Source of the DNA: Streptomyces celluloflavus
GTDB lineage: Bacteria; Actinomycetota; Actinomycetes; Streptomycetales; Streptomycetaceae
Direction: 5' to 3'
Length of the DNA stretch: 64,000 nt
Assembly: GCA_000720995.1 (NCBI GenBank)
Contig: JOEL01000033.1
Coordinates: 1 to 64,000, forward strand
The position numbers and the translations under genes are program-made. Below the pieces are notes generated by a model. The model was given only the letters and a program-made list of their open reading frames with translations. It was not told the DNA's origin and ran no database searches. Of this stretch, positions 1 through 64,000 are shown one piece after another. How positions within the stretch are numbered: the stretch's first letter is position 1; every line of letters begins with the position of its first letter.

Positions 1-465
1 AGAGGGCGAACCCCGCGACGAGGACAGCCGCGCTGGCGCGGTACAGGTGGACGACTGGCTGCGGGTGGGCTGCGGTCTGTGGGGGCGGGTCGGCTTTTCA
101 TCTCGTGCCGTCCGTTGCTGTTGTCCCGCTTCCGTGCGGCGCTGTTCTACGTAGGGAAGCGTTCCCGCCAGGTGAGGGGAAGGACGGTGAACTCCGCGGT
201 GGGGACGGCCGCGTTGGCGCGGTACGGGCGGACTACTGACGGGCGGACGGGGCTGCGATTGGTGGGGATGGGTGCGGGTCGCGATCTGCGGGCTGCCTGC
301 TTCTTGCCTCGTGCCGCCTGCCGTTGTTGTCCTGCTTCCGAGGCACTGTTCTCCGCGCGGGCTTGTTCCCGTCAGGCCCAGGGGCAAGAGGGCGAACCCC
401 GCGACGAGGACAGCCGCGCTGGCGCGGTACAGGTGGACGACTGGCTGCGGGTGGGCTGCGGTCTG
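1..465. repeat. Degenerate ~195-bp tandem repeat, three units, in gene-free DNA
   Basis: Bases 1-79 recur without a mismatch at 387-465. Between them lies a diverged unit starting near 190 that shares blocks with the first, such as GGCGCGGTAC, TCGTGCCG and GTTGTCC. Unit length is about 190-197 bp. The first unit is cut by the window edge, so the array may extend upstream. On the minus strand units 1 and 3 encode a short hydrophobic stretch, but no open frame has a plausible start and length. I see no gene in 1-624. The segment 466-624 is the 3' flank of the next minus-strand gene and holds no clear hairpin. Confidence 0.8.
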
Positions 466-624
466 CCGGCGAGGGGCGCGCGGAGTGCGATGGCCGGGAG
501 GCGCCCACGCCGCGGGGCCGGGGGATGAAGCGGGTCCGGTGATGCGCGGGTGTGGACGTTTCGCGCTGGACGGTGGTGAGCTGGGGCGTTCCCCGGGCGG
601 CGGGCCCGTACGGGGTCGGAGCGC

Positions 625-1791
625 TCAGCGTACGTCCGCGTAATCGCCCAGGACGATGGCGGCGAAGTTGCGGAGGGAGTCCGTACCGGGGGCGAGATAC
701 CCGGTGTGGCCCTCGGCCGTCCTGGCGGAGACCCGGCGCGCCCCGAAGGCCGGGTCGGTGGGGTCCGCGCCATGGCCCAGGCCCAGCAGTTCGACGTTCG
801 GGACGTCACCGATCCAGTCGGACGCGTCCCGGGCCGCCCAGACCCGGGCACTGGTGTGCAGCTCCGCCACACCGTCCCGGCGTATCCCGGGGGAGCCGAA
901 CACGACCAGGTCGGCGATCTCGCCGCGGCCCGACTCCGGCGCGGCCAGACCGCAGACGACCGAACCGTAGCTGTGGCAGAGCACGGCGGGCGCCGGGGTG
1001 CCGGTGGCGGCGAGGCCGGACAGGAAGCGGGCGAGCCGCGGCGCACCGGCCTCGGCCAGGCGGCCGGTGGCGGCATCCGGACCGACGCCGACCGGGGTGG
1101 TGTAGCCGGTCCAGGCGATCACGGCGGTACGGGTGCCGGGGGCGTCGGCGGCCATCTGCGCACGCAGCGAGGTCGCCATGCCGGTCGGTGTGCCGTACGG
1201 GTCGTTCGACCGGTCGAAGGAGGCCAGGTCGATGTCCGAACCGGGGACGATCACGGCGGTGCGCTGTGCGGCGGCCAAGTCGCCGTGTACTTCGGTCACT
1301 TGACCACGGCCGCGTGGATCGAAGGCGAGTATGTGGCGGCCGGGCCGGAGCAGTCCGGCGCAGCGGTCCGCCGCCTTGGCGGCCTGCCGGTGGTCCTGGA
1401 GGGTGCCGGCCGGGTCGGTGGCGAGGGCCAGCTGCCGAGCCCGTTCGGCTTTCAAGGCCCGGGAGTTGGCCTCGTACCGCAGGGTGACGGGCGCGCCGTC
1501 GAGGTTGCCCACGGTCAGCGGATGCCGGGCAGCGAGCGCCCGCCGCTGGGCGTCGGTCAACGAGGCGAAGAAGCGGTCGACGTCGGCGGGGGCCGCGGTC
1601 GCGGGGTCCGGCAGCGGGACGCCGAGGGAGTGGTCGGCGCGCCAGGCGGCGGCGCCGGGCCCGGGTCCGGTGACGGCGGTCTGCGCGGAACCGGCCGCCC
1701 AGCCGCCCGTGCCGACGGCGATGACCGCCGCGAGCGCGCCGGCGATGAGTGCGCGCTTGCCGCGTCGGGCGGCGGTTCGCAGCACGGGCAT
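625..1791 (-). CDS. DUF1023-family alpha/beta hydrolase, exported or membrane-anchored
   Basis: This is a 388-residue predicted serine hydrolase of the actinobacterial DUF1023 family. The N-terminus has basic residues followed by a hydrophobic segment (about residues 14-35), which suits a signal peptide or anchor. The nucleophile motif is CHSYGS, with Ser274. Downstream blocks FGSPG, DWIGD and GLGHGADP are typical of the family. The ATG has a good GAGGGAGC ribosome-binding site. A paralogue lies at 5664-6878, with the same motif and layout. The substrate is not known for this family; an esterase or lipase-like role is inference. It stands alone on its strand, with about 490 bp of gene-free DNA upstream. 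Confidence 0.85.
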   Translation of the reverse strand: MPVLRTAARRGKRALIAGALAAVIAVGTGGWAAGSAQTAVTGPGPGAAAWRADHSLGVPLPDPATAAPADVDRFFASLTDAQRRALAARHPLTVGNLDGAPVTLRYEANSRALKAERARQLALATDPAGTLQDHRQAAKAADRCAGLLRPGRHILAFDPRGRGQVTEVHGDLAAAQRTAVIVPGSDIDLASFDRSNDPYGTPTGMATSLRAQMAADAPGTRTAVIAWTGYTTPVGVGPDAATGRLAEAGAPRLARFLSGLAATGTPAPAVLCHSYGSVVCGLAAPESGRGEIADLVVFGSPGIRRDGVAELHTSARVWAARDASDWIGDVPNVELLGLGHGADPTDPAFGARRVSARTAEGHTGYLAPGTDSLRNFAAIVLGDYADVR

Positions 1792-2285
1792 GGTGGTGCT
1801 CCCTCATTGGTCGGTGTGACAGAGGGAAGCGTAGGAAGGGGACGTACGACGCGGCGTCACGCCGCGGGGCCAACTCTCTGGTGGTACCAGGGTGGGAGGC
1901 GCCGCCCCCTCTAGTCCTCAGGGAGGAGGGGCGGGGTAAGGGTATGGAGAGGGAAGGGGAGGGGTGCGCCGGGCCGGGCCGGGACGAGGTGGGAGCCGGA
2001 CGGTGGCAGGCGAGCAGGCGAGCAGGCCGGGCAGGCCGGGCAGGAGGGCCGGGACGGGACGGGGCGGGCAGGAGTCGGACGCAGCAGACAGGAGACCGGC
2101 GCCCTGTCACACCGGGCCCTCGCCGCTCTCCGTCCTCGTCCGTTCCCCTCCTCTTCCACCCTCGCCGTGCTTGTCGTCCGGGCCGCCTCCGGTCTCCGAG
2201 CCGCCTCTGGTCTCCGAGCCGCCTCCGGTCTCCGGGCCGATCCTGCTCTCGGGGCTGCTCCTGGGTTCCCTCCGGCTCCCGGCCC
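1792..2285. other. Gene-free spacer with low-complexity DNA and an 18-bp triplet repeat
   Basis: Bases 1930-2070 are purine-rich and repetitive, with GGCAGGCGAGCAGGC-like runs. At 2183-2236 an 18-bp unit, CCGCCTCCGGTCTCCGAG, is present three times in tandem with one or two changes per copy. A minus-strand frame (2107-2289) reads the repeat as a Gly/Ser/Glu-rich 60-residue peptide and overlaps the preceding stop codon by 4 nt (GTGA). Its extreme composition makes me doubt that it is a gene. No promoter or terminator stands out. Confidence 0.6.
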
Positions 2286-2966
2286 TCACCGCCCCCCGGG
2301 GATGACCAGTCCCGACTCATACGCGAAGATCACGGCCTGGGCGCGGTCCCGCAGGTCCAACTTGGCCAGTACGCGGCCTATATGGGTCTTCACGGTCTGC
2401 TCGGCGATCACCAGCGCATCGGCGATCTCCTGGTTCGAGAGCCCTTGGGCGATCAGCTCCAGAACCTCCGTCTCGCGCGGGGTGAGGCCGTTCCGCCGCA
2501 GCGCGGTCCGGTCCGCGCGCCTCGCCGGCCGCTGCCGGGCGAAATCGGCGATCAGCCGCCGGGTCACCGACGGCGCGAGCAACGCCTCGCCGGCCGCCAC
2601 GATACGCACGGCCGAGATCAGATCGGCCGGCGGCGCGTCCTTGAGCAGAAACCCGGACGCGCCCGCGCGCAACGCCTCGTAGACGTAGTCGTCGACGTCG
2701 AAGGTGGTCAGCATCAGCACCTTCGGCCGGTGTGTGACACCGGTCGGCGGATCGAGCAGCCGACGCGCCGCCGCCAGCCCGTCCATCTCGGGCATCCGGA
2801 CGTCCATCAGCACCACATCGGGATGCACCCGCCGGCTCAGCTCCACCCCCTGCACCCCGTCCGGCGCGTCGCCCACCACATCGATATCGCTCTGTGCGGC
2901 GAGCAGCGCGGCGAAACCCGCCCGCACCATGGCCTGGTCGTCGACGATGATCACCCGAGTGGTCAT
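2286..2966 (-). CDS. NarL/FixJ-type response regulator
   Basis: This 226-residue DNA-binding response regulator pairs with the kinase encoded just upstream. The receiver domain (about 1-120) has the acidic pair Asp9-Asp10, the phosphoacceptor Asp55 in LMDVRMPEMDG, and a conserved Lys near residue 105 (LLKDAP). The LuxR-type HTH (about 155-215) contains LTPRETEVLELIAQGLSNQE and TVKTHIGRVLAKL. Its start ATG overlaps the kinase stop by 4 nt (ATGA), implying translational coupling. The stimulus and targets are unknown. The 15-bp inverted repeat at 4384-4430, ahead of the kinase gene, is a candidate autoregulatory site. Confidence 0.95.
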   Translation of the reverse strand: MTTRVIIVDDQAMVRAGFAALLAAQSDIDVVGDAPDGVQGVELSRRVHPDVVLMDVRMPEMDGLAAARRLLDPPTGVTHRPKVLMLTTFDVDDYVYEALRAGASGFLLKDAPPADLISAVRIVAAGEALLAPSVTRRLIADFARQRPARRADRTALRRNGLTPRETEVLELIAQGLSNQEIADALVIAEQTVKTHIGRVLAKLDLRDRAQAVIFAYESGLVIPGGR

Positions 2967-4348
2967 GCGGTGGCGGAGTCCTTCGCAGATAGGGGGAGTG
3001 CGGAGAGGGGAAGCCGGGCGGCGACGCGGAACCCGCCGTCGGGCAGCGGCCCGGTGTCGAGCGAACCGTCCACCAGACGCACCCGCTCCCGCATGCCGAT
3101 CAGACCGTGCCCGGTGCCGCCGGTCTCCAGCGGCGCGGACGGGGCGGGCGGCGCGGAGTTGACGACCAGGACGGTCAGCCGCGAACGGTCCGCCGTCGCG
3201 GTCACCGATACCCGGGTCCGCGCGCCCGGGGCATGCCGCACCACATTGGCCAGCGCCTCCTGCACGATGCGGTACGCCGAGAGATCCACCGCCGGTTCGA
3301 GCGCGGGCAGCTCCTCCGGCAGTGCCAACTCGACCGGCACACCGGCCCGTACGGTTCCCTCGACCAGCTTCGGCAGCTGACCGATCCCCGGCTGCGGGGT
3401 CTTCTCCGGGCCGTGGTGCCGCTCCGCCTCCTCGCTGCGCAGCACGCCCAGCAGCCGGCGCATCTCGGCCAGGGACTCCCGTGCGGTCGCGGCGATCGCC
3501 CCGAACTCCTCCTGGGCCTCCTTCGGTATCCCGCTGATGCGGTAGGGGGCGCTGTCGGCCTGGACCGTGATCACCGACATGTGGTGGGCGACGACGTCAT
3601 GCAGCTCGCGGGCGATCCGGGCGCGTTCCTCCAGCAGCGTGCGGCGGGCGCGCTCCGCCTCGCTGATGGTCTCCTGCTCCAGCAACTTCCTCTGGACAGC
3701 GCCCCGTTCGCGAAGAATGGCGCCCATCAAGAGCAGCACGCCGGTCAGGACGAAGAGCAGCACCCCGGTGCTGTGGCTGCGGTCCGGGGCCACCGGCGCG
3801 AAGAGGAGGCCCACCACCCCGGTCGTCAGCCAGACGGCCATCAGTGTGCGGCGCCGCTCGCGCAGGGACAGCGCCAGCATCAGTACGAGATAGCCGATGA
3901 CCACGGGCGGCGGCCAGGGCCAGGCGCGGCCTGCGATGCGGTCGGCGCCGGTGAGTGCCATGGCGCACAGGATGTCGGCCGCGAAGATCACCCACCATGC
4001 CTGCAGCGGCCGCGTCACCGCGAGCAGCAGTGGCACGGTCTGCGCGGTGGCGAGCCCGCCGACCAGCCAAACGGCCAGCCCGCCGCTCATGCCGTAGTTG
4101 CTGAGCACGGTCCCGGTCGACGGCAGCAGGATCACGGTGAACGCGCACGCGACGATGTACGGCAGCCGGCGCAGCCAGCGGCTGTGGACATTGCCGAACA
4201 GCGGCGTGCCGGGCCCGGCCGGGGTGCCGAGCTCGGCGGCCAGGACGCGCAGCGCCTGCCGCGCGGCGCGCATCGTCCGGCTGCGGGCCGACTCGCGCCC
4301 GGGGCTCCGGGCCGGCTCGCGATCTGGGATGAGAGATCGTGTGAACAT
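2963..4348 (-). CDS. Sensor histidine kinase (HisKA_3, NarL-partner type)
   Basis: This is a 461-residue membrane kinase. About six hydrophobic segments fill residues 60-205 (for example CAFTVILLP, GYLVLMLALSL, LLFVLTGVLLLMG). The dimerisation/phosphoacceptor box is RARIARELHDVVAHHMSV, with the His in ELHD. The HATPase part carries VVRHAPGA (N box variant) and GTGHGLIGMRERV (G box). There is no large extracellular sensor, so it probably senses within or at the membrane. The ATG at 4348 lacks a strong ribosome-binding site, and an internal ATG at 4273 is possible. It forms a two-gene operon with the response regulator, overlapping it by 4 nt. Confidence 0.93.
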   Translation of the reverse strand: MFTRSLIPDREPARSPGRESARSRTMRAARQALRVLAAELGTPAGPGTPLFGNVHSRWLRRLPYIVACAFTVILLPSTGTVLSNYGMSGGLAVWLVGGLATAQTVPLLLAVTRPLQAWWVIFAADILCAMALTGADRIAGRAWPWPPPVVIGYLVLMLALSLRERRRTLMAVWLTTGVVGLLFAPVAPDRSHSTGVLLFVLTGVLLLMGAILRERGAVQRKLLEQETISEAERARRTLLEERARIARELHDVVAHHMSVITVQADSAPYRISGIPKEAQEEFGAIAATARESLAEMRRLLGVLRSEEAERHHGPEKTPQPGIGQLPKLVEGTVRAGVPVELALPEELPALEPAVDLSAYRIVQEALANVVRHAPGARTRVSVTATADRSRLTVLVVNSAPPAPSAPLETGGTGHGLIGMRERVRLVDGSLDTGPLPDGGFRVAARLPLSALPLSAKDSATA

Positions 4349-4383
4349 CGCAGAATCACTGTAAGCGGAGCGTAGTCACCGCT

Positions 4384-4430
4384 ACGTCATACCGTGGTCC
4401 GGGCTTGCGGGCAGTACCACGGTATGACGT
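4384..4430. promoter_or_regulatory. 15-bp perfect inverted repeat ahead of the kinase/regulator operon
   Basis: The arms ACGTCATACCGTGGT (4384-4398) and ACCACGGTATGACGT (4416-4430) match perfectly across a 17-bp spacer, ending 36 bp before the kinase start. Position and symmetry suit an operator for a dimeric regulator, most simply the NarL-type regulator of the same operon; that link is inference. A transcription terminator for the gene at 4608 is the alternative, but it would sit about 180 nt downstream of that stop. Confidence 0.6.
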
Positions 4431-4607
4431 GCCCCCGGCCGGGCGGGCACCGTCAGCACCCGGCTGCCAGCCCCACACCCCGCCGTCTGCCTCGTACCCG
4501 GCTCGCCCGGCCCCTCGCCCGGCCCCGTGCCTCGTACCCGTCCCGCCCAGCCGCCCGCCTGAGCTCCGTAGAGCCTGAGCTCCGCCACTCGCTCGAACCC
4601 CCGCCGG

Positions 4608-5486
4608 CTAGAGCTCCGCCAGCAGATCGGCCTTCTTCGCGCTGAACTCGTCGTCCGTCAGCAGCCCCGCCTCGTGCAGCTCGCCGAGGTGGCGTATCCG
4701 GTCCGCGATATCGGCGGGATCCCGGCCCGCGTCCCCGGCCCGGCGCACCGGTTCGCGCTCGGGTGTCTCCTGATCCGATTCGGCGGCCCGCACGGCCTGG
4801 AGTACGGCGGCGGCGAACGGCAGCGACTCGTGGACCGGTCCGTAGCCCAGCCCGAAGACCACCGCGGCCGGGTCCTGGTCGGCCTCGCCCGGCGCCGCGT
4901 CCCGGGCCCCGCGCTCCAGCAGCCGCAGATAGCCGTTGAGGACCTCCGGCGACCGCCACTCCACGCCGGCCAGCTCGCCGACCGTGAAGTTCCGGTCGCC
5001 GCACTTCCACTTCGCCGAGGACGCTCCCGCCCAGGACCAGCGGAAGGCGACCGACCGGCCGTCGAAGGACGCCTTGCCGTCGTACGCCTTGAAGTGCAGC
5101 GGAGCCTCCGGCGCGGCCACGAGATGCCGGTCGGCCGGCTCCTTCGCGACGGGGCCCAGCGCGGTGCGCAGCTCGTCGGCGTAGAACTCGGCCAGCGTCT
5201 CGCGCTCGGCCGGCAGCACCAGCCGGTACGGGTCCGAGTCCTCCTTGAGCTGGCCGTCGGCCGCTTCCATCAGGGGGTCCGCGCCGCGCCGCGGCACGGC
5301 ATGCAGCACCACCGTGCCGCGTCTGCCTTCGGACACCTCGACGGACCTCAACGCCTCGTACGGAACGCGTCGCTCGCCGAGCGCCTGGAAGAGCTTCGGC
5401 CTGCGGATCCCCCGTTCGAAGCGGATGAGTACGGAGTCCGTGTCGAACTCCCAGACGGCGTGAAAACCGGCCAGCACATCACCCAT
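4608..5486 (-). CDS. DUF4429 protein with C-terminal SHOCT domain
   Basis: This is a 292-residue cytoplasmic protein. Residues about 1-110 and 125-225 look like two copies of the DUF4429 fold: the first starts MGDVLAGFHAVWEFDTDSV, and the second contains FKAYDGKASFDGRSVAF. The last ~30 residues (IRHLGELHEAGLLTDDEF through LLAEL) are a SHOCT-type short helix pair, usually an oligomerisation module. I chose the ATG at 5486 because the fold begins there; a longer frame runs to 5585 but adds only low-complexity residues. No enzymatic motif is visible and the function is unknown. PH-like, membrane-associated folds are suspected for this family. Confidence 0.85.
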   Translation of the reverse strand: MGDVLAGFHAVWEFDTDSVLIRFERGIRRPKLFQALGERRVPYEALRSVEVSEGRRGTVVLHAVPRRGADPLMEAADGQLKEDSDPYRLVLPAERETLAEFYADELRTALGPVAKEPADRHLVAAPEAPLHFKAYDGKASFDGRSVAFRWSWAGASSAKWKCGDRNFTVGELAGVEWRSPEVLNGYLRLLERGARDAAPGEADQDPAAVVFGLGYGPVHESLPFAAAVLQAVRAAESDQETPEREPVRRAGDAGRDPADIADRIRHLGELHEAGLLTDDEFSAKKADLLAEL

Positions 5487-5663
5487 GCGGCTCATCGTAT
5501 GCGGGCGGTTGCCCACCCGTCCCCCTTCCGGACACCTTGCGCTACGCGCGTCAAGCGATCCGCTGCCGCCCGTCCCGCCGCCCACCGCGTCCCGGCCACG
5601 GTTCCCGCAGGTACGGGCGCCGCGCCGGTCCGGCGGGCCGTGTGCCGGGCGGTCCGCCGTCCC

Positions 5664-6878
5664 TCAGGCCAGATCCGCGCTGCACCGGGGAGCAGAGGTC
5701 GCGCACTCCACCGAAGAGATCGCACCGACCCCGAGGAGCGCGAAGTTGTGCAGGCTCCGGGTGCCGGGCACGAAGTAGCCCGCGTGCCCGATAGCGCCGT
5801 CGGCCGACAGGATCCGGGAGCCGAAGGACGGGTCGACCGGGTCCGCGCCGTGGCCGAATCCGCCGACCTCCAGGTGCGGGATGTCCTGGATCCAGTCGTC
5901 GGCGTCCCGCATCGCCCAGACCCGCGCCTGCGTGCCCAGCCCGGCGGCGCTCTCGGCGCGCATCCCGGGGCTGCCCGCCACCGCGATGTCCGTCACGTTG
6001 GGCGGCAGCGTACGGGCCGCCACGCCGCACACCACGGATCCGTAGCTGTGGCAGAACAGCGAGACGGAACTGTCGGCCGGCAGTCCCGCCACGAGCGCGC
6101 GCAGCCGAAGCGCGCCGGCCGCGGCGAGCTGCCCGGTGGCGGCCTCGACACCCAGGCCGGCGGGCGCGGTGTAGTCGGCCCAGGCGATCACGGCCGTACG
6201 GGCGTCCGGCTGGGCGTCCCGCTCGGCGCCGTACAGGGCCTTCGCCATGCCGACGGGCGCGCTCGTCGCCCGCGCGGTGCGCTCGAAGGTCGACAGATTG
6301 GTGTCCACGCCGGGCACGATGACGGAGACCCGGTGCGCGTCCTGGAGGTCGCCGAAGACCTCCGCGACCCGGCCGCCGCCGGCCGGGTCGAAGGCCAGGA
6401 TCTGCCGGTTGTCCCGCATCAGCGATTCGAAGCGGTGCATCAGCCGGCCCGCCTCCTGGCGGCCGACGGGGGTGAGCCGGTGATCATCCATGCGCTGCCG
6501 GGCGATCGCTCCGGCCTGGTCGAGCGCCATCCGGTTGGCGCTGTAGCGCAGGGTGACGGGGGCACCGTCCATATTGCCGACGACCAGCGGATAGCGGGTG
6601 GCGAGCTCCTGCTTCTCGGTCCGGTCGAGGGAGGAGAAGAAGGCCCGCAGCGCGGCGGGCGTGCCCTGGGGGTCGGGCAGCGGGCGCCCGAGGAAGGTGG
6701 CGTGCCGCCAGGCGGCCTTGGCGGTGGCCAGGGGGTTGGCATCCTCCTTGGAGCTCCTGACGGCGGTCCAGCCGGTCAGCGCGAGCATCACGAACACCAC
6801 CACCAGAGCGAGTGCCGTACGCCAGACGGTGGATTGCAGAAAGCCGAATGTGGGGCCGATGCCCTGGAAGGAAGTCAC
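5664..6878 (-). CDS. DUF1023-family alpha/beta hydrolase, second copy
   Basis: This 404-residue protein is a paralogue of the product of 625-1791. An N-terminal hydrophobic segment (about residues 20-38, TALALVVVFVMLALTGW) anchors or exports it. The nucleophile motif CHSYGS contains Ser278 and is followed by AGSPGM, DWIQDIP and GFGHGADPVDPSFGS, so the active-site blocks match the first copy. The start is GTG at 6878, without a strong ribosome-binding site. The two copies flank the two-component pair and the DUF4429 gene, all on the same strand. The enzymatic target is unknown. Confidence 0.85.
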   Translation of the reverse strand: MTSFQGIGPTFGFLQSTVWRTALALVVVFVMLALTGWTAVRSSKEDANPLATAKAAWRHATFLGRPLPDPQGTPAALRAFFSSLDRTEKQELATRYPLVVGNMDGAPVTLRYSANRMALDQAGAIARQRMDDHRLTPVGRQEAGRLMHRFESLMRDNRQILAFDPAGGGRVAEVFGDLQDAHRVSVIVPGVDTNLSTFERTARATSAPVGMAKALYGAERDAQPDARTAVIAWADYTAPAGLGVEAATGQLAAAGALRLRALVAGLPADSSVSLFCHSYGSVVCGVAARTLPPNVTDIAVAGSPGMRAESAAGLGTQARVWAMRDADDWIQDIPHLEVGGFGHGADPVDPSFGSRILSADGAIGHAGYFVPGTRSLHNFALLGVGAISSVECATSAPRCSADLA

Positions 6879-7045
6879 CGCGGGCCAGCCTAGGAGACCG
6901 GAGTGGCCACCCGTACATCCCGTGAGTCATCTCACGTTTCGCGCTGGGTATTTGGATCAATTGGGACGTCGGCGCCGAGATGAGGTGTGCCGGGCGGAAC
7001 CGGGCAGATCGCGTGGTGAACCAATGGCGCGGAGGCGGCCCTCTT

Positions 7046-7780
7046 TTATCCGTTCCTTACCCGTTCCTTATCCGGAGTCGACAGTTCTCGCCCGGAGTTG
7101 ACGTCCCCGGTGGATCTTCCCGCCTGCCCGGTGCGCCAGTCGTCGTCGAACGCCGGCCTGATGTGGTCCAGATAGGACCTGGTCAGCTCGCGGATGGCGG
7201 TCACGCTGCAATCCTGCCCCTCGCCCCACACCTTGCTCGCCACCCGCATCACCCCGCCGAACGCCGCGACCAGCACCCGCGGCCGGGGGTCGGTGTCCAC
7301 GTCCAGCCCCTCGCGTCCGGCGATCAGCCGGGAGACCTCCTCCTCCAGATCGGAGGAGCGCCGCAGATGCGCGGCGACCAGTGCGGGCGTCGACTCGATC
7401 ATCTGGCATGCGCGCATGTGCAGTTCCACCGGGACCACCGACGCGATCGCGCCACCGATGTCGTCCCAGGCCCCCAGTACGGCCTGCCGCAACGCGGTCA
7501 GCGGGGCCTCGGAGGCCGGCCGGCCGCGCAACTCCGCCACGAAGCGGGCCTCCACCATCTCCTGGACGGCGAAGACGACCTCCTCCTTGTTGGCGAAGTA
7601 GCGGAAGTAGGTGCGCTGGGAGACGTCCACCGCCTCCGCGATCTCGTCGATCGTCGTCGCCTCGTAGCCCTGGTCCGTGAACAGCTCCAGCGCCGCACGG
7701 ATCAGGGCGTCATGGGTGCGCTGTTTCTTGCGCTCGCGCAGCCCGCCCGAGGGTGTCGTCTGCGGCGTCGGGGTCGCCAT
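7046..7780 (-). CDS. TetR-family repressor, divergent from an MFS efflux pump
   Basis: This is a 244-residue TetR regulator. The HTH lies at about 15-62 (RKKQRTHDALIRAALELF, then TTIDEIAEAVDVSQRTYFRY). The rest is the variable ligand-binding domain. I place the start at the ATG at 7780, which has GGAAAGG 9 nt upstream; a GTG at 7798 is in frame but has no ribosome-binding site. It is transcribed away from the DHA2-type pump at 7896, and two palindromes lie in the 115-bp gap. The standard reading is that it represses the pump and possibly itself until a drug-like ligand binds. Confidence 0.93.
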   Translation of the reverse strand: MATPTPQTTPSGGLRERKKQRTHDALIRAALELFTDQGYEATTIDEIAEAVDVSQRTYFRYFANKEEVVFAVQEMVEARFVAELRGRPASEAPLTALRQAVLGAWDDIGGAIASVVPVELHMRACQMIESTPALVAAHLRRSSDLEEEVSRLIAGREGLDVDTDPRPRVLVAAFGGVMRVASKVWGEGQDCSVTAIRELTRSYLDHIRPAFDDDWRTGQAGRSTGDVNSGRELSTPDKERVRNG

Positions 7781-7827
7781 CCTGCGCCGCCTTTCCACGG
7801 TGTTACCGCTGTTCAGGATACCTGTGA

Positions 7828-7844
7828 GGTAAATGACAGTTACC
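7828..7844. promoter_or_regulatory. Palindromic operator candidate, TetR-proximal
   Basis: GGTAAATGACAGTTACC is a 17-bp near-perfect palindrome centred on A7836, with seven of eight pairs matching. It contains TGACA, which recurs inverted in the second palindrome 30 bp away. It lies 47 bp upstream of the chosen TetR start, in the position expected for autoregulation. Confidence 0.6.
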
Positions 7845-7859
7845 GACTCATGAATTATT

Positions 7860-7888
7860 TTGTCAACTGTCAGTGGCTGACATTAATC
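7860..7888 (+). promoter_or_regulatory. Pump promoter with an operator between -35 and -10
   Basis: TTGTCA (7860-7865) and TTAATC (7883-7888) are 17 bp apart and fit a housekeeping promoter. Between and overlapping them is the dyad TGTCAGTGGCTGACA (7868-7882), with perfect 6-bp arms and a 3-bp spacer. A bound repressor here would block RNA polymerase. The -10 ends only 7 bp before the ATG at 7896 and there is no ribosome-binding site, so the message is probably leaderless. Confidence 0.6.
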
Positions 7889-7895
7889 TCGTCAT

Positions 7896-9497
7896 ATGAG
7901 TTCTCAGACCCCGGTTGCCGACACCGCACCGGAACTTCCCGTACCGGAGCCCCGGAAGGGGCTGCGGGGCCATCCGTGGCTGACCCTCTTCTCCGTCGCC
8001 ATCGGCGTCATGATGGTCGCCCTCGACGGCACCATCGTCGCCATCGCCAACCCGGCCATCAAGCAGGACCTGGGCGCCTCGCTCGCCGACGTCCAGTGGA
8101 TCACCAACGGCTACATGCTCGCGCTGGCCGTCTCGCTGATCACGGCCGGCAAGCTGGGCGACCGTTTCGGCCACCGCCAGACCTTCCTGATCGGCATCCT
8201 CGGCTTCGCCGCCGCCTCCGCCGCCATCGGGTTCTCCAGCGAGGTCGCGCTCGTTATCACCTTCCGCGTGTTCCAGGGTCTGTTCGGCGCGCTGCTGATG
8301 CCCGCCGCGCTCGGCTTGCTGCGGGCGACGTTCCCGGCCGAGAAGCTCAACATGGCCATCGGCATCTGGGGCATGGTCATCGGCGCCTCCACCGCCGGTG
8401 GCCCGATAGTCGGCGGACTGCTGGTCGAGCACGTCAGCTGGCAGTCGGTCTTCTTCATCAACGTCCCGGTCGGTGTCCTGGCCCTGGTCCTCGGCCTGGT
8501 GATCCTCAAGGACCACCGCGCGGAGAACGCCCCCCGGTCCTTCGACATCCCGGGCATCGTGCTGCTCTCCAGCGCGATGTTCTGCCTCATCTGGCCGCTG
8601 ATCAAGGCGTCGGAGTGGGGCTGGGGCGACATGAAGACCTGGGGCTTCCTGATCGGCTCGATCGTGCTCTTCGCGCTCTTCGCCGTTCTGGAGACCAAGG
8701 TCCGCGAACCGCTCATCCCGCTGCACATGTTCCGTTCCGTGCCGCTGACGGCCGGCACGGTCCTGATGGTGCTGATGGCCTTCGCCTTCATGGGCGGCCT
8801 GTTCTTCGTGACGTTCTACCTCCAGAACGTGCACGGCCTGAGCCCCGTCGACAGCGGTCTGCACCTCCTCCCGCTCACCGGCATGATGATCGTCGGCTCG
8901 CCGCTGGCGGGCGCTCTGATCACCAAGTTCGGCCCGCGGATCCCGCTGGTGGGCGGCATGGTCATCACCGCCGTCGCCATGTTCGGCATGTCCGGCCTGG
9001 ACACGAACACCGGCAACGGCCCGATGGCCCTCTGGTTCGCGATGCTCGGTCTGGGCCTCGCGCCCGTCATGGTCGGCGCCACCGAGGTCATCGTCGGCAA
9101 CGCCCCGCTGGAGCTCTCCGGTGTCGCCGGTGGTCTCCAGCAGGCCGCCATGCAGGTCGGCGGCAGCCTCGGCACGGCGGTGCTCGGCGCGGTGATGGCC
9201 TCCCGCGTCGACGAGCGGCTCCCCGAGAACTGGCAGTCGGCGGGCCTGCCGCCCGTTCCGCCCGCGCAAATGTCCCAGGCGGCCGACGCCGTCTCGGCCG
9301 GTTTCGCCCCGGTGCCGAAGGGCACCCCGCCGGAGCTGGCCCAGAAGATCACCTCCGTCGCCCACGACACGTTCGTCTCGGGCATGGGCCTGGCCTTCAC
9401 CGTCGCCTGCGGTGTGGCGATCGTCGCGGCCGTCGTCGCGACCTTCACCAAGCGCGGTGAGAACGCGGAGGCGGGCGCAGGCGTCGGCCACATCTGA
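7896..9497 (+). CDS. MFS drug exporter, DHA2 (EmrB/QacA) family, 14 membrane segments
   Basis: This is a 533-residue proton-coupled multidrug efflux transporter of the inner membrane. Visible motifs are the motif A region GKLGDRFGHRQTF after TM2, the DGTIVAIANPAI segment in TM1, and the motif C-type region GASTAGGPIVGG in TM5. Length and about 14 hydrophobic segments fit DHA2. The TetR gene divergent from it and the operators at 7828-7882 make it the likely regulated target. The ATG at 7896 has no upstream Shine-Dalgarno sequence. A perfect 40-bp palindrome 24 bp past the stop acts as terminator. The substrate cannot be read from the sequence. Confidence 0.94.
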   Translation: MSSQTPVADTAPELPVPEPRKGLRGHPWLTLFSVAIGVMMVALDGTIVAIANPAIKQDLGASLADVQWITNGYMLALAVSLITAGKLGDRFGHRQTFLIGILGFAAASAAIGFSSEVALVITFRVFQGLFGALLMPAALGLLRATFPAEKLNMAIGIWGMVIGASTAGGPIVGGLLVEHVSWQSVFFINVPVGVLALVLGLVILKDHRAENAPRSFDIPGIVLLSSAMFCLIWPLIKASEWGWGDMKTWGFLIGSIVLFALFAVLETKVREPLIPLHMFRSVPLTAGTVLMVLMAFAFMGGLFFVTFYLQNVHGLSPVDSGLHLLPLTGMMIVGSPLAGALITKFGPRIPLVGGMVITAVAMFGMSGLDTNTGNGPMALWFAMLGLGLAPVMVGATEVIVGNAPLELSGVAGGLQQAAMQVGGSLGTAVLGAVMASRVDERLPENWQSAGLPPVPPAQMSQAADAVSAGFAPVPKGTPPELAQKITSVAHDTFVSGMGLAFTVACGVAIVAAVVATFTKRGENAEAGAGVGHI

Positions 9498-9520
9498 CCG
9501 GTACCACACCCCGCACCACC

Positions 9521-9560
9521 CGCGCGCGGCCTGCCGAGGAGCTCCTCGGCAGGCCGCGCG
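9521..9560. terminator. Perfect 40-bp palindrome, transcription terminator
   Basis: The two 20-nt arms are exact complements with no spacer, running from GCGCGCGGCC to GGCCGCGCGC around the centre GGAGCTCC. It starts 24 bp after the pump stop. There is no T-tract, as is common for Streptomyces terminators. Confidence 0.8.
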
Positions 9561-10129
9561 CCGCTGCGTTCCCGGGGCGGCGTCGTAGCCGCGAGAGCCT
9601 TCGGCGGTGGGTCCGCCCGACCCCGTACGCGGGTTTCCCGGGGCCCATTCCGTCCCGCGGCCCCCGGACTCACCCGTACCGCCCGGCCACCGCTGACCCC
9701 GGCGCAAGGGCGCGCGCAGGGGTGGTGCGCGCGTCAACCACGCATCCGGGCCGCCGCTCGGCCCAGGGGCCCGGCGCCCGGTTCCTCGTTGGCCGCCGCC
9801 CACGGCCTCGATCCCTCGTTCTGATGAACGTTTCCGGGAACCGTCAGCCACCCGGCCCCGCATCCGCGCCCCGGCCGCCCCGGGCGGCTCCCGGCAGGCC
9901 CCCGGAGGAACGGTTTCCGCAGGCCACGGCAGAGGCGGGTACCCGCGTCAACACCACGCCCCGCCGCCGCGCCACGAGCCGTTCGCCCGTCCCCATCGCC
10001 TGACCGGGTGGGCGCTCCGCCACGGCCTTGGCAACCGCGCCGCGCAGTCGCGAAGCTCGGTCTCAGCCGCCGCGGGCAACGGGCCCGCCGCGGAACACCG
10101 TCGTCGTACTCCACGGGGGAGAGATTCCT
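9561..10129. other. Gene-free spacer, nothing recognised
   Basis: About 570 bp separate the efflux-pump terminator from the I36-type gene. The frames here on both strands are rich in Arg, Pro and Ala and have no homologue I recognise. I see no tRNA, repeat or strong hairpin. The final 20 bp hold the GGGGGAGAG ribosome-binding site of the next gene. Confidence 0.5.
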
Positions 10130-10534
10130 ATGCGTACCTGCCACACCACCGCGCTCGTCACCGGCCTCGCCGCACTGGCCGCGACGCTCACCGCCCCGGC
10201 CGCCCACGGGGCCCCGGCCGGGCACCCGGCGCCGCGCGCCCGCACCGTCGCATCGGGCGACTGCGGGCCCGGCCAGCTGTGCGTCTGGCCACAGGCCGAC
10301 TTCGGCGGCAAGCGGCAGACCTACGAGCTGACCGGCACCGACATCGACAGCTGCGTCCCGCTGCCCAAGGGCGTGAGCGCGGCCTCGCTCGCGAACCGCA
10401 CCGGCCGCCCGGTCACCACCTACCAGAGCGCGGAATGCGCCGAGACCGCCGAGTTCGACACCTACCCCGGCGGCGGCAGCTGGGTGCCCCGGTCCCCGTA
10501 TGGGGTAAGGGCGTTCAAGATCTGGGAGCACTGA
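10130..10534 (+). CDS. Secreted peptidase-inhibitor family I36-type protein
   Basis: This is a 134-residue exported protein. Residues 1-28 are a signal peptide ending near PAAHGAPAG. The mature part has the I36/beta-gamma-crystallin-like core GDCGPGQLCVWPQADFGGK followed by a second strand set. Four Cys in the mature chain (in DCGPGQLC, DSCVPL, AECAET) could form two disulphides. Members of this family include the Streptomyces metalloprotease inhibitor SMPI, so extracellular protease inhibition is plausible, though many I36-like proteins are untested. The GGGGGAGAG site fixes the ATG. A strong convergent terminator separates it from aceE. Confidence 0.85.
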   Translation: MRTCHTTALVTGLAALAATLTAPAAHGAPAGHPAPRARTVASGDCGPGQLCVWPQADFGGKRQTYELTGTDIDSCVPLPKGVSAASLANRTGRPVTTYQSAECAETAEFDTYPGGGSWVPRSPYGVRAFKIWEH

Positions 10535-10562
10535 CCGGGGCACGGCACCCGCCGCACACACC

Positions 10563-10605
10563 GCCGCGCCCCCGACCGGCGGAGAACGCTGGTCGGGGGC
10601 GCGGC
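10563..10605. terminator. Bidirectional terminator between the I36 gene and aceE
   Basis: GCCGCGCCCCCGACC (10563-10577) pairs perfectly with 10591-10605 across a 13-nt loop. It lies 28 bp after the I36-gene stop and 32 bp beyond the aceE stop on the other strand, so it can serve both convergent genes. Confidence 0.85.
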
Positions 10606-10637
10606 AGAGGCGGTGCGGCGAGCGGCCGCGGGTGGGG

Positions 10638-13370
10638 TCAGGCGTCGCCGCCGGCCTCGCCCGCGTCGGCGGCCGTGACGTCCAGCAGCTCGTACCGGTC
10701 GATCGCCTGCTTCAGCAGCGAGCGGTCGACCTTGCCCTCCTTGGCGAGCTCGGTGAGCACCGCCAGGACGATCGACTGCGCGTCGATGTGGAAGAAGCGA
10801 CGGGCCGCGCCACGGGTGTCCGCGAAGCCGAAACCGTCGGCGCCCAGCGACTGGTACGCACCGGGAACCCAGCGCGCGATCTGGTCGGGGACGGCACGCA
10901 TCCAGTCAGAGACCGCCACCTTCGGGCCCTCGGCGGCCTGGAGCTTGTGCGTCACGTACGGGACGCGCTGCTCCTCCTCCGGGTGCAGCAGATTGTGCCG
11001 CTCGATCTCCACGGCCTCGCGGCGCAGCTCGTTCCAGGAGGTCGCCGACCAGACGTCCGCCTTGACGTTCCACTCGTCCGCGAGGATCTGCTGCGCCTCG
11101 ATGGCCCACGGCACCGCGACACCCGAGGCGAGGATCTGCGCGGAGTGCAGGCCCTTCTCGGCGGGCTTGACGCGGTGCAGACCCTTGAGGATGCCCTCGA
11201 TGTCCGCGTCGGACGGCTCGGCCGGGTGCAGGATCGGCTCGTTGTAGACGGTGAGGTAGTAGAAGATGTCCTCGGCGTTCTCGCCGTACATCCGCCGCAG
11301 ACCGTCCTTGACGATGTGCGCGATCTCGTAACCGTAGGCCGGGTCGTAGGCGACACAGGCGGGGTTGGTCGAGGCCAGCAGCTGGGAGTGGCCGTCGGCG
11401 TGCTGGAGACCCTCACCGGTCAGAGTCGTACGGCCAGCGGTCGCACCCAGCACGAAGCCGCGCGCGAGCTGGTCGGCCATCTGCCAGAACTGGTCACCGG
11501 TGCGCTGGAAACCGAACATCGAGTAGAAGACGTAGACCGGGATCAGCGGCTCGCCGTGCGTCGCGTAGGCGGAGCCCGCGGCGATCAGCGAGGCCGTGCA
11601 GCCCGCCTCGGTGATGCCGTCGTGCAGCATCTGACCGGTCGGCGACTCCTTGTAGGCGAGGAGCAGTTCGCGGTCCACCGACTCGTACTGCTGGCCGAGC
11701 GGGTTGTAGATCTTGGCCGACGGGAAGAACGCGTCCATACCGAAGGTGCGGTACTCGTCGGGCGCGATCGGCACGAACCGCTTGCCGATCTCCTTGTCCC
11801 GCATCAGGTCCTTGAGCACGCGGACGAACGCCATGGTCGTGGCGATCTTCTGCTGCCCGGAGCCCTTCTTGGCACCCGCGTACGCCTTGTCGTCCGGCAG
11901 CTGGAGCGGCTTGGCGCGCACGACACGGGTGGGGACGTACCCACCGCACGCCTTGCGGCGGTCGTGCATGTACTGGATCTCTTCGGAATTGCGGCCCGGG
12001 TGGTAGTACGGCGGCGCGCCGCCCTCCAGCTCCTTGTCCGCGATCGGCAGGTGCAGCCGGTCACGGAAGCCCTTGAGGTCCTCGACCGTCAGCTTCTTCA
12101 TCTGGTGGGTCGCGTTGCGGCCCTCGAAGTTCGGGCCGAGCGTCCAGCCCTTGACGGTCTGCGCGAGGATCACCGTCGGCTGGCCCTTGTGCGCCTTGGC
12201 CGCCGCGTACGCCGCGTAGATCTTCTTGTGGTCGTGACCGCCGCGGCCCAGGTGCTGGATCTGCTGGTCGGTCATGCCCTCGACCATCGCGCGCAGGCGG
12301 TGGTCGTCGCCGAAGAAGTGCTCGCGGATGTACGCGCCGGTCTCGGTGGCGTACGTCTGGAACTGGCCGTCCGGGGTGGTGTTGAGCTTGTTGACCAGGA
12401 TGCCGTCGCGGTCCTGCGCGAGCAGCGGGTCCCAGCTCCGGTCCCAGACGAGCTTGATGACGTTCCAGCCGGCACCGCGGAACTGGGACTCCAGCTCCTG
12501 CATGATCTTGCCGTTGCCGCGGACCGGGCCGTCCAGGCGCTGGAGGTTGCAGTTGACGACGAAGGTCAGGTTGTCCAGGCCCTCACGGGCGGCGATGGAC
12601 AGCTGGCCGAGCGACTCCGGCTCGTCCATCTCGCCGTCACCGAGGTACGCCCAGACATGCGACTTGGAGGTGTCGGCGATGCCGCGCGCCTCCATGTAGC
12701 GGTTCATCCGGGCCTGGTAGATCGCGCCGAGGGGGCCGAGGCCCATCGAGACGGTCGGGAACTCCCAGAAGTCCGGCATCAGCCGCGGGTGCGGGTAGCT
12801 GGACAGACCGTTGGGGGCCTTGGACTTCTCCTGGCGGAAGGCGTCGAGCTGGGTCTCGCTCAGCCGGTCCAGGAGGAACGCACGCGCGTACACACCGGGG
12901 GAGGCGTGGCCCTGGAAGAAGATCTGGTCGCCGCCGTCGCCCTCGTCCTTGCCCCGGAAGAAGTGGTTGAAGCCCACGTCGTAGAGGGAGGCGGAGGAGG
13001 CGAACGTGGCGATGTGGCCACCGACGCCGATACCCGGACGCTGGGCCCGGGAGACCATGACGGCCGCGTTCCACCGGGTCGCGTTCAGGATCTTGCGCTC
13101 GATCTCCTCGTTGCCGGGGAAGAACGGCTCGTCCTTGGTCGCGATGGTGTTGACGTAGTCCGTGCTGCGCATCTCGGGCACGGCCACACGCTTCTCTCGC
13201 GCGCGCTCGATCAGGCGAAGCATGAGGTAGCGGGCACGTTCCCGGCCTCGCTCATCGACAGCTGCGTCGAGCGAGTCGAGCCATTCCTGGGTCTCTTCGG
13301 GATCGAAGTCCGGGACCTGGCTGGGAAGGCCGCCAATGATGATCGGGTTTCGATCGGATCCGGAAGCCAC
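10638..13370 (-). CDS. aceE: Pyruvate dehydrogenase E1 component, homodimeric type
   Basis: AceE is 910 residues, the usual length for the actinobacterial homodimeric E1. It decarboxylates pyruvate with thiamine diphosphate and passes the acetyl group to lipoyl-E2, feeding the TCA cycle. The chain begins [20 protein letters not shown] after the start. The ThDP-binding segment is [15 protein letters not shown], ending near [13 protein letters not shown]. The start is GTG at 13370, preceded by AAGGA 5 nt away; the open frame continues far upstream but without family similarity. E2 and E3 genes are not in the window, which fits their dispersal in Streptomyces. It is monocistronic, with a strong terminator downstream. 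Confidence 0.97.
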
Positions 13371-13886
13371 GCTGTTCCTTCGTGTTCGGGTCGCGTCGTG
13401 CTCTGCACGTGTTTGTTGCTGCGCACGCGGACGAATGCTGTCTCTGCTGTGGTCGCGCCGTCTTCCATCGTGTACCGAGTCACTGGGATACGTCATCTCT
13501 ACCGCTGGGTAACCACCCGCCGAGAGATGGGCGCTGAAAGGCCGGTTTCTCAGGTCGGCCAAATCGCAACCATACGCCCATGCCGAAAGTCCTTCGCGTA
13601 CGGACGTGCGCCCGCCGAAAGTGGTTCCGGACCGGGCCCGGCACCCCCCGAAGGGACCAGTCGTGCGCGAATACCCCACAAACCCGGTAGAACGCTGTGG
13701 TGTGAATCACTTCAGGCTGTCCTGGTGGGGTCGTACTTGCGGCGAGACGCGTCCAATCGTCACCGTTTCGGCGGTCTCGACCGCCGGGTACTTGCGCGAT
13801 CCGCCCGGCCCGTGTGGACTACGCCCAAAGCTCCGCGCACGCGCGGGGTTCAAAAGCATTTTCCGAAACATGACAGGAGGCAATCC
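13371..13886. other. Divergent promoter region between aceE and the DUF3052 gene
   Basis: These 516 bp hold the upstream regions of both divergent genes. The half near 13550-13870 is noticeably less G/C-rich than coding DNA, as expected of promoters. I could not assign -35/-10 pairs with confidence. Continuous frames on both strands here are extensions of aceE or its antisense, with no family similarity. Confidence 0.5.
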
Positions 13887-14327
13887 GTGAGCGCGACCGC
13901 GGACCACGCGGAGGAGCGGACCAACCCTGCCGCCAGGCTGGGGTTCGAGCCCGGACAGGTGGTCCAGGAGATCGGCTACGACGATGACGTCGAGCAGGAG
14001 CTCCGAGAAGGCATTGAGGCCGTGACCGGCCAGGACATCGTCGATGAGGACTACGACGACGTCGCTGACGTCGTACTGCTGTGGTTCCGTGACGAAGACG
14101 GCGACCTCACGGACGCGCTGGTGGACGCCATCGGGCTGATCGACGAGGGTGGCGCGATCTGGCTGCTGACCCCCAAGACCGGCCGTGAGGGCTACGTCGA
14201 GCCGAGCGACATCAATGAGGCCGCGCAGACCGCGGGTCTGTCCCAGACCAAGAGCATCAACGCGGGCAAGGACTGGGCCGGCAGCCGGCTGGTCACGCCC
14301 AAGGCGGCGAGGTCCGGCAGGCGCTGA
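13887..14327 (+). CDS. DUF3052 family protein
   Basis: This is a 146-residue, strongly acidic soluble protein belonging to the actinobacterial DUF3052 family. The core runs from PAARLGFEPGQVVQEIGYDD to SQTKSINAGKDWAGSRLVTPK. Conserved blocks are DVVLLWFRDEDGDLTDALVD and GGAIWLLTPKTGREGYVEPS. No catalytic motif is visible. The GTG start has AGGAGG 6 nt upstream. It sits divergent from aceE and before a peroxiredoxin, an order kept in many Streptomyces, but its function is not established. A hairpin terminator follows 23 bp after the stop. Confidence 0.9.
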   Translation: MSATADHAEERTNPAARLGFEPGQVVQEIGYDDDVEQELREGIEAVTGQDIVDEDYDDVADVVLLWFRDEDGDLTDALVDAIGLIDEGGAIWLLTPKTGREGYVEPSDINEAAQTAGLSQTKSINAGKDWAGSRLVTPKAARSGRR

Positions 14328-14350
14328 TCCGAACTACCTCGACATCCCTT

Positions 14351-14390
14351 GCCGAGCCCCTCTCCGGCCTGATCCGGAGGGGGGCTCGGC
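14351..14390 (+). terminator. Terminator after the DUF3052 gene
   Basis: A 17-bp stem with one G-U pair, 14351-14367 against 14374-14390, closes a 6-nt loop. It is G/C-rich without a T-tract, and lies between the DUF3052 gene and the peroxiredoxin gene. Confidence 0.85.
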
Positions 14391-14478
14391 CTTGCCGTGG
14401 AGGGGTGTCCGGCAGGCCGGACCCGGCGCGTAGGGTTGGCCCCGTCCTGTTGCGAGTGAGCGGAAGGGAAGCACCCCC

Positions 14479-14937
14479 ATGGCGATCGAGGTCGGCACGA
14501 AGGCTCCGGATTTCGAGCTGAAGAACCAGCACGGCGAGCTGGTCAAGCTCTCCGACTTCCGCGGCGAGAAGGCCGTCGTTCTCCTCTTCTACCCCTTCGC
14601 CTTCACCGGTGTGTGCACCGGCGAGCTGTGTGCGCTCCGCGACGAGCTGCCGAAGTTCGCCAATGACGACGTCCAGCTGCTGGCCGTCTCCAACGACTCC
14701 CCGTTCTCGCTGCGCGTCTTCGCCGAGCAGGAGGGTCTGGAGTACCCGCTGCTGTCGGACTTCTGGCCGCACGGCGAGGCTTCGCGGGCCTACGGCGTCT
14801 TCGACGAGGAGAAGGGCTGCGCGGTGCGCGGCACCTTCATCATCGACAAGGAGGGCGTGGTGCGCTGGACGGTCGTCAACGGCCTGCCCGACGCCCGCGA
14901 CCTGAACGACTACGTCAAGGCGCTCGAAACCCTCTGA
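14479..14937 (+). CDS. AhpE-like peroxiredoxin
   Basis: This 152-residue thiol peroxidase reduces hydrogen peroxide and organic hydroperoxides in the cytoplasm. The thioredoxin-like fold carries the catalytic motif PFAFTGVCTGELC, with the peroxidatic Cys46 after the conserved Thr43 and a second Cys51 that may resolve the sulfenate. It also has RGTFIIDKEGVVRW. The length matches AhpE rather than longer 2-Cys enzymes. The ribosome-binding site GGAAGGGAAG precedes the ATG. It has its own terminator upstream and lies just before the Ter stress genes, so it may be part of a broader oxidative or envelope stress neighbourhood. Confidence 0.93.
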   Translation: MAIEVGTKAPDFELKNQHGELVKLSDFRGEKAVVLLFYPFAFTGVCTGELCALRDELPKFANDDVQLLAVSNDSPFSLRVFAEQEGLEYPLLSDFWPHGEASRAYGVFDEEKGCAVRGTFIIDKEGVVRWTVVNGLPDARDLNDYVKALETL

Positions 14938-15010
14938 GGCCCCGCACTCCCGTGGCGAGACACCACCGGACCCGCCGGGCCGACATCCGTACGCGATATC
15001 TGCGTTCGGC

Positions 15011-15038
15011 GGGAACCGGTCACTAGGATCGGTTCGTT
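15011..15038 (+). promoter_or_regulatory. ECF-sigma-like promoter ahead of the first terD
   Basis: GGGAACC (15011-15017) and CGTT (15035-15038) are 17 bp apart. This matches the general GGAAC / CGTT pattern of Streptomyces ECF sigma factors such as SigE. It lies about 65 bp upstream of the terD start codon. The assignment is from motif and spacing only. Confidence 0.5.
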
Positions 15039-15103
15039 GATCCGATGCCATGCACGATGGGGGCGCAATTCTTTACGTACCCCTCGAATCTATGGGAGGA
15101 CTC

Positions 15104-15679
15104 GTGGGAGTCAGCCTCAGCAAGGGCGGCAACGTCTCGCTGACGAAGGAAGCCCCCAATCTGACCGCCGTCCTCGTCGGTCTGGGCTGGGATGCGCGTA
15201 CCACCACCGGTACGGACTTCGACCTGGACGCCAGCGCCCTGCTGGCGAACGACCAGGGCAAGGTCGCCAACGACCAGAACTTCGTGTTCTTCAACAACCT
15301 GAAGAGCCCGGACGGCTCGGTCGAGCACACCGGTGACAACACCACCGGTGAAGGCGAGGGCGACGACGAGGCCATCAAGGTGAACCTCGCCTCCGTGCCG
15401 GCCGACGTCCACAAGGTCGTCTTCCCGGTATCGATCTACGACGCCGAGAACCGCCAGCAGAGCTTCGGCCAGGTCCGCAACGCCTACATCCGCGTGGTCA
15501 ACGAGACCGACGGCAAGGAACTGGCGCGCTACGACCTGAGCGAGGACGCCTCGACCGAGACCGCCATGGTCTTCGGCGAGCTGTACCGCAACGGCGCGGA
15601 GTGGAAGTTCCGGGCCATCGGCCAGGGCTACGCCTCGGGTCTGCGCGGCATCGCGCAGGACTTCGGCGTCAACGTCTGA
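15104..15679 (+). CDS. terD: TerD-family stress protein
   Basis: This is a 191-residue cytoplasmic TerD-domain protein. The family binds Ca2+ and belongs to tellurite/envelope stress systems. It begins [20 protein letters not shown] and keeps the acidic metal-site blocks [27 protein letters not shown] and [14 protein letters not shown]. The GTG at 15104 has GGGAGGA upstream and gives the normal family start; a frame from 15053 is too long. An ECF-type promoter candidate lies upstream. It is followed by a second terD, a DUF475 gene and a TerA-like gene on the same strand. Metal or stress sensing rather than an enzyme role is inferred from the family. Confidence 0.95.
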
Positions 15680-15774
15680 GCGACCACACCTGACCGGCGT
15701 GTCCGGCCGGAGTCTCCCTCCCGGAGCCGCCTGCCGAGCATGCCCGTCGGATGATGCAGGCACGTCTTCCGCGT

Positions 15775-15815
15775 CCGGCGCCGTACCCCCCCCACCAGGG
15801 GGAGTACGGCGCCGG
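15775..15815 (+). terminator. Terminator between the two terD genes
   Basis: CCGGCGCCGTAC (15775-15786) pairs perfectly with 15804-15815, and the C-run and G-run inside extend the stem. It lies about 95 bp after the first terD stop, so the second terD probably has its own promoter or depends on read-through. Confidence 0.8.
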
Positions 15816-15881
15816 GCGCGCTTGACGGACAGCCGGGCCGCGTACGGGGCCCGTACCGACATCGGAGAGGAAGCGAACACG

Positions 15882-16457
15882 ATGGGCGTCACGCTCGCCA
15901 AGGGGGGCAATGTCTCCCTGTCCAAGGCCGCTCCCAACCTCACGCAGATCACGGTCGGCCTCGGCTGGGACGCGCGCTCCACCACGGGAGCGCCGTTCGA
16001 CCTCGACGCCAGCGCGCTGCTGTGCGCGGCGGGCCGGGTGCTGGGGGACGAGTACTTCGTCTTCTACAACAACCTCAAGAGTCCCGAGGGCTCCGTCGAG
16101 CACACCGGCGACAACCTCACCGGCGAGGGTGAGGGCGACGACGAGACGATCCTGGTGGACCTCGCCCAGGTGCCCGCCCAGGCCGACAAGATCGTCTTCC
16201 CCGTCTCCATCCACGAGGCCGAAGTGCGCGGGCAGAGCTTCGGCCAGGTCGGCAATGCCTTCATCCGCGTCGTCAACCAGGCCGACGGCAGCGAACTCGC
16301 CCGTTACGACCTCAGCGAGGATGCGTCGAGCGAAACCGCGATGATCTTCGGCGAGGTCTATCGCTACAACGGCGAGTGGAAGTTCCGGGCGGTGGGCCAG
16401 GGGTACGCCTCGGGTCTGCGCGGCATCGCTCTAGACTTCGGGGTCAACGTTTCGTAA
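15882..16457 (+). CDS. terD: TerD-family stress protein, second copy
   Basis: This 191-residue paralogue of the preceding TerD has the same length and layout: [46 protein letters not shown] and [14 protein letters not shown]. The acidic Ca2+-site residues are conserved in both. The ATG is preceded by GGAGAGGAAGCG. The DUF475/TerC-type membrane gene begins 50 bp after the stop, with no terminator between, so the two are likely co-transcribed. The pair probably arose by tandem duplication and may form mixed complexes under the membrane; that part is inference. Confidence 0.95.
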
Positions 16458-16507
16458 AGCGCCGCGTACTTCGCGCGGGGGCCCTATAGCGAGGGATTGG
16501 GTACGCA

Positions 16508-17665
16508 GTGCTCCTGAAAACCTTTGGCTGGTCGTTCGCCGTCACGGTGGCGGGCCTGGCTCTGGCCGGCGTCCTCTGGGGGTGGCAGGGGCTCGCGATC
16601 GTCGGAATCCTGTCGATCCTGGAGATCTCGCTTTCCTTCGACAACGCCGTCATCAACGCGGGCATCCTGCGGAAGATGAACGCCTTCTGGCAGAGGATCT
16701 TCCTCACCATCGGCATCCTCATCGCGGTGTTCGGCATGCGGCTGGTCTTCCCGGTCGTCATCGTCGCGATCACCGCGAAGCTGGGGCCGATCGAGGCGGT
16801 CAACCTCGCCATCAACGACAAGGCGCACTACCAGGAACTGGTCACCAGCGCCCACCCCGCCATCGCGGCCTTCGGCGGCATCTTCCTGCTGATGATCTTC
16901 CTCGACTTCCTCTTCGAGGAGCGCGAGCACAAATGGCTCGCGTGGATCGAGAAGCCGATGGCCAGGATGGGCAAGCTCGACACCCTCTCCATCATCGTCG
17001 CGCTGGTCGTCCTGCTGGTCAGCGCCATGACGGTGGCCACCTCCGTCGCGCACGGCGGCGGTGACAAGAGCGCCACGGTGCTGCTCTCCGGTGTCGCGGG
17101 TCTGATCACATATCTCGTCGTCGGCGGAATCTCGGGCTACTTCGAGGACAAGCTGGAGGAGGACGAGGAAGACGACGCGGATGCCGCGGCCGCGAGCGGT
17201 GGCGCCGTGAACGGAACGCCGCCCGTACCGCGGAAGGGCGCCGGCGCGGTCATGGGCATGGCCGGCAAGGCCGCGTTCTTCATGTTCCTCTACCTGGAGG
17301 TCATCGACGCGTCCTTCTCCTTCGACGGCGTCATCGGTGCGTTCGCCATCACCAACGACATCTTCGAGATGGCGCTGGGCCTGGGAATCGGCGCGATGTA
17401 CATCCGTTCGCTGACGGTCTTCCTCGTCCGCAAGGGAACCCTGGACGACTACGTCTACCTGGAGCACGGCGCGCACTACGCGATCGGCGCGCTGGCCGTC
17501 ATTCTGCTCATCACGATCAAGTACGAGATCAACGAGGTCATCACCGGCCTGGTCGGCCTCGTACTGATCGGCCTCTCCTTCTGGTCCTCCCTGGTCCGCA
17601 ACAGACGTGAGGGCAAACCGGGGAGCGATGCCCCGGCGAAGTCGGAAGTCACGTCCGGAGTGTGA
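16508..17665 (+). CDS. TerC-type / DUF475 integral membrane protein
   Basis: This is a 385-residue polytopic membrane protein with about eight to nine segments. It has two repeated halves, each with the TerC-like acidic motif: EISLSFDNAVINAG near residue 38 and DASFSFDGVIGAF near 265. Those Asp/Glu residues are the presumed metal site. A soluble acidic loop, EEDEEDDADAAA, near residue 217 divides the halves. The GTG start lies 50 bp behind the second terD. Ter proteins are thought to assemble around TerC at the membrane, and its place directly after two TerD genes supports that role here. Metal export is another idea for the family. Confidence 0.9.
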   Translation: MLLKTFGWSFAVTVAGLALAGVLWGWQGLAIVGILSILEISLSFDNAVINAGILRKMNAFWQRIFLTIGILIAVFGMRLVFPVVIVAITAKLGPIEAVNLAINDKAHYQELVTSAHPAIAAFGGIFLLMIFLDFLFEEREHKWLAWIEKPMARMGKLDTLSIIVALVVLLVSAMTVATSVAHGGGDKSATVLLSGVAGLITYLVVGGISGYFEDKLEEDEEDDADAAAASGGAVNGTPPVPRKGAGAVMGMAGKAAFFMFLYLEVIDASFSFDGVIGAFAITNDIFEMALGLGIGAMYIRSLTVFLVRKGTLDDYVYLEHGAHYAIGALAVILLITIKYEINEVITGLVGLVLIGLSFWSSLVRNRREGKPGSDAPAKSEVTSGV

Positions 17666-17693
17666 CGCGGCGCTGATTGAGGAACGCTCTCTG

Positions 17694-17731
17694 CGGGGCG
17701 GCCATGGGGTGCAGACCTCGGGGCCGCCCCG
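17694..17731 (+). terminator. Terminator after the DUF475 gene
   Basis: CGGGGCGGCC (17694-17703) pairs perfectly with 17722-17731 across an 18-nt loop. It lies 28 bp past the DUF475 stop and 33 bp before the TerA-like start, so it could also act as a leader hairpin for that gene. Confidence 0.65.
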
Positions 17732-17763
17732 TGGCAATGTGTCGAGGGATGGGGTGGGGCAGG

Positions 17764-18501
17764 ATGTCGTTCCTGGGTAACTGGTCGCGCGGCGGGGCGC
17801 CGAAGTTCGACAACGGCGGTGCGTCGTATGTCGTGGAGCTGACGAAACGGCATCCGGTCGTCTCGCTGACCAAGCAGGGGGCGGCCGCCGGGCATCTGCG
17901 GGTCAACCTGCACTGGCAGATGCGGACCTCGGATTTCGGTGACCGGGGCGGGCGGCGCGTGAGCACTCTGCTGCGTCATCCGGGCAGGATGTTCAAACCC
18001 GAGGTCGTCCAGGCGCAGGGCCCCGCCGTGGTCCAGATCGACCTGGACCTGGCCTGCATGTACGAGCTCAAGGACGGCAGCAAGGGCGTGGTGCAGCCGC
18101 TGGGCAACCACCTGGGCGAACTCAATGCCGCGCCGTACGTACAGCTCAGCGGCGACGACCGGTTCGGTTCACCGTCCGGCGAGACGCTGTACATCAACCT
18201 GGATCACCAGGATGAGATCAAGCGGATGCTGATCTTCGTCTACATCTACGACGGGACGCCCGCGTTCGACCGTACGCACGCGGTCGTGACGCTCTATCCG
18301 AGCACCGGGCCGCGGGTGGAGATCCGGCTCGACGAACGCGCGTCACAGGCCCGTTCCTGCGCCATTTTCATGCTGGAGAACACCAAGGACGGACTGACGG
18401 TGCGCCGCGAGGTGAAGTACGTCTACGGCTTCCAGGCGGAACTGGACCGGCTGTACGGCTGGGGGCTCCACTGGGGGCGGGGGTACAAGTCGCAGGTGTG
18501 A
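17764..18501 (+). CDS. TerA-like tellurium-resistance family protein
   Basis: This is a 245-residue soluble protein of the Ter superfamily, closest in pattern to TerA-type proteins. It starts MSFLGNWSRGGAPKFDNGGA. Later blocks are VNLHWQMRTSDFGDRGG, DLDLACMYELKDGSKGVVQ and LIFVYIYDGTPAFDRTHAV, with the acidic turn SGDDRFG resembling TerD metal loops. I chose the ATG at 17764; the frame extends to 17677 without similarity. It follows the DUF475 gene across a hairpin and converges on the Pro-rich TerD at 18589. It is likely a partner in the same membrane-associated Ter complex. Confidence 0.8.
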   Translation: MSFLGNWSRGGAPKFDNGGASYVVELTKRHPVVSLTKQGAAAGHLRVNLHWQMRTSDFGDRGGRRVSTLLRHPGRMFKPEVVQAQGPAVVQIDLDLACMYELKDGSKGVVQPLGNHLGELNAAPYVQLSGDDRFGSPSGETLYINLDHQDEIKRMLIFVYIYDGTPAFDRTHAVVTLYPSTGPRVEIRLDERASQARSCAIFMLENTKDGLTVRREVKYVYGFQAELDRLYGWGLHWGRGYKSQV

Positions 18502-18588
18502 GGCGGGCCCGCGCTCCCCGGGAGCTCATACGCAGCACTGAGTGGGTTGCTGCCGGGTCTGGGCGGAGGATGCGGTGGCAGCCCCGTA

Positions 18589-19794
18589 CTAGCGGCGTTG
18601 GAACTGCGGACCCTGGGGCGGCAGCACGAAGGACGGGTCCGGGACGAACTGCGGCTGCGGCAACGGATAGCCGTAGGCCGGTGCCGGGTACGGCTGTTGC
18701 CGGGGCGGCTGGGGGTAGCCGTACGAGGGCTGCGGTGGCTGGTAGTGAGGCTGCTGAGGCGGCGCGATCGGGTAGCCGTACGTGGGCGGGGCCGGCGGCT
18801 GGGCGGGCGGTGGCGGAACGTTCTGCGGGTAGCCGTAGCCGCCGGTGGGCTGCTGCGGGGGAGCCGGGAACGCCGCGCCGGCCGGCGGCAGCGGGGCGGC
18901 GGAGAAAGGCTCCGGCATCGGGTCCGGGACGCGCTGGGTGACGGCCTCGGGGCCCTGCGCCGGAGGGGCCTGGTGGTCTGCTGCGGCCGGCGGGCCGACG
19001 GCCTCTTCGGGCCAGGCGCCGGGCGGCGGGGAGATGGGGGCAGCCGGAGCGGCCGGGCCGGAGGCGGCGGCCGGTTCGGCGGCGTGGGGGTGTTCGCCGG
19101 CGGTGAGCTGTTCGCCCGGGGACACGGGTGCCGGGTCCGGGGCCGGTGGTTCCGAGGCGTCCGGTGTCGACAGAGCTGATGCCGGGGCCGGTGGTACCGG
19201 CGCGGGGGAGGCCGGGGTTGGTGGCTCGGTAGGGTCCGGGACTGGGGCGTCGTTCTCGTCGACCGAGATTCCGAATTCGGTCGCCAGGCCGACCAGGCCG
19301 CTGTCGTACCCCTGGCCCAGCGCGCGGAACTTCCAGCTCTCGGCGCGCCGGTACAGCTCGCCGCAGATCAGCGCTGTCTCGTCGCCCGTATCGGGCACCA
19401 CGTCGAAGACCGCGATCGGCTCGCCGCCGCTCGCCGCGGCGTCGTACAGCAGGACGCGCAGGTCCGGGACGAGCGCGAAGGCGCCACTGTCCGACGATGC
19501 GGCCAGCACGATCCGCTCCACCGACGGATCCAGCGTCGACAGATCCGCCTCGATGGTGTCGGTGAGGCTGTCGGCCAGGCGGGTCTTGGGCAGATGCCGG
19601 ACCAGGCCGCTGGGGTGCCGCGGCTGGTTGTAGAAGACGAAGTCCTCGTCGGAGCGCACGCGTCCCCCGGGCCCCACGAGCAGGGCCGAGGCGTCCACGT
19701 CGGGGACGCCGGCGCCGGGGGTCCAGCGCAGAACAGCCCGTACAGCCGTGGTGTCGAGGGGTACGTTCGACCCTTTCAGCATCGCGTGCGTCAT
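18589..19794 (-). CDS. TerD-domain protein with a long Pro-rich tail
   Basis: This is a 401-residue protein. Residues 1-175 are a TerD domain (MLKGSNVPLDTTAVRAVLRW, DVDASALLVGPGGRV, PDTGDETALICGELYRR, ALGQGYDSGLVGLATEFG). The rest is Pro/Ala-rich, with four YGYP motifs near the C-terminus, an intrinsically disordered linker-like tail. Compared with the two short TerDs, the first acidic motif is altered (DVDASALL for FDLDASALL) and the GEGEGDD loop is replaced, so metal binding may differ. The start is ATG 19794; an upstream in-frame ATG at 19830 lacks support. It converges with the TerA-like gene and is divergent from the aldolase gene. Confidence 0.9.
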   Translation of the reverse strand: MTHAMLKGSNVPLDTTAVRAVLRWTPGAGVPDVDASALLVGPGGRVRSDEDFVFYNQPRHPSGLVRHLPKTRLADSLTDTIEADLSTLDPSVERIVLAASSDSGAFALVPDLRVLLYDAAASGGEPIAVFDVVPDTGDETALICGELYRRAESWKFRALGQGYDSGLVGLATEFGISVDENDAPVPDPTEPPTPASPAPVPPAPASALSTPDASEPPAPDPAPVSPGEQLTAGEHPHAAEPAAASGPAAPAAPISPPPGAWPEEAVGPPAAADHQAPPAQGPEAVTQRVPDPMPEPFSAAPLPPAGAAFPAPPQQPTGGYGYPQNVPPPPAQPPAPPTYGYPIAPPQQPHYQPPQPSYGYPQPPRQQPYPAPAYGYPLPQPQFVPDPSFVLPPQGPQFQRR

Positions 19795-20011
19795 GCCGCA
19801 ATCCTGCCTTCCCGGAGGTCGCAGGGACAACGCGGGGGCCTGTCCGGCGTGGGCGGGCCACTCGCCCGGACACCCCGCTGCCTGGTGCGGGTCAGGAGAT
19901 TTTCGCCTGCTCGGGAACTAATGGCACCCGCGCGCACGTACGATTATCGGCTGGATCCAGACAGCGAGATGTGGTGGGGGTGCCCGGTCCCGCCTGTATG
20001 CGGGGAGTTAT

Positions 20012-21184
20012 ATGCGTCATTTTGGGCATCTTGCGCCCGATATCCGGAAGGCACTGTTCCATCAGGAGCCGGTGGACTTCACCCTTGACTCCCCGGCCCG
20101 CACTCTCGCGGTCGCCCTCGGCGCCACGCTCTACAGCCCCGCGACCCGCCCGCGCCTCGCTGCAGACATCCGCAAGCAGGCGGGGCGTGGCGTGATGTCC
20201 ATGGTGCTGTGCCTGGAGGACTCCATAGGCGACGCGGATGTCGAGGCGGGCGAGGAGAACCTCGTGCGACAGCTGAGCCTCCTCGACGAGGCGGCCACCG
20301 CCGACACGGCTCTCCCGCTGCTGTTCATCCGCGTCCGCGAACCCGGTCAAATACCTGATCTCGTACGGCGTATGGGGCCCGCCGCTCGAATATTGTCCGG
20401 ATTCGTACTGCCGAAATTCACCGAGGAACGCGGAGTTCCGTTCCTGGAGGCACTGGCAGCGGCGGAGGCGGCCTGCGGGCGGCGGCTGTTCGCGATGCCG
20501 GTACTCGAATCTCCGCAGCTGCTCCATCTGGAGAGCCGCGCCGAAACCCTTCAGGGCATCGCCCGAGCCGTCGGCGCATACCGGGAGCGGGTACTCGCAC
20601 TGCGGCTCGGCGTCACGGACTTCTGCTCGGCCTACGGACTGCGCAGAGCACCCGACATGACGGCATACGACGTCCATATCGTCGCCTCCGTGATCTCCGA
20701 CGTGGTGAACGTGCTCGGGCGAGCGGACGGCACCGGCTTCACGGTGACCGGTCCGGTGTGGGAGTACTTCCGCTTGCACGAGCGGATGTTCAAGCCGCAG
20801 CTGCGCCGCAGCCCGTTCCTGGGACAGGCCGAGGAACTGCGCGCGGAACTGATCGAGCACGACATGGACGGGCTGCTCCGCGAGATCGAACTGGACCGCG
20901 CGAACGGGCTCCAGGGCAAGACCTGCATCCATCCCTCGCATGTCGCGCCGGTGCACGCGCTCTCGGTCGTCAGCCACGAGGAGTTCAGCGACGCCGCCGA
21001 CATCCTGCGGCCCGAGCGGGGCGACGGCGGGGTCCTCCGCTCCGCCTATACGAACAAGATGAACGAGGTGAAGCCGCACCGCGCCTGGGCGGAGCGGACC
21101 CTGCTGCGGGCCGAGGCGTTCGGTGTCGCACGGGAAGGCGTCGGTTTCGTGGAACTGCTGACCGCGAGCCTCCCGCCGGCGTAG
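20012..21184 (+). CDS. HpcH/HpaI (CitE-like) aldolase of the Ter-associated gene set
   Basis: This is a 390-residue TIM-barrel protein of the citrate-lyase-beta/HpcH-HpaI superfamily. Visible blocks are SMVLCLEDSIGDADVEAGEE (acidic metal site), LFIRVREPGQI, GFVLPKFTEERGVPFLE, MPVLESPQLLHLESRAETL, LRLGVTDFCSAYGLRR and GLQGKTCIHPSHVAPVH. These are the Arg, Glu and Asp sites expected for Mg2+ and carbonyl binding. The ATG follows GGGGAG at a 5-nt distance. It leads a three-gene run with the PRTase fusion and the HAD protein. Published comparative genomics of Ter systems predicts such genes make a nucleoside-like metabolite; the real substrate is unknown. Confidence 0.88.
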   Translation: MRHFGHLAPDIRKALFHQEPVDFTLDSPARTLAVALGATLYSPATRPRLAADIRKQAGRGVMSMVLCLEDSIGDADVEAGEENLVRQLSLLDEAATADTALPLLFIRVREPGQIPDLVRRMGPAARILSGFVLPKFTEERGVPFLEALAAAEAACGRRLFAMPVLESPQLLHLESRAETLQGIARAVGAYRERVLALRLGVTDFCSAYGLRRAPDMTAYDVHIVASVISDVVNVLGRADGTGFTVTGPVWEYFRLHERMFKPQLRRSPFLGQAEELRAELIEHDMDGLLREIELDRANGLQGKTCIHPSHVAPVHALSVVSHEEFSDAADILRPERGDGGVLRSAYTNKMNEVKPHRAWAERTLLRAEAFGVAREGVGFVELLTASLPPA

Positions 21185-21235
21185 CACGGGAGTCGGCCCG
21201 GCCCGGGGACGGGCCCGCCTGCCGGCCGGCCGGGC

Positions 21236-24091
21236 ATGAGGCACTACCGACCGATTACCGGCCCGCCACCCACCACGGTGCGCAACGCGGTGAACAAGAC
21301 AGCGGACACGACAGCGAGGGACATGGCGAAGCACACGATGAAGGAGACGGAACGGGTGGTGTGGACGGGCGAATGGGTCGCTGACCGGCTCGGAGTCTCG
21401 CTGACGGGCGAGGACGCACTGCCAGAGCTGCTGGGGCTCGCGCTGCGACGCAATCCCAAGCGGGCCCACCTGCTCGTGTCGAACGTGCTGGGCAAGCACG
21501 TCCCACAGCGACCGGGCGTGGTCCACGGTGCCGGCCTCGGACTGGGGCGCCGGGTGCGGGAGCTGCTGGGTGACGCGGACGCCGCCCGCTCCGTCGTCGT
21601 CGGCTACGCGGAGACCGCCACCGGCCTGGGCCACTCGGTGGCCGACGGCCTGGCACTCGCGCCGTATCTGCACTCCACCCGCCGTCCCGTGGCGGGCGTC
21701 GAGCGAGCGGGCGGTTTCGAGGAGGAGCACAGCCACGCGACCTCGCACCTGCTGCTTCCGGAGGACCGCGAACTCCTCTCGGGAGATGGCCCCATGGTGC
21801 TCGTCGACGACGAGTTCTCCACCGGCCGGACCGTCCTGAACACGATCAAGGCGCTCCACGCGCGCTTCCCGCGCGCGCGGTACGTGGTCGTCGCACTCGT
21901 CGATATGCGCTCCGAGGGCGACCGGCGGCATCTGGAGGAGTTCGCGGCGGAGCTGGGCGCCCGCGTCGATCTGGTGGCCATGGCCGCGGGTGGCGTACGG
22001 CTGCCGGCGGACGTCCTGGAGCGCGGCCAGGAACTCGTCGCCGCACATGAGGCCGCGGTCGTGAAGCGTCCGGAGCACCCCGGACGGGCCACTGAGCGTG
22101 TCGTCGCCGAGCACGTGGCTTCCGAGCTCGGATCCGGCTCCGGCCCGGTGCCGGTGAGCAGCCGGCGGGCCGATGTCGAACGCGTCGCTCTCGGCTGGCC
22201 CGACGGACTGCCGGACGGCGGACGGCACGGCTTCACCCCGGAACACCGCGAGCGGCTGGAGGATCGGCTGCCGGCCATGGCGGCCCGGCTCGCGGAGCGC
22301 CTGGACGGCGCCCGCCGCATCCTCGTCCTCGGCAGCGAGGAACTGATGTACACGCCGCTGCGGCTCGCCGAAGCGCTGGACGCCCAGGTCTCCGGGGCCG
22401 GTGACGGTGGTACCCCGGAGCCGTCGGCCGGAGCCGTCGTACTGTCGGCCGGCGGTGCCACCCCGGTGCGGAACGGCACCACAGCGGTGCGGGCAGGGGA
22501 GCAGGATCCGCCCGTCGGGGGCGCGGCGGTCTATTTCTCGACCACCACCCGATCGCCGGTGCTCGCCGTGGACGACCCCGGCTACGCGATACGGACCCGG
22601 CTGTCCTTCCCCGCCCACGACCGACCCGCCGACGGGCCGGGGGAGCGGTACGCGTACAACGTCGCGGCCGGCGCCGACCGGACCCGCCGCTTTGGCGCCG
22701 TCGTGGCCGTCGTGGACTCGCACGGCGACCTCCCCGAGCTGTACGCCGACGGCGGACTGCTGGACCGGCTCGCCGCGCAGACCGACCGGCTGCTGCTGAC
22801 CGTCATCCCGTCGTACAGCCCTTCGTCCGCCTCGCAGTCCGGCGTGCCGACCGAACCGGTGGGCCGGATCGCGGACGAGACCGCCGTTTCGCACACTCCG
22901 CAACGACAGGCCCCCTCCATGCCCCTCCCCGAGCCGCTGCGCGGCCCCGCCTTCTCCTCCTATACCGCCGACGAGGTCGGCTGGCTGTTGCAGGACATGT
23001 CCGGCCTCACGCTGGAAGCGCCCACCGAGGAACGCGAGGAGGCGATACAGCGCGGTGGTGCCCATTACGCCGAGTCGCTGCCCGTGGAATACCAGCCGAG
23101 CGAGGAGTACCAGGCACTGTTCCACAGCGCGCTGCGGAGCTCCGCGAGCCGGATCGCGCGGGCCGTCGGGGCCGTCACCGAGACCGTGCTCGCCGAGCGC
23201 ACACCGCGCCGGACGGGCACGGGGGACCAGCCACCGCGGCCGGTGCTCGTCTCGCTGGCTCGGGCGGGTACCCCCGTCGGCGTGCTGATGCGCCGCTGGG
23301 CACTGCACACACACGGCCTGGAGCTGCCGCACTACGCCGTCTCGATCGTGCGTGGCCGGGGTATCGACACCACCGCACTGCGCTGGCTGGCCGCTCACCA
23401 CGATCCGGCCGACATCGTCTTCGTGGACGGCTGGACCGGCAAGGGAGCCATCACCCGCGAACTCGCCCAAGCTCTGGAGGGCTTCCCGGGCTTCGACCCA
23501 CGGATCGCCGTGCTCGCCGACCCGGGCGGCTGCGTCGAGACCTATGGCACCCGCGACGATTTCCTCATCCCGTCGGCCTGCCTCAACTCCACCGTTTCCG
23601 GGCTCATATCGCGGACCGTCCTGCGCGACGATCTCGTGGGCCCGGACGAATTCCATGGCGCCAAGTTCTACCGAGAGCTGGCCGGCACGGACATGTCGCG
23701 CGCCTTCCTGGACGCGGTCAGCGCGCGGTTCGGCGAGGTCGCCGAGGCCGTCGCCACGGATGTGAAGGAACTGGCCGCCACCGACCGGACTCCCACCTGG
23801 GAAGGCTGGGCGGCCGTCGAACGCATCAGCGCGGAATACGGCATCCACGACGTCAACCTCGTCAAGCCCGGTGTCGGCGAGACCACGCGCGTGCTGCTGC
23901 GCCGGGTTCCCTGGAAGATACTTGCCCAGCGGGGTGCCGGGGCCGATCTCGATCATGTGCGCCTCCTGGCTGAACAGCGGGGCGTGCCCGTCGAAGAGGT
24001 CGACGAACTCCCCTATACCTGTGTCGGATTGATCCACCCCCGCTTCACCCGCGGGGCCACGGGCGCCGACGGCACGGCGGTGGCCTCCTGA
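21236..24091 (+). CDS. Fused phosphoribosyltransferase / TRSP / StiP-family protein
   Basis: This is a 951-residue protein in one uninterrupted frame. Residues about 35-320 are a PRTase_2-type domain with the PRPP loop VLVDDEFSTGRT (Asp191, Asp192, Thr199). About 390-560 is a TRSP-like region. From about 562 to the end is a StiP/PRTase_1-type domain with VSLARAGTPVGVLMRR, the PRPP-loop variant FVDGWTGKG, and RDDFLIPSACLNSTVSGLIS. In other Ter clusters these two enzymes are usually separate genes. The true start may be the ATG at 21323 or 21338, since the first 30 residues are not conserved-looking. It overlaps the HAD gene by 1 nt. Ribosyl transfer to an unknown base is inferred. Confidence 0.85.
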   Translation: MRHYRPITGPPPTTVRNAVNKTADTTARDMAKHTMKETERVVWTGEWVADRLGVSLTGEDALPELLGLALRRNPKRAHLLVSNVLGKHVPQRPGVVHGAGLGLGRRVRELLGDADAARSVVVGYAETATGLGHSVADGLALAPYLHSTRRPVAGVERAGGFEEEHSHATSHLLLPEDRELLSGDGPMVLVDDEFSTGRTVLNTIKALHARFPRARYVVVALVDMRSEGDRRHLEEFAAELGARVDLVAMAAGGVRLPADVLERGQELVAAHEAAVVKRPEHPGRATERVVAEHVASELGSGSGPVPVSSRRADVERVALGWPDGLPDGGRHGFTPEHRERLEDRLPAMAARLAERLDGARRILVLGSEELMYTPLRLAEALDAQVSGAGDGGTPEPSAGAVVLSAGGATPVRNGTTAVRAGEQDPPVGGAAVYFSTTTRSPVLAVDDPGYAIRTRLSFPAHDRPADGPGERYAYNVAAGADRTRRFGAVVAVVDSHGDLPELYADGGLLDRLAAQTDRLLLTVIPSYSPSSASQSGVPTEPVGRIADETAVSHTPQRQAPSMPLPEPLRGPAFSSYTADEVGWLLQDMSGLTLEAPTEEREEAIQRGGAHYAESLPVEYQPSEEYQALFHSALRSSASRIARAVGAVTETVLAERTPRRTGTGDQPPRPVLVSLARAGTPVGVLMRRWALHTHGLELPHYAVSIVRGRGIDTTALRWLAAHHDPADIVFVDGWTGKGAITRELAQALEGFPGFDPRIAVLADPGGCVETYGTRDDFLIPSACLNSTVSGLISRTVLRDDLVGPDEFHGAKFYRELAGTDMSRAFLDAVSARFGEVAEAVATDVKELAATDRTPTWEGWAAVERISAEYGIHDVNLVKPGVGETTRVLLRRVPWKILAQRGAGADLDHVRLLAEQRGVPVEEVDELPYTCVGLIHPRFTRGATGADGTAVAS

Positions 24092-24912
24092 TGAGCGCGA
24101 TCGTCGCCAGCGACCTGGACCGCACCCTGATCTATTCGGCCGCCGCGCTGGATCTCGCCATGCCCGATGCCGAGGCACCGCGGCTGCTGTGCGTCGAGAC
24201 CTACGAACGCAAGCCCCAGTCCTATATGACGGAGACGGCGGCCGGGCTGCTCGCCGAACTGGCCGGCAGGACCCTCTTCGTACCGGCTACCACTCGCACC
24301 CGCGAGCAGTACGGGCGCATCCATCTCCCCGGCCCGGCACCGGAGTTCGCCATCTGCGCCAATGGCGGCCACCTGCTCGTACGGGGTGAATCGGACCTGG
24401 CCTGGCAGCGCGCGGTCGCGGCGCGGATCGCCGCGCGGTGCGCGCCTCTCGAGGAGGTCCGCGCTCACCTCATCCGCAGCGCCGACCCGGCCTGGCTGCT
24501 CAAGGAGCGCGTCGCCGAAGACCTCTTCGTCTATCTCGTCGTGGAGCGGTCCCTGCTGTCGCGCACCTGGGTGCAGGACCTCACCGGCTGGGCGGACGAA
24601 CGCGGTTGGGCCGTGTCCCTGCAAGCGCGCAAGCTCTATGCCGTGCCGAAGCCGCTCACCAAGAGCGCTGCCGTCGCGGAGGTCGCCCGCCGCACGGGAG
24701 GCTCTGGGTTTCTCGCGGCCGGTGACTCCCTTCTGGACGCCGATCTGTTGCTGGCGGCCGACCATGGCTGGCGGCCAGGACATGGCGAGCTGGCGGACTC
24801 CGGCTGGCACGCGCCGCATGTCACGGCGCTCGGCGAACGCGGTGTCGCCGCGGGCGAGGAGATCCTGCGGGCCTTCATCCGCGGCGCCGCAGACCTGGAC
24901 CGCGCCTGCTGA
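24091..24912 (+). CDS. HAD-family phosphatase of the Ter-associated gene set
   Basis: This is a 273-residue HAD-superfamily hydrolase, Cof/sucrose-phosphatase-like. Motif I is SDLDRTL, with nucleophile Asp8 and general acid Asp10. Motif III Lys lies in the KPLTKSAAV region, and motif IV is AAGDSLLDADLL near 210. Its ATG overlaps the stop of the PRTase fusion by 1 nt, so the two are translationally coupled. In the predicted Ter pathway it would dephosphorylate the ribosylated product. Its last 38 bp overlap the convergent DedA gene. Confidence 0.88.
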   Translation: MSAIVASDLDRTLIYSAAALDLAMPDAEAPRLLCVETYERKPQSYMTETAAGLLAELAGRTLFVPATTRTREQYGRIHLPGPAPEFAICANGGHLLVRGESDLAWQRAVAARIAARCAPLEEVRAHLIRSADPAWLLKERVAEDLFVYLVVERSLLSRTWVQDLTGWADERGWAVSLQARKLYAVPKPLTKSAAVAEVARRTGGSGFLAAGDSLLDADLLLAADHGWRPGHGELADSGWHAPHVTALGERGVAAGEEILRAFIRGAADLDRAC

Positions 24913-25513
24913 CACGGACGGAGACAAAGCCCAGCACCGCCACGGCCGCCGCCACGAGCACCACCTTCGAATAGACATCCACATAGCCCGTCACCTCCTC
25001 CCAGTTCTCCCCGAGCAGATAGCCGGCGAGGACGAAGATCGAGTTCCAGATGAGGCTGCCGAGGGCGGTCAGGGCGAGGAAGACCGGAATCGGCATGCGT
25101 TCGACGCCCGCCGGTATCGAGATCAGGCTGCGGAAGAGGGGAATCATCCGGCCGAGGAACACCGCCTTGGTCCCGTGCCGCTGGAACCAGCGCTCGGTCT
25201 TCGCGATGTCGGAGCCCCTGACCAGCGGCAGCTTCGACGCGATCGCGACCGTGCGCTCGCGCCCGAGCAGCGCGCCCACGCCGTAGAGCGCCAGGGCGCC
25301 GGTCACCGAGCCGAGCGTCGTCCACGCGAGCGCGGCGGACAGCTGCATACCGCCGCGGCTCGCCGCGAACCCCGCCAGCGGCAGGATCACCTCGCTCGGC
25401 AGCGGCGGGAAGAGGTTTTCGGCGGCGATTGCCAGGCCCGCGCCGGGTGCGCCGAGCGTGTCCATGAGGCCGGTGATCCAGCCGGGTGCGGTGTTTCCGA
25501 TGCTCTCGATCAT
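24875..25513 (-). CDS. DedA-family membrane protein
   Basis: This is a 212-residue inner-membrane protein of the DedA/VTT family, whose members act as phospholipid (undecaprenyl-phosphate or PE) flippases. Key features are ENLFPPLPSEVILPLAGFAA near residues 33-52, the family Glu/Pro re-entrant motif, and RWFQRHGTKAVFLGRMIPLFRSLISIPAG with its paired conserved Arg residues. I take the ATG at 25513, since the frame to 25549 adds no membrane segment. It converges with the HAD gene (38-bp overlap). Its promoter region is shared with the divergent kinase operon and contains the two 14-bp dyads at 25550-25585. Confidence 0.92.
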   Translation of the reverse strand: MIESIGNTAPGWITGLMDTLGAPGAGLAIAAENLFPPLPSEVILPLAGFAASRGGMQLSAALAWTTLGSVTGALALYGVGALLGRERTVAIASKLPLVRGSDIAKTERWFQRHGTKAVFLGRMIPLFRSLISIPAGVERMPIPVFLALTALGSLIWNSIFVLAGYLLGENWEEVTGYVDVYSKVVLVAAAVAVLGFVSVRVSRRGPGLRRRG

Positions 25514-25549
25514 GTCTTCAAAGCTAAGAATTCTCGGTCGTCGGCACAT

Positions 25550-25585
25550 TGCGGTTCACCGCACAGAAGACTGCGGTTTTCCGCA
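25550..25585. promoter_or_regulatory. Two 14-bp palindromic boxes, 22 bp apart
   Basis: TGCGGTTCACCGCA (25550-25563) and TGCGGTTTTCCGCA (25572-25585) differ at two central bases. Their centres are 22 bp apart, about two helical turns, so two dimers would bind the same face. They lie between divergent dedA (start 25513) and the kinase/regulator operon (start 25623). The NarL-type regulator at 26756 is the most likely binder; that is inference. Confidence 0.6.
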
Positions 25586-25622
25586 GTACGCGGGAGGGCG
25601 GGCTGCGGCTAGCGTTTCGATC

Positions 25623-26765
25623 ATGTGGGGAATTGCACGGCGCGGATTGCGCCTCGCGACAGGACTGATGCTCGGTGCCGTGATGGCGGTGGCCGAGCTC
25701 CCCTTCGTCGTGCTCTCCGGGGTGTCCCTGCTGCTGGTACTCGCCTGGCCGCGCGGCCGTCGAGCGGTCCTGCGCCCCGTGACCGCCGCCGTGCGGACCC
25801 TGACCGAGGCCAACCGCCGTCGGCTCCGTATCTATGTCGCGGCCGACACCTCGGCCTCCTACACCGACCGTCGCGCACTGGAGTATCTGTCGCTGCGCTG
25901 GGCGCTGGGGCTGCTGGGGGCGCTCGTCCTGGTCGCCGTGCTCATCGGCGCCGTCTACGGGACGCTGTGGCTGTACGCATGGCTGATGGTCGCCGATGTC
26001 CGCCACCCCGGCACCGTCCTGATGTCGAGCGTCGCCGGCCTCTTTCTTCTCTTTCTCAGTCTCCAGGGCACCTTCGGTGTCGCCGGTCTGGAAGCCAAGC
26101 TGGCGCGGCGCTGCCTCGGACCCAGCCCTCACGAACAACTGGAGCTTCGTATCGCGCAGTTGTCGTCCAGCCGGGCCGGCGTCATCGCCGCGGTCAACGA
26201 CGAGCGCCGCCGCATCGAGCGCGATCTGCACGACGGGGTGCAGCAGCGGCTGGTGGCTCTCGGAATGCTGCTCGGCCGTGCGCTGCGCAGCAAGGACGAG
26301 ATGCGAGCCGACCAACTCCTGCGCCAGGCACACGAAGAGAGCCGGCAGGCCCTCACCGAACTGCGTGAGGTGGCGTGGCGGGTGTATCCGACGGTGCTGG
26401 ACGAGGCCGGGCTGAGGGCCGCCCTGGAGACGGTCGCCGAGCGCTCCGCCATCCCCGTTCACCTCGACTACGGAATGGACCGCGACCCGGAGACCGCGGT
26501 GGCGACGGTCGCCTACTTCGTGGTCTCCGAAGCGGTCACCAACGCCGTCAAGCACTCGGGAGCCGGGCTGATAACGGTCCGCGTCGCCCAGGGCGAGGAC
26601 GGCGTGCTCGTGCACATCGAGGACGACGGAGCGGGCGGCGCGGATTCCTCCGGCAGTGGCCTGTTCGGGCTGGCCCGCCGGGTCGCAGCCCTTGACGGCC
26701 GGTTCCGGGTGGACAGCCCGGCCGGCGGACCCACCATCATCACCGCGGAGCTGCCGTGCGCGTAA
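25623..26765 (+). CDS. Sensor histidine kinase (HisKA_3 type)
   Basis: This is a 380-residue membrane kinase. Hydrophobic segments lie at about 12-42, 94-125 and 130-155, with a short acidic/polar loop and no large sensor domain. The phosphoacceptor region is NDERRRIERDLHDGVQQRLVALG. The ATPase domain has SEAVTNAVKHSGAG (N box), IEDDGAGGAD and GLFGLARRV (G box). The ATG at 25623 follows the two dyads at 25550-25585. Its stop overlaps the response-regulator start by 10 nt, so the two form one translationally coupled operon. The signal is unknown. Confidence 0.94.
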   Translation: MWGIARRGLRLATGLMLGAVMAVAELPFVVLSGVSLLLVLAWPRGRRAVLRPVTAAVRTLTEANRRRLRIYVAADTSASYTDRRALEYLSLRWALGLLGALVLVAVLIGAVYGTLWLYAWLMVADVRHPGTVLMSSVAGLFLLFLSLQGTFGVAGLEAKLARRCLGPSPHEQLELRIAQLSSSRAGVIAAVNDERRRIERDLHDGVQQRLVALGMLLGRALRSKDEMRADQLLRQAHEESRQALTELREVAWRVYPTVLDEAGLRAALETVAERSAIPVHLDYGMDRDPETAVATVAYFVVSEAVTNAVKHSGAGLITVRVAQGEDGVLVHIEDDGAGGADSSGSGLFGLARRVAALDGRFRVDSPAGGPTIITAELPCA

Positions 26766-27415
26766 TGCTTGCCGACGATTCGACCCTGCTGCGGGAGGGC
26801 CTGGTACGGCTCCTGGCCGAGGAGGGACACGAGATCGCGGCCGCGGTCGCGGACGCCGATGAGCTGATCGCCGTGCTGGAGCGGGCGGGGAGGGAAGGAA
26901 GCCAGCCGGACGCAGTGGTCGTGGACGTCCGCATGCCGCCCACGCACACCGATGAGGGACTGCGGGCCGCGGTGCAGATCAGGGAGCGGTGGCCGGGCGT
27001 CGGGGTGCTGGTCCTGTCGCAGTATGTCGAGCGCCGCTATGCAACGGAGTTGCTGACCGACGACAGTGAGGGGGTCGGTTATCTCCTCAAGGATCGGGTG
27101 GTCCAGGTGGACGAGTTCCTGGACGCACTGGAGCGGGTCGGGGCCGGGCAGGCGGCCTTCGACCCGGAAGTCGTACGGCAGTTGCTGATGCGCAGCAGCC
27201 GTTCGGATCCGCTGGGCACGCTCACGGCTCGTGAGCGTGAGGTGCTCGGACAGATGGCGCAGGGGCATACCAACGCGGCGATCGCCGTCCGGCTGCACAT
27301 CTCCCAGAGCTCGGTGGAAAAGCACATCAACGCGATCTTCGAGAAGCTCGGGCTGACCGGCACGTCGGGCTATTCACGCCGGGTGCTGGCCGTGCTGCGA
27401 TACCTGGGGACATGA
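26756..27415 (+). CDS. NarL/FixJ-type response regulator
   Basis: This is a 219-residue regulator and partner of the preceding kinase. The receiver has Asp7-Asp8, phosphoacceptor Asp57 in VVVDVRMPPTHTDEG, and LLKDRVVQVDEF with the conserved Lys. The HTH is LTAREREVLGQMAQGHTNAA followed by SSVEKHINAIFEKLGL. The start is GTG at 26756, 10 nt inside the kinase gene. It may bind the TGCGGTT-type boxes ahead of the operon and thus also affect dedA. The overlap with the kinase gene ensures equimolar synthesis. Confidence 0.95.
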   Translation: MRVMLADDSTLLREGLVRLLAEEGHEIAAAVADADELIAVLERAGREGSQPDAVVVDVRMPPTHTDEGLRAAVQIRERWPGVGVLVLSQYVERRYATELLTDDSEGVGYLLKDRVVQVDEFLDALERVGAGQAAFDPEVVRQLLMRSSRSDPLGTLTAREREVLGQMAQGHTNAAIAVRLHISQSSVEKHINAIFEKLGLTGTSGYSRRVLAVLRYLGT

Positions 27416-27573
27416 ACGAGGCGAGGAGAAGAGCGGAGGGGGAATGGAGCAATGTTCGGGCGGGGACGGGGAAGCGGACAGTTGCGCAGACCGCTCGGTT
27501 AGTCTCGCCGAAACGGCCGACCGCGCCTTCCGGAGCCGGCCGGGACCGTCGTCCTGGATCAAGAGGAGAGTCA

Positions 27574-28233
27574 GTGACCGAGTCCAAGGCCACGCCGATC
27601 ACGGCGGAGATGTACCACTACGTTCTCGCCCACAATCCCCAGCTGGACTCCGTGCAGCGGGAGCTCGTGGAGCGGACGCATCAGCAGTTCCCCGATTCGG
27701 CGGGCATGCAGTCGGCGCCCGAGCAGGGGCCGCTGCTCGCGTTCCTGGTGCGGTTGATCGGGGCTCGGCATGTTGTCGAGGTGGGGACGTTCACCGGATT
27801 CTCCGCGCTGTCCATGGCCCAGGCGCTGCCCGCGGACGGCACACTGATCGCCTGCGATGTGTCCGAGGAATGGACGGCGTACGGCCGTGAGGCATGGGCG
27901 AAGGCCGGAGTCGCGGACCGTATCCAGCTGCGGATCGCGCCCGCTCTGGAAACCTTGCGAGGGATGCCGACCGAGCCCCACATCGACCTCGCCTACCTCG
28001 ACGCGGACAAGGCCGGCTACATCGCGTACTGGGAGGAACTGGTGCCCCGGCTGCGGCCCGGTGGTCTGATCGTCGCGGACAACGTCTTGTTCCACGGGCA
28101 GGTCACCGATCCGGCGGCGAGTGGCTCCGCCGTGGCGATCAGGGAGTTCAACGACCACGTGGTGGCAGATGACCGGATGGAGGCGGTGATGCTCACCGTC
28201 GCAGACGGAGTGACGGTGGCACGTAGGCGGTAG
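27574..28233 (+). CDS. SAM-dependent O-methyltransferase (caffeoyl-CoA/catechol type)
   Basis: This is a 219-residue class I methyltransferase of the Methyltransf_3 family. The SAM motif is VVEVGTFTGFSALSMAQAL at about residue 68. The acidic residue after strand 2 is in ACDVSEEW, and the metal/catalytic segment is DLAYLDADKAGYIAYWE. GGLIVADNVLFHGQV follows, with DN as a metal ligand. The GTG at 27574 has AGAGGAGAG upstream; the frame from 27412 is longer only because the region lacks stops. It methylates a vicinal-hydroxyl substrate with Mg2+; the substrate cannot be told. It is a single gene behind the kinase operon. Confidence 0.92.
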   Translation: MTESKATPITAEMYHYVLAHNPQLDSVQRELVERTHQQFPDSAGMQSAPEQGPLLAFLVRLIGARHVVEVGTFTGFSALSMAQALPADGTLIACDVSEEWTAYGREAWAKAGVADRIQLRIAPALETLRGMPTEPHIDLAYLDADKAGYIAYWEELVPRLRPGGLIVADNVLFHGQVTDPAASGSAVAIREFNDHVVADDRMEAVMLTVADGVTVARRR

Positions 28234-28502
28234 GAGCGGTCAGACGCGGAGGCGGGGCTGGGGCCCGTGGGTGGGCCACGGTTACGGCCCAGGGTTGGGG
28301 GCTGAGGACGCAGGCTCAGCCGTTTAGTTCGGACCGCCTGACGCAGGGGCGCCTCCCGCACGGGAAGCAGAGCGGCAGGGCGGGACTCCCGCGTAGTGGG
28401 CTCTCCGCGGGAGTCCGGTAACGGCATGCCGTACAGCGCGGCGAGTTGAGCGCGCCGGGGCCGGCTGGATGCTACGGGGCCGGGCCGGTCGTGCGACGTG
28501 CG

Positions 28503-28712
28503 CTAGCCGCAGCAGCCGCCTCCGCAGCAGCTGCCCCCACCGCCGCTGGGGGCGGGGGCGCTCGCGGCGCCGCCGACGGCGACCGTGGAGAGCAGCTTCA
28601 CGGTGTCCTCGTGTCCGTCGGGGCAGACTGCCGGGGCGGAGGACTCGGCCATCGGCCGGTTCAGCTCGAAGGTGGAGCTACAAGGCCGGCATCGGTATTC
28701 GTAACGAGGCAT
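28503..28712 (-). CDS. FmdB-type zinc-ribbon small protein
   Basis: This is a 69-residue protein. The N-terminal zinc ribbon of the FmdB/CxxC family reads MPRYEYRCRPCSSTFEL, with a CRPC pair and a distant Cys in VCPDGHED, where one Cys of the second pair is replaced by Gly-His. The tail is a flexible Gly/Ser/Ala stretch ending GGGGSCCGGGCCG, with four Cys that could bind metal. The ATG at 28712 gives the standard family start. FmdB-type proteins are thought to be regulators, but no function is proved. It stands alone, with a 25-bp gap to a possible small gene upstream. Confidence 0.85.
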   Translation of the reverse strand: MPRYEYRCRPCSSTFELNRPMAESSAPAVCPDGHEDTVKLLSTVAVGGAASAPAPSGGGGSCCGGGCCG

Positions 28713-28737
28713 GGCCACAGGTTAGCCGTGGTGCTGG

Positions 28738-28917
28738 TCAGCGCACGACGGTGCCGGGCTGAGCGTCCAGCATCTCCAGCCCCGCGCGGGTCGGAGCACC
28801 TTCCCGGTCACCGGGGAAGGCGACCGCGAAGACACTGGTGGTGACGGCTCGTTCAAGGCGTCCGGCGATGCTTTCACCGTCCAGCAGGCGCCGAGAGACA
28901 GCTCGCCACGAGGGCAT
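28738..28917 (-). CDS. Possible small protein, unknown
   Basis: This is a 59-residue frame starting at ATG 28917, directly overlapping the stop of the DUF4383 gene (TGATG), and ending 25 bp before the zinc-ribbon gene. Composition is balanced (LLDGESIAGRLERAVTTSVF, then GLEMLDAQPGTVVR), with no membrane segment or known motif. About three-quarters of its codons end in G or C, lower than neighbouring genes but above chance. The coupled start is the main support. I do not recognise a family; it could be a chance frame. Confidence 0.35.
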   Translation of the reverse strand: MPSWRAVSRRLLDGESIAGRLERAVTTSVFAVAFPGDREGAPTRAGLEMLDAQPGTVVR

Positions 28918-29573
28918 CAACCGAGCTCACGGCGTCCGCGGTCTTCGTCCGACTCCTCCTGGATCTGGCCGAGCGCAGCCTGCCGGGCGGCCGTCACACC
29001 GGAGACGGGGTGCGCCTGCGCGTGGGCCAGCCGTGCCGCTTCCTCGGGGTGCCGGGCGCGCCAGTACGGGTTGTCGTGCGTGAGGCCGCCGCTGACCCGT
29101 CCGTACATTCCGAAGACCAGCAGCATCAGCCCGACCGCGAAGCTGAACAGCACGTTCTGCAGGTGGAACGCGAGGAAGTTCGCGCTCGTTTGCAGAAGGG
29201 CGAGATTCACGAATCCGCTCAGCAGGAAGGCGACGCCGAGCACGATGTTGAGGGTCGAGGCGAAGTTCCCGCCGATCACCATGCCGCCGAAGAGCAGCAT
29301 CCCCACGATGATCGAGAGCACGCTGAGGGTGCCGTTGGTGTTCAGCCCGGCTACGGTCGCACCGCCCGTGTCGAAGAACCCGATCTTGTCGATCAGACCG
29401 AGGATGCCGAACGCGAGCAGGACCAGCCCGGTCAGCCCGGCGCCGACGCGGTAAACCTGGCTGAGCCGGTGGTCGACGGGCAGATGCTCATCGAGCTTGG
29501 TGTGACGCAGCTTGCCCCGGTGGAAAGGGAACGAGGGCTTGTGCAGAGCCTGACCGGTAGCCCCAGTAGCCAT
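28917..29573 (-). CDS. DUF4383 membrane protein
   Basis: This is a 218-residue membrane protein of the actinobacterial DUF4383 family. Four hydrophobic segments lie at about 44-62 (GLTGLVLLAFGILGLID), 82-102, 105-128 and 135-155. They are preceded by a basic N-terminus and followed by a soluble His/Ala-rich tail (NPYWRARHPEEAARLAHAQA). Family members usually have this 4-TM core at 140-170 residues; both tails are longer here. The ATG at 29573 is the only reasonable start. Function is unknown. Confidence 0.88.
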   Translation of the reverse strand: MATGATGQALHKPSFPFHRGKLRHTKLDEHLPVDHRLSQVYRVGAGLTGLVLLAFGILGLIDKIGFFDTGGATVAGLNTNGTLSVLSIIVGMLLFGGMVIGGNFASTLNIVLGVAFLLSGFVNLALLQTSANFLAFHLQNVLFSFAVGLMLLVFGMYGRVSGGLTHDNPYWRARHPEEAARLAHAQAHPVSGVTAARQAALGQIQEESDEDRGRRELG

Positions 29574-29658
29574 GTCCGGCCTCCCTTCGCGCAGATGTGC
29601 CGCCGGGCCGTACTCACCTCAAGCATCCGCCCGCATGCCGCATCACGCCATCGCGACT

Positions 29659-29727
29659 TGTCCGGGGTGCGTCACGTGTCCTGTCCGGGATGGGCCACGT
29701 GCCCTGTTCCGGGTGAGTCGCCTGCTC
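29659..29727. repeat. 23-bp degenerate tandem repeat, three copies and a part
   Basis: The unit TGTCCGGGGTGCGTCACGTG plus TCC occurs at 29659-29681, 29682-29704 and 29705-29727 with increasing divergence; a fourth copy starts at 29728. CACGTG is present in the first two units. It lies between the DUF4383 gene and the coiled-coil gene in otherwise gene-free DNA. Confidence 0.65.
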
Positions 29728-29817
29728 TGTCCTGGGGCGGGAGATCCAGGCACGTGTGGGTGCAGGAGGAGAGCCGGGCACACCAGGCCCACGCCCCGTC
29801 CGGGACCGCCCTGCTGC

Positions 29818-31197
29818 TCAGCCCCCCGAGATGCCCCGCGCCTCCCGGATCTCCTGCACCACCCGGGCCGCCGTCTGACGCACGGCCTCGGTCTCGGTCA
29901 GGAAATGCCACCAGTCCGGATGCCGGCCCTCCAAGCCCGCGACCGCGCGGTCCAGCCGGGCCACCGCATCGTCCAGGGGCCGGGCGTGCCGCGGGTCGGG
30001 GGTGCTGCGTCCGGCCATCGCCAGCCGCTGCGCGTCCCGGACGGCGAAGCGTGTCCGCTCGATCTCCTTCTGCCGGTCGAACGACACCGAGTCCAGTCGT
30101 TGCAGCCGGCCGCCGGCCGCCGACACCGCCTCATCGGTGGTGTTCAGCAGCGCCCGTACCGTCGCCAGTCGGCTGGTGGCGTCCGCCCACCGCTGCTCGT
30201 CGCGCGCCTGCTGCGCCTCCCGCAGCGTGACCTCGGCCTGCTTGACGGACTGCGCGGCCTGCTCCGGTACGTGCTGGAGGTCCTGCCAGCACGCCGCGCT
30301 GTACCGCCGGCGCAGCTCACTGAGGACCGGATCGACCTTCTCGGCCCGCGTCGTGATGGCCTGCGTCCGGGTCCGCAGCGACACCATCCGCTTATCGATC
30401 TCCGCCGCCCGCTCCGGCAGCCGTTCGGCCTCGGTCCGGACGTCCTCGGCCTTGCGCAGCACCTCACCGGCGCGCTGGACCGTCTCCTGTACGCCGTGCT
30501 GCCCGGCGCCCTGGTTCAGCTTGGTCAGCTCCGGCGCGAGCGCCGCCAGCCGGGCCGCCAGGTCGTCGGCCTTCAGGCCCTTGCCACGGACCGTGTCCAG
30601 GGCATTGCTGGCGGCCAGCAGTGCCTGCCGGGCACGCTCCACCGCCGGAGCCAGCCGCGCCAGCTGCGTCTCGGCGGTCTGCAACAGCGGCCCCAGCCGT
30701 TGCGTGAACCGGTCGAGCTCACCTTTGACGCGCTCCAGCTCCTCCCTGGCCCGGGTCAGGTCCGCGCGGGCCCGCGACACCGCGGCGCCGTCCAGATCGT
30801 CGCGGTCCAGATCGTGCGAATCCACGGCGGTGATGTAGCCCTGGCTCACCTCGTCGATCCGCCTGCCGAAGCCCTGGTACTCCTCCGCGACGGCCCGTGC
30901 CGACGGCGAACTGTCCACCGCGGTGATCGTCTCTATCGAGATCCGCAGATCCCGCTGCGCGGTGTCCAGCTCGTAGAACGCCGCCGCCGCGGCATCCTTC
31001 GCCGCCTGCGCATCGGCGCGCAGATCCTCCCCGCGCCCGAACCAGCGGCGTGTACCGCCACCCGCGAACGACGCGGGCGCCATCGCCAGCAACAAGGGCA
31101 AAGGCAGCAGCGCCAGTGCCACCACATCCCGGACCGGGCCCCCACGGGGCCGACGGCGTGCTCGCTGCTCGTACGGCTGCGTGTGTGTCGCCGTCAC
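29818..31197 (-). CDS. Membrane-anchored coiled-coil protein
   Basis: This is a 459-residue protein. After a basic start, one hydrophobic segment (about 25-45, VVALALLPLPLLLAMAPASF) acts as a signal anchor or signal peptide. Most of residues 58-400 is Ala/Glu/Arg/Gln-rich and predicted to form long coiled coils, with heptad-like blocks such as DLTRAREELERVKGELDRF and AEVTLREAQQARDEQ. There is no enzyme motif. The GTG start has GGGAGAGG upstream. It resembles large helical periplasmic or cell-surface proteins of Streptomyces with no assigned role; a structural function is a guess. Confidence 0.8.
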   Translation of the reverse strand: MTATHTQPYEQRARRRPRGGPVRDVVALALLPLPLLLAMAPASFAGGGTRRWFGRGEDLRADAQAAKDAAAAAFYELDTAQRDLRISIETITAVDSSPSARAVAEEYQGFGRRIDEVSQGYITAVDSHDLDRDDLDGAAVSRARADLTRAREELERVKGELDRFTQRLGPLLQTAETQLARLAPAVERARQALLAASNALDTVRGKGLKADDLAARLAALAPELTKLNQGAGQHGVQETVQRAGEVLRKAEDVRTEAERLPERAAEIDKRMVSLRTRTQAITTRAEKVDPVLSELRRRYSAACWQDLQHVPEQAAQSVKQAEVTLREAQQARDEQRWADATSRLATVRALLNTTDEAVSAAGGRLQRLDSVSFDRQKEIERTRFAVRDAQRLAMAGRSTPDPRHARPLDDAVARLDRAVAGLEGRHPDWWHFLTETEAVRQTAARVVQEIREARGISGG

Positions 31198-31294
31198 ATC
31201 CCTCTCCCGATCGGATCGCCCCAGGGCCGACTTTTATTCTCCCACTCGACGGAACGAACACACCGGCCGGTAAGTTCGCAATTCGAGCACGGGT

Positions 31295-31325
31295 TTGCAG
31301 TTCAGCCCAGGTGGCAAGGTAGTCT
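31295..31325 (+). promoter_or_regulatory. Probable promoter of the tRNA-Val gene
   Basis: TTGCAG (31295-31300) and TAGTCT (31320-31325) are 19 bp apart, with the -10 lying 13 bp before the mature tRNA 5' end. The spacing is slightly long. There is no other gene it could serve. Confidence 0.45.
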
Positions 31326-31338
31326 GTCGGCTCGGCCA

Positions 31339-31413
31339 GGGCGCATAGCTCAGCGGTAGAGCGCTGCTCTTACAAAGCAGATGTCGGCGGTTCAAATCCG
31401 TCTGTGCCCACCA
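31339..31413 (+). tRNA. tRNA-Val (anticodon UAC), CCA encoded
   Basis: A full cloverleaf is present. The acceptor GGGCGCA pairs with TGTGCCC (one G-U), the D stem is GCTC/GAGC, and the anticodon stem CTGCT/AGCAG closes the loop CTTACAA, so the anticodon is TAC (Val, GUA codons). The T arm carries TTCAAAT. Discriminator A31410 is followed by genomic CCA. A terminator follows at 31436. The decayed genes downstream suggest the tRNA 3' end has served as an integration site. Confidence 0.95.
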
Positions 31414-31435
31414 GCGCTACCAGCGCGAATGACGC

Positions 31436-31476
31436 CGAAGGCCCAGGTCAGGGCATGTCTCTGGCCTGGGCCTTCG
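31436..31476 (+). terminator. Terminator of the tRNA-Val gene
   Basis: A perfect 12-bp stem, CGAAGGCCCAGG against CCTGGGCCTTCG, has a 17-nt loop and is followed by TTAT. It lies 22 bp after the tRNA CCA. Confidence 0.85.
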
Positions 31477-31541
31477 TTATGCGCTCGCGCCCCGCGTACC
31501 GTCTCGGACGGCCCTGGCACGGACTCGGCTCACCACCGTGC

Positions 31542-31562
31542 CTCCCAAATGGCTCCCAAATG
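31542..31562. repeat. Short direct repeat CTCCCAAATG, possible integration relic
   Basis: CTCCCAAATG occurs at 31542-31551 and 31553-31562, an 11-bp period. The position, about 130 bp past a tRNA 3' end and ahead of pseudogenes, resembles the arm-type repeats found near att sites of actinomycete integrative elements. No duplicated tRNA 3' end and no integrase gene were found, so this is only suggestive. Confidence 0.3.
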
Positions 31563-31654
31563 ATCATGCTGTTGTCGCAGGTCGCGAGCGACATCCCGCA
31601 CGGCCCCCTATGAGGGGCGTTGCCCCTGCTGAGCGCTAGCGCGCGCCACACCGC

Positions 31655-32220
31655 TTGACCAGCCCGCTGTCCTCGTGGAGGTCGGTGGCGGGGCGACTGG
31701 TACGGCCGGCCGGTGATCGGCCGGGCGAACTCGCTGTGCTGGCGCTCGTGCCGTTGACGGGCATCGGACTGGCGTTGCTACGGCGGGGACCCACGCTCCC
31801 CGCGTTGTTGCGCGGCATCGTCTACATGGGATGGCGTATTCAAGGGCCCGGGCAACACAAGCGCCTGGGGCGGGCGCCAACGTCTGACACGACCCCGAGG
31901 CGGTGAGGAAGTGCTCCGCGCAGGCTTGGCCATGATGACGGTGCCGATGGACGTCACTGGGCTCTGGCGTGGCTGGACGGAGACCGGCTGGACGGTATCG
32001 CCACCCTGTGCACCCCCGCTGTCCGGTAGGCGTCGCAGGTCCTGGTGGCTACGTCGGGATCTACTCGTAGCTTGACGGTCGCCGCCGCGACTGTGTCATG
32101 TATGACCCGCTGGCCGCCGCCCTTATGGCCGACCCCGCACTGGCCACCCACGAGGAGTGCCAGGTGCCCGTCGAGCCGGCGGGCCATTGTCGGGGTGCCG
32201 CGCTGGTCGAGATCTTGTGA
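31655..32220 (+). pseudogene. Decayed nucleoside hydrolase (IunH family), C-terminal two-thirds
   Basis: Segments typical of inosine-uridine nucleoside hydrolases follow each other in order but in different frames. GDRPGELAVLALVPLTGIGL and LPALLRGIVYMG are in the frame of 31655. GPGNTSAW and VLRAGLAMMTVPMDVT are in the frame of 31911. CVMYDPLAAALMADPALATH, ending in a stop at 32218-32220, is in a third frame. At least two frameshifts and an in-frame stop (32068-32070) break it. The N-terminal DxDxxxDD metal site is missing and the last helices are lost. It is clearly not functional. Confidence 0.75.
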
Positions 32221-32402
32221 GCTGGCCGGACGGCGAGGGTGTCTTTGCCCGGTCCGGGCGGGCCGTTGAGGGCCACGGTGAGGGCGGTGCCGACCTGCCT
32301 CGCCGCCGTCAGCAGGGAGTTGAGGTCATCGACTACCTGGAGTCGCCCGGCGAGGAACTTTCCCGCGTCGGGCGGGAGTTGGTGCGGGGCGGAGAGCGTC
32401 AT
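32202..32402 (-). pseudogene. Remnant of a STAND/NB-ARC regulator (P-loop region)
   Basis: The minus strand reads HQLPPDAGKFLAGRLQVVDD, then ALTVALNGPPGPGKDTLAVR. This resembles the linker and Walker A segment of Streptomyces AfsR-like STAND NTPases (usual forms QLPADVPxFVGRE and GxGGVGKTTLA). The Walker Thr is replaced by Asp. Upstream, EFATRYDAILSAAGKPAAL in another frame (to about 32510) may be more of the same gene. Downstream the frame loses similarity within 15 residues. It is a fragment with no intact ATPase domain, lying tail to tail with the nucleoside-hydrolase relic. Confidence 0.5.
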
Positions 32403-32555
32403 GGGTGTCCGCCAGGGCGGCCCGTGCCAGGGCGGCCGGTTTGCCCGCAGCGCTCAGGATGGCGTCATACCTGGTGGCGAATTCCGGTGACGGGGCCACC
32501 GTGCCGTTCTCCGGACGGCGGGGGGTCCGGACGGTGGATCCACCCTGGCCCATGA

Positions 32556-33037
32556 GTCGGCGCCGTCGCCGCCCCTCCTAACGATCACAGAGTCGCGACG
32601 CTCTGCGATCACCGGAGGAACTGGAGCGCCTGAAGTGCCTGGCGAACCCGAAGGACCCGAAGGACCCGAAGGCCCCGAAAGACCTGACTGACGGTCGTGC
32701 CCGAAAGGCCGATCGCCGATACGGCGCTGTGCGAGTACCCGTCCTCCCGGAGGGCGGGTACTCCCACACGCCATTGCGGTGGTGAGCCGATCGCGGTAGG
32801 TCCCTCGGCGGTCGTTCATTGGCTCGTATGCGTCGATCGCGTTCGTCACCCTCCTACTGGTGGTTCATCAGATAGCGGGAAATTGCGTTTGTCCGCTGGT
32901 TGGGCCGGAGGGGCGTGGATACGGTCGCTTGCGCCGTCCGGAGGGGGCGGCATCCGTCGCTTGCTGCACGCGCCCAGGCGTTCCGGCCGTCATGAGCTGG
33001 TACGGATCACGCTCGGGCGGTTCCCAGGGGAGTGGAC
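32556..33037. other. Gene-free spacer with two hairpins and a 9-bp tandem repeat
   Basis: At 32583-32610 GATC-A-CAGAG pairs with CTCTG-C-GATC around an 8-nt loop. At 32649-32684 a 9-bp unit, CGAAGGACC, is repeated four times with small changes. At 32733-32763 a 31-nt near-perfect palindrome has GAGTACCCG and CGGGTACTC as outer arms and CCTCC/GGAGG inside. A minus-strand frame across the repeat reads Gly-Pro-Ser triplets but shows no other sign of being a gene. The AGGGGAG ribosome-binding site of the next gene is at 33026. Confidence 0.65.
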
Positions 33038-33574
33038 ATGAGCTTTGTGGGTCGTAAGACCGTCGCGGTGATGGCCGCGGCGTTGGCGTCGTTGGGCGCG
33101 GGGAGCGGTGTCACCGCGTCGGCGGCCACCCCGTCGGCGTCGTGCAGTGGGGCGGAATGCCCCAGCCTGAAGCCGACCAGGCTCACGACCAGCCAGGCCA
33201 CCCTGAACGTCACTCAGATGCAACTGGAGAACATCCAGGCGATGGCGTCCGACGCGGTGACCGGGGAGCCCATCCGCGGTGCGAAGATCGTGTTCGCCAC
33301 CATCGGCGGCCGGACGCTGGGGGCGGCCTACACCGACTACGACGGTGTGGCCGCGATCACGGCTCCGGAGAACCTGGGTCCCGGAACCCTCCAGGAGTTG
33401 CTGGGAGGCTACGAAGCCGCGATGGTCGGCGACGGTGTCCACGCCCCGGTCGGGGCCCACGGAGCGATCACGGTCGGCACCGACCAGGGCCCCGGTGTCC
33501 CGAACTCCCCGTGCGCCATTTGCAGTGATCGCGGGCTCAAGCAAGACGTGGTCCCGGTCGACTGGAGCCGGTGA
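33038..33574 (+). CDS. Secreted protein ending in a peptidase-S74-like catalytic segment
   Basis: This is a 178-residue protein. Residues 1-30 are a signal peptide (RKTVAVMAAALASLGAGSGV). The middle (about 55-140) looks like a beta-rich Ig-like or invasin-type domain (DAVTGEPIRGAKIVF, AYTDYDGVAAITAPENL). The C-terminus is CAICSDRGLKQDVVPVDWSR. SDRGLK fits the S-D-x-x-x-K signature of S74 intramolecular chaperones of phage tail spikes, with Ser163 as nucleophile and Lys168 as its partner. The rest of that chaperone fold is encoded by the next, overlapping gene. The ATG has AGGGGAG 5 nt upstream. Confidence 0.75.
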   Translation: MSFVGRKTVAVMAAALASLGAGSGVTASAATPSASCSGAECPSLKPTRLTTSQATLNVTQMQLENIQAMASDAVTGEPIRGAKIVFATIGGRTLGAAYTDYDGVAAITAPENLGPGTLQELLGGYEAAMVGDGVHAPVGAHGAITVGTDQGPGVPNSPCAICSDRGLKQDVVPVDWSR

Positions 33575-33957
33575 GGGTGCGGATCTTCCACCGGCGGTCC
33601 CGGGCGGCCGACCGCGGTGCCCTGGCCCGTCGTTCGGCCGGTGGGCGGGAGAGCGGTGCGGTGGCTCCGGTCGGTGCGGTCAACGGCTACGCGGTGCTGG
33701 AGGCCGTGGCCGCGCTGCCCGTCAGTACCTGGCGATACCTCTGGGAGCCCGAAGAGGTGCGCCACCTCGGGCCGATGGCGCAGGACTGGCACGCTGCCTT
33801 CGGCTTCAACCAGGACGACACCACCATTCCCGTCGTCGACGGCCTCGGCGTCGCCCTGGTGTGCGTCCAGGCACTGCACCGCCGCGTGGAGGAGCTCACG
33901 GCCGAAGTGGATCGGCTGCGAGAAGCCGCGAGCGCGCACGCGCCCGACGCCGTGTGA
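33571..33957 (+). CDS. S74-type intramolecular-chaperone C-terminal part as a separate protein
   Basis: This is a 128-residue protein. After about 45 basic, low-complexity residues, NGYAVLEAVAALPVSTWRY, VRHLGPMAQDWHAAFGF and DDTTIPVVDGLGVALVCVQA follow. These match the body of S74/tail-fibre chaperone domains that normally continue directly from SDRxLK. The end is a coiled coil (LHRRVEELTAEVDRLREAAS). The GTG start overlaps the previous stop by 4 nt (GTGA). No signal peptide is visible, so the two halves may not share a compartment. Either the gene is split on purpose, or an old frameshift has been stabilised. Confidence 0.7.
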   Translation: MRVRIFHRRSRAADRGALARRSAGGRESGAVAPVGAVNGYAVLEAVAALPVSTWRYLWEPEEVRHLGPMAQDWHAAFGFNQDDTTIPVVDGLGVALVCVQALHRRVEELTAEVDRLREAASAHAPDAV

Positions 33958-34113
33958 CGACGCCGGATGGACTGCTGTAACGCTCCGGCGGTCGGAGGGC
34001 CGGACGGCCGGTGACCATGGGCGCGTCCCGGGCCGAGCGCGTCCCGCGGCCGCCGCCCACCCCCGAGAGGGAGCCCCGCGGAACACCCCTCGCGATCCAG
34101 AAGGCAGGACACC

Positions 34114-34842
34114 ATGACAAAGCGGGACACCTTGGCGCGGCGCGACACCGTGGCGGATCCGTCCGAGGCGGTGGATCAGCTGTCGCCGGTGGGTACGGGC
34201 GCGATCTGGCGGCTTCCGGTGACGGTCTGCCGCATCACCCAGTTCCTGGGTGAGCGGACGGCCGGCGCCCTACTGGAGCGCGCCATCGCCGCCGCCGGCG
34301 ACACGTCGAAGCCCTCCATGATTCGGGACCGGGAGGTGGCCCCCGACGTTCGCCGGTCCCGGTCGTGCCAGGACTTCGCCGCGCCTGAGTTGCTGGCGGC
34401 CATCGATGAGGTACTGGAGGCGGTCGAGCACACTCTGGGGGTCTCCTGCCGGTACACCGAACCCCACTACAGCCTCAACCTGCACAATGACGGCGACTTC
34501 TACCGGCCGCACCAGGACACCAGCGCCGAGTTCGCTCCCCGGCGTCTGCTCACATTCGTGTACTACCTGCATCGCACTCCCCGGCCTTTCAACGGGGGCG
34601 AGCTGCGGGTGTTCGACGCCGCCATGCCGCTGCACACCGGGACAACCGGAAAGTGGGCGGAGCGCACCTGGCGGGACTGGGCGCCCGAGCACGACAGCAT
34701 CGTGTTCTTCCGCCCCACCGCCTGGCACGAGGTACGGCCGGTCAGCTGCCCGAGCAAGCAGCGCGCGGACAGCCGCTTCGCCGTCAACGGCTGGCTGTGC
34801 AGCCCCGACCCCGCGCACCGCGGGAAGGACGCGAGCCGGTGA
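34114..34842 (+). CDS. 2-oxoglutarate/Fe(II) dioxygenase, prolyl-4-hydroxylase-like
   Basis: This is a 242-residue cupin-fold dioxygenase. The iron triad is His133 and Asp135 in FYRPHQDTS with His205 in TAWHEVRPV, and Arg221 (SRFAVNGWL) would hold 2-oxoglutarate. YSLNLHNDGDFY and RLLTFVYYLH frame the site, as in P4H-type enzymes and PKHD oxygenases. The N-terminal 40 residues are not conserved-looking. It lies 156 bp after the split S74-like pair on the same strand. A link, such as hydroxylating that secreted protein or a natural product, is speculation. The ATG is in a fair context. Confidence 0.85.
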   Translation: MTKRDTLARRDTVADPSEAVDQLSPVGTGAIWRLPVTVCRITQFLGERTAGALLERAIAAAGDTSKPSMIRDREVAPDVRRSRSCQDFAAPELLAAIDEVLEAVEHTLGVSCRYTEPHYSLNLHNDGDFYRPHQDTSAEFAPRRLLTFVYYLHRTPRPFNGGELRVFDAAMPLHTGTTGKWAERTWRDWAPEHDSIVFFRPTAWHEVRPVSCPSKQRADSRFAVNGWLCSPDPAHRGKDASR

Positions 34843-35056
34843 GACCCGTCGTCCCCGGTGCCGGCTGACGGGGAACTCATCCCCCGTCGGCCCGGCTCGT
34901 TCGAGGCGGGGTCACGTGAGCTCCGGGGACCGTGTGGACGTCCGACGTGCTGGGTTGGGTGACTCCGTCGCGCGTGGACACTCCGCGATCCCGGGACCGT
35001 TCCGCGTGGTGAGCCCGCTCCGGGCCGTCGGGGCGGGGCGCAGATAGAGTCGCGGG

Positions 35057-36079
35057 GTGAAGATCCCCCGCCTTCTGGACGGCCGGCTGAAGTTCCGCCA
35101 TCTGGTGCTCGTCGATGCGCTCTGCCGGCAGGGGAGTGTCGTCGGTGCCGCCGCGGAGCTGCATGTGACGCAGCCGGCGGCGACGCGCAGTCTGCACGAG
35201 CTGGAGGACATCCTCGGGGTTCCGCTGTTCGAACGCGGGCCCCGGGGGATCACCGCCACGGTCTTCGGGGAGGCGTTCACCGAGCATGCCCGTGCCGTGC
35301 TCGCCCAGTTGGCGCAGGCGGGCCGTCATGTGGTCGAGCTGGCCGACGCCGACCGCGGAACGGTGATCGTCGGCACGCACCTGGCCGGATCCAATGTGCT
35401 CCTCCCACGGGCCATCGCCGCGCTCAAGAAGGAACGCCCGTATCTGACGGTGGTCGTCCGGGAGGCGTCGCCCGAGGCGCTGCTGCTGGAGCTGGAGGCG
35501 GGCCGGGTCGACTTCATCGTCGGCCGGCTGACCGTCCCCTCCGACGAGCGGATCGTGCGCCGCAAGCTCTACGACGAGTCGGTCGAACTGGTGGTCCGGG
35601 CGTCGCACGCGCTCGCCGGGCGGCCGAATGTGGATCTCGCGGATCTGGCGGACTATCCGTGGATCCTGCCGGGGGCGGAGACCGCCCTGCGGCGGGAGAT
35701 CGAGGAGTTCTTCGCCCGGCACGGGATCGCGCTGCCGATGAACCGCGTCGAGACCACGTCGTTCCTGACGGTGCGGCAACTGCTGCTGGAGACCGATGTC
35801 GTCGCGGCGCTGCCCAGCCTGATCACCCGGGACGACACCCGGATCGCCCGCCTGTCGGTCCCGTTGGAGCCGATCGGGCACAGCGTCGGGCTGACCCTGC
35901 CGGCCGCCCGCACGCTGAGCCCGTCCGCCGAGGCCTTGATCCGGAGCCTTGAGGAGATCGCGGCCGGGATGGCGCCCCAGGACACGTCCGCGGACGTACC
36001 CGGAGAGGCCCCCGGAGGGGCGTCCGGGAACGCGGGCGGAGGTGCCTCCGGCGGGGATTCCGAAGGCACCTCCTGTTAG
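35057..36079 (+). CDS. LysR-family regulator, probable controller of the 3-hydroxyanthranilate operon
   Basis: This is a 340-residue LTTR. The winged HTH is at about 12-70 (LKFRHLVLVDALCRQGSVVG, AAELHVTQPAATRSLHELE). The co-inducer domain spans 95-300 (GTVIVGTHLAGSNVLLPRAI). The last 35 residues are a Gly/Pro/Glu-rich tail. The GTG start has only a weak GGGG upstream. Its stop lies 77 bp from the end of the convergent eight-gene catabolic operon. In this pathway regulators often respond to an aromatic intermediate; control of the operon is inferred from position. Confidence 0.9.
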   Translation: MKIPRLLDGRLKFRHLVLVDALCRQGSVVGAAAELHVTQPAATRSLHELEDILGVPLFERGPRGITATVFGEAFTEHARAVLAQLAQAGRHVVELADADRGTVIVGTHLAGSNVLLPRAIAALKKERPYLTVVVREASPEALLLELEAGRVDFIVGRLTVPSDERIVRRKLYDESVELVVRASHALAGRPNVDLADLADYPWILPGAETALRREIEEFFARHGIALPMNRVETTSFLTVRQLLLETDVVAALPSLITRDDTRIARLSVPLEPIGHSVGLTLPAARTLSPSAEALIRSLEEIAAGMAPQDTSADVPGEAPGGASGNAGGGASGGDSEGTSC

Positions 36080-36155
36080 ACCGCTGGCCCGCTGGCCCGC
36101 TGGCCTGATGGCCCGTTGGACCGGCCAAGGCGCCTGCCGTCAGCCCGGCGTACCG

Positions 36156-37157
36156 TCAGCTCCCGGCAAGGCCCAGGAAGCGTTCCGCGTTGCCGCGGGT
36201 GATCAGTTGGCGGCCGGTGTCGTCGAGGAACCGGCTCTTGCGGACGACGTCGCCGACCGGGCGTTCGCCCAGCGGATACGGGTAGTCGCTGCCCACCATC
36301 ACACGGTCCGCGCCGACCGTGTCGACCAGCAGCCGCAGGGCGCGGTCGTCGAAGACGACCGAGTCGACGTAGAAGCGGCCCAGGTAGTGCGAGGGCGGGA
36401 ACTCCGAGGTGCCGATGACGTCGTGGCGGCCGTGCCACGCGTTCTCCATCCGGCCGAGCCAGAAGGCGAACGATCCGCCGCCGTGGGCGAAGCAGATCTT
36501 CAGGCTCTCGTCGATCCGGTCGAAGACGCCGCCCAGGATCAGGGCGAGGATCGACAGATGGGTCTCGGCGGGCATCGCGGTGAGCCACTGCGCCATCCAG
36601 CGGTCGAGCCGCGGCGAACTGGCCATGTCCCACGGGTGCACGAACACCGGTACGTCCAGCGACGCGCAGTGCTGGAGGAAGGTGACCACGCCCTCGCTGT
36701 CGAGGTCGAGATCGCCTACGTGGTTGCCGATCTCGACGCCGCGGTGCCCGTTGGCGACGCACCTCTCCAGCTCACGGCAGGCCGCGTCGGGGTCCTGCAA
36801 CGGCACCTGGCAGAACGGGATGAGCCGGTCCGGCGCGGGCGCGACGATCTCCAGCGCGAGGTCGTTGAAGATCCGCGCGACCTTCGCCGCCTGCTCGCCG
36901 CTGCGCCCGTAGGTGAAGAACGCCGGCGTCGGGGAGACGACCTGGGTCTGTACGCCGTCGGCGTCCATGTCCCGCAGCCGTGTGCCGGCGTCCCAGCAGT
37001 CGGCCTGGATCCGGCGGAACTCCTTCGAGCCCATCATGATCATGGCTTCGGATTCGGACTCGATCCGCAGCCACGGCGCGTCGGGTCCGGCCTCGGCCCG
37101 CAGATCGGGCCAGCCGCGCGGCACATAGTGGGTGTGGATGTCGATCATGCGGTCCAC
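36156..37157 (-). CDS. 2-amino-3-carboxymuconate-6-semialdehyde decarboxylase (ACMSD)
   Basis: This is a 333-residue amidohydrolase-superfamily enzyme. It removes CO2 from the ring-opened product of 3-hydroxyanthranilate, diverting it from quinolinate. Zn ligands are visible in MIDIHTHYVP (HxH), VFVHPWDM and VGSDYPYPLG, with Arg/His residues in FAHGGGSFAFWLGR. The GTG at 37157 has GGAAAGG 6 nt upstream; an ATG 9 bp further in is possible. It is the last gene of the operon, 2 bp after the dioxygenase stop. The length matches bacterial ACMSD (NbaD). Confidence 0.93.
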   Translation of the reverse strand: MDRMIDIHTHYVPRGWPDLRAEAGPDAPWLRIESESEAMIMMGSKEFRRIQADCWDAGTRLRDMDADGVQTQVVSPTPAFFTYGRSGEQAAKVARIFNDLALEIVAPAPDRLIPFCQVPLQDPDAACRELERCVANGHRGVEIGNHVGDLDLDSEGVVTFLQHCASLDVPVFVHPWDMASSPRLDRWMAQWLTAMPAETHLSILALILGGVFDRIDESLKICFAHGGGSFAFWLGRMENAWHGRHDVIGTSEFPPSHYLGRFYVDSVVFDDRALRLLVDTVGADRVMVGSDYPYPLGERPVGDVVRKSRFLDDTGRQLITRGNAERFLGLAGS

Positions 37158-37159
37158 GG

Positions 37160-37681
37160 TCAGCCTTTCCCCGGATGCAGGGCGCCGCACTGGGGGCAGA
37201 CCCGCGCCTTCTCGTTCTCGTAGAACTCGGTGAAGACCGGCGGCAGGTCCTCGACGATGTCCCGGACCTGCAACTCGATCTCGTGGATCAGCGCGGCGCA
37301 GTCGAGGCAGTACCACTGGAACTTCTCCAGGGTGCCCTCTTCCCGGACCCGCTCGATGACCAGGCCGATCGATCCGGCGTCGGGCCGTTGCGGGGAGTGC
37401 GGGAGGTCACCGGGGAGCAGCCATGCCTGGCCCTCCCTGATGTGCACGGTCTGCGGTCCTTCCGCGGTCATGACGTTGACGTGCATATCGCCCTTGACCT
37501 GGTAGAACCACTCCTCGTACGGGTCGAGGTGGTAGTCGGTGCGCTGGTTGGGCCCGCCGACCACCTGGACGATGAAGTCCTTGCCCAGGAACATGGTCTT
37601 GTTGTTCACCGGGGGCTTGAGCAGGTGCTCGTTCTCGGTGATCCATCCCTGGAAATCGATGACCTGGGGAATGCCGGTCAT
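37160..37681 (-). CDS. 3-hydroxyanthranilate 3,4-dioxygenase
   Basis: This is a 173-residue cupin, an Fe(II) extradiol-type ring-cleaving enzyme (NbaC/HAAO). The iron ligands His51, Glu57 and His95 and the substrate residues Arg47 and Arg99 fall at the positions known from the bacterial enzyme. The C-terminal rubredoxin-like site has two CxxC pairs, CLDC and CPQC, found in bacterial and fungal forms. It makes 2-amino-3-carboxymuconate semialdehyde, the substrate of the next gene. Its ATG overlaps the RidA stop by 4 nt. Confidence 0.97.
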
Positions 37682-38169
37682 GAGAGCACCTCCGTGCCGT
37701 TCGACGTGCGTGGCTGGTTGTTCCGCGGCAAATGGGCGATGGCCTGGATCTCGATCAGCAGGTGCGGGTGCGGCAGTTGGTGCACCGCGACGGTCGTCCG
37801 CGTCGGTCCCTGTTCGTCGAAGTACTCGCCGTAGACCTCGTTGTAGCCGCCGAAGTCGTTCATGGACACCAGATAGGTGGTGATCTGGGCGACGTCGGAG
37901 AGGTCCGCGCCCACCTCGGCGAGGATGCCCCGGATGTTCTCGATCACCGCGCGGGTCTGCGCCCGGATGTCGAGGCGGGTGGTGCCGAGTTCGTCGGCCT
38001 CGACGCCCACGAAGGTGTTGTCGGGCCGGCGCGAGCTGGTGCCGGAGACGAAGACCAGGTCGCCGACGACCTTCACATGCGGGAAGCGTCCGCGTGGCGT
38101 GGCCCGTCCCGCCAGTACCCGTGAACCGCTCGGTGTCCCCGTGCTGTCCGGTATCCCCGAAGCGCTCAT
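37678..38169 (-). CDS. RidA-family 2-aminomuconate deaminase
   Basis: This is a 163-residue YjgF/YER057c/RidA-type protein. In this pathway such proteins hydrolyse 2-aminomuconate to 4-oxalocrotonate plus ammonia (NbaF/AmnD-like). Family blocks are [59 protein letters not shown] and [20 protein letters not shown], with the Arg of PTRTTV and the late Glu that hold the carboxylate. The first 20 residues are an extra Ser/Gly-rich stretch. The start ATG at 38169 overlaps the previous stop by 1 nt; a longer frame exists but reads into the neighbour. Confidence 0.93.
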
Positions 38170-38933
38170 CACAGTCCCTTCAACGTGACGGATCCGATGC
38201 CCGCCACCTCGCACGTGGTGACCCCGGCCGCCAGTGGCACCGCCGCCGTCGCCGCGCCCGCGAGCACCACCTGTCCGGCGCGCAGCGGGATGCGCCGGCG
38301 TCGGCACATGTCCAGCAGCGCGTGCAGCGCGTGGACGGGGTCGCCGAGGATGGCGGCGGTCGAGCCGACCGCCTCCGTCTCCCCGGTACGCAGCCGCACC
38401 GCCCGGTTGGCCACGCTCTCGACGGGGCGCCAGGGGCCGATGACGAAGCCTGCGGCCGAGGTGTTGTCCGCGACGACGTCGGTGTAGGTGAACCGGAAGT
38501 CCCGGTACCGCGAGTCGATGATCTCGATCGCCGGTGCCAGCGCGTCCACGCAGGACTCGATGTCCGTCAGGGGGTCGTCCAGGTCCACGTCACGGCAGAG
38601 CCGGTAGGCGACCTCGGGCTCCGCCTTCGGGTGGATGAAACGGGACAGGTCGACATCGTCGCCGTCCGCGATGCGCATCTCGTCGGTGAGCCGGCCGACG
38701 ATCACGTCGGAGACGCCCATCTGCGCCATCTTGGCCTTGCTGGTGAAGCCCAGCTTGACCCCCACGATCCGCTCGCCGCGCGCCTCCCGGCGCGCCAGCA
38801 GCGCCGCCTGGATCGCGTAGGCGTCGTCGATGCCGAACTCATGGGTGTCGGCGAGGCTCGGGGTGTCGGTCCGGGACGTCTGCGCCGTGTCCAGCCGCTC
38901 CGCGAGAACGCCGATGGTTTCTGCCGGGGTCAC
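38169..38933 (-). CDS. 4-oxalocrotonate decarboxylase (2-oxo-3-hexenedioate decarboxylase)
   Basis: This is a 254-residue enzyme of the fumarylacetoacetase/hydratase superfamily. It decarboxylates oxalocrotonate to 2-oxopent-4-enoate with Mg2+ (NbaG/DmpH/XylI). Metal-site blocks are [35 protein letters not shown] (Glu ligands) and [20 protein letters not shown]. It is paralogous to the hydratase at 40911 but lacks that enzyme's FQPDFGVL segment. The operon order beside the hydratase and the RidA-type deaminase supports decarboxylase rather than hydratase. It is coupled to the next gene by a 1-nt overlap and to the aldolase by 4 nt. Confidence 0.9.
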
Positions 38934-39961
38934 TTGCCGCTCCCGTCGGTCGGGGCCGCGCCGCGCGCGGCCAGGTCCAGTGCGATGTCCACGATCAGGT
39001 CCTCCTGGCCGCCGACCATCTGGCGCCGGCCGGCCTCCAGCAGGATCTGCCGGGTGTCGAGCCCATAGCGTTCGGCGGCGCGTTCGGCGTGCAGCAGGAA
39101 GCTGGAGTAGACACCGGCGTAGCCGAGGGTGAGGGTCTCGCGGTCCACCTGCACCGGGCGGTTGCGCAGCGGGCGGACGATGTCGTCGGCGGCGTCCTGC
39201 AACGCGAACAGGTCGCAGCCGTGCTCCCAGCCCAGGAGGTCGGCGACCGCGATGAACGGCTCCGCCGGGCAGTTCCCGGCCCCGGCGCCCTGGCCCGCCA
39301 GCGCCACATCGACGCGGTACGCGCCGTGCTCCACGGCGGTCACGCTGTTGGCGACGGACAGGGAGAGGTTCTCGTGGGCGTGGATGCCGATCTCGGTGTC
39401 GTCGTCCAGCACCTGGCGGTAGGCGTCGACCCGCTCGGCCACGTCCCGCATCGTCAGGCGCCCGCCCGAGTCCGTGACGTACACGCAGTGGGCGCCGTAG
39501 GACTCCATCAGCGCCGCCTGCCGGGCGAGGTCACCGGGGGAGTTCAGATGGCTCATCATCAGGAATCCCGACACATCCATCCCGTTCTCCCGGGCCCAGG
39601 CGATGTGCTGCGCGCTGACGTCGGCCTCGGTGCAGTGGGTGGCGACGCGTACGCTCCACACGCCGAGGGCGTGCGCCCGGCGCAGATGCTCGATGGTGCC
39701 GATCCCGGGCAGCAGGAGGGTGGTCAGCTTCGCGTTCCGTACGCAGTCGGCGGCGGCCTCGATCCACTCCTCGTCGCTGTGCGCGCCGAAACCGTAGTTC
39801 GCGCTCGATCCGCCGAGGCCGTCACCGTGCGCGACCTCGATGGCCGCGACTCCGGCCCGGTCCAGCGCGGACACGATCCGGCGCACCTGGTCGACGGTGT
39901 ACATGTGCCCCATCGCATGCATGCCGTCGCGCAGGGTCACGTCCTGCACATAGATCTTCAT
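38930..39961 (-). CDS. 4-hydroxy-2-oxovalerate (HOA) aldolase
   Basis: This is a 343-residue DmpG-type metal-dependent aldolase. It splits 4-hydroxy-2-oxovalerate into pyruvate and acetaldehyde. [16 protein letters not shown] carries the catalytic Arg-Asp, and [15 protein letters not shown] the HxH metal ligands. The C-terminal communication domain ends with [20 protein letters not shown]. Acetaldehyde is normally channelled to the partner dehydrogenase, encoded just upstream with a 4-nt overlap (ATGA). The ATG at 39961 was chosen over one at 39973, which has no room for a ribosome-binding site. Confidence 0.95.
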
Positions 39962-40914
39962 GCGTTCACCCATCCTCGGAGTGTGGCGATCTTCTCGGCG
40001 GTCCGGACCGCGGCGGAGGTCATGATGTCGAGGTTGCCGGCGTAGTCGGGCAGGTAGTGGCCCGCGCCGAGCACCTCCAGGAACACCGAGACCTTGACCC
40101 CGGTGAAGCGCCGTCCCAGGGCGGGGACGACGGTGTCCTCGACGGGGTCGAACTGCACGTCCTGCTTGAGCGAGTAGCCGGGTACGTACTCCTGGACGGC
40201 CGCGGCCATCTGCCGTACGGAGGCGGCGATCCGCTCCCGGTCCTCGGGCGTCAGGGCGCCCTCCACGAGGCACAGCACCGTGTCGCGCATGGCGATCGGG
40301 GGCTCGGCGGGGTTGAGCACGATGATGGCCTTGCCCACCGAGGCGCCGCCGACCACGCGGATCGCCTCGCTGGTGGTCTCGGTGAACTCGTCGATATTGG
40401 CCCGGGTGCCCGGCCCGGCCGACTTCGAGGAGATGGAGGCGACGATCTCGCCGTACGCCACCGGGGCGATCCGGGAGATCGCGGCGACGACGGGGATGGT
40501 GGCCTGGCCGCCGCACGTCACCATGTTGACGTCGGGGGCGGCCAGGTGCTCGTCCAGGTTGACCGACGGCACCACGAACGGACCCAGGGCCGCGGGGGTC
40601 AGATCGACCATCAGCTTCCCGTGCTCCCGCGCGATCTCGGCGTTGCGCACATGGGCCTTGGCGGAGGTCGCGTCGAAGATCACCTTGATGTCGGCGAACT
40701 CGGGCAGGCCGACGAGTCCGTCGATACCGCGGTGGGTGGTGGCGATCTTCAGCCGGGCGGCGCGGGCGAGCCCGTCGGAGTCCGGGTCGATGCCGACCAT
40801 CGCGCCCATGCGCAGCGTCTTCGACAGCCGCATCACCTTGATCATCAGGTCGGTTCCGATGTTGCCGGAGCCGATGACGGCGACCGGGATGGTGCCGGAT
40901 GCTGTGGAGCTCAC
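39958..40914 (-). CDS. Acetaldehyde dehydrogenase (acylating)
   Basis: This is a 318-residue DmpF/MhpF-type enzyme that converts acetaldehyde, NAD+ and CoA to acetyl-CoA. The Rossmann motif is [18 protein letters not shown] near the N-terminus. The catalytic Cys is in [34 protein letters not shown] and [20 protein letters not shown] are family signatures. The start is GTG 40914, with GAGGAGGAAACC upstream, overlapping the hydratase stop by 4 nt (GTGA). It forms the bifunctional complex with the following aldolase. Confidence 0.96.
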
Positions 40915-41750
40915 TTGGTTTCCTCCTCGATGGCTGCCTCGACCTCGCCCAGTCCGTCCAGTTCCAGCCGGAACCGCCCAGGTCCGGTGACCGGCACCAT
41001 CGGCCCGAGCGCCCCGGACATGACCACGTCGCCGGCCCGCAACGGCCGCTCCCGCCGGACCAGTTCGCGTGCCAGCCAGGCCACGGCGACGACCGGCGAC
41101 CCGAGACAGGCGTGCCCGGCGCCGAACGAGACCGGCTCGCCGTCCCGGCGGAGCGTCATACCGACCCGGGAGAGATCGCGCCCGGTCAGCGGGTACGGCG
41201 TGGTGCCCAGGACGACCGCGCCGCTGGAGGCGTTGTCCGCGACGGTGTCGGTGATGGACAGGTCCCAGTCCTCGATCCGGGAGTCGACGATCTCGATGGC
41301 GGGCAGCACGAACTCGGTGGCCCGCAGTACGTCCGCGACGTTCGCGCCGGGCCGGTCGAGATCGCGGCCGAGCACGAAGGCGATCTCGCCCTCGGCGCGC
41401 GGCTGGAGGAACCGGCGCAGCGGCACCGGCTCGGTGTGGGCGAACGTCAGGTCGTCGAAGAGCACCCCGAAGTCCGGCTGGAAGACGCCGAACTGCTGCT
41501 GCACGGCGGGTGCGGTGAGCCCGATCTTGGCGCCCACCCCCCGCGCTCCGGCGGCGGTCCTGGCCTCGGCGAGCCGCCGCTGCACCTCGTAGGCGGCGTC
41601 GATATCGGTGCCGCCCAGGAATTCCCGGACCGGTGCACACGGTGTCCCGGTGGCGGCGGCGGTGGTCAGCCGCGCCACGGCGGCGTCGATCCGCGCGGCG
41701 TGGGTGCCGGGGCGGCCGGTCGCGTCTGTCACATCAGGTGCATCGGTCAC
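40911..41750 (-). CDS. 2-oxopent-4-enoate hydratase
   Basis: This 279-residue hydratase (NbaH/DmpE/MhpD-like) adds water to 2-oxopent-4-enoate to give 4-hydroxy-2-oxovalerate. Blocks are [50 protein letters not shown] (metal Glu pair) and [20 protein letters not shown]. The GTG at 41750 overlaps the dehydrogenase stop by 4 nt (GTGA); an in-frame GTG at 41762 is the alternative. The N-terminal 25 residues are Thr/Asp-rich and variable. Confidence 0.92.
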
Positions 41751-43222
41751 AGCTGTACGCACACATTCGTCGGCTCGGTGTAGAAGTGCAGCGAGGACGC
41801 GCCGCCCTCGCGGCCGATGCCGGAGAGCCCGACCCCGCCGAAGGGGGAGCGCAGATCACGCAGGAACCAGGTGTTGACCCAGGCCATGCCCACGTTCATC
41901 GCCTGCGCCACGCGGTGGCCACGGCGCAGGTCGTTGGTCCACACCGAGGCCGCGAGGCCGTAGTCGGTGTCGTTGGCGAGGGCGATCGCCTCCGCCTCGG
42001 TGTCGAAGGGGATGAGCGCGGCCACCGGGCCGAAGATCTCCTCGCGGACGGCACGGTCGGCGTTGGTCAGCCCGGTCCACAGCGTCGGCTCGATCCATGA
42101 ACCGCCGGCCAGTTCGGGCCCCAGCTGGGGTATGCCGCCACCTGTGAGCACCTTCGCGCCGGCCTGTTCGGCCAGTTCGAAGTAGCCGAGCACCTTGTTC
42201 CGGTGCTGCTGCGAGATCAGCGGGCCGGTCGTGGTCCGCTCGTCCGTCGGACGGTCCAGCCGGAGGCGCCGGGCGCGCTCGGCGAGGCCGTCGGCGATGT
42301 CGGCGAACACCGACCGCTGGACGTAGACCCGCTCGGTGCACAGGCACACCTGACCGGTGTTGGTGAAGACCGACTTGGTCAGCCCGGTGAGCGCCTCGTC
42401 GAGATCGACGTCGTCGAAGACGATGGCGGCGTTCTTCCCGCCGAGTTCGAACGACACGGGACGGACCCGGGGCGCGACGGTCTTCATGACGTGCGAACCG
42501 GTCGCCGACGACCCGGTGAAGGTCACGCCGTCGATCCCCGGGTGGGAGGTGAGGTACTCGCCCGCGGAGTCGCCCCCGAACCCGTGGACGACGTTGTACG
42601 CACCGGCGGGCAGCCCGACCTCGGCCAGTACCTCGGCCAGCAGGGTGGCGGTGGCGGGCGTCTCCTCGCTGGGCTTGACGACGATCGCGTTGCCGCAGGC
42701 CAGCGCCGGGGCGACCTTCCAGGTCAGCAGCAGGAGCGGCAGGTTCCACGGCACGATGACCGCGACCACGCCCAGCGGCTTGCGCACCGCGTAGTTGAGG
42801 GCCTGCCGGCCGCCCGCGAGGTCGGTGAGGAACGACTCCTGCCCCGCGGCGGCGACCACGTCGGCGAAGCTGCGGAAGTTCGCGACGGCGCGGGCGACGT
42901 CGAGTTCGCGCGCCTGGGTGACCGGTTTGCCGGTATCGGCGATCTCCGCGGCGACGAACTCCTCGAAGCGTTCCTCGATGCGGTCCGCGGCGCGGCGCAG
43001 CAGCGCGGCGCGCTCGCGCACCGGCGTCCTGGCCCACCCCTCGTCCAGGGCCCGCCGGGCCCCGGCCACGGCGCGGTCCACGAGGGAACTGTCTGCCTCG
43101 TGCACCCGGGCGAACACCAGCCCGGTGGCCGGATCGACCTTGTCGAAGCCACGGTCCTCATCGGGTTCTACGAACACTCCGTCAACGAAGTTGCGGATCC
43201 ACCGCCCAGTTTCTGCCGTCAT
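41747..43222 (-). CDS. 2-aminomuconate-6-semialdehyde dehydrogenase
   Basis: This is a 491-residue NAD-dependent aldehyde dehydrogenase (NbaE/AmnC-like), the first gene of the operon. NAD-binding and catalytic blocks are VIVPWNLPLLLLTWKVAPAL, TGSSATGSHV, SFELGGKNAAIVFDD (general-base Glu) and NTGQVCLCTERVYV (nucleophile Cys). It oxidises 2-aminomuconate semialdehyde, made spontaneously or by ACMSD, to 2-aminomuconate. The related 2-hydroxymuconate semialdehyde dehydrogenase is the alternative, but the ACMSD and deaminase genes favour the amino form. The start ATG at 43222 has GGGAG upstream. The divergent promoter region with the MHS transporter follows. Confidence 0.93.
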   Translation of the reverse strand: MTAETGRWIRNFVDGVFVEPDEDRGFDKVDPATGLVFARVHEADSSLVDRAVAGARRALDEGWARTPVRERAALLRRAADRIEERFEEFVAAEIADTGKPVTQARELDVARAVANFRSFADVVAAAGQESFLTDLAGGRQALNYAVRKPLGVVAVIVPWNLPLLLLTWKVAPALACGNAIVVKPSEETPATATLLAEVLAEVGLPAGAYNVVHGFGGDSAGEYLTSHPGIDGVTFTGSSATGSHVMKTVAPRVRPVSFELGGKNAAIVFDDVDLDEALTGLTKSVFTNTGQVCLCTERVYVQRSVFADIADGLAERARRLRLDRPTDERTTTGPLISQQHRNKVLGYFELAEQAGAKVLTGGGIPQLGPELAGGSWIEPTLWTGLTNADRAVREEIFGPVAALIPFDTEAEAIALANDTDYGLAASVWTNDLRRGHRVAQAMNVGMAWVNTWFLRDLRSPFGGVGLSGIGREGGASSLHFYTEPTNVCVQL

Positions 43223-43285
43223 GGCTCCCACTGTGATCCGCACCGCCATGCCGGACAAATGCACTTCCTGTGCAGAGCCATATCC

Positions 43286-43356
43286 GTATGGGCATACCTG
43301 CTCTCGGAAGCGGCCGCCGGGTCGGTGAGTATTTTCGCTATACCCGGATTGCTATA
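43286..43356. promoter_or_regulatory. Candidate regulatory dyads in the operon/transporter promoter region
   Basis: In the 227-bp gap between the catabolic operon and the divergent transporter, GTATG-GG-CATAC (43286-43297) is a perfect 5-bp-arm dyad. TATA-N10-TATA (43339-43356) is an A/T-rich symmetric element containing GCTATA twice, 14 bp apart. One of these may be the LysR site; no consensus proves it. The gap is clearly richer in A/T than its surroundings. Confidence 0.4.
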
Positions 43357-43449
43357 TCGGGGCCCGGATTCGGCATTGGTGTGTGATGTCTCACGGGGTC
43401 AGGATCCACCGTTAACGACATATGAACGCCCGGTTCCGTCCGAGGACGT

Positions 43450-44862
43450 ATGAATACCGGCCGTCGTCGCGGCGCTGTGGAGCGAATGCCCGCAGGCACC
43501 CAAGTGATAGGTCACCCCGTGAAAAATTCACCTCACGAAGAAACTCCGGGCGGTGCCGGATCCACGCCCGGCAGAACCGCCGTCGCGACGCTCGCCGGTA
43601 CCACGCTCGAGTGGTACGACTTCTTTCTGTACGGCACGGCCGCCGCGCTGATCTTCAACAAGCAGTTCTTTCCCTCGCTGAGCCCCGCGGCCGGCACCCT
43701 CGCGGCATTCAGCACATTCGCCGTCGGCTTCATCGCCCGTCCGCTCGGCGGTCTGGTCTTCGGCCACTTCGGTGACCGCATCGGGCGAAAGGCGACCCTG
43801 GTGGTCTCCCTCGTGCTGATGGGCGTCGGGTCCACCCTCATCGGCGCCATTCCGAACTACGACTCGATCGGATTCTGGGCGCCGGTGCTGCTCGTCGCGC
43901 TGCGGATCATCCAGGGCATCGGTCTCGGCGGCGAGGGCGCCGGGGCGACGCTGATGTCGATGGAGCACGCGCCGGCGGGCAAACGGAATCTGTACGCGGG
44001 ATTCCCGCAGATGGGCACGCCCGCCGGGCTGGTCCTGGCCAACGTCATCTTCCTGGTCACCAACGCGCTCCTGGGCGACGGCGCGTTCACCTCGTGGGGC
44101 TGGCGCATTCCGTTCCTGCTGAGTTTCGTCCTCGTCGCGGTGGGTCTGCTGATCCGGCTCCGCGTCACCGAATCCCCGTCCTTCAACCGCGTACTCGCCC
44201 AGGAGAACGTGGTCAGATTCCCGCTGCTGGAATCCCTCAAGGTCGGCTTCCCCCGGCTGGCGCTCACCCTGCTCGCCGTGGTCGCGAACTCCGCCGTCGC
44301 CTATGTGTTCATGGTGTTCGCGCTGTCCTACGGCACCCAACAGCTCGGCTACGACAAGCAGTTCCTCATCCTGAGTGTGACCGCGGCCGCCGTGCTGTGG
44401 TTCGCGACCATACCGCTGTGGACGAAATTCGCCGACCGGCACGGCAGGCGCACGATGTTCATCGCCGGGTCCGCCGCGATTCTGGTGTGGTGCGTGGCCT
44501 TCTTCCCGCTGCTCAATACGGGAAATTCCGTCCTCGCGGTACTGGCCCTGCTCGGGATGGGCCTCATCATTCCGGTGACGCACTGCGTGCAGGGCGGCAT
44601 CATCGCCGACACGTTCCCCGCCCATGTCCGGTATTCGGGCTCCTCGGTGATTCTCCAGAGCGGCGCCATTCTCGGTGGCGGGCTGGCTCCCATGATCTCC
44701 ACCGCGCTGCTGAATTCCGGCGGTTCGTCGACCGGCGTGACCTGGTACCTCGTGGTGATCTGCGCCATCAGCCTCGTCGGTGCCGTCGCGCTGTTCCGCC
44801 TGGTACCGGAAGGTTCGGAGGAACCGGCCGCGGTCCGGGCGGAATCCCTCTCCGGGGTCTGA
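43450..44862 (+). CDS. MFS transporter of the metabolite:H+ symporter (MHS) family
   Basis: This is a 470-residue, 12-segment importer related to ShiA/KgtP/ProP-type permeases. The signature TTLEWYDFFLYGTAAALIF lies in TM1. RPLGGLVFGHFGDRIGRKATL is motif A. IQGIGLGGEGAGATLMSMEHA is the MHS signature in TM4. It is divergent from the 3-hydroxyanthranilate operon, so it probably imports an aromatic acid such as 3-hydroxyanthranilate or anthranilate. The start is uncertain: ATG 43450 (GAGGA close by), ATG 43486 or GTG 43519. Confidence 0.9.
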   Translation: MNTGRRRGAVERMPAGTQVIGHPVKNSPHEETPGGAGSTPGRTAVATLAGTTLEWYDFFLYGTAAALIFNKQFFPSLSPAAGTLAAFSTFAVGFIARPLGGLVFGHFGDRIGRKATLVVSLVLMGVGSTLIGAIPNYDSIGFWAPVLLVALRIIQGIGLGGEGAGATLMSMEHAPAGKRNLYAGFPQMGTPAGLVLANVIFLVTNALLGDGAFTSWGWRIPFLLSFVLVAVGLLIRLRVTESPSFNRVLAQENVVRFPLLESLKVGFPRLALTLLAVVANSAVAYVFMVFALSYGTQQLGYDKQFLILSVTAAAVLWFATIPLWTKFADRHGRRTMFIAGSAAILVWCVAFFPLLNTGNSVLAVLALLGMGLIIPVTHCVQGGIIADTFPAHVRYSGSSVILQSGAILGGGLAPMISTALLNSGGSSTGVTWYLVVICAISLVGAVALFRLVPEGSEEPAAVRAESLSGV

Positions 44863-45171
44863 GCCGCGGGGGTGCCGGGGCGGCCGGTCCGTACGTCCGG
44901 TCCGCGCGTCCGAGCGGCGTGCGGATGCGTATGCCGGATCCGCGAACCGGAGCCGTCCGCCCGGCCCATCCGATGCATACGTCTGAGATGCGGGTCTGGA
45001 TGTATGTCCGACCCGCGCCGTCGCCCTGGGGGCCGAGCCGTAGATTCAGTGGGGTGCCGGCGGGTACCCCCGGCACCCGCGTGCCGCATCCGGCGTGCCG
45101 TGTCTCGCCGGTCCCGCCGACCGCGGGTCCCCGCACGCGGGAGTGGGGCCTGCCGACCTTGGAGGTAACGC
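44863..45171. other. Gene-free spacer between transporter and esterase
   Basis: These 309 bp hold one small hairpin, GCGGAT (44921-44926) with ATCCGC (44938-44943), and repeated GGTCCG/GTCCG words. The terminal 25 bp include GGAGG, the ribosome-binding site of the esterase. I found no gene and no strong terminator. Confidence 0.5.
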
Positions 45172-46425
45172 ATGACCGAGACCGACGCAGCGGTGGTCCG
45201 GACCGGGCCGATCCGCTATGCGACCGCGGAGCGCTTCGCACGGCCCCGCCCGGTGGCCGCCGACGACTCGCGCCCGTCGAGCGGCGAGATCTGTCCGCAA
45301 CCGCCGTCCAGGCTCGAAGCGGTGATGGGCCCGGCCCGCGACAAGCACCCGCAGGGCGAGGACTGTCTGAACCTGTCGATCACCACACCGGCCCGCGACG
45401 GCGGGGCCCGGCCGGTGCTGGTCTGGTTCCACGGCGGTGGGTTCAGCAGCGGCGCCGGCCTTCTGGACTGGTACGACGGAAGCGCGCTCAGCGCCCAGGG
45501 CGATGTGGTGGTCGTCAGCGTCAACTACCGTCTGGGCGCGCTCGGATACCTGTATCTGGAAGGGGTCAGCGAGGGAAACCTCGGCCTGTACGACCAGCTC
45601 GAAGCGCTCCGCTGGGTGCGGGCGCACATCGCCGCGTACGGGGGCGACCCCGGCAACGTCACGGTCTTCGGGCAGTCCGCGGGAGGCGTGTCCATCCGGC
45701 TGCTGATGGAACTGCCCGAGGCCCGGGGGCTGTTCCACCGGGCCATCCTCCAGAGCGCACCGCTCGCGCTCGCACTGCGTCCCCGCGCCGACGCCGCCGC
45801 CCTCGGCCAGATCTTCGCGGACCGGCTCGCCGCCGGAGCGGGCACCGGGGAGGGAGACGCGGCCGAACCGCGTACCGCCGGTCTCGCCGCGATCCTGGCG
45901 GCCCAGGCGGAGACCGCGGTGGCCAACCTGGAGCGGTCCGCCGACGCGGTGCAGCCGCCGTTCGCCCCCGTCGAGGGCACCGGCCCCGCCGGCTCACCGG
46001 GGGCGGACTTCGACGAGAACGTGCGCGGCCTGGACGTGCTGTACGGCTGGAACGCCGATGACATGACCGCGTTCGTCGGCACCGACGCGGACACCTCCGA
46101 GCTGACCCGGCACGTGTACGCCGTACCGCTCGCCGAGTTCGGGGAGCGGCTCGCGCGGGCCGGTGCCCGGGTGCACACCTACCGCCTCGACTGGCGGCCC
46201 GCCGGTTCGCCCTTCGGCGCCACCCACTGTGTCGAGCTGCCGCTCCTCCTGGGCTCCCGGGCGGCCTGGCGGGAATCACCGATGCTCGGGGAGACGCCCT
46301 GGGACGAGGTCGAAACGCTGGGCAACGCGCTGCGCGCCACCTGGATCACCTTCGCCCGTACCGGCGCCCCCGGCGCCCCTGGGACCGCGGCCCTGCCCTT
46401 GACCTGCGGCGAGGTGACCGTCTGA
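45172..46425 (+). CDS. Type-B carboxylesterase
   Basis: This is a 417-residue alpha/beta-hydrolase of the carboxylesterase/cholinesterase family. The oxyanion motif is VLVWFHGGGFSSGAG and the nucleophile is Ser169 in TVFGQSAGGVS. EDCLNLSITTP and NLGLYDQLEALRWVRAHIAA are family landmarks, and the late His is in FGATHCVELPLLLG. Members average 480-550 residues, so this is a short form. It lies beside the 3-hydroxyanthranilate genes on the transporter strand. An arylformamidase role upstream in tryptophan breakdown is conceivable but unproved. The ATG has GGAGGTAACGC before it. Confidence 0.9.
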   Translation: MTETDAAVVRTGPIRYATAERFARPRPVAADDSRPSSGEICPQPPSRLEAVMGPARDKHPQGEDCLNLSITTPARDGGARPVLVWFHGGGFSSGAGLLDWYDGSALSAQGDVVVVSVNYRLGALGYLYLEGVSEGNLGLYDQLEALRWVRAHIAAYGGDPGNVTVFGQSAGGVSIRLLMELPEARGLFHRAILQSAPLALALRPRADAAALGQIFADRLAAGAGTGEGDAAEPRTAGLAAILAAQAETAVANLERSADAVQPPFAPVEGTGPAGSPGADFDENVRGLDVLYGWNADDMTAFVGTDADTSELTRHVYAVPLAEFGERLARAGARVHTYRLDWRPAGSPFGATHCVELPLLLGSRAAWRESPMLGETPWDEVETLGNALRATWITFARTGAPGAPGTAALPLTCGEVTV

Positions 46426-46581
46426 CCTGTGGCCGGTGGTCCGGACCGGCGCCGTGGGGGAGCGCGCCACAGCACGGGACCGCCGGCCGGTGCCGTCCGG
46501 GGCGGATCGCCGACCGAACCGCTGACCGGCCGGCGCCGGATTTGGCCTGATGTCGCCGTTCCCGCCCTGACGTGGGCTGAT

Positions 46582-46620
46582 GCGGGGCGAACCGGAGGGA
46601 ACTCCTCGGGTTCGCCCCGC
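46582..46620 (+). terminator. Terminator in the esterase-DoxX gap
   Basis: GCGGGGCGAACC (46582-46593) pairs perfectly with 46609-46620, with a short inner GGAG/CTCC pairing. It lies about 155 bp after the esterase stop. The rest of the 308-bp gap (46426-46733) shows no gene. Confidence 0.75.
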
Positions 46621-46733
46621 GCGTGGTTGTTCAGGGTTGAAGCACTGTGTATCGTCGTGAGCAGTGGCTTGAACTTTCAAGTAATTCTCCCCGGCCTGCC
46701 GGCCCCGACCCGAGACGGGAAAGAGCGCTTCTT

Positions 46734-47285
46734 ATGACGTCCCCCCTCAGCACTCTCCAGCCCACCCGCACCGGTGCGCCGACGCACCACACCGCCTCGC
46801 CGCACGGCTACGACACCGGGCTGTTCCTGCTCCGGCTCGTGCTCGGCCTGACCATGGCGGTGCACGGCGCCCAGAAACTGTTCGGCTGGTTCGGCGGCGG
46901 CGGCCTGGACGGAACCGCGCAGTTCTTCACGATGAGCGGCTATCCGTCGGGCAAGACGATGGCCGTCATCGCCGGTCTGAGCGAGACCCTCGGCGGGCTC
47001 GGCCTCGCGATCGGGCTGCTCACGCCGCTCGCCGGTGCGGCGGTCGTCGGCACGATGATCAACGCCCTGGTCGTGAAGTGGGGCGGCGGCTTCTTCGCCC
47101 CCGAGGGCGTGGAGTACGAGCTGCTGCTGACCGGCGGTGCCGCCGCGCTGGCGCTGACCGGCCCCGGCCGCTACGCCGTCGACCGCTTCCTGCCCGCCCT
47201 GCGCGCCCACCGGCTCGTCTACGGCGTGGCCGCGCTGGTGCTCGCCGTGGTGATCGCCGGGGGCGTGCTGCTGATCCGCAACTAG
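46734..47285 (+). CDS. DoxX-family membrane protein
   Basis: This is a 183-residue membrane protein with four segments at about 28-48, 75-98, 101-118 and 155-180. The DoxX signature LRLVLGLTMAVHGAQKLFGW is followed by GLDGTAQFF and GYPSGKTMAVIAGLSETLGG. DoxX proteins are linked to quinone or thiol redox functions, but their chemistry is unsettled. The ATG has GGGAAAGAGCG upstream. A second DoxX protein is encoded at 55249. It is followed by a VOC-fold gene 101 bp away on the same strand. Confidence 0.9.
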   Translation: MTSPLSTLQPTRTGAPTHHTASPHGYDTGLFLLRLVLGLTMAVHGAQKLFGWFGGGGLDGTAQFFTMSGYPSGKTMAVIAGLSETLGGLGLAIGLLTPLAGAAVVGTMINALVVKWGGGFFAPEGVEYELLLTGGAAALALTGPGRYAVDRFLPALRAHRLVYGVAALVLAVVIAGGVLLIRN

Positions 47286-47386
47286 CGGGCGCGGCACCGG
47301 TCCGCGCGCAGCGGCCGGGCCGGCACCGGAGGAACGGAAGCGAGGTGGCGTCCCCGGGGCGCCACCGCAGGAGATCGGAGAGCCCC

Positions 47387-47899
47387 ATGTCCGTACGACG
47401 TCTCAACCACGCGGTGCTCTACATCCGCGATGTGGCACGGTCCGTCGCCTTCTACACCGAGACCCTCGGGCTCACGGTGGACGTCGAGATCCCCGGACGG
47501 GCCGCCTTTCTCAGTGCTCCCGGCTCGCTCAACGATCACGACCTGGGCCTGTTCGCGGTGGGCGCGCAGGCCCCCGGCCCCGCACCGGGCCGGGTGGGTC
47601 TCTACCACCTGGCCTGGGAGGTCGGCACCCTCGCCGAACTCACCGCGACGGAGGCACGGCTCACCGCGCACGGCGCCCTGGTCGGCGCCTCCGACCACGG
47701 CGTCTCCAAGTCCTTCTACGCCAAGGACCCGGACGGCAACGAGTTCGAGGTGATGTGGCGGGTGCCCCGGGAGGACTGGCCGGCCGCGGAAGCGGACGCG
47801 GACCAGCCGGCCCGGCCGCGCCCGCTCGACCTGGCGGCGGCGCTGGAGCGCTGGGGTCCGCACTTGGCGACGGGTGCGGCGGCGGGATCGGCCACCTGA
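47387..47899 (+). CDS. VOC-family (glyoxalase/extradiol dioxygenase fold) protein
   Basis: This is a 170-residue vicinal-oxygen-chelate protein. Two beta-alpha-beta-beta-beta modules run from RLNHAVLYIRDVARSVAFYT to ASDHGVSKSFYAKDPDGNEF. Candidate metal ligands are His8, the His in YHLAWEV and the Glu in GNEFEVMW, the usual H-H-E set of extradiol dioxygenases and glyoxalases. A Pro/Ala-rich tail follows. The ATG has GGAGATCGGAG upstream. The nearby hydrolase and MarR genes on the other strand hint at a small aromatic or electrophile-detoxifying set, but the substrate is unknown. Confidence 0.88.
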   Translation: MSVRRLNHAVLYIRDVARSVAFYTETLGLTVDVEIPGRAAFLSAPGSLNDHDLGLFAVGAQAPGPAPGRVGLYHLAWEVGTLAELTATEARLTAHGALVGASDHGVSKSFYAKDPDGNEFEVMWRVPREDWPAAEADADQPARPRPLDLAAALERWGPHLATGAAAGSAT

Positions 47900-47996
47900 G
47901 CGGCCGCCCACCCGGGGGCCACGGCTGTCCGAGCGCCCGGCTGCCCCGGCGGATGGCGATCCGGGCGCTCGTGAGACCGGCGGGTCGGCGGCCCCG

Positions 47997-48845
47997 TCAG
48001 TAGGGCAACGAGCTCAGGAACGCGTGCAGTTCCTGGTCGAAGAACGCGGTGTTCTCCAGATTCACCATATGGGCCGCGCCCGGTATGCGGACCCGTCGAG
48101 CGCCGGGGACGGCGAGGGTGATGGCGTGGGCGTTGGCGGAGATGTCCGTGCTGTCGAGGTCGCCGTCCAGCACGACCGTCGGCACCCGGATCTCGCCGAG
48201 GCGGTCGAACGCCCCCATCTCCAGAGGAATTCCGGCGCCCAGCCCGTCGGCGTGCACCTCGACATTGGCCTCGGCCGAGGCGCGCAGGCGCTCGCGCATA
48301 CCGGGGTGCACGGCGGACGGTTCGCGGTGCGGTCCGTCGACCCACATCCGCAGGAAGTGCTCGATGTACCGCTCCGCGCCGTCCGGTTCGCCGATCGCCG
48401 CCACCTGCTCCTTGATGTGTTCCAGGACGAACGGGTCGGTGAAGGCGCGCCCGCTGATCCCGGGGGAGGCCAGTGCGAGCGCCATCACCCGGTCCGGGTG
48501 GGCGAGTGCGGTGTCGAGGGCGACTCGGGCGCCGTGCGAGAGCCCGACGAGGACGGCGCTCGGGACGTCGAGTGCGTCGAGCAGGGCGCACAGATCTTCG
48601 TGGTTGGCGTAGTCCCCGGCCACGGTGGAGGAGAGGCCGTGACCGCGGGAGTCGTAGCGGATCGCGCGGAGGCCGGAGTTCACGAGCCAGGAGAACTGCT
48701 CGTCCCACATGTGCTGGTCGAGCATGCCGCCGTGCAGCAGCACCACCGCGGGCCCCTCGCCGGCCACCTCGTAGAACAGCTCACCGTCGTCGATCGGCAC
48801 GAGGCCGTTGTCGATCTCGGTCCAGTCGCTGATTCCGTTGGTCAT
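47997..48845 (-). CDS. Alpha/beta-fold hydrolase
   Basis: This is a 282-residue hydrolase with VVLLHGGMLDQHMWDEQ (oxyanion loop), the nucleophile elbow VGLSHGARVAL with Ser103, an acid region VVLDGDLDST, and the late His in GAAHMVNLENTAFF. The layout resembles C-C bond hydrolases and 3-oxoadipate enol-lactonases, but family membership cannot fix the substrate. It lies downstream of the MarR gene (98 bp gap) on the same strand, so the two may be co-transcribed. The ATG starts the family fold; the end converges with the VOC gene. Confidence 0.9.
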   Translation of the reverse strand: MTNGISDWTEIDNGLVPIDDGELFYEVAGEGPAVVLLHGGMLDQHMWDEQFSWLVNSGLRAIRYDSRGHGLSSTVAGDYANHEDLCALLDALDVPSAVLVGLSHGARVALDTALAHPDRVMALALASPGISGRAFTDPFVLEHIKEQVAAIGEPDGAERYIEHFLRMWVDGPHREPSAVHPGMRERLRASAEANVEVHADGLGAGIPLEMGAFDRLGEIRVPTVVLDGDLDSTDISANAHAITLAVPGARRVRIPGAAHMVNLENTAFFDQELHAFLSSLPY

Positions 48846-48943
48846 TCTCCGTGCCGTCCTTCGTGTGGCGGGTGCGGTGGGGGCAGGGTGGAGCGGGGGC
48901 CCGGCTACTGCCGGGGGGTGCGGCGGCCGGCGGGCCGTCCGTG

Positions 48944-49603
48944 TCAGTCGGCTTCCCCGGGTCTTTCGGTTCTCTCCGGGTCACCGGGGCCGGTGGGTCC
49001 TCGGCGACTGCTGCCGGGGTGGTCGTGACCGTCCGGTCTGTCCGGCCCGGCCTGCTGCTCCGGCCCGGCCGGTGCGCCAGGTTCCTCCGGTGGAACGGCT
49101 GAGTCGTCCGCGAGGTGCCGGAATTCCTCGCCGAGCCGGTCGAGTACACGCAGTGTGGTGGTGACGTCGTCGGCGGACAGATCGGCCAGCCCGCGCCGCA
49201 GCTCCGCCGCCTCGAACTCCTGGATGCCGCGCATCACCTCGCTGCCCTCGATGGTGAGCTCGATCAGGGACGAACGGCGGTGCGCCGGATTCGGGGCCGT
49301 CACCACCAGCCCGAGCTGCGCCGCATGGTTCACCCAGCGCTGCACCGGCTGCCGGTCGAGACCCAGGGCGCGGGCCAACTGCGGCACCGTGCGCGGGCCT
49401 TCCTTGCGCAACGCGTCCAGCAGGGCGTGTTCGCCGGCGGTCATGCCCGTGCCGACGAGCTCGCGCTCCACCGCGCGCACGATCGTGCGGTGCAGCGGCC
49501 ACAGGCGTCGGATGACGCCGTACAGGAGGTCTTCGGTGGGGGCCGGGCCGCTGCCGCGATCCGCGCCGCCATCCTCCTCAACATCCCTCTCGACGACACT
49601 CAT
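48944..49603 (-). CDS. MarR-family repressor
   Basis: This is a 219-residue MarR regulator. The winged helix spans about 45-125 (MTAGEHALLDALRKEGPRTV, QLARALGLDRQPVQRWVNHA, wing PAHRRSSLIELTIEG). The last 45 residues are a Pro/Gly/Asp-rich disordered tail, longer than usual. Its start codon lies inside a 37-bp nested palindrome (49594-49630), so autorepression is very likely, with the divergent membrane-protein gene and the downstream hydrolase as further targets. Confidence 0.93.
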   Translation of the reverse strand: MSVVERDVEEDGGADRGSGPAPTEDLLYGVIRRLWPLHRTIVRAVERELVGTGMTAGEHALLDALRKEGPRTVPQLARALGLDRQPVQRWVNHAAQLGLVVTAPNPAHRRSSLIELTIEGSEVMRGIQEFEAAELRRGLADLSADDVTTTLRVLDRLGEEFRHLADDSAVPPEEPGAPAGPEQQAGPDRPDGHDHPGSSRRGPTGPGDPERTERPGEAD

Positions 49604-49630
49604 GATGTCATGATGACATCGACAGTGTCG
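49594..49630. promoter_or_regulatory. 37-bp nested palindromic operator over the MarR start codon
   Basis: The inner dyad GATGTCA-TGA-TGACATC (49604-49620) and outer dyad CGACACT/AGTGTCG (49594-49600, 49624-49630) share the same centre, base 49612. Fourteen of 18 possible pairs match. The MarR ATG (49601-49603) lies between the left arms. It is a strong autoregulatory site. Confidence 0.8.
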
Positions 49631-49784
49631 TTTGGGAAGGGGGCTGGTGTGGAAAGGAGTTGAGTGGCTCCACCGCGATCCGGCGTGGCGAGCGGGGAGC
49701 CGAGGCGACGTGCGGCGGTGCGGTGTGCCGCGGGGCGTGGAAGAGGGGGAAGACGGGTGGGGAGACGGAAGGGCGGAGTGGCGA

Positions 49785-50213
49785 ATGAACGTCGGTCTCT
49801 TGCGTGCGGTCGGGGCGGCGACGGCGGTCTACGGAGTGGCGGTGGCCGCCCTGCCCGGCCTGCTGGCCCGTCCGTCCGGCCTGGTGAACGACGAGCGGCG
49901 GACCGAGCGGGCGACCCGGACCGCGCTGCGGCCGCTCGCCTGGCGCGACGCGGCGAGCGGACTCGCGATGGTCCTGGCCCCCGAAGGACCGGCCCTGCGC
50001 ACCGCCGTGTATCTGCGTATCGCGGCGGACTTCGGCGACGCCGTGCTGCTCGGTGTGACGCTGCCGCACCGCGACCGGCGGGTGAAGGCCGTGGTGGTGT
50101 CCGTCGGGTGGGGTGCGCTCAGCGTCGCGGGCCTGTTGGCCGGCGGCCCGTCGGCGGAGCGGCCCGGCCGAGGGCCGTTCAGCCGGCCGTGCCCAGCCGC
50201 CACAGAGAGGTGA
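49785..50213 (+). CDS. Small membrane protein, DUF4267-like (tentative)
   Basis: This is a 142-residue protein with hydrophobic segments at about 5-25 (AVGAATAVYGVAVAALPGLL), 50-65 and 100-118 (VKAVVVSVGWGALSVAGLLA), and a conserved-looking RLAWRDAASGLAM-type stretch that suggests the DUF4267 group; I am not certain. The ATG at 49785 has GGAG 6 nt upstream; the frame opens earlier, at 49632, inside the promoter region. It is divergent from the MarR gene and probably under its operator. The 3' end overlaps the convergent methyltransferase by 35 bp. Confidence 0.6.
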   Translation: MNVGLLRAVGAATAVYGVAVAALPGLLARPSGLVNDERRTERATRTALRPLAWRDAASGLAMVLAPEGPALRTAVYLRIAADFGDAVLLGVTLPHRDRRVKAVVVSVGWGALSVAGLLAGGPSAERPGRGPFSRPCPAATER

Positions 50214-51336
50214 CCTCGGCCGCGCGGGCCGCGTGGAGCGGATCGGAGATGTCGTGGGCGCGTGGATGCCGGGGGGCGATATCGAGCCGGTCGAGGACGG
50301 TGAGGCCGGCCGAGGCGAAGGTGTCTAGGAGTTCGGCGCGGGGGCGGAGCCCGAGGTGTTCGGCCAGGTCGGAGAGGATCAGCCAGCCCTCACCGCCCGG
50401 TGACAGATGGTCTGCCAGTCCGTTCAGGAAGCCGCGCAGCATCCGGCTGCCCGGGTCGTACACCGCGTGCTCCACCGGGGAGGTGGGCTTGGCCGGTACC
50501 CAGGGCGGATTGCAGACGACCAGGGGCGCGCGGCCGGCCGGGAACAAGTCGGCCTCGACCACCTCCACCTGCCCGGCGACGCCCAGCCGTTCGGTGTTCT
50601 CGCGGGCACACGCCAGGGCGCGCGGGTCCTGGTCGGTGGCGACGATCCGCCGCACGCCGCGCCGCGCCAGTACGGAGGCCAGTACGCCGGTACCGGTACC
50701 GATGTCGAACGCCAGGTCCTGCGACGGCAGCGGGGCCCGCGCCACCAGGTCCACGTATTCGCCGCGGGCCGGTGAGAAGACGCCGTAGTGCGGATGGATG
50801 CGGTCGCCGCCGAGCGCCGGGACCTCGACACCCTTCTTGCGCCATTCGTACGCGCCGATGAGGCCGAGCAGTTCGCGCAGCGAGACCACGGAAGCGGTGG
50901 CCGCGGCGGGCGAACCCGCGCCCGGCTCCGGCGGGCCGTACGCCTGGGCGCAGGCCGCCCGGACATCGGGGGCGCGGTGCAGCGGGACGGCGTGGGCCGC
51001 GTCGAGCGGGATGAGCAGCATGCCCAGGATGCGCGCGCGCTGGTTCTGCGCGGCGCGGTGCTGGTGGAACGCCAGGGCCGGGTCGGCGGGCGGCGCCTTG
51101 CGCGGGCGGCGGTCGATGCGGCGGGCCAGCGCCGTCATCAGCTGCCGCGCGTTGTGGAAATCGCCGCGCCACAGCAGTGCGGTGCCCTCGCAGGCGAGCT
51201 TGTACGCGGCATCGGCCTTCATCCGGTCGTCCGCGATGACGATCCGGCGGGGCGGCGGCGCGCCGCTCTCGGAACGCCAACGGGCGGAGCGGACCTCGTC
51301 GGCCTCGGTCCATTCGACGACCGGCGGAGAATTCAC
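50179..51336 (-). CDS. Class I SAM methyltransferase, PrmC/RsmC-like
   Basis: This is a 385-residue protein. The C-terminal half holds a Rossmann methyltransferase with motif I DIGTGTGVLASVLARRG, motif II VATDQDPRAL and the NPPW motif (PLVVCNPPWVPAKPT), which marks N-methylation of glutamine or bases. The N-terminal ~180 residues are helical, with MKADAAYKLACEGTALLWRG, and probably bind substrate. The target may be a release factor, ribosomal protein or rRNA. The GTG start at 51336 has GCGAGG 9 nt upstream. The open frame runs on to 52128 only by lack of stops. Confidence 0.85.
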   Translation of the reverse strand: MNSPPVVEWTEADEVRSARWRSESGAPPPRRIVIADDRMKADAAYKLACEGTALLWRGDFHNARQLMTALARRIDRRPRKAPPADPALAFHQHRAAQNQRARILGMLLIPLDAAHAVPLHRAPDVRAACAQAYGPPEPGAGSPAAATASVVSLRELLGLIGAYEWRKKGVEVPALGGDRIHPHYGVFSPARGEYVDLVARAPLPSQDLAFDIGTGTGVLASVLARRGVRRIVATDQDPRALACARENTERLGVAGQVEVVEADLFPAGRAPLVVCNPPWVPAKPTSPVEHAVYDPGSRMLRGFLNGLADHLSPGGEGWLILSDLAEHLGLRPRAELLDTFASAGLTVLDRLDIAPRHPRAHDISDPLHAARAAEVTSLWRLGTAG

Positions 51337-51480
51337 CGAAATGTGCCTCGCGTTAGTGGTTCGAACCCTTCCCCCGGTCGCCGCCACGACGGGACGCCGG
51401 GCGCGGCCGCGGGCGGGCCCGGCGGCGCGGTGGGACGGTGGGGAGGGGAGATGACGGTTGACTCTACTCCGTACCGGGGT

Positions 51481-51494
51481 GGGACTTTCGTCCT
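51481..51494 (+). promoter_or_regulatory. DosR/DevR-like box ahead of the universal stress gene
   Basis: GGGACTTTCGTCCT fits the DosR/DevR palindrome GGGACTTTAGTCCC at 12 of 14 positions. It ends 77 bp before the USP start codon. USP genes are classic members of DosR-type dormancy/hypoxia regulons in actinobacteria, which supports the call. A TTGACT at 51458 may be part of the promoter. Confidence 0.5.
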
Positions 51495-51571
51495 TTGTCT
51501 CCGTACCCGGATGGGAGCAAGATGGAGATTGCTGATCAATAACGCACACTGCTGGTCGCATGGAGGCATAC

Positions 51572-52510
51572 ATGGACAACCTTCCGGTCATCGTTGCAGT
51601 GGACGGGTCCGCGGACAGCGAGCGGGCGTTGCACTGGGCCGCGGAGGCCGCCCGGCTGCGGTCCGCGCCGATGCAGGTGGTGCATGTCTGGCCGTACGTC
51701 ACGTCGGCGCGGGCCGCGGCGGCCGAGGCGGGGACCGGCGATCCGGTGCTGGACGAACTGCGGGCGAAGCTGGCGGCCGAGGCGGTGGAGCTGCCGGAGA
51801 CCGAGTTCCGCAGCCTCAGCGGGCTGAGCGACACCCAGTTGCCCGCGCTCGGCGCCGAAGGGCAGCTGCTCGTACTGGGCTCCCGCGGCCGCGGCGGCTT
51901 CGCCAGTCTGCTGCTCGGCTCCAACGGCATGGCCTGTGCCGCCCAGGCCGGCTGCCCGGTCGTGGTCGTCCCGCGCCCGGACCGCGGCGGTACCGAGCGC
52001 GGTGCGGACGGCGAGGCGGTGCGCCCGGCCGTCCGGCAGGTCACGCTCGGCGTGGACGCGTCCTCGGACGAGCCCGGCGCGATCGGCTTCGCGTTCGCCG
52101 AGGCGAGCCGCCGGGGCGCTCGGCTCAAGGTCGTCTCCGGCTACTCCTGGCCGATGGTGACGCCGCCCGCCTTCGAATACGTCGCGGTCTACGAGGCGTC
52201 GCAGCAGGAGTACGAGGACGCGCTCGGCAAGCAGCTGGCGGACGAGCTCGCACCGCACCGCACGCGGCATCCGGAGGTCGAGGTCGAGGTCGAGCTGCGC
52301 AACGCCGACGCCGCCGGCCAGTTGGTGGAGGCGTCCAGGACGAGCGATCTGGTCGTGGTCGCGCGGCACCGCCGCCGGCTGCCGGTCGGCCCGCGCCTCG
52401 GCTCGGTGGCGCACGCCGTCCTGCTGCACGCGGTCTGCCCGATCGCCGTGGTGCCCGAGGGCACGGGGACGGGCGGCAACGAGCGGGGCGCCGGGAGCGA
52501 CGCCGGCTGA
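51572..52510 (+). CDS. Tandem-domain universal stress protein
   Basis: This is a 312-residue protein with two UspA domains. The first starts PVIVAVDGSADSERALHWAA and has the ATP loop VLGSRGRGGFASLLLGSNG (G-2x-G-9x-G-N form). The second starts RQVTLGVDASSDEPGAIGFA, and its loop VVARHRRRLPVGPRLGSVAH has lost the Gly motif, so only the first half may bind ATP. The ATG at 51572 has GGAGG 6 nt upstream and is preferred over one at 51560. The DosR-like box upstream suggests hypoxia, nitric-oxide or stationary-phase control. Confidence 0.93.
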   Translation: MDNLPVIVAVDGSADSERALHWAAEAARLRSAPMQVVHVWPYVTSARAAAAEAGTGDPVLDELRAKLAAEAVELPETEFRSLSGLSDTQLPALGAEGQLLVLGSRGRGGFASLLLGSNGMACAAQAGCPVVVVPRPDRGGTERGADGEAVRPAVRQVTLGVDASSDEPGAIGFAFAEASRRGARLKVVSGYSWPMVTPPAFEYVAVYEASQQEYEDALGKQLADELAPHRTRHPEVEVEVELRNADAAGQLVEASRTSDLVVVARHRRRLPVGPRLGSVAHAVLLHAVCPIAVVPEGTGTGGNERGAGSDAG

Positions 52511-52547
52511 GGAGCGGCGCCCCCGTACCCCCCCCGACGCCCCCGCG

Positions 52548-53171
52548 TCACTCGATGCCGAACGCTCCCGCGTAGCGCACCGTGCCGCGCGGGGGCGTCG
52601 AGCCGTCCAGGGACAGGGCCAGGAACGCCTCGTCCGGCCAGGGCTGCGGCGGCAGGATGCCGAACCGGGGGGTGGCCGGTTCGAAGCCGAACCGCGGGTA
52701 GTACGCCGGATGGCCGAGCACGACGGCGGTCCGCTCGCCGGCTGCCCGCGCCGCCGCCAGCAGCGCCCGGATCACCGCACCGCCCGCACCCCGCTTCTGG
52801 TACTCGGGCAGCACCGCACACGGGGCGAGCGCGACGGCGGGTACGTCGTCGATATGGCAGCGCGTCAGCAGGGCGTGCGCGGCCACGGTGCCGTCCGGCG
52901 CGGTGGCGACGTACGACAGTCCGGGTAGCCAGGCCGCCGGGTCCCGGCGCAGCGCGTCGACGAGATCCGCCTCGTCGGCCGACTCGAAGACGGCGAGATT
53001 GACCCGGCGGACGGCCGGGATGTCCTCGGCCGCCTCGGGACGGGGCTGCCAGGCGCCGACCCCGGCCGTCGGGTCGCCGAGGCCGCCCGGCGCGCTCTGA
53101 TTGCTCTGTTCGCGCGGGTTGGCCGGGTTGCTCGGGTCGGTCGGGCCGGGGGCGTCGCTCGTATCGCTCAT
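52548..53171 (-). CDS. GNAT-family N-acetyltransferase
   Basis: This is a 207-residue protein. After a 45-residue Asn/Pro/Ser-rich leader, the GNAT fold covers EDIPAVRRVNLAVFESADEA, then APCAVLPEYQKRGAGGAVIR with the acetyl-CoA pyrophosphate loop QKRGAGG, then HPAYYPRFGFEPA. The last blocks match the YhbS/EttA-type acetyltransferase subgroup, whose substrates are unknown. I favour ATG 53171, with AAGGG 9 nt upstream; 53180 and 53189 are also possible. It ends convergent with the USP gene. Confidence 0.9.
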   Translation of the reverse strand: MSDTSDAPGPTDPSNPANPREQSNQSAPGGLGDPTAGVGAWQPRPEAAEDIPAVRRVNLAVFESADEADLVDALRRDPAAWLPGLSYVATAPDGTVAAHALLTRCHIDDVPAVALAPCAVLPEYQKRGAGGAVIRALLAAARAAGERTAVVLGHPAYYPRFGFEPATPRFGILPPQPWPDEAFLALSLDGSTPPRGTVRYAGAFGIE

Positions 53172-53228
53172 CTCGTTCATCCCTTGCATCGTCGCATCGG
53201 GGTCTGACAACTCGCCACGCGATTCTCC

Positions 53229-53308
53229 GGCTGACGGCTGACGGCTGACGGCTGACGACGTACGGACGACCGGCGGTGTACGGACGACCGACGACGTACG
53301 GACGACCG
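53229..53308. repeat. Two adjacent tandem arrays: 4 x 7 bp and 3 x 18 bp
   Basis: GGCTGAC is repeated four times exactly at 53229-53256. Directly after, GTACGGACGACCG recurs at 53260-53272, 53278-53290 and 53296-53308, an 18-bp period. The block lies in the spacer between the acetyltransferase (start 53171) and the DedA gene (end 53408). Such arrays vary between strains by slippage. Confidence 0.85.
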
Positions 53309-53407
53309 GCAGCGAACGCGACGACCGTCGGCAGCAGAGCTGCCGCCAGACGGCGGAGAAAGCTGCCACGGCCCTGCGCCACGAAGACCTGCCGCGGCTC
53401 CGCGCGG

Positions 53408-54064
53408 TCAGTGGGCGGCGTGGCGGTCCGGGCGGCGCATCAGGAAGACCGCCGCGGAGCCGGCGGCGAAGAGGGCGAAGACCGAGAGGGCGGTGCTCAC
53501 CCAGGAGGAGCCGAGCCACTGGCCGCCGAAGTAGCCGAGGCTCACGCTGTAGGCGGCCCAGGTGATGCCGGCCAGCGCGGACCACGGGAGGAACTCGCGC
53601 ACCGTACGGTGCGCGACACCGGCGCCCAGGCTGACCACCGAGCGCCCCGCGGGTGCGAAGCGGGCCAGTACGACGATGCCGCCGCCCCCTCGGGTGAGTG
53701 CCGTGCCAAGGCGCTGCTGTGCCGCGGTGAGGCGGCGGGAGCGGCCGATGGCCCGGTCGAAGCGGTCGCCGCCGCGCCAGGCCAGCCGGTAGGCGACCAT
53801 GTCGCCGAGCACCGAGGCGGTGGCCGCGCACAGCACCAGGGAGAACATCTCCGCGAGATCGGCGCCGCCGTGTACGGACGTGCCGGCGCCTCCCACGGCA
53901 CCGACCGCACCGGCGGCCGTACCCGTACCGGCCGCCGCGGTGGCCGCGGTGATCACGAGCACGCCGCTCGGCAGGATCGGGACGAATACGTCGAGAACGA
54001 TCGAGAGGCTGACGACTACATAGACCCAAGGAGTGCCACTAAGAGCCCCCAGGTTTTCCCACAA
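53408..54064 (-). CDS. DedA-family membrane protein
   Basis: This is a 218-residue DedA/VTT protein. VSLSIVLDVFVPILPSGVLVI carries the conserved acidic-Pro segment (D-x-x-x-P-x-x-P). RFAPAGRSVVSLGAGVAHRT is the Arg-rich second motif. A 25-residue Gly/Ala/Val loop near residue 45-68 is unusual. It differs clearly from the DedA at 24875. Lipid-carrier flipping at the membrane is the family role. The start is ATG 54064. Confidence 0.88.
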   Translation of the reverse strand: MWENLGALSGTPWVYVVVSLSIVLDVFVPILPSGVLVITAATAAAGTGTAAGAVGAVGGAGTSVHGGADLAEMFSLVLCAATASVLGDMVAYRLAWRGGDRFDRAIGRSRRLTAAQQRLGTALTRGGGGIVVLARFAPAGRSVVSLGAGVAHRTVREFLPWSALAGITWAAYSVSLGYFGGQWLGSSWVSTALSVFALFAAGSAAVFLMRRPDRHAAH

Positions 54065-54446
54065 CGTCCCACTCCAGGTCCGAACCCCGCCGCGACGTCG
54101 CTTGGGGCGGCAGGGGCGGCTCTACAGCCATACAGCGTACGCCGGGGTTTGTGGGCGGTATGTCCTGGGGTGGCAGGTGTAGTGCGCATCACGGCCCCTT
54201 GGGCGGTCACCGAGCCACTCGGCGGACGGGTATCCTCCCCGCTCCCTGCTCGCCCATCTCCGTCTCGCCTTCCCCCTCTTCCCTTCACCCTCACTGCTCC
54301 CTCTCACCCCTTCCGCACCAGATCCGTCACCTTTCGTCCTTCGCTTGTCACCCGTCTGCGCGGTGCGGTGTGCCGGGCGAGCGGGAACGGTATGGGCGGC
54401 ATGGTCGGAGGCGCCGCGCGAGGCGGCCAGGGACGGAGGACGGTCG

Positions 54447-55139
54447 ATGGTGGCAGGACGGACAGCGATGCGGACAGTGGGGCCGGCAGCGGGAACGTTC
54501 GCCACCGCGCTGGCGATGGCGGCGGTGACAGCGGTGACGGCCGTACCCGCGGCGGCGGCCGTGCCCACGGTGGGGGCTGTGCCGGGGAATGCCGCCCCCG
54601 CGGCCGTGCGGAGCGACGACGGCCGGTCGCTCTGGTTCTTCGTGCGCGGCCGCTTCGCGCCGCCCGGCGCGTTCGTCCGGCCCGACGCCGTCACGTACAA
54701 CCGGGAGCTGGTGCCCGCGGGGGCGCGGATCACGGTCTCCGAGTTCGCTGCGGGGCGGTCGACGCTGGTGGGAATGAAGGTGGCCGGGCTGCGACCGGAG
54801 CACACCTACGGCGCGCATGTGCACACGAAACCCTGCGGTGCGCAGCCCGCGGACTCGGGGCCGCACTACCAGGACCGCAAGGATCCGCATCAGCCGTCCA
54901 CCGACCCGGCCTATGCCAACGCGGCGAACGAGGTGTGGCTGGACTTCACCACGGACGGTGCGGGGGCCGGCGCCGCGCTGTCCCGGCAGCACTGGCGGTT
55001 CCGGCCGGGCGAGGCGCGGTCCGTCGTCATCCACGAGCACCGGACCGCCACGGGGCCCGGCGAGGCGGGCACCGCGGGCGACCGGCTCGCCTGCTTCACG
55101 GTGCCGTTCGAACAGCGCCGTGAAGCGGACGGGCGCTGA
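54447..55139 (+). CDS. Secreted superoxide-dismutase-like (Cu/Zn family) protein
   Basis: This is a 230-residue exported protein; residues 1-40 are a signal peptide rich in Ala/Val. The mature domain has EHTYGAHVHTKPCGAQPADS, GPHYQDRKDPHQPSTDPAYA and ANEVWLDFTTDGAG, then RSVVIHEHRT and GDRLACFTVPF. The HVH, GPHYQ and IHEH histidines and two Cys match the SodC metal and disulphide layout. Loops are diverged, so real dismutase activity is not assured; SodC-like proteins of this type are common in Streptomyces. The ATG follows GGAGGA at 6 nt. Confidence 0.85.
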   Translation: MVAGRTAMRTVGPAAGTFATALAMAAVTAVTAVPAAAAVPTVGAVPGNAAPAAVRSDDGRSLWFFVRGRFAPPGAFVRPDAVTYNRELVPAGARITVSEFAAGRSTLVGMKVAGLRPEHTYGAHVHTKPCGAQPADSGPHYQDRKDPHQPSTDPAYANAANEVWLDFTTDGAGAGAALSRQHWRFRPGEARSVVIHEHRTATGPGEAGTAGDRLACFTVPFEQRREADGR

Positions 55140-55160
55140 CGGCGGGCCGCCGCGGATACG

Positions 55161-55204
55161 CCCGCACGGCCCGTACGGCGAGTGCGCCGTACGGGCCGTG
55201 CGGG
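55161..55204. terminator. Bidirectional terminator, 19-bp perfect stem
   Basis: 55161-55179 pairs perfectly with 55186-55204 around a 6-nt loop (GAGTGC). It lies between the convergent SOD-like and DoxX genes and can stop both. Confidence 0.9.
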
Positions 55205-55248
55205 TGAGGGAAGGCGAGGTGTGGCGCGACTGCCCCCGCGTCGGGGTG

Positions 55249-55728
55249 TCAGGCCGCCGTCGGCTGGCGGCTGTCGACGGCCGTCCGCTCCGGCTCGCGC
55301 TGCCGCCCGCCGAAGAAGAGGCCGTCCAGCGACCAGGCGCCGGGGCCGATGAAGACGATCAGCAGGAAGGCCCAGCAGAACATCACGGACGCCTCACCGC
55401 CGTTCTGGATCGGCCACAGCGCGGTGCCCTGGTGGCTGGAGAAGTACGCGTACGCCATCGACCCGGAGCTGAGGAACGCCGCCGCCCGGGTGCCGAGGCC
55501 GAACATGACGAGGATGCCGCCGACGAGCTGGATGACGGCGGCGTACCAGCCCGGCCAGGTGCCCGCCGGGGCGGTGGAGCCGGTGCCCATGGCGCCGCCG
55601 AGAACGCCGAAGAGCGAGGACGCGCCGTGGCAGGCGAAGAGCAGGCCGACGACGATGCGGAAGAGTGCGAGCGCGTGCGGGGCGGCTTTCCCGGTGAGCT
55701 GGGCGCCGGGCGTCAAAGGAGCGGGCAT
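55249..55728 (-). CDS. DoxX-family membrane protein with an iron-box promoter
   Basis: This is a 159-residue protein with four membrane segments: ALFRIVVGLLFACHGASSLF with the DoxX HG motif, then AAVIQLVGGILVMFGLGTRA, then SSGSMAYAYFSSHQ, and ASVMFCWAFLLIVFIGPGAW. The soluble C-tail is short and charged. An iron-box-like element lies between its -35 and -10 (55778-55807), so expression should rise when iron is low. A redox or electron-transfer role is assumed for the family. The start is ATG 55728. It is the only gene of its unit. Confidence 0.9.
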   Translation of the reverse strand: MPAPLTPGAQLTGKAAPHALALFRIVVGLLFACHGASSLFGVLGGAMGTGSTAPAGTWPGWYAAVIQLVGGILVMFGLGTRAAAFLSSGSMAYAYFSSHQGTALWPIQNGGEASVMFCWAFLLIVFIGPGAWSLDGLFFGGRQREPERTAVDSRQPTAA

Positions 55729-55776
55729 GCGGGGGACTCCTACGGTTTCTGGGGAGGACGGGAACCGCTGGAGTCC

Positions 55777-55807
55777 AAGGTTAGGTGAGCCTAATATGTA
55801 CTTGCAA
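55777..55807 (-). promoter_or_regulatory. Promoter with iron-box-like (DmdR/IdeR) operator for the DoxX gene
   Basis: On the minus strand TTGCAA (55802-55807) and TAACCT (55778-55783) are 18 bp apart. Between and overlapping the -10 is TTAGGCTCACCTAA (55781-55794), with 5-bp perfect arms. It matches the inner part of the 19-bp actinobacterial iron box TWAGGTWAGSCTWACCTWA. The outer half on one side is degenerate. Repression by Fe-DmdR would be direct. Confidence 0.65.
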
Positions 55808-55995
55808 GTTCAATCGTTGGCCATTTCGTGCCGTCCACCCGAACAGAGCACCGTCCGCGGTGCCGCCCGCTGCCCGTCGCCCGCCGCCCGGATGGTCCCG
55901 GCCGGCGGGCGCGCCGGATCGAATCGCCGGGGAGCGGGGCCGGCCCGCCCGGGTCCGGTCCGTCCGAGGCGCGGCCGTACGGGACGGCCGGCCGC

Positions 55996-56640
55996 TCAGC
56001 AGGCGTCGAGGATCTTCTTCAGCGCCGACTTCTCCGCGGAGTCCGCGGTCAGGTCGTAGACATGCTTGACCCACACCCACATCCGGGCGTACTCGCAGTG
56101 GTACGAGGTCTTCGGCGGCAGCCACTTCGCCGGGTCCTTGTCGCCCTTGGCCCGGTTGACGCTGTTGGTGACGGCGATCAGCTGGGCGTGCGTCAGGTCG
56201 TTGGCGAACTCCCGGCGGTGCGCGGTGGTCCACTTCGAGGCGCCGGACTTCCACGCCTCCGAGAGCGGCACGACGTGGTCGATGTCCAGCTTCGATGCCG
56301 AGGTCCAGGTCGCACCGTCGTAGGCCGAGACCCAGGTGCCGCTCACCGCCTTGCAGTCGTCGTCCGTCTGCACATCGGTGCCGTCGCGCTGGAGCACCAC
56401 CTCGCGGGTGTTGCAGTTGTCCCCCTGGTCGATCCAGTGCGGGAACTTGTCGCGGCTGTAGCCGTCGCCCGAGCCCTCGGGCTGCTCCGTGATCTCGGCG
56501 AGGTAGGTCCGGGCGGTGGCCGCGGACGGCGGGCTGGGCGGCGCCGCCTGGGCGGTCTGGCCGTTCAGCACCAGGGTGCCGATCAGGGCCACGGACGAAC
56601 CCGCGGCGACCAGGACTCGACGCGCGTAGAGCCTTGCCAT
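55996..56640 (-). CDS. Secreted HNH-family nuclease
   Basis: This is a 214-residue exported protein; residues 1-31 are a signal peptide ending NGQTAQAA. The DUF1524/GmrSD-C-like HNH core is KLDIDHVVPLSEAW (catalytic DH), FANDLTHAQLIAVTNSVNRA and KGDKDPAKWLPP. Cys pairs (NCNTRE, DDCKAV, YHCEY, final Cys) suggest disulphides. It is probably an extracellular DNase or scavenging nuclease. The ATG at 56640 has AAGGGAG upstream at 6 nt. Confidence 0.93.
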   Translation of the reverse strand: MARLYARRVLVAAGSSVALIGTLVLNGQTAQAAPPSPPSAATARTYLAEITEQPEGSGDGYSRDKFPHWIDQGDNCNTREVVLQRDGTDVQTDDDCKAVSGTWVSAYDGATWTSASKLDIDHVVPLSEAWKSGASKWTTAHRREFANDLTHAQLIAVTNSVNRAKGDKDPAKWLPPKTSYHCEYARMWVWVKHVYDLTADSAEKSALKKILDAC

Positions 56641-56840
56641 CGAAACTCCCTTGAAGTGGGGGGAAGCTGACGTGCGGTGGGAACCCATGCTGGCGATATG
56701 GGGTTGCCGGTGGATGGGCACCAGGTAACAGAGTGGCGACATGCTCACGTCAGTTCAAGGGGCTGACGTGGTGCCATGTGTGTGTCGGAGCACTTCGGTT
56801 GGGGCGCTCCCGCGCGCACGCCCCCCTTTAGAGTGAGTGG

Positions 56841-57599
56841 GTGCTGCTGCCGGTCAACGCCACCCTCGGAGTCGTCCTCGCCGTCCTGCTGGTCGTCGCC
56901 GTGGCCGTCGCGGCCGTGGCGCGGCTGGGCCATGCCCGTGCCATCGCGCTCGCCGGACTGCGCGCGGCCGCCCAGTTGGCCGCCGTCTCCTACCTCATCG
57001 GCTGGGTCGTCGGCGCGCTCCCCTGGCTGCTGTGCTTCCTCGTGCTGATGTTCGCGGTGGCGGTGCGTACCGCGGGCCGCCGGATCACCCGGAACCACAC
57101 CTGGTGGTGGACCGCCGTGCCGATCGCCGTCGCTGTCGTCCCGGTCGTCGGCGCCCTGCTGCTGACCGGTCTCGTCCCGCCGCGCGGCATCAGCCTGGTC
57201 CCCGTCGTCGGCATCCTCATCGGCGGCGCGCTGACCGCCACCGTGCTGGGCGGGCGGCGCTCACTGGACGAACTGGAGGCCCGGCGCGGGGAGGTGGAGG
57301 CGGGTCTCGCGCTCGGACTGCTGGACCGTGAGGCGCGGATGGAGGTCGCCCGCCCGGCCGCCTCGGACGCGCTGCTGCCGGGGCTCGACCAGACCCGGAC
57401 GGTGGGGCTGGTCACCCTCCCCGGCGCGTTCGTCGGGATGCTGCTGGGCGGCGCCTCGCCCGTACAGGCCGGTGCGGTGCAGCTGTTCGTGCTGGTCGCC
57501 CTGCTGGCGGTACAGGCGGCGGCGTGCGCCGTGGTATTGGAGCTGGTCGCGCGCGGACGGATCCACCGCGTACCCTTGGTGGCAGCAGAAGGTAAGTAG
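56841..57599 (+). CDS. UPF0014-family ABC-type permease (FetB/YbbM-like)
   Basis: This is a 252-residue membrane protein with about six to seven segments. Family blocks are RAIALAGLRAAAQLAAVSYL and GGALTATVLGGRRSLDELEA, then DREARMEVARPAASDALLPG with the long cytoplasmic helix, then VTLPGAFVGMLLGGASPVQA. E. coli FetB pairs with ATPase FetA in iron export, but no ATPase gene is adjacent here. The start is GTG 56841, with a weak site. Its stop TAG lies inside the possible structured leader of the next gene. Confidence 0.85.
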   Translation: MLLPVNATLGVVLAVLLVVAVAVAAVARLGHARAIALAGLRAAAQLAAVSYLIGWVVGALPWLLCFLVLMFAVAVRTAGRRITRNHTWWWTAVPIAVAVVPVVGALLLTGLVPPRGISLVPVVGILIGGALTATVLGGRRSLDELEARRGEVEAGLALGLLDREARMEVARPAASDALLPGLDQTRTVGLVTLPGAFVGMLLGGASPVQAGAVQLFVLVALLAVQAAACAVVLELVARGRIHRVPLVAAEGK

Positions 57600-57760
57600 C
57601 TCTTCGCCGGACCGTCGGCATCATGCCGGCCGTCGCCCGACCACCACTTCGGTGGAGCGCGTGCCACGCGTCGAGGCGTACGCGGTCGGCCGGCGCCCGG
57701 AGGCCCGACACCGCGTTTCACGCGTGCGGGCCGGCGAGACCCCCGGCCGCGGTGCCGAAG
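57588..57760 (+). promoter_or_regulatory. Structured leader of the GDT1 gene, possible yybP-ykoY-like Mn riboswitch
   Basis: The 213-bp gap before the UPF0016 gene can form several hairpins: GTCGGC/GCCGGC around 57615, the UUCG-capped CCAC-TTCG-GTGG (57642-57653), and GGCCGG/CCGGCC around CGAGACC. The words AAGTAGC near the start and GCGAGACC near the end recall conserved loops of yybP-ykoY Mn2+ riboswitches, which commonly precede this transporter family. The outer P1 stem is not convincing. This is a hypothesis based on context and short words. Confidence 0.3.
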
Positions 57761-57812
57761 CGAACCCTTCCGTTCCTCGGTGCGGCCCGATCGATCGAGG
57801 TATTCAGCCCCC

Positions 57813-58394
57813 GTGTTCAGCCTTACCGTCGCAGCCGTCGTCTTCGGCGTCGTCTTCCTCGCCGAACTGCCGGACAAGACCGCCCTCGCCGGTCTGCTGC
57901 TCGGTACCCGCTACCGCGCGTCTTACGTCTTCGCCGGCGTCGCCGCGGCCTTCCTGGTCCATGTCGTGCTCGCCGTCGCGGCGGGCAGTGTGCTGACCCT
58001 GCTCCCGCACCGGCTCGTCCAGGCGGTGGTCGGGGTGCTCTTCCTGGCGGGTGCGGCCGTCCTGCTCTTCCGGAAGGGTGACGGCGAGGAAGAGGTGAGG
58101 AAGCCCGCCGACCAGAGCTTCTGGAAGGTCTCCGGGGCGGGCTTCATGATGATCCTGGTCGCCGAGTTCGGCGATCTGACCCAGATCATGACCGCGAACC
58201 TCGCCGCCCGTTACGACGACCCGCTCTCCGTCGGCGTCGGTGCCGTCCTGGCCCTGTGGGCCGTGGCGGGCCTGGGCATCCTGGGCGGCCGCGCACTGAT
58301 GAGGCGCGTACCACTCAAGCTGATCACCAGGATCGCGGCCTGCGTCATGATCGTGCTGGCGGGCTTCAGCCTGTACGAGGCGATCACCGGCTGA
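57813..58394 (+). CDS. TMEM165/GDT1 (UPF0016) family cation transporter
   Basis: This is a 193-residue membrane protein with six segments in two repeats. Each repeat carries the E-x-G-D-(K/R)-(T/S)-type motif: AELPDKTALAGLLLG (first, with Pro for Gly) and AEFGDLTQIMTANLAARYDD (second). Bacterial members export Mn2+ or exchange Ca2+/Mn2+ for H+. The GTG at 57813 gives the conserved first helix (FSLTVAAVVFGVVFLAEL). Ribosome-binding sequence GAGG is rather far (13 nt). A structured leader precedes it. It converges with the HAD gene across 36 bp. Confidence 0.9.
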   Translation: MFSLTVAAVVFGVVFLAELPDKTALAGLLLGTRYRASYVFAGVAAAFLVHVVLAVAAGSVLTLLPHRLVQAVVGVLFLAGAAVLLFRKGDGEEEVRKPADQSFWKVSGAGFMMILVAEFGDLTQIMTANLAARYDDPLSVGVGAVLALWAVAGLGILGGRALMRRVPLKLITRIAACVMIVLAGFSLYEAITG

Positions 58395-58430
58395 CGGGCG
58401 GTCGCCTGACGGGCAGGCGTACCTCGTCCG

Positions 58431-59093
58431 TCAGACGGTGATGTGCAGCGCGATGATGCCGTCGGGCAGTGCCTCGACCCGGATCCGGGTGAGGTCGCGT
58501 ACGTGCGCGGTGGGCGCGAACTCCGCGGCGCGGTCGCCGACCCCGACGACGCGCATCCCCGCGGCCCGGCCGGCCGCGATGCCCGCCTCGGAGTCCTCGA
58601 AGACGATGCAGTCCTCGGGGGTGTGGCCCAGCTCGGCGGCGCCCTTGAGGAAGCCCTCCGGGTCGGGCTTGCTGGCGCTCACGCTCTCCGCCGTGATCCG
58701 TACGGACGGCATGGCCAGCCCGGCCGCGGCCATCCGCACGTCGGACAGGGCGATATCGGCGGAAGTCACCAGGGCGTGCGGGAGCGCGGCGATGGCGTCC
58801 ATGAAGGCGGGCGCGCCGGGGACCGGCACCACACCGTCCGTGTCGGCGGTCTCCTGCTCCAGCATCCGGCGGTTGTCCGCCATGTTGAGCTCCATCGGGC
58901 GGTCGGGGAGCAGTGCGGCCATGGTGGCCCAGCCCTGCCGTCCGTGGACGACCCGCAGGACCTCGTCCGCCGGCAGCCCCTGCTCGTCCGCCCAGCGGCG
59001 CCAGCAGCGCTCGACGACGGCCTCGGAGTTCACGATCGTGCTGTCCATGTCCAGCAGCAGTGCGCGGGCGGTGAGCGTGGTGGTGGCCGTCAT
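58431..59093 (-). CDS. HAD-superfamily phosphatase (sugar-phosphatase type, subfamily IA)
   Basis: This is a 220-residue enzyme. Motif I LLLDMDSTIVNSE has the nucleophile Asp and second Asp two residues on. The helical cap follows (VERCWRRWADEQGL). Motif II is ALVTSADI, motif III Lys is in SASKPDPEGFLKGA, and motif IV is CIVFEDSEAGIAAGRAAGM. It resembles glycerol-3-phosphate / 2-deoxyglucose-6-phosphate phosphatases (YfbT, DOG2 group). The ATG at 59093 has AGGAG 8 nt upstream. A terminator-like hairpin sits in its leader (59138-59197). Confidence 0.92.
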   Translation of the reverse strand: MTATTTLTARALLLDMDSTIVNSEAVVERCWRRWADEQGLPADEVLRVVHGRQGWATMAALLPDRPMELNMADNRRMLEQETADTDGVVPVPGAPAFMDAIAALPHALVTSADIALSDVRMAAAGLAMPSVRITAESVSASKPDPEGFLKGAAELGHTPEDCIVFEDSEAGIAAGRAAGMRVVGVGDRAAEFAPTAHVRDLTRIRVEALPDGIIALHITV

Positions 59094-59137
59094 CGGCGGG
59101 CTCCTGGGCGCTACGAGCAGAAAGTGACGTGGGGCGA

Positions 59138-59197
59138 GCAAAAAGAAACAAGTGGCCCCGCCCGCCGGTCAGGGAGTACGGGCGGAACCACTTTGTT
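59138..59197 (-). terminator. Intrinsic terminator with T-tract in the leader of the HAD gene
   Basis: Read on the minus strand, AACAAAGTGG pairs with CCACTTGTT (one bulge), and CCGCCCG with CGGGCGG inside. The hairpin is followed by TTTCTTTTTG, a rare U-rich tail for this G/C-rich genome. It ends 45 bp upstream of the HAD start. No minus-strand gene lies upstream before 61649, so it is either an attenuator in a long leader or stops antisense transcription from the MFS gene. The rest of 59094-59570 holds no gene. Confidence 0.7.
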
Positions 59198-59570
59198 CCT
59201 ACACGATACAAAAAGGTGAGGGGTGCCGACAACCGGGTACGTTTCGGCGGCCGGCGACAGGGCCCGACGGGCGGCGGACGGGTGAGGCGGTACGGCGGCC
59301 GAGAGGGCGTCCGAACGGGCCGTCCGGCCTTCAGGCACTGCCCCGCCGCGTCCGGCACGGGCACCCGCGACACCCGCACGGGCACCCCGCGACGTCCGGT
59401 GGCCGTCCCCGCCGCACGGATGTCCGGCGGGCGATGCGGGCCCGCGGCACCTCTCGGCGGGCCGTTTCCGGCGGAAACATTCAGGATGGAAGGAAAACCT
59501 CGAAGGGCGGGCCGGCACCCGCCGGTGCTCCGGCACGGCGTCCGGCCGCCCGGAAGAGAGGGAGACGCAC

Positions 59571-61643
59571 ATGGCGCAGGACACCGGTGCTCCGGCCGTC
59601 CCCGGTGAGGGCCGGTCCCAGCGGACCGTCCTCGTCGCGATCGGCGCGCTGCTGCTCGGCTTGCTCATCGCGGCGCTCGACCAGACCATCGTTGCCACCG
59701 CGCTGCCCACGATCGTCAGCGATCTCGGCGGCCTCGACCACCTCTCCTGGGTCGTCACCGCCTACCTCCTGGCCTCGACCGCCGCGACCCCGCTGTGGGG
59801 CAAGCTCGGCGACCAGTACGGCCGCAAGAAGCTCTTCCAGACCGCCATCGTGATCTTCCTGATCGGCTCGGTGCTGTGCGGTATCGCGCGGAGCATGCCG
59901 GAACTGATCGCGTTCCGGGCGCTCCAGGGCCTGGGCGGCGGTGGCCTGATCGTGCTGTCGATGGCGATCGTCGGCGACATCGTGCCGCCCCGGGAACGCG
60001 GTAAGTACCAGGGCCTCTTCGGCGCGGTCTTCGGCGGTACGAGCGTCCTCGGGCCGCTCCTGGGCGGCCTGTTCGTGGACCAGCTCAGCTGGCGCTGGGT
60101 CTTCTACATCAACGTCCCCATCGGCGCCGTCGCCCTCGTCGTCATCGCCGCCGTGCTGCACATACCGGTGCACCGCACCCCGCACCGGATCGACTACCTC
60201 GGCACGGTCCTGATCGCCGCCGTCGCCGCGGCCCTGGTCCTGATGACCTCGCTCGGCGGGGTCACCTACCCGTGGGGCTCCTGGCAGATCGTGGGGCTCG
60301 GCATTCTGGGCCTCGTCCTGCTCGGCGCGTTCATCCTGGTCGAGCGCCGGGCCGCGGAACCCGTCCTGCCCCTGCGCCTCTTCAGGCTCCGCACCTTCTC
60401 GCTCACCGCCGTCATCGGCTTCGTCATCGGCTTCGCGATGTTCGGCTCGATGACGTATCTGCCGACGTTCCTCCAGGTCGTCCAGCGGGTCTCGCCGACG
60501 CTCTCCGGTGTGCACATGCTGCCGATGGTGCTCGGCATGCTGATCTCCTCCACCGGCTCCGGCCAGATCGTCAGCCGCACCGGCCGCTACAAGATCTTCC
60601 CGATCGCCGGCACCGCCGTCACGGTCATCGGCCTGCTCCTGCTGCACCAGCTCGAACCGGCCAGCGGTGTGGGCGTGATGAGCATCTACTTCTTCGTCTT
60701 CGGCTTCGGGCTCGGCCTGGTCATGCAGGTCCTGGTGCTCATCGTGCAGAACGCCGTCAGCTACCAGGACCTGGGCGTGGCCACCTCGGGCGCGACGTTC
60801 TTCCGCTCCATCGGTGCCTCGTTCGGCGTCTCCATCTTCGGCACGATCTTCGCCAACAAGCTCGGTCCCCGGATCGCGGACGCCCTGGTGGGACAGCCGC
60901 TGCCGCCCGGCATCACCCCGTCGAGGATCGCCCAGGATCCGCGGCTCGTCGGGCAGCTCCCGCCCGGACCGGCGGCCGGCGTGCTCAACGCCTACTCCAC
61001 CTCCATCACCGATGTCTTCCTCTACGCGGTCCCGGTCGTCCTCGTGGCCTTCGTGCTGGCCTGGTTCCTCAGGGAGGAACCGCTGCGCGGCAGCGTCACC
61101 GCGCCCGACACCTCCGAAGTGCTCTCCTCCAACCCCGTCGAACGCTCCTCCCGCGACGAATGCGCCCGTGCGCTGTCGCGGCTCGGCAGCCTGGAGGGCC
61201 GCAAACACGTCTACGAGAAGATCACCGAACGGGCCGGACTGGACCTCAAACCGGCCGCGAGCTGGCTGCTGCTGCGCATCCACCGCTACGGCTCGGTGGA
61301 ACCGGGCCTGCTCGCCGAGCGCACCATCGTGCCGCTCGGCGTGATATCCGAGGGCGTCCGCCAGATAGAGGAACGCGGCCTGGCCATACGGGAGGGGCTG
61401 CCGCTGGTGCTCACCGACAGCGGCCGGGCGACGGCGGCGCGGCTCTCGCTCGCCCGCCAGGAGTCGCTGGCGGCCATGCTGGGCGACTGGTGGACCGAGG
61501 AGCGTCCCACGGACCTGACCGAACTCGTCCAGGAGCTGTCGGCGGAGCTGTGCGGCTCGGACGAGGAGGAGCCGCACGACGGGGACGCCCGCCGCCACGC
61601 GCCACGCGCGCCGAACCCGCCCGGATCCCGCGAAATGAGGTGA
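59571..61643 (+). CDS. DHA2-family MFS drug exporter with a C-terminal winged-helix domain
   Basis: This is a 690-residue protein. Residues 1-510 form 14 membrane segments with [19 protein letters not shown] (TM1), [15 protein letters not shown] (motif A) and [19 protein letters not shown] (motif C region). Residues about 530-670 are soluble and resemble a MarR-type winged helix ([52 protein letters not shown]). The extra domain could sense substrate or bind DNA at the membrane. This long form is known in Streptomyces. The ATG has GGAAGAGAGGGAGA upstream. It converges with the GNAT gene 6 bp beyond its stop. Confidence 0.93.
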
Positions 61644-61648
61644 GGCCG

Positions 61649-62254
61649 CTACCCCCGCCGCTCCCCGCCGGGCGTCCCCTGCCCGGTCCGCGATCCGGCC
61701 CGCACCGTGGTCTCCGCCCCGCGCTCGCCCCCGCTCTCCGGCGCGATCCGCTTCTCGAAGAAGATCTCCGCGTACGGGTCGTCGTGGTACGGAGCGATCT
61801 CCTGGTAGCCGTGCCGCCGGTACAGCGCGACGGCCTCCACCAGATCCAGCCGGGTGTCCAGCCGGATCCGCTCGGCACCCATCCCGGCCGCGGCCGTCTC
61901 GGCGGCGGCCAACAGCCCGCCCGCGCCGCCGAGTCCACGCCTGGCGGTCCGCAGGAACACCTGCTTGAGCTCCGCGGTCCGCGCGTCCAGCAGCCGCACC
62001 CCGGCGCACCCGGCCGCCACCCCGCCGTACCGGGCCACCAGCAGTACGCCATGGGGCGGCGCCAGGTGGCCGCTCGGATACTCCGCCAGGCCCTGCTCGA
62101 TCTCCGCCGCGGTCGAACGCCGCCCCTCGTGCAGCTCGTAGTAGCGGTCGGCGACCTCGGTGTAGTACTCGCGCAGCAGGTCCCACGCCGCCGGCGAGTC
62201 GAACGGCTCGGCGGAGACGGTCCAGGGGGGCGGCAGGGCGGCGGGGGCATTCAT
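61649..62254 (-). CDS. GNAT-family N-acetyltransferase
   Basis: This is a 201-residue acetyltransferase. The core runs YTEVADRYYELHEGRRSTAA, GVLLVARYGGVAAGCAGVRL, then ELKQVFLRTARRGLGGAGGL with the acetyl-CoA loop RRGLGGAGG, then DTRLDLVEAVALYRRHGYQE and PYHDDPYAEIFFEKRI. This pattern is common in small Streptomyces GNATs acting on unknown amines. The C-terminal 25 residues are polar and disordered. The ATG at 62254 lies in a plain context. It is transcribed toward the MFS gene. Confidence 0.9.
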   Translation of the reverse strand: MNAPAALPPPWTVSAEPFDSPAAWDLLREYYTEVADRYYELHEGRRSTAAEIEQGLAEYPSGHLAPPHGVLLVARYGGVAAGCAGVRLLDARTAELKQVFLRTARRGLGGAGGLLAAAETAAAGMGAERIRLDTRLDLVEAVALYRRHGYQEIAPYHDDPYAEIFFEKRIAPESGGERGAETTVRAGSRTGQGTPGGERRG

Positions 62255-62440
62255 GGCGACATTGTGGGCGGGGGCGAGGCGCCGCGGGCAAGCGGATTTC
62301 GGCGACCGGCCGCGACACCCGCTTCGAGATCACTCCCTCGCGGACGAAGTGGCCCCCCGGCCCTCGCGCGCCCGGCGGCCCCGGCCGCGGGCGGGCAGCG
62401 GACGAACGGGTGGCGCCGTGGCGGACCGCCGGGCATACAG

Positions 62441-62478
62441 CGGGCCGGGGCGGCGGGAAACCCTGCCACCCCGGCCCG
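62441..62478 (-). terminator. Terminator after the ABM monooxygenase gene
   Basis: CGGGCCGGGG (62441-62450) pairs with CCCCGGCCCG (62469-62478), and GGCGGG/CCCTGCC extends the stem around AAA. It lies 11 bp past the stop on the minus strand. Confidence 0.8.
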
Positions 62479-62489
62479 TCGTGAGGGGC

Positions 62490-62816
62490 TCAGCCCTGCT
62501 TGGGACCCGCCTGCTGGACGACCTCGAACGACCACAGCGTGGAGCCGGACGCGGCGGGCTTGGGACGCTCACCGCCCTCGCCACCACCCTGGTGGGCGGC
62601 CTTCATCGGGCCCTCCATCCACGCCTGGAAGGACGCCTCGTCGCGCCAGCGGGTGTAGACGAGGTACTGGTCGGTGCCCTCGACGGGCCGCAGCAGTTCG
62701 AACCACTCGAAGCCGTCGGAGCTTTCCACCGATCCGGCGCGCGCCCCGAACCGCTTCTCCAGGACCTCCCGCTGCTCGGCGGGGACGGTCAGTGCGTTGA
62801 TCTTCACGATGCTCAT
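62490..62816 (-). CDS. ABM-domain (antibiotic biosynthesis monooxygenase) protein
   Basis: This is a 108-residue dimeric alpha/beta-barrel protein. MSIVKINALTVPAEQREVLE begins the ABM fold, followed by FEWFELLRPVEGTDQYLVYT and RWRDEASFQAWMEGPMKAAH. Similar proteins in actinobacteria include MhuD/IsdG-like haem-degrading enzymes; here the Trp in TRWRDE and the His in KAAHQG are possible haem-site residues, which would favour haem degradation, but proof is lacking. The ATG at 62816 (or 62825) starts the fold; the longer frame is not conserved. Confidence 0.88.
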   Translation of the reverse strand: MSIVKINALTVPAEQREVLEKRFGARAGSVESSDGFEWFELLRPVEGTDQYLVYTRWRDEASFQAWMEGPMKAAHQGGGEGGERPKPAASGSTLWSFEVVQQAGPKQG

Positions 62817-63017
62817 GACGCCCATCGTGCCGTATGGGCGAAACGGATGCCGGACCGACGTCCTGATCCCGATCGTGCGTCTCGCGCGATAAGGGCCGGA
62901 CCTGAAATCCGCGTGCCGCACGGCCACGGAAGACACGCTTCGCCGTGCGGTGGAGAGAGGCAGGGCGGGGGCGTACCGGTTCGTCCGGAGCAGCGCCGCG
63001 GCGGGAGTTGAGCGCCG

Positions 63018-63090
63018 GGACCCGTAGCTCAGCAGCAGGAGCGCCCGATTGCCGATCGGGAGGCCGCCGGTTCGAGTTCGGCCGGGGGCA
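63018..63090 (+). tRNA. tRNA-like sequence, Gly(GCC) anticodon, acceptor imperfect; possible pseudo-tRNA
   Basis: A cloverleaf can be drawn. The D stem is GCTC/GAGC, anticodon stem CCCGA/TCGGG with loop TTGCCGA (anticodon GCC), and T stem GCCGG/TCGGC with loop TTCGAGT. The acceptor GGACCCG against CGGGGGC has mismatches at pairs 2-71 and 3-70. The D loop lacks the GG pair and no CCA is encoded. The 3' half resembles tRNAs with a GCCCCCG acceptor. It may be a degraded copy or a specialised tRNA. Confidence 0.45.
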
Positions 63091-63172
63091 TGTGCAGGCT
63101 CTCCGGCTGGACGTCAAAGTCCGTCAGGTGCGGGTGTGCTGTCGCGGTTTGGCCGGAGCATAAGGTGAAAGC

Positions 63173-63706
63173 GTGCAAACGATCGAATACCGTGCCACAT
63201 CCCGCGCATGGCAATGGGGCGCCGTGGCCTTCGTCGTCATCGGGGGGATACTCCCGACGTGTTTCCTGTTCTTCGGCCTCGGCTGGGATGAATACATCCG
63301 CGGAATGGGGGAGCCACGCAGTAGCGCGGCCAGGCAGTGGACCTTTCTCTGCACCGGGGGGCTGGTCATGCTGCCCGTCTCGCTCGTGGCCTACCGCCAC
63401 ACCGCCGGGCGGACATACGTCAGCGCCGAAGGAATCCGGACCAGGACCCTGCTACGGCGGCGCTTCATCCCCTGGCGCGACATCAAAAGCATCTATGTCG
63501 ATGACGACACCGATGTCAACTACGGCAGAGGCCACCGTGGTTCCACGTACCGGATCAGGCTGGACCTGGTGAATGGCACGTACGTCTGCTTGCCCGCACC
63601 TCTACGCCAGGATTTCGACTCCGACCTGGAGGCGGTAAAGGGCGAACTCATTCACCGCTGGAAAGCGGCGAATGCTTCGGTTCCGTCCGGCGAGTCGGGC
63701 AGTTAG
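63173..63706 (+). CDS. Small membrane protein with a PH-like (bPH) domain
   Basis: This is a 177-residue protein. Two hydrophobic segments at about 16-36 (GAVAFVVIGGILPTCFLFFG) and 56-74 (FLCTGGLVMLPVSLVAYRHT) are followed by a soluble beta-rich domain (TYVSAEGIRTRTLLRRRFIP, WRDIKSIYVDDDTDVNYGRG). The WRDI motif is typical of bacterial PH domains. The GTG at 63173 has AAGGTGAAAG upstream. The function is unknown; family members often modulate envelope stress or cell-wall factors. It lies alone beside the tRNA-like element. Confidence 0.8.
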   Translation: MQTIEYRATSRAWQWGAVAFVVIGGILPTCFLFFGLGWDEYIRGMGEPRSSAARQWTFLCTGGLVMLPVSLVAYRHTAGRTYVSAEGIRTRTLLRRRFIPWRDIKSIYVDDDTDVNYGRGHRGSTYRIRLDLVNGTYVCLPAPLRQDFDSDLEAVKGELIHRWKAANASVPSGESGS

Positions 63707-64000
63707 GGGCGGTCGGCGGCGGGCCGTCGATACGCCCGGAGGATTTCCATGTGCCGAGCTCATCCGCTGTGGGGAATGCGCAAGGGCCTGGGCCGGCTCG
63801 GCCTGGTATGGGAGCCGCCTGCGGGGCGGCGCGAGGCTGTGCGGGGTGTCCGGGGACGCGACCGGGCCGGCTTCGACCGGACGGCACAAGTTCGTGCAAG
63901 TCGATGGCGGGCTGCGGTGACCCAGGCGCAAGCTCGAATCAGCACAGGCATCCAGCCCCCCCGGTGGCCCGGCCCGCCGTCAGCCCACCGACCCGGCCCC
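63707..64000. other. Gene-free end of the window
   Basis: Frames here are rich in Arg/Ala/Pro and overlap on both strands, with no recognisable family and no good ribosome-binding site. No hairpin or repeat stands out. The region may hold the 5' part of a gene outside the window. Confidence 0.4.

Follow-up and report, generated by a model that had tools for sequence, protein, structure and literature searches.

The S74/ICA domain known from phages and animals belongs to a single chain that cuts itself, and it is described as intramolecular. In MyRF, the segment with the cleavage site (the 'cable') threads a 'donut' of six strands, Ser and Lys are both essential, as S587A or K592A abolishes cleavage, and cutting takes place only in the trimer, according to passages of PMC8326128. 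The residue roles used below, for S587 and K592 of MyRF and for S911 and K916 of endoNF, are taken from the same passages. In bacteria, S74 genes are described in eCIS operons, and the authors suggest a possible partnership with a yet unknown fibre analogue (excerpts of PMC8213781). No published example of a split S74 domain was found among the papers listed by searches of open-access full texts.

In the window, i.e. the whole 64,000-nucleotide stretch of DNA that was analysed, an S74 domain is instead parted by a stop codon and encoded by two genes. The features are as follows.

33038..33574, + strand: gene 1 (the client), ATG start, 178 aa.
33524..33571, + strand: tail SDRGLKQDVVPVDWSR of gene 1, 16 residues, first strand of the S74 domain, assigned from sequence, relatives and dN/dS.
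33524..33526, + strand: codon of Ser163, matched to MyRF S587 and endoNF S911 by motif spacing.
33539..33541, + strand: codon of Lys168, matched to MyRF K592 and endoNF K916 by motif spacing.
33564..33567, + strand: GGAG within the tail's Trp and Ser codons, 9 nt before GTG 33577; candidate ribosome-binding site for gene 2.
33571..33574, + strand: GTGA stop-start overlap with gene 2 in the -1 frame, read from the sequence.
33577..33957, + strand: gene 2, encoding the S74 body but not the catalytic tail; 126 aa with GTG 33577 as start or 128 aa with GTG 33571.
33577..33681, + strand: variable Arg-rich N-terminal linker of gene 2, assigned from dN/dS and from lower confidence in the AF2 model of the relative L069.
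33688..33801, + strand: PF13884 core match of gene 2 (Pfam coordinates), followed by a C-terminal coiled-coil-like helix.
34114..34842, + strand: 2OG-Fe(II) oxygenase gene (PF13640, E 5.9e-18), not part of the module.

Gene 1 consists of an N-terminus that by eye is like a signal peptide and probably is one, an Ig/MG-like domain with weak similarity to the Pfam family bMG3 (E 1.2e-4, below the cut-off), and the C-terminal S74 tail. The protein ends in CSDRGLKQDVVPVDWSR, or in a longer view in NSPCAICSDRGLKQDVVPVDWSR, directly before the stop codon, and Ser163 and Lys168 can be read within this end of the first protein, where they had been predicted. Gene 2 matches Peptidase_S74 (PF13884) with E 2.3e-6 and 28.2 bits (cut-off 22), but its residues 40-77 cover only positions 14-53 of the 58 positions of the profile. 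As the match begins at position 14, the first 13 positions, including the Ser-Lys motif, are on gene 1. The Ser-x4-Lys spacing of an S74 start is indeed present, but on gene 1 and not on gene 2. The gene coordinates together with the partial Pfam match confirm the original prediction that the domain is divided over two overlapping genes. The body lies in the next protein as proposed, but its S74-like part starts about 38 residues into gene 2 and not 45. Both halves belong to the S74 family. PF13884 describes one polypeptide, and in this respect the window and 66 relatives deviate from the family, since a stop codon parts the strand from the body. In the source genome, each of the two genes has a single match at E 0.001, and NCBIfam contains no family for either protein.

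To see how common the arrangement is, GTDB genomes were scanned with the gene 2 alignment, and the best 80 of 495 relatives were kept, picked solely on similarity to gene 2. Seventy-three of these 80 are from Actinomycetota and seven are others (six in other named groups, while L119 is named only as a bacterium). In 66 of the best 80 the upstream open reading frame ends in a tail, and all 66 are actinobacterial (66/73). The tail has 16 residues in 63 of the 66 loci and 15 in three, and usually follows the pattern S-[DN]-x3-K-x2-[VI]-x2-V-x-W-x-R. Ser, Lys and Trp are present in all 66 split loci, which have 44 distinct tails, although the 66/66 for Lys is conditioned, because the tail expression made Lys obligatory (and accepted only Ser/Thr/Cys, Asp/Asn, Val/Ile/Leu and Trp/Ser at the respective positions). 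The position in front of Ser is variable, with 11 kinds of residue in the 66 loci. All seven actinobacterial loci missed by the expression were read individually, and the account of all 73 is not conditioned. Two of the seven are fused (L111 and L117), one is of the fused type with a broken frame (L109), two are atypical or degenerate (L120, a split tail with Cys at the Ser position, and L070, in which the motif is absent and which looks degenerate) and two are incomplete (L097 is cut by a contig end and L114 is a fragment). Cys at the catalytic Ser position also occurs in the fused S74 proteins L119 and L121, the latter viral.

For a second sample, 147 genomes of the order were searched with no other query than PF13884; 12 of them have matches, 13 in total. 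Seven of the 13 lack the start of the profile, beginning at position 10 or beyond, and each of these has a split tail upstream; three of the seven (the window, G066 and G294) overlap with the earlier searches. The other six begin at position 1; L157 and L159 are fused TPR-type proteins, and four are open frames of 444-468 aa. The same split that the original prediction proposed to look for in homologues is thus found both among the best 80 relatives (66) and in the Pfam-only sample (7/7 of the matches beginning at position 10 or later). A search of the genus (295 genomes, 22 places) found the tail in 17 places. The tail of L040 is shorter and without Trp, L036 is fused, and in L037, L038 and L039 a tail was not found with the expressions used. 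In the phylum (396 genomes searched), matches occur in six genomes, i.e. the window, L132, which resembles L108, L133, with no clear tail, L134, split without Trp, L135, fused, and L136.

The tail does not stand beside an S74 body by chance. In a control set of 131 sequences (1.21 Mb, both strands, including repeat fetches of some loci), all 87 matches of the tail expression lie upstream of an S74 body, at a distance of no more than 450 nt. A looser expression (S/T/C, D/N, K and 8-10 residues to the stop) gives 87 matches near a body and 16 elsewhere.

The two halves are also conserved. The tail and the body are under stronger purifying selection than the client domain or the linker, with a pooled dN/dS of 0.18 for the tail, 0.25 for the body, 0.37 for the client (the 120 residues before Ser) and 0.70 for the gene 2 linker (Nei-Gojobori, 31 Ig-type loci, i.e. 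30 and the window, the pairs not being independent). At E 1e-15 the Ig-type client is found in 13 of 392 genomes of the genus, and 12 of the 13 have tail and body, L149 being counted by way of L026 at the same place. G014 has a client 91% identical to that of the window without tail or body, and a search at E 0.001 found no S74 body elsewhere in its genome. In this single case (n = 1) the client stops exactly at the Ser position, which may be a chance deletion junction.

In a first fold search the matches were filled by the Ig-like client domain, and the S74 part was therefore predicted alone. The AF2 model of the tail and body of L069 has a pLDDT of 88.1 and a pTM of 0.73, with the tail strand block at 93, a long C-terminal helix and a less confident linker. 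Its best PDB matches are solved S74 domains, with middling scores, and 3GW6, 3GUD and 4UW8 come second to fourth among the VIA matches. Sequence searches of the PDB with profile A4 and with the fused L115 gave no hits. Joined, the two halves are predicted to fold like an S74 domain.

We suggest that the pair is probably a two-chain S74/ICA module, in which the client gives the Ser-Lys strand, the coupled gene 2 gives the body, and cleavage before Ser frees the client. Gene 1 would be the client, with its last 16 residues as the catalytic strand, or 'cable', of the S74 domain. Gene 2, translated next through the stop-start junction, would provide the sheet, the helices and the C-terminal coiled coil, i.e. 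the 'donut', and the coupled translation would bring tail and body together. Bodies produced beside new clients would then bind their tails and form a trimer, so that three tails enter the body trimer, and the Ser-Lys dyad of the tail would cut before Ser163. This would leave the client folded and probably as a trimer, together with a spent complex of tail and body. Docking in trans, trimerisation, cleavage and release are steps that we infer. The client looks secreted and the body looks cytosolic; for Tat export of the client with the body no consistent twin-arginine motif was seen in the client N-termini, inspected by eye.

The two chains could also assemble without cutting any longer. In this rather unlikely case, the tail would be a docking or trimerisation strand, the body a permanent partner or holdase, and Ser and Lys structural. 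Such a role is conceivable for the Ser-Asp and the Lys, clients of little beyond a signal-peptide-like stretch and a tail would release little when cut, and in L120 the Ser is replaced by Cys. However, Ser and Lys are kept in 44 distinct tails (Lys being demanded by the expression) while the residue that precedes Ser varies, and in MyRF cleavage is lost with S587A or K592A, as given in passages of PMC8326128.

By eye, about a dozen kinds of clients can be distinguished, with labels of our own. The Ig/MG-like client is found in the window and in 30 of the 66 loci, while the others are secreted-looking proteins of about 105 aa, Gly-Leu-rich hydrophobic peptides and a few longer ones. The clients of Nocardia and Microtetraspora have a signal-peptide-like stretch and little else. 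Judged by their sequences, the tail is carried by many unrelated clients, which are mainly short, secreted-looking or hydrophobic. In the plasmid records L150 and L151 the clients are annotated as hypothetical proteins next to a 'tail fiber domain-containing protein'. On a plasmid of Rhodococcus opacus (L152, 2170-2259), an unannotated hydrophobic ORF of 29 residues precedes an S74 body gene; it ends in SDATIKHDVTPLTD before its stop codon, a tail without Trp. A Gly-rich stretch right before the Ser-Lys motif is also seen in the phage S74 proteins L153, L154 and L155, each one chain, and it is hydrophobic like that in the small actinobacterial clients.

Another explanation starts from these short clients, in many of which a hydrophobic stretch ends just before Ser (L073, L085, L103 and L152). 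Here the tail would hold in check a small hydrophobic peptide that is perhaps active on membranes, while the coupled body would act as a holdase or in the manner of an antitoxin, with regulated release. We consider this improbable, as the client group of the window (31 loci with the window) bears an Ig/MG-like domain and G014 retains its client without a body.

Returning to the two-chain module with cleavage, it is possible, and here we are more tentative, that small proteins otherwise unrelated to each other become clients of a separate trimeric S74 body through the 16-residue C-terminal tag; the body would fold or hold them, and the tag would then cut itself off. If this is true, actinobacterial S74 proteins would commonly use an 'intramolecular' chaperone between molecules, and a single body may have several tagged clients, cf. 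the tandem tails in L108. In that locus (5661-5900) a single S74 body gene is preceded by two small ORFs in tandem, one with the tail SDRELKESVVAVSWN and the other with SDHELKQDFAAVEWR; from the sequence, it looks as if there were one body for two clients.

At the junction, the GTGA overlap noted in the original prediction is real, but it is probably not the start of gene 2. From the sequences, GTG 33577 is the likelier start rather than GTG 33571, because the relatives whose gene 1 stops at TAG or TAA mostly have a start at the former place and none has an overlapping start (0/14). Twelve of these 14 have a start at the place of 33577, i.e. 5 nt after the first stop base, while the start of L069 is at 6 nt and that of L108 no earlier than 10 nt; L046 has an additional start, at 2 nt. 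The serine of the tail's WSR is encoded by AGY in all 31 Ig-type loci, while of the remaining Ser codons of these client stretches 124 of 193 are AGY. This codon choice would preserve the GGAG that we infer to be the ribosome-binding site of gene 2.

The prediction had left two options, a two-chain version or a frameshift product (-1/+1), and the junctions fit the former and reject the latter. A joined chain, whether from programmed -1 frameshifting or from readthrough of the stop, would agree with the -1 frame of gene 2 in 62 of the 66 split loci. However, a 4-nt stop-start overlap alone yields this frame, and gene 2 is in frame 0 in three loci and in frame +1 in one. Gene 1 ends with TGA in 52, TAG in 12 and TAA in two of the 66, and the final 60 nt of gene 1 contain no in-frame XXXYYYZ slippery heptamer at any of the 67 junctions (66 loci and the window). 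Further, the two plasmid records L150 and L151 are annotated with two separate proteins, overlapping by 13 nt in L150 and with a later start of gene 2 in L151. A joined chain is therefore very improbable.

Single-chain relatives tell where the halves come from. The seven relatives among the best 80 that are not counted as actinobacterial (L110, L112, L113, L115, L116, L118 and L119) are single chains in 7/7 cases and those on viral contigs are single open frames in 10/10 cases, from which it follows that the two halves derive from one domain. In the fused L111 and L117 the PF13884 profile is matched from position 1. Natural fusions that retain the Trp of the tail and have a linker are L036, L117, L157 and L159, all TPR proteins. 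The ancestral form may be represented by L111, with the TPR proteins as possible re-fusions, but the tree of the bodies does not decide this. That tree has 86 columns, 50 of its 85 inner branches are open and the fused and split states need four changes, so a single origin of the split is neither shown nor excluded. That a decaying gene or an assembly error broke one S74 protein can be dismissed for the type of the window, since, although a single window could look so and L070 and L109 do look degenerate, the same break is found in 66 loci of many genera, with low dN/dS on both sides and a linker inserted at the break, a spread which also speaks against sequencing error.

The neighbourhood was compared with a crude gene caller. 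Relatives of the oxygenase lie downstream in 13 of 31 Ig-type loci (window included) and in none of 36 others, and G014, where tail and body were lost, also has one 3' of its client (L002). The 2OG-Fe(II) oxygenase may act on the client. A shared context that would give the function was rejected, as within 4.5 kb of the 67 loci only the oxygenase recurs often in the calls; the next neighbour clusters comprise 3 to 5 loci each, with mixed strands and distances. A Pfam scan of 12 window genes near the pair found no eCIS structural gene; two of the 12 have no family match and one is a LuxR-type response regulator. Further downstream in the window (35057-40516), a LysR regulator gene lies ahead of catabolic-looking genes on the minus strand, which belong to the amidohydrolase, 3-hydroxyanthranilate dioxygenase, L-PSP and HMGL-like families.

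The conserved two-gene form makes between-chain assembly and self-cleavage directly testable, as chaperone and tag are genetically separable. The split further draws attention to a group of small proteins of actinobacteria, secreted-looking or hydrophobic, that have only the tail in common.

Among the systems described, the S74 genes of eCIS operons are also bacterial, and the excerpts of PMC8213781 mention no split tail. The fused actinobacterial S74 proteins (L111 of Lentzea and the TPR proteins L036, L117, L157 and L159) are of the same family, but unlike the window pair they are not split and have tail and body in one chain. The ICA domain of MYRF (7DC3) also differs from the pair, as it is in one chain, is eukaryotic and frees a transcription factor. 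The phage S74/ICA domains of endoNF (3GW6), the GA-1 neck appendage (3GUD) and the T5 L-shaped tail fibre (4UW8) share the Pfam family and the Ser-x4-Lys spacing with the window; however, in these phage proteins the catalytic strand and the body are in one chain, while in the window type each has a gene of its own and about 30 additional residues lie at the break.
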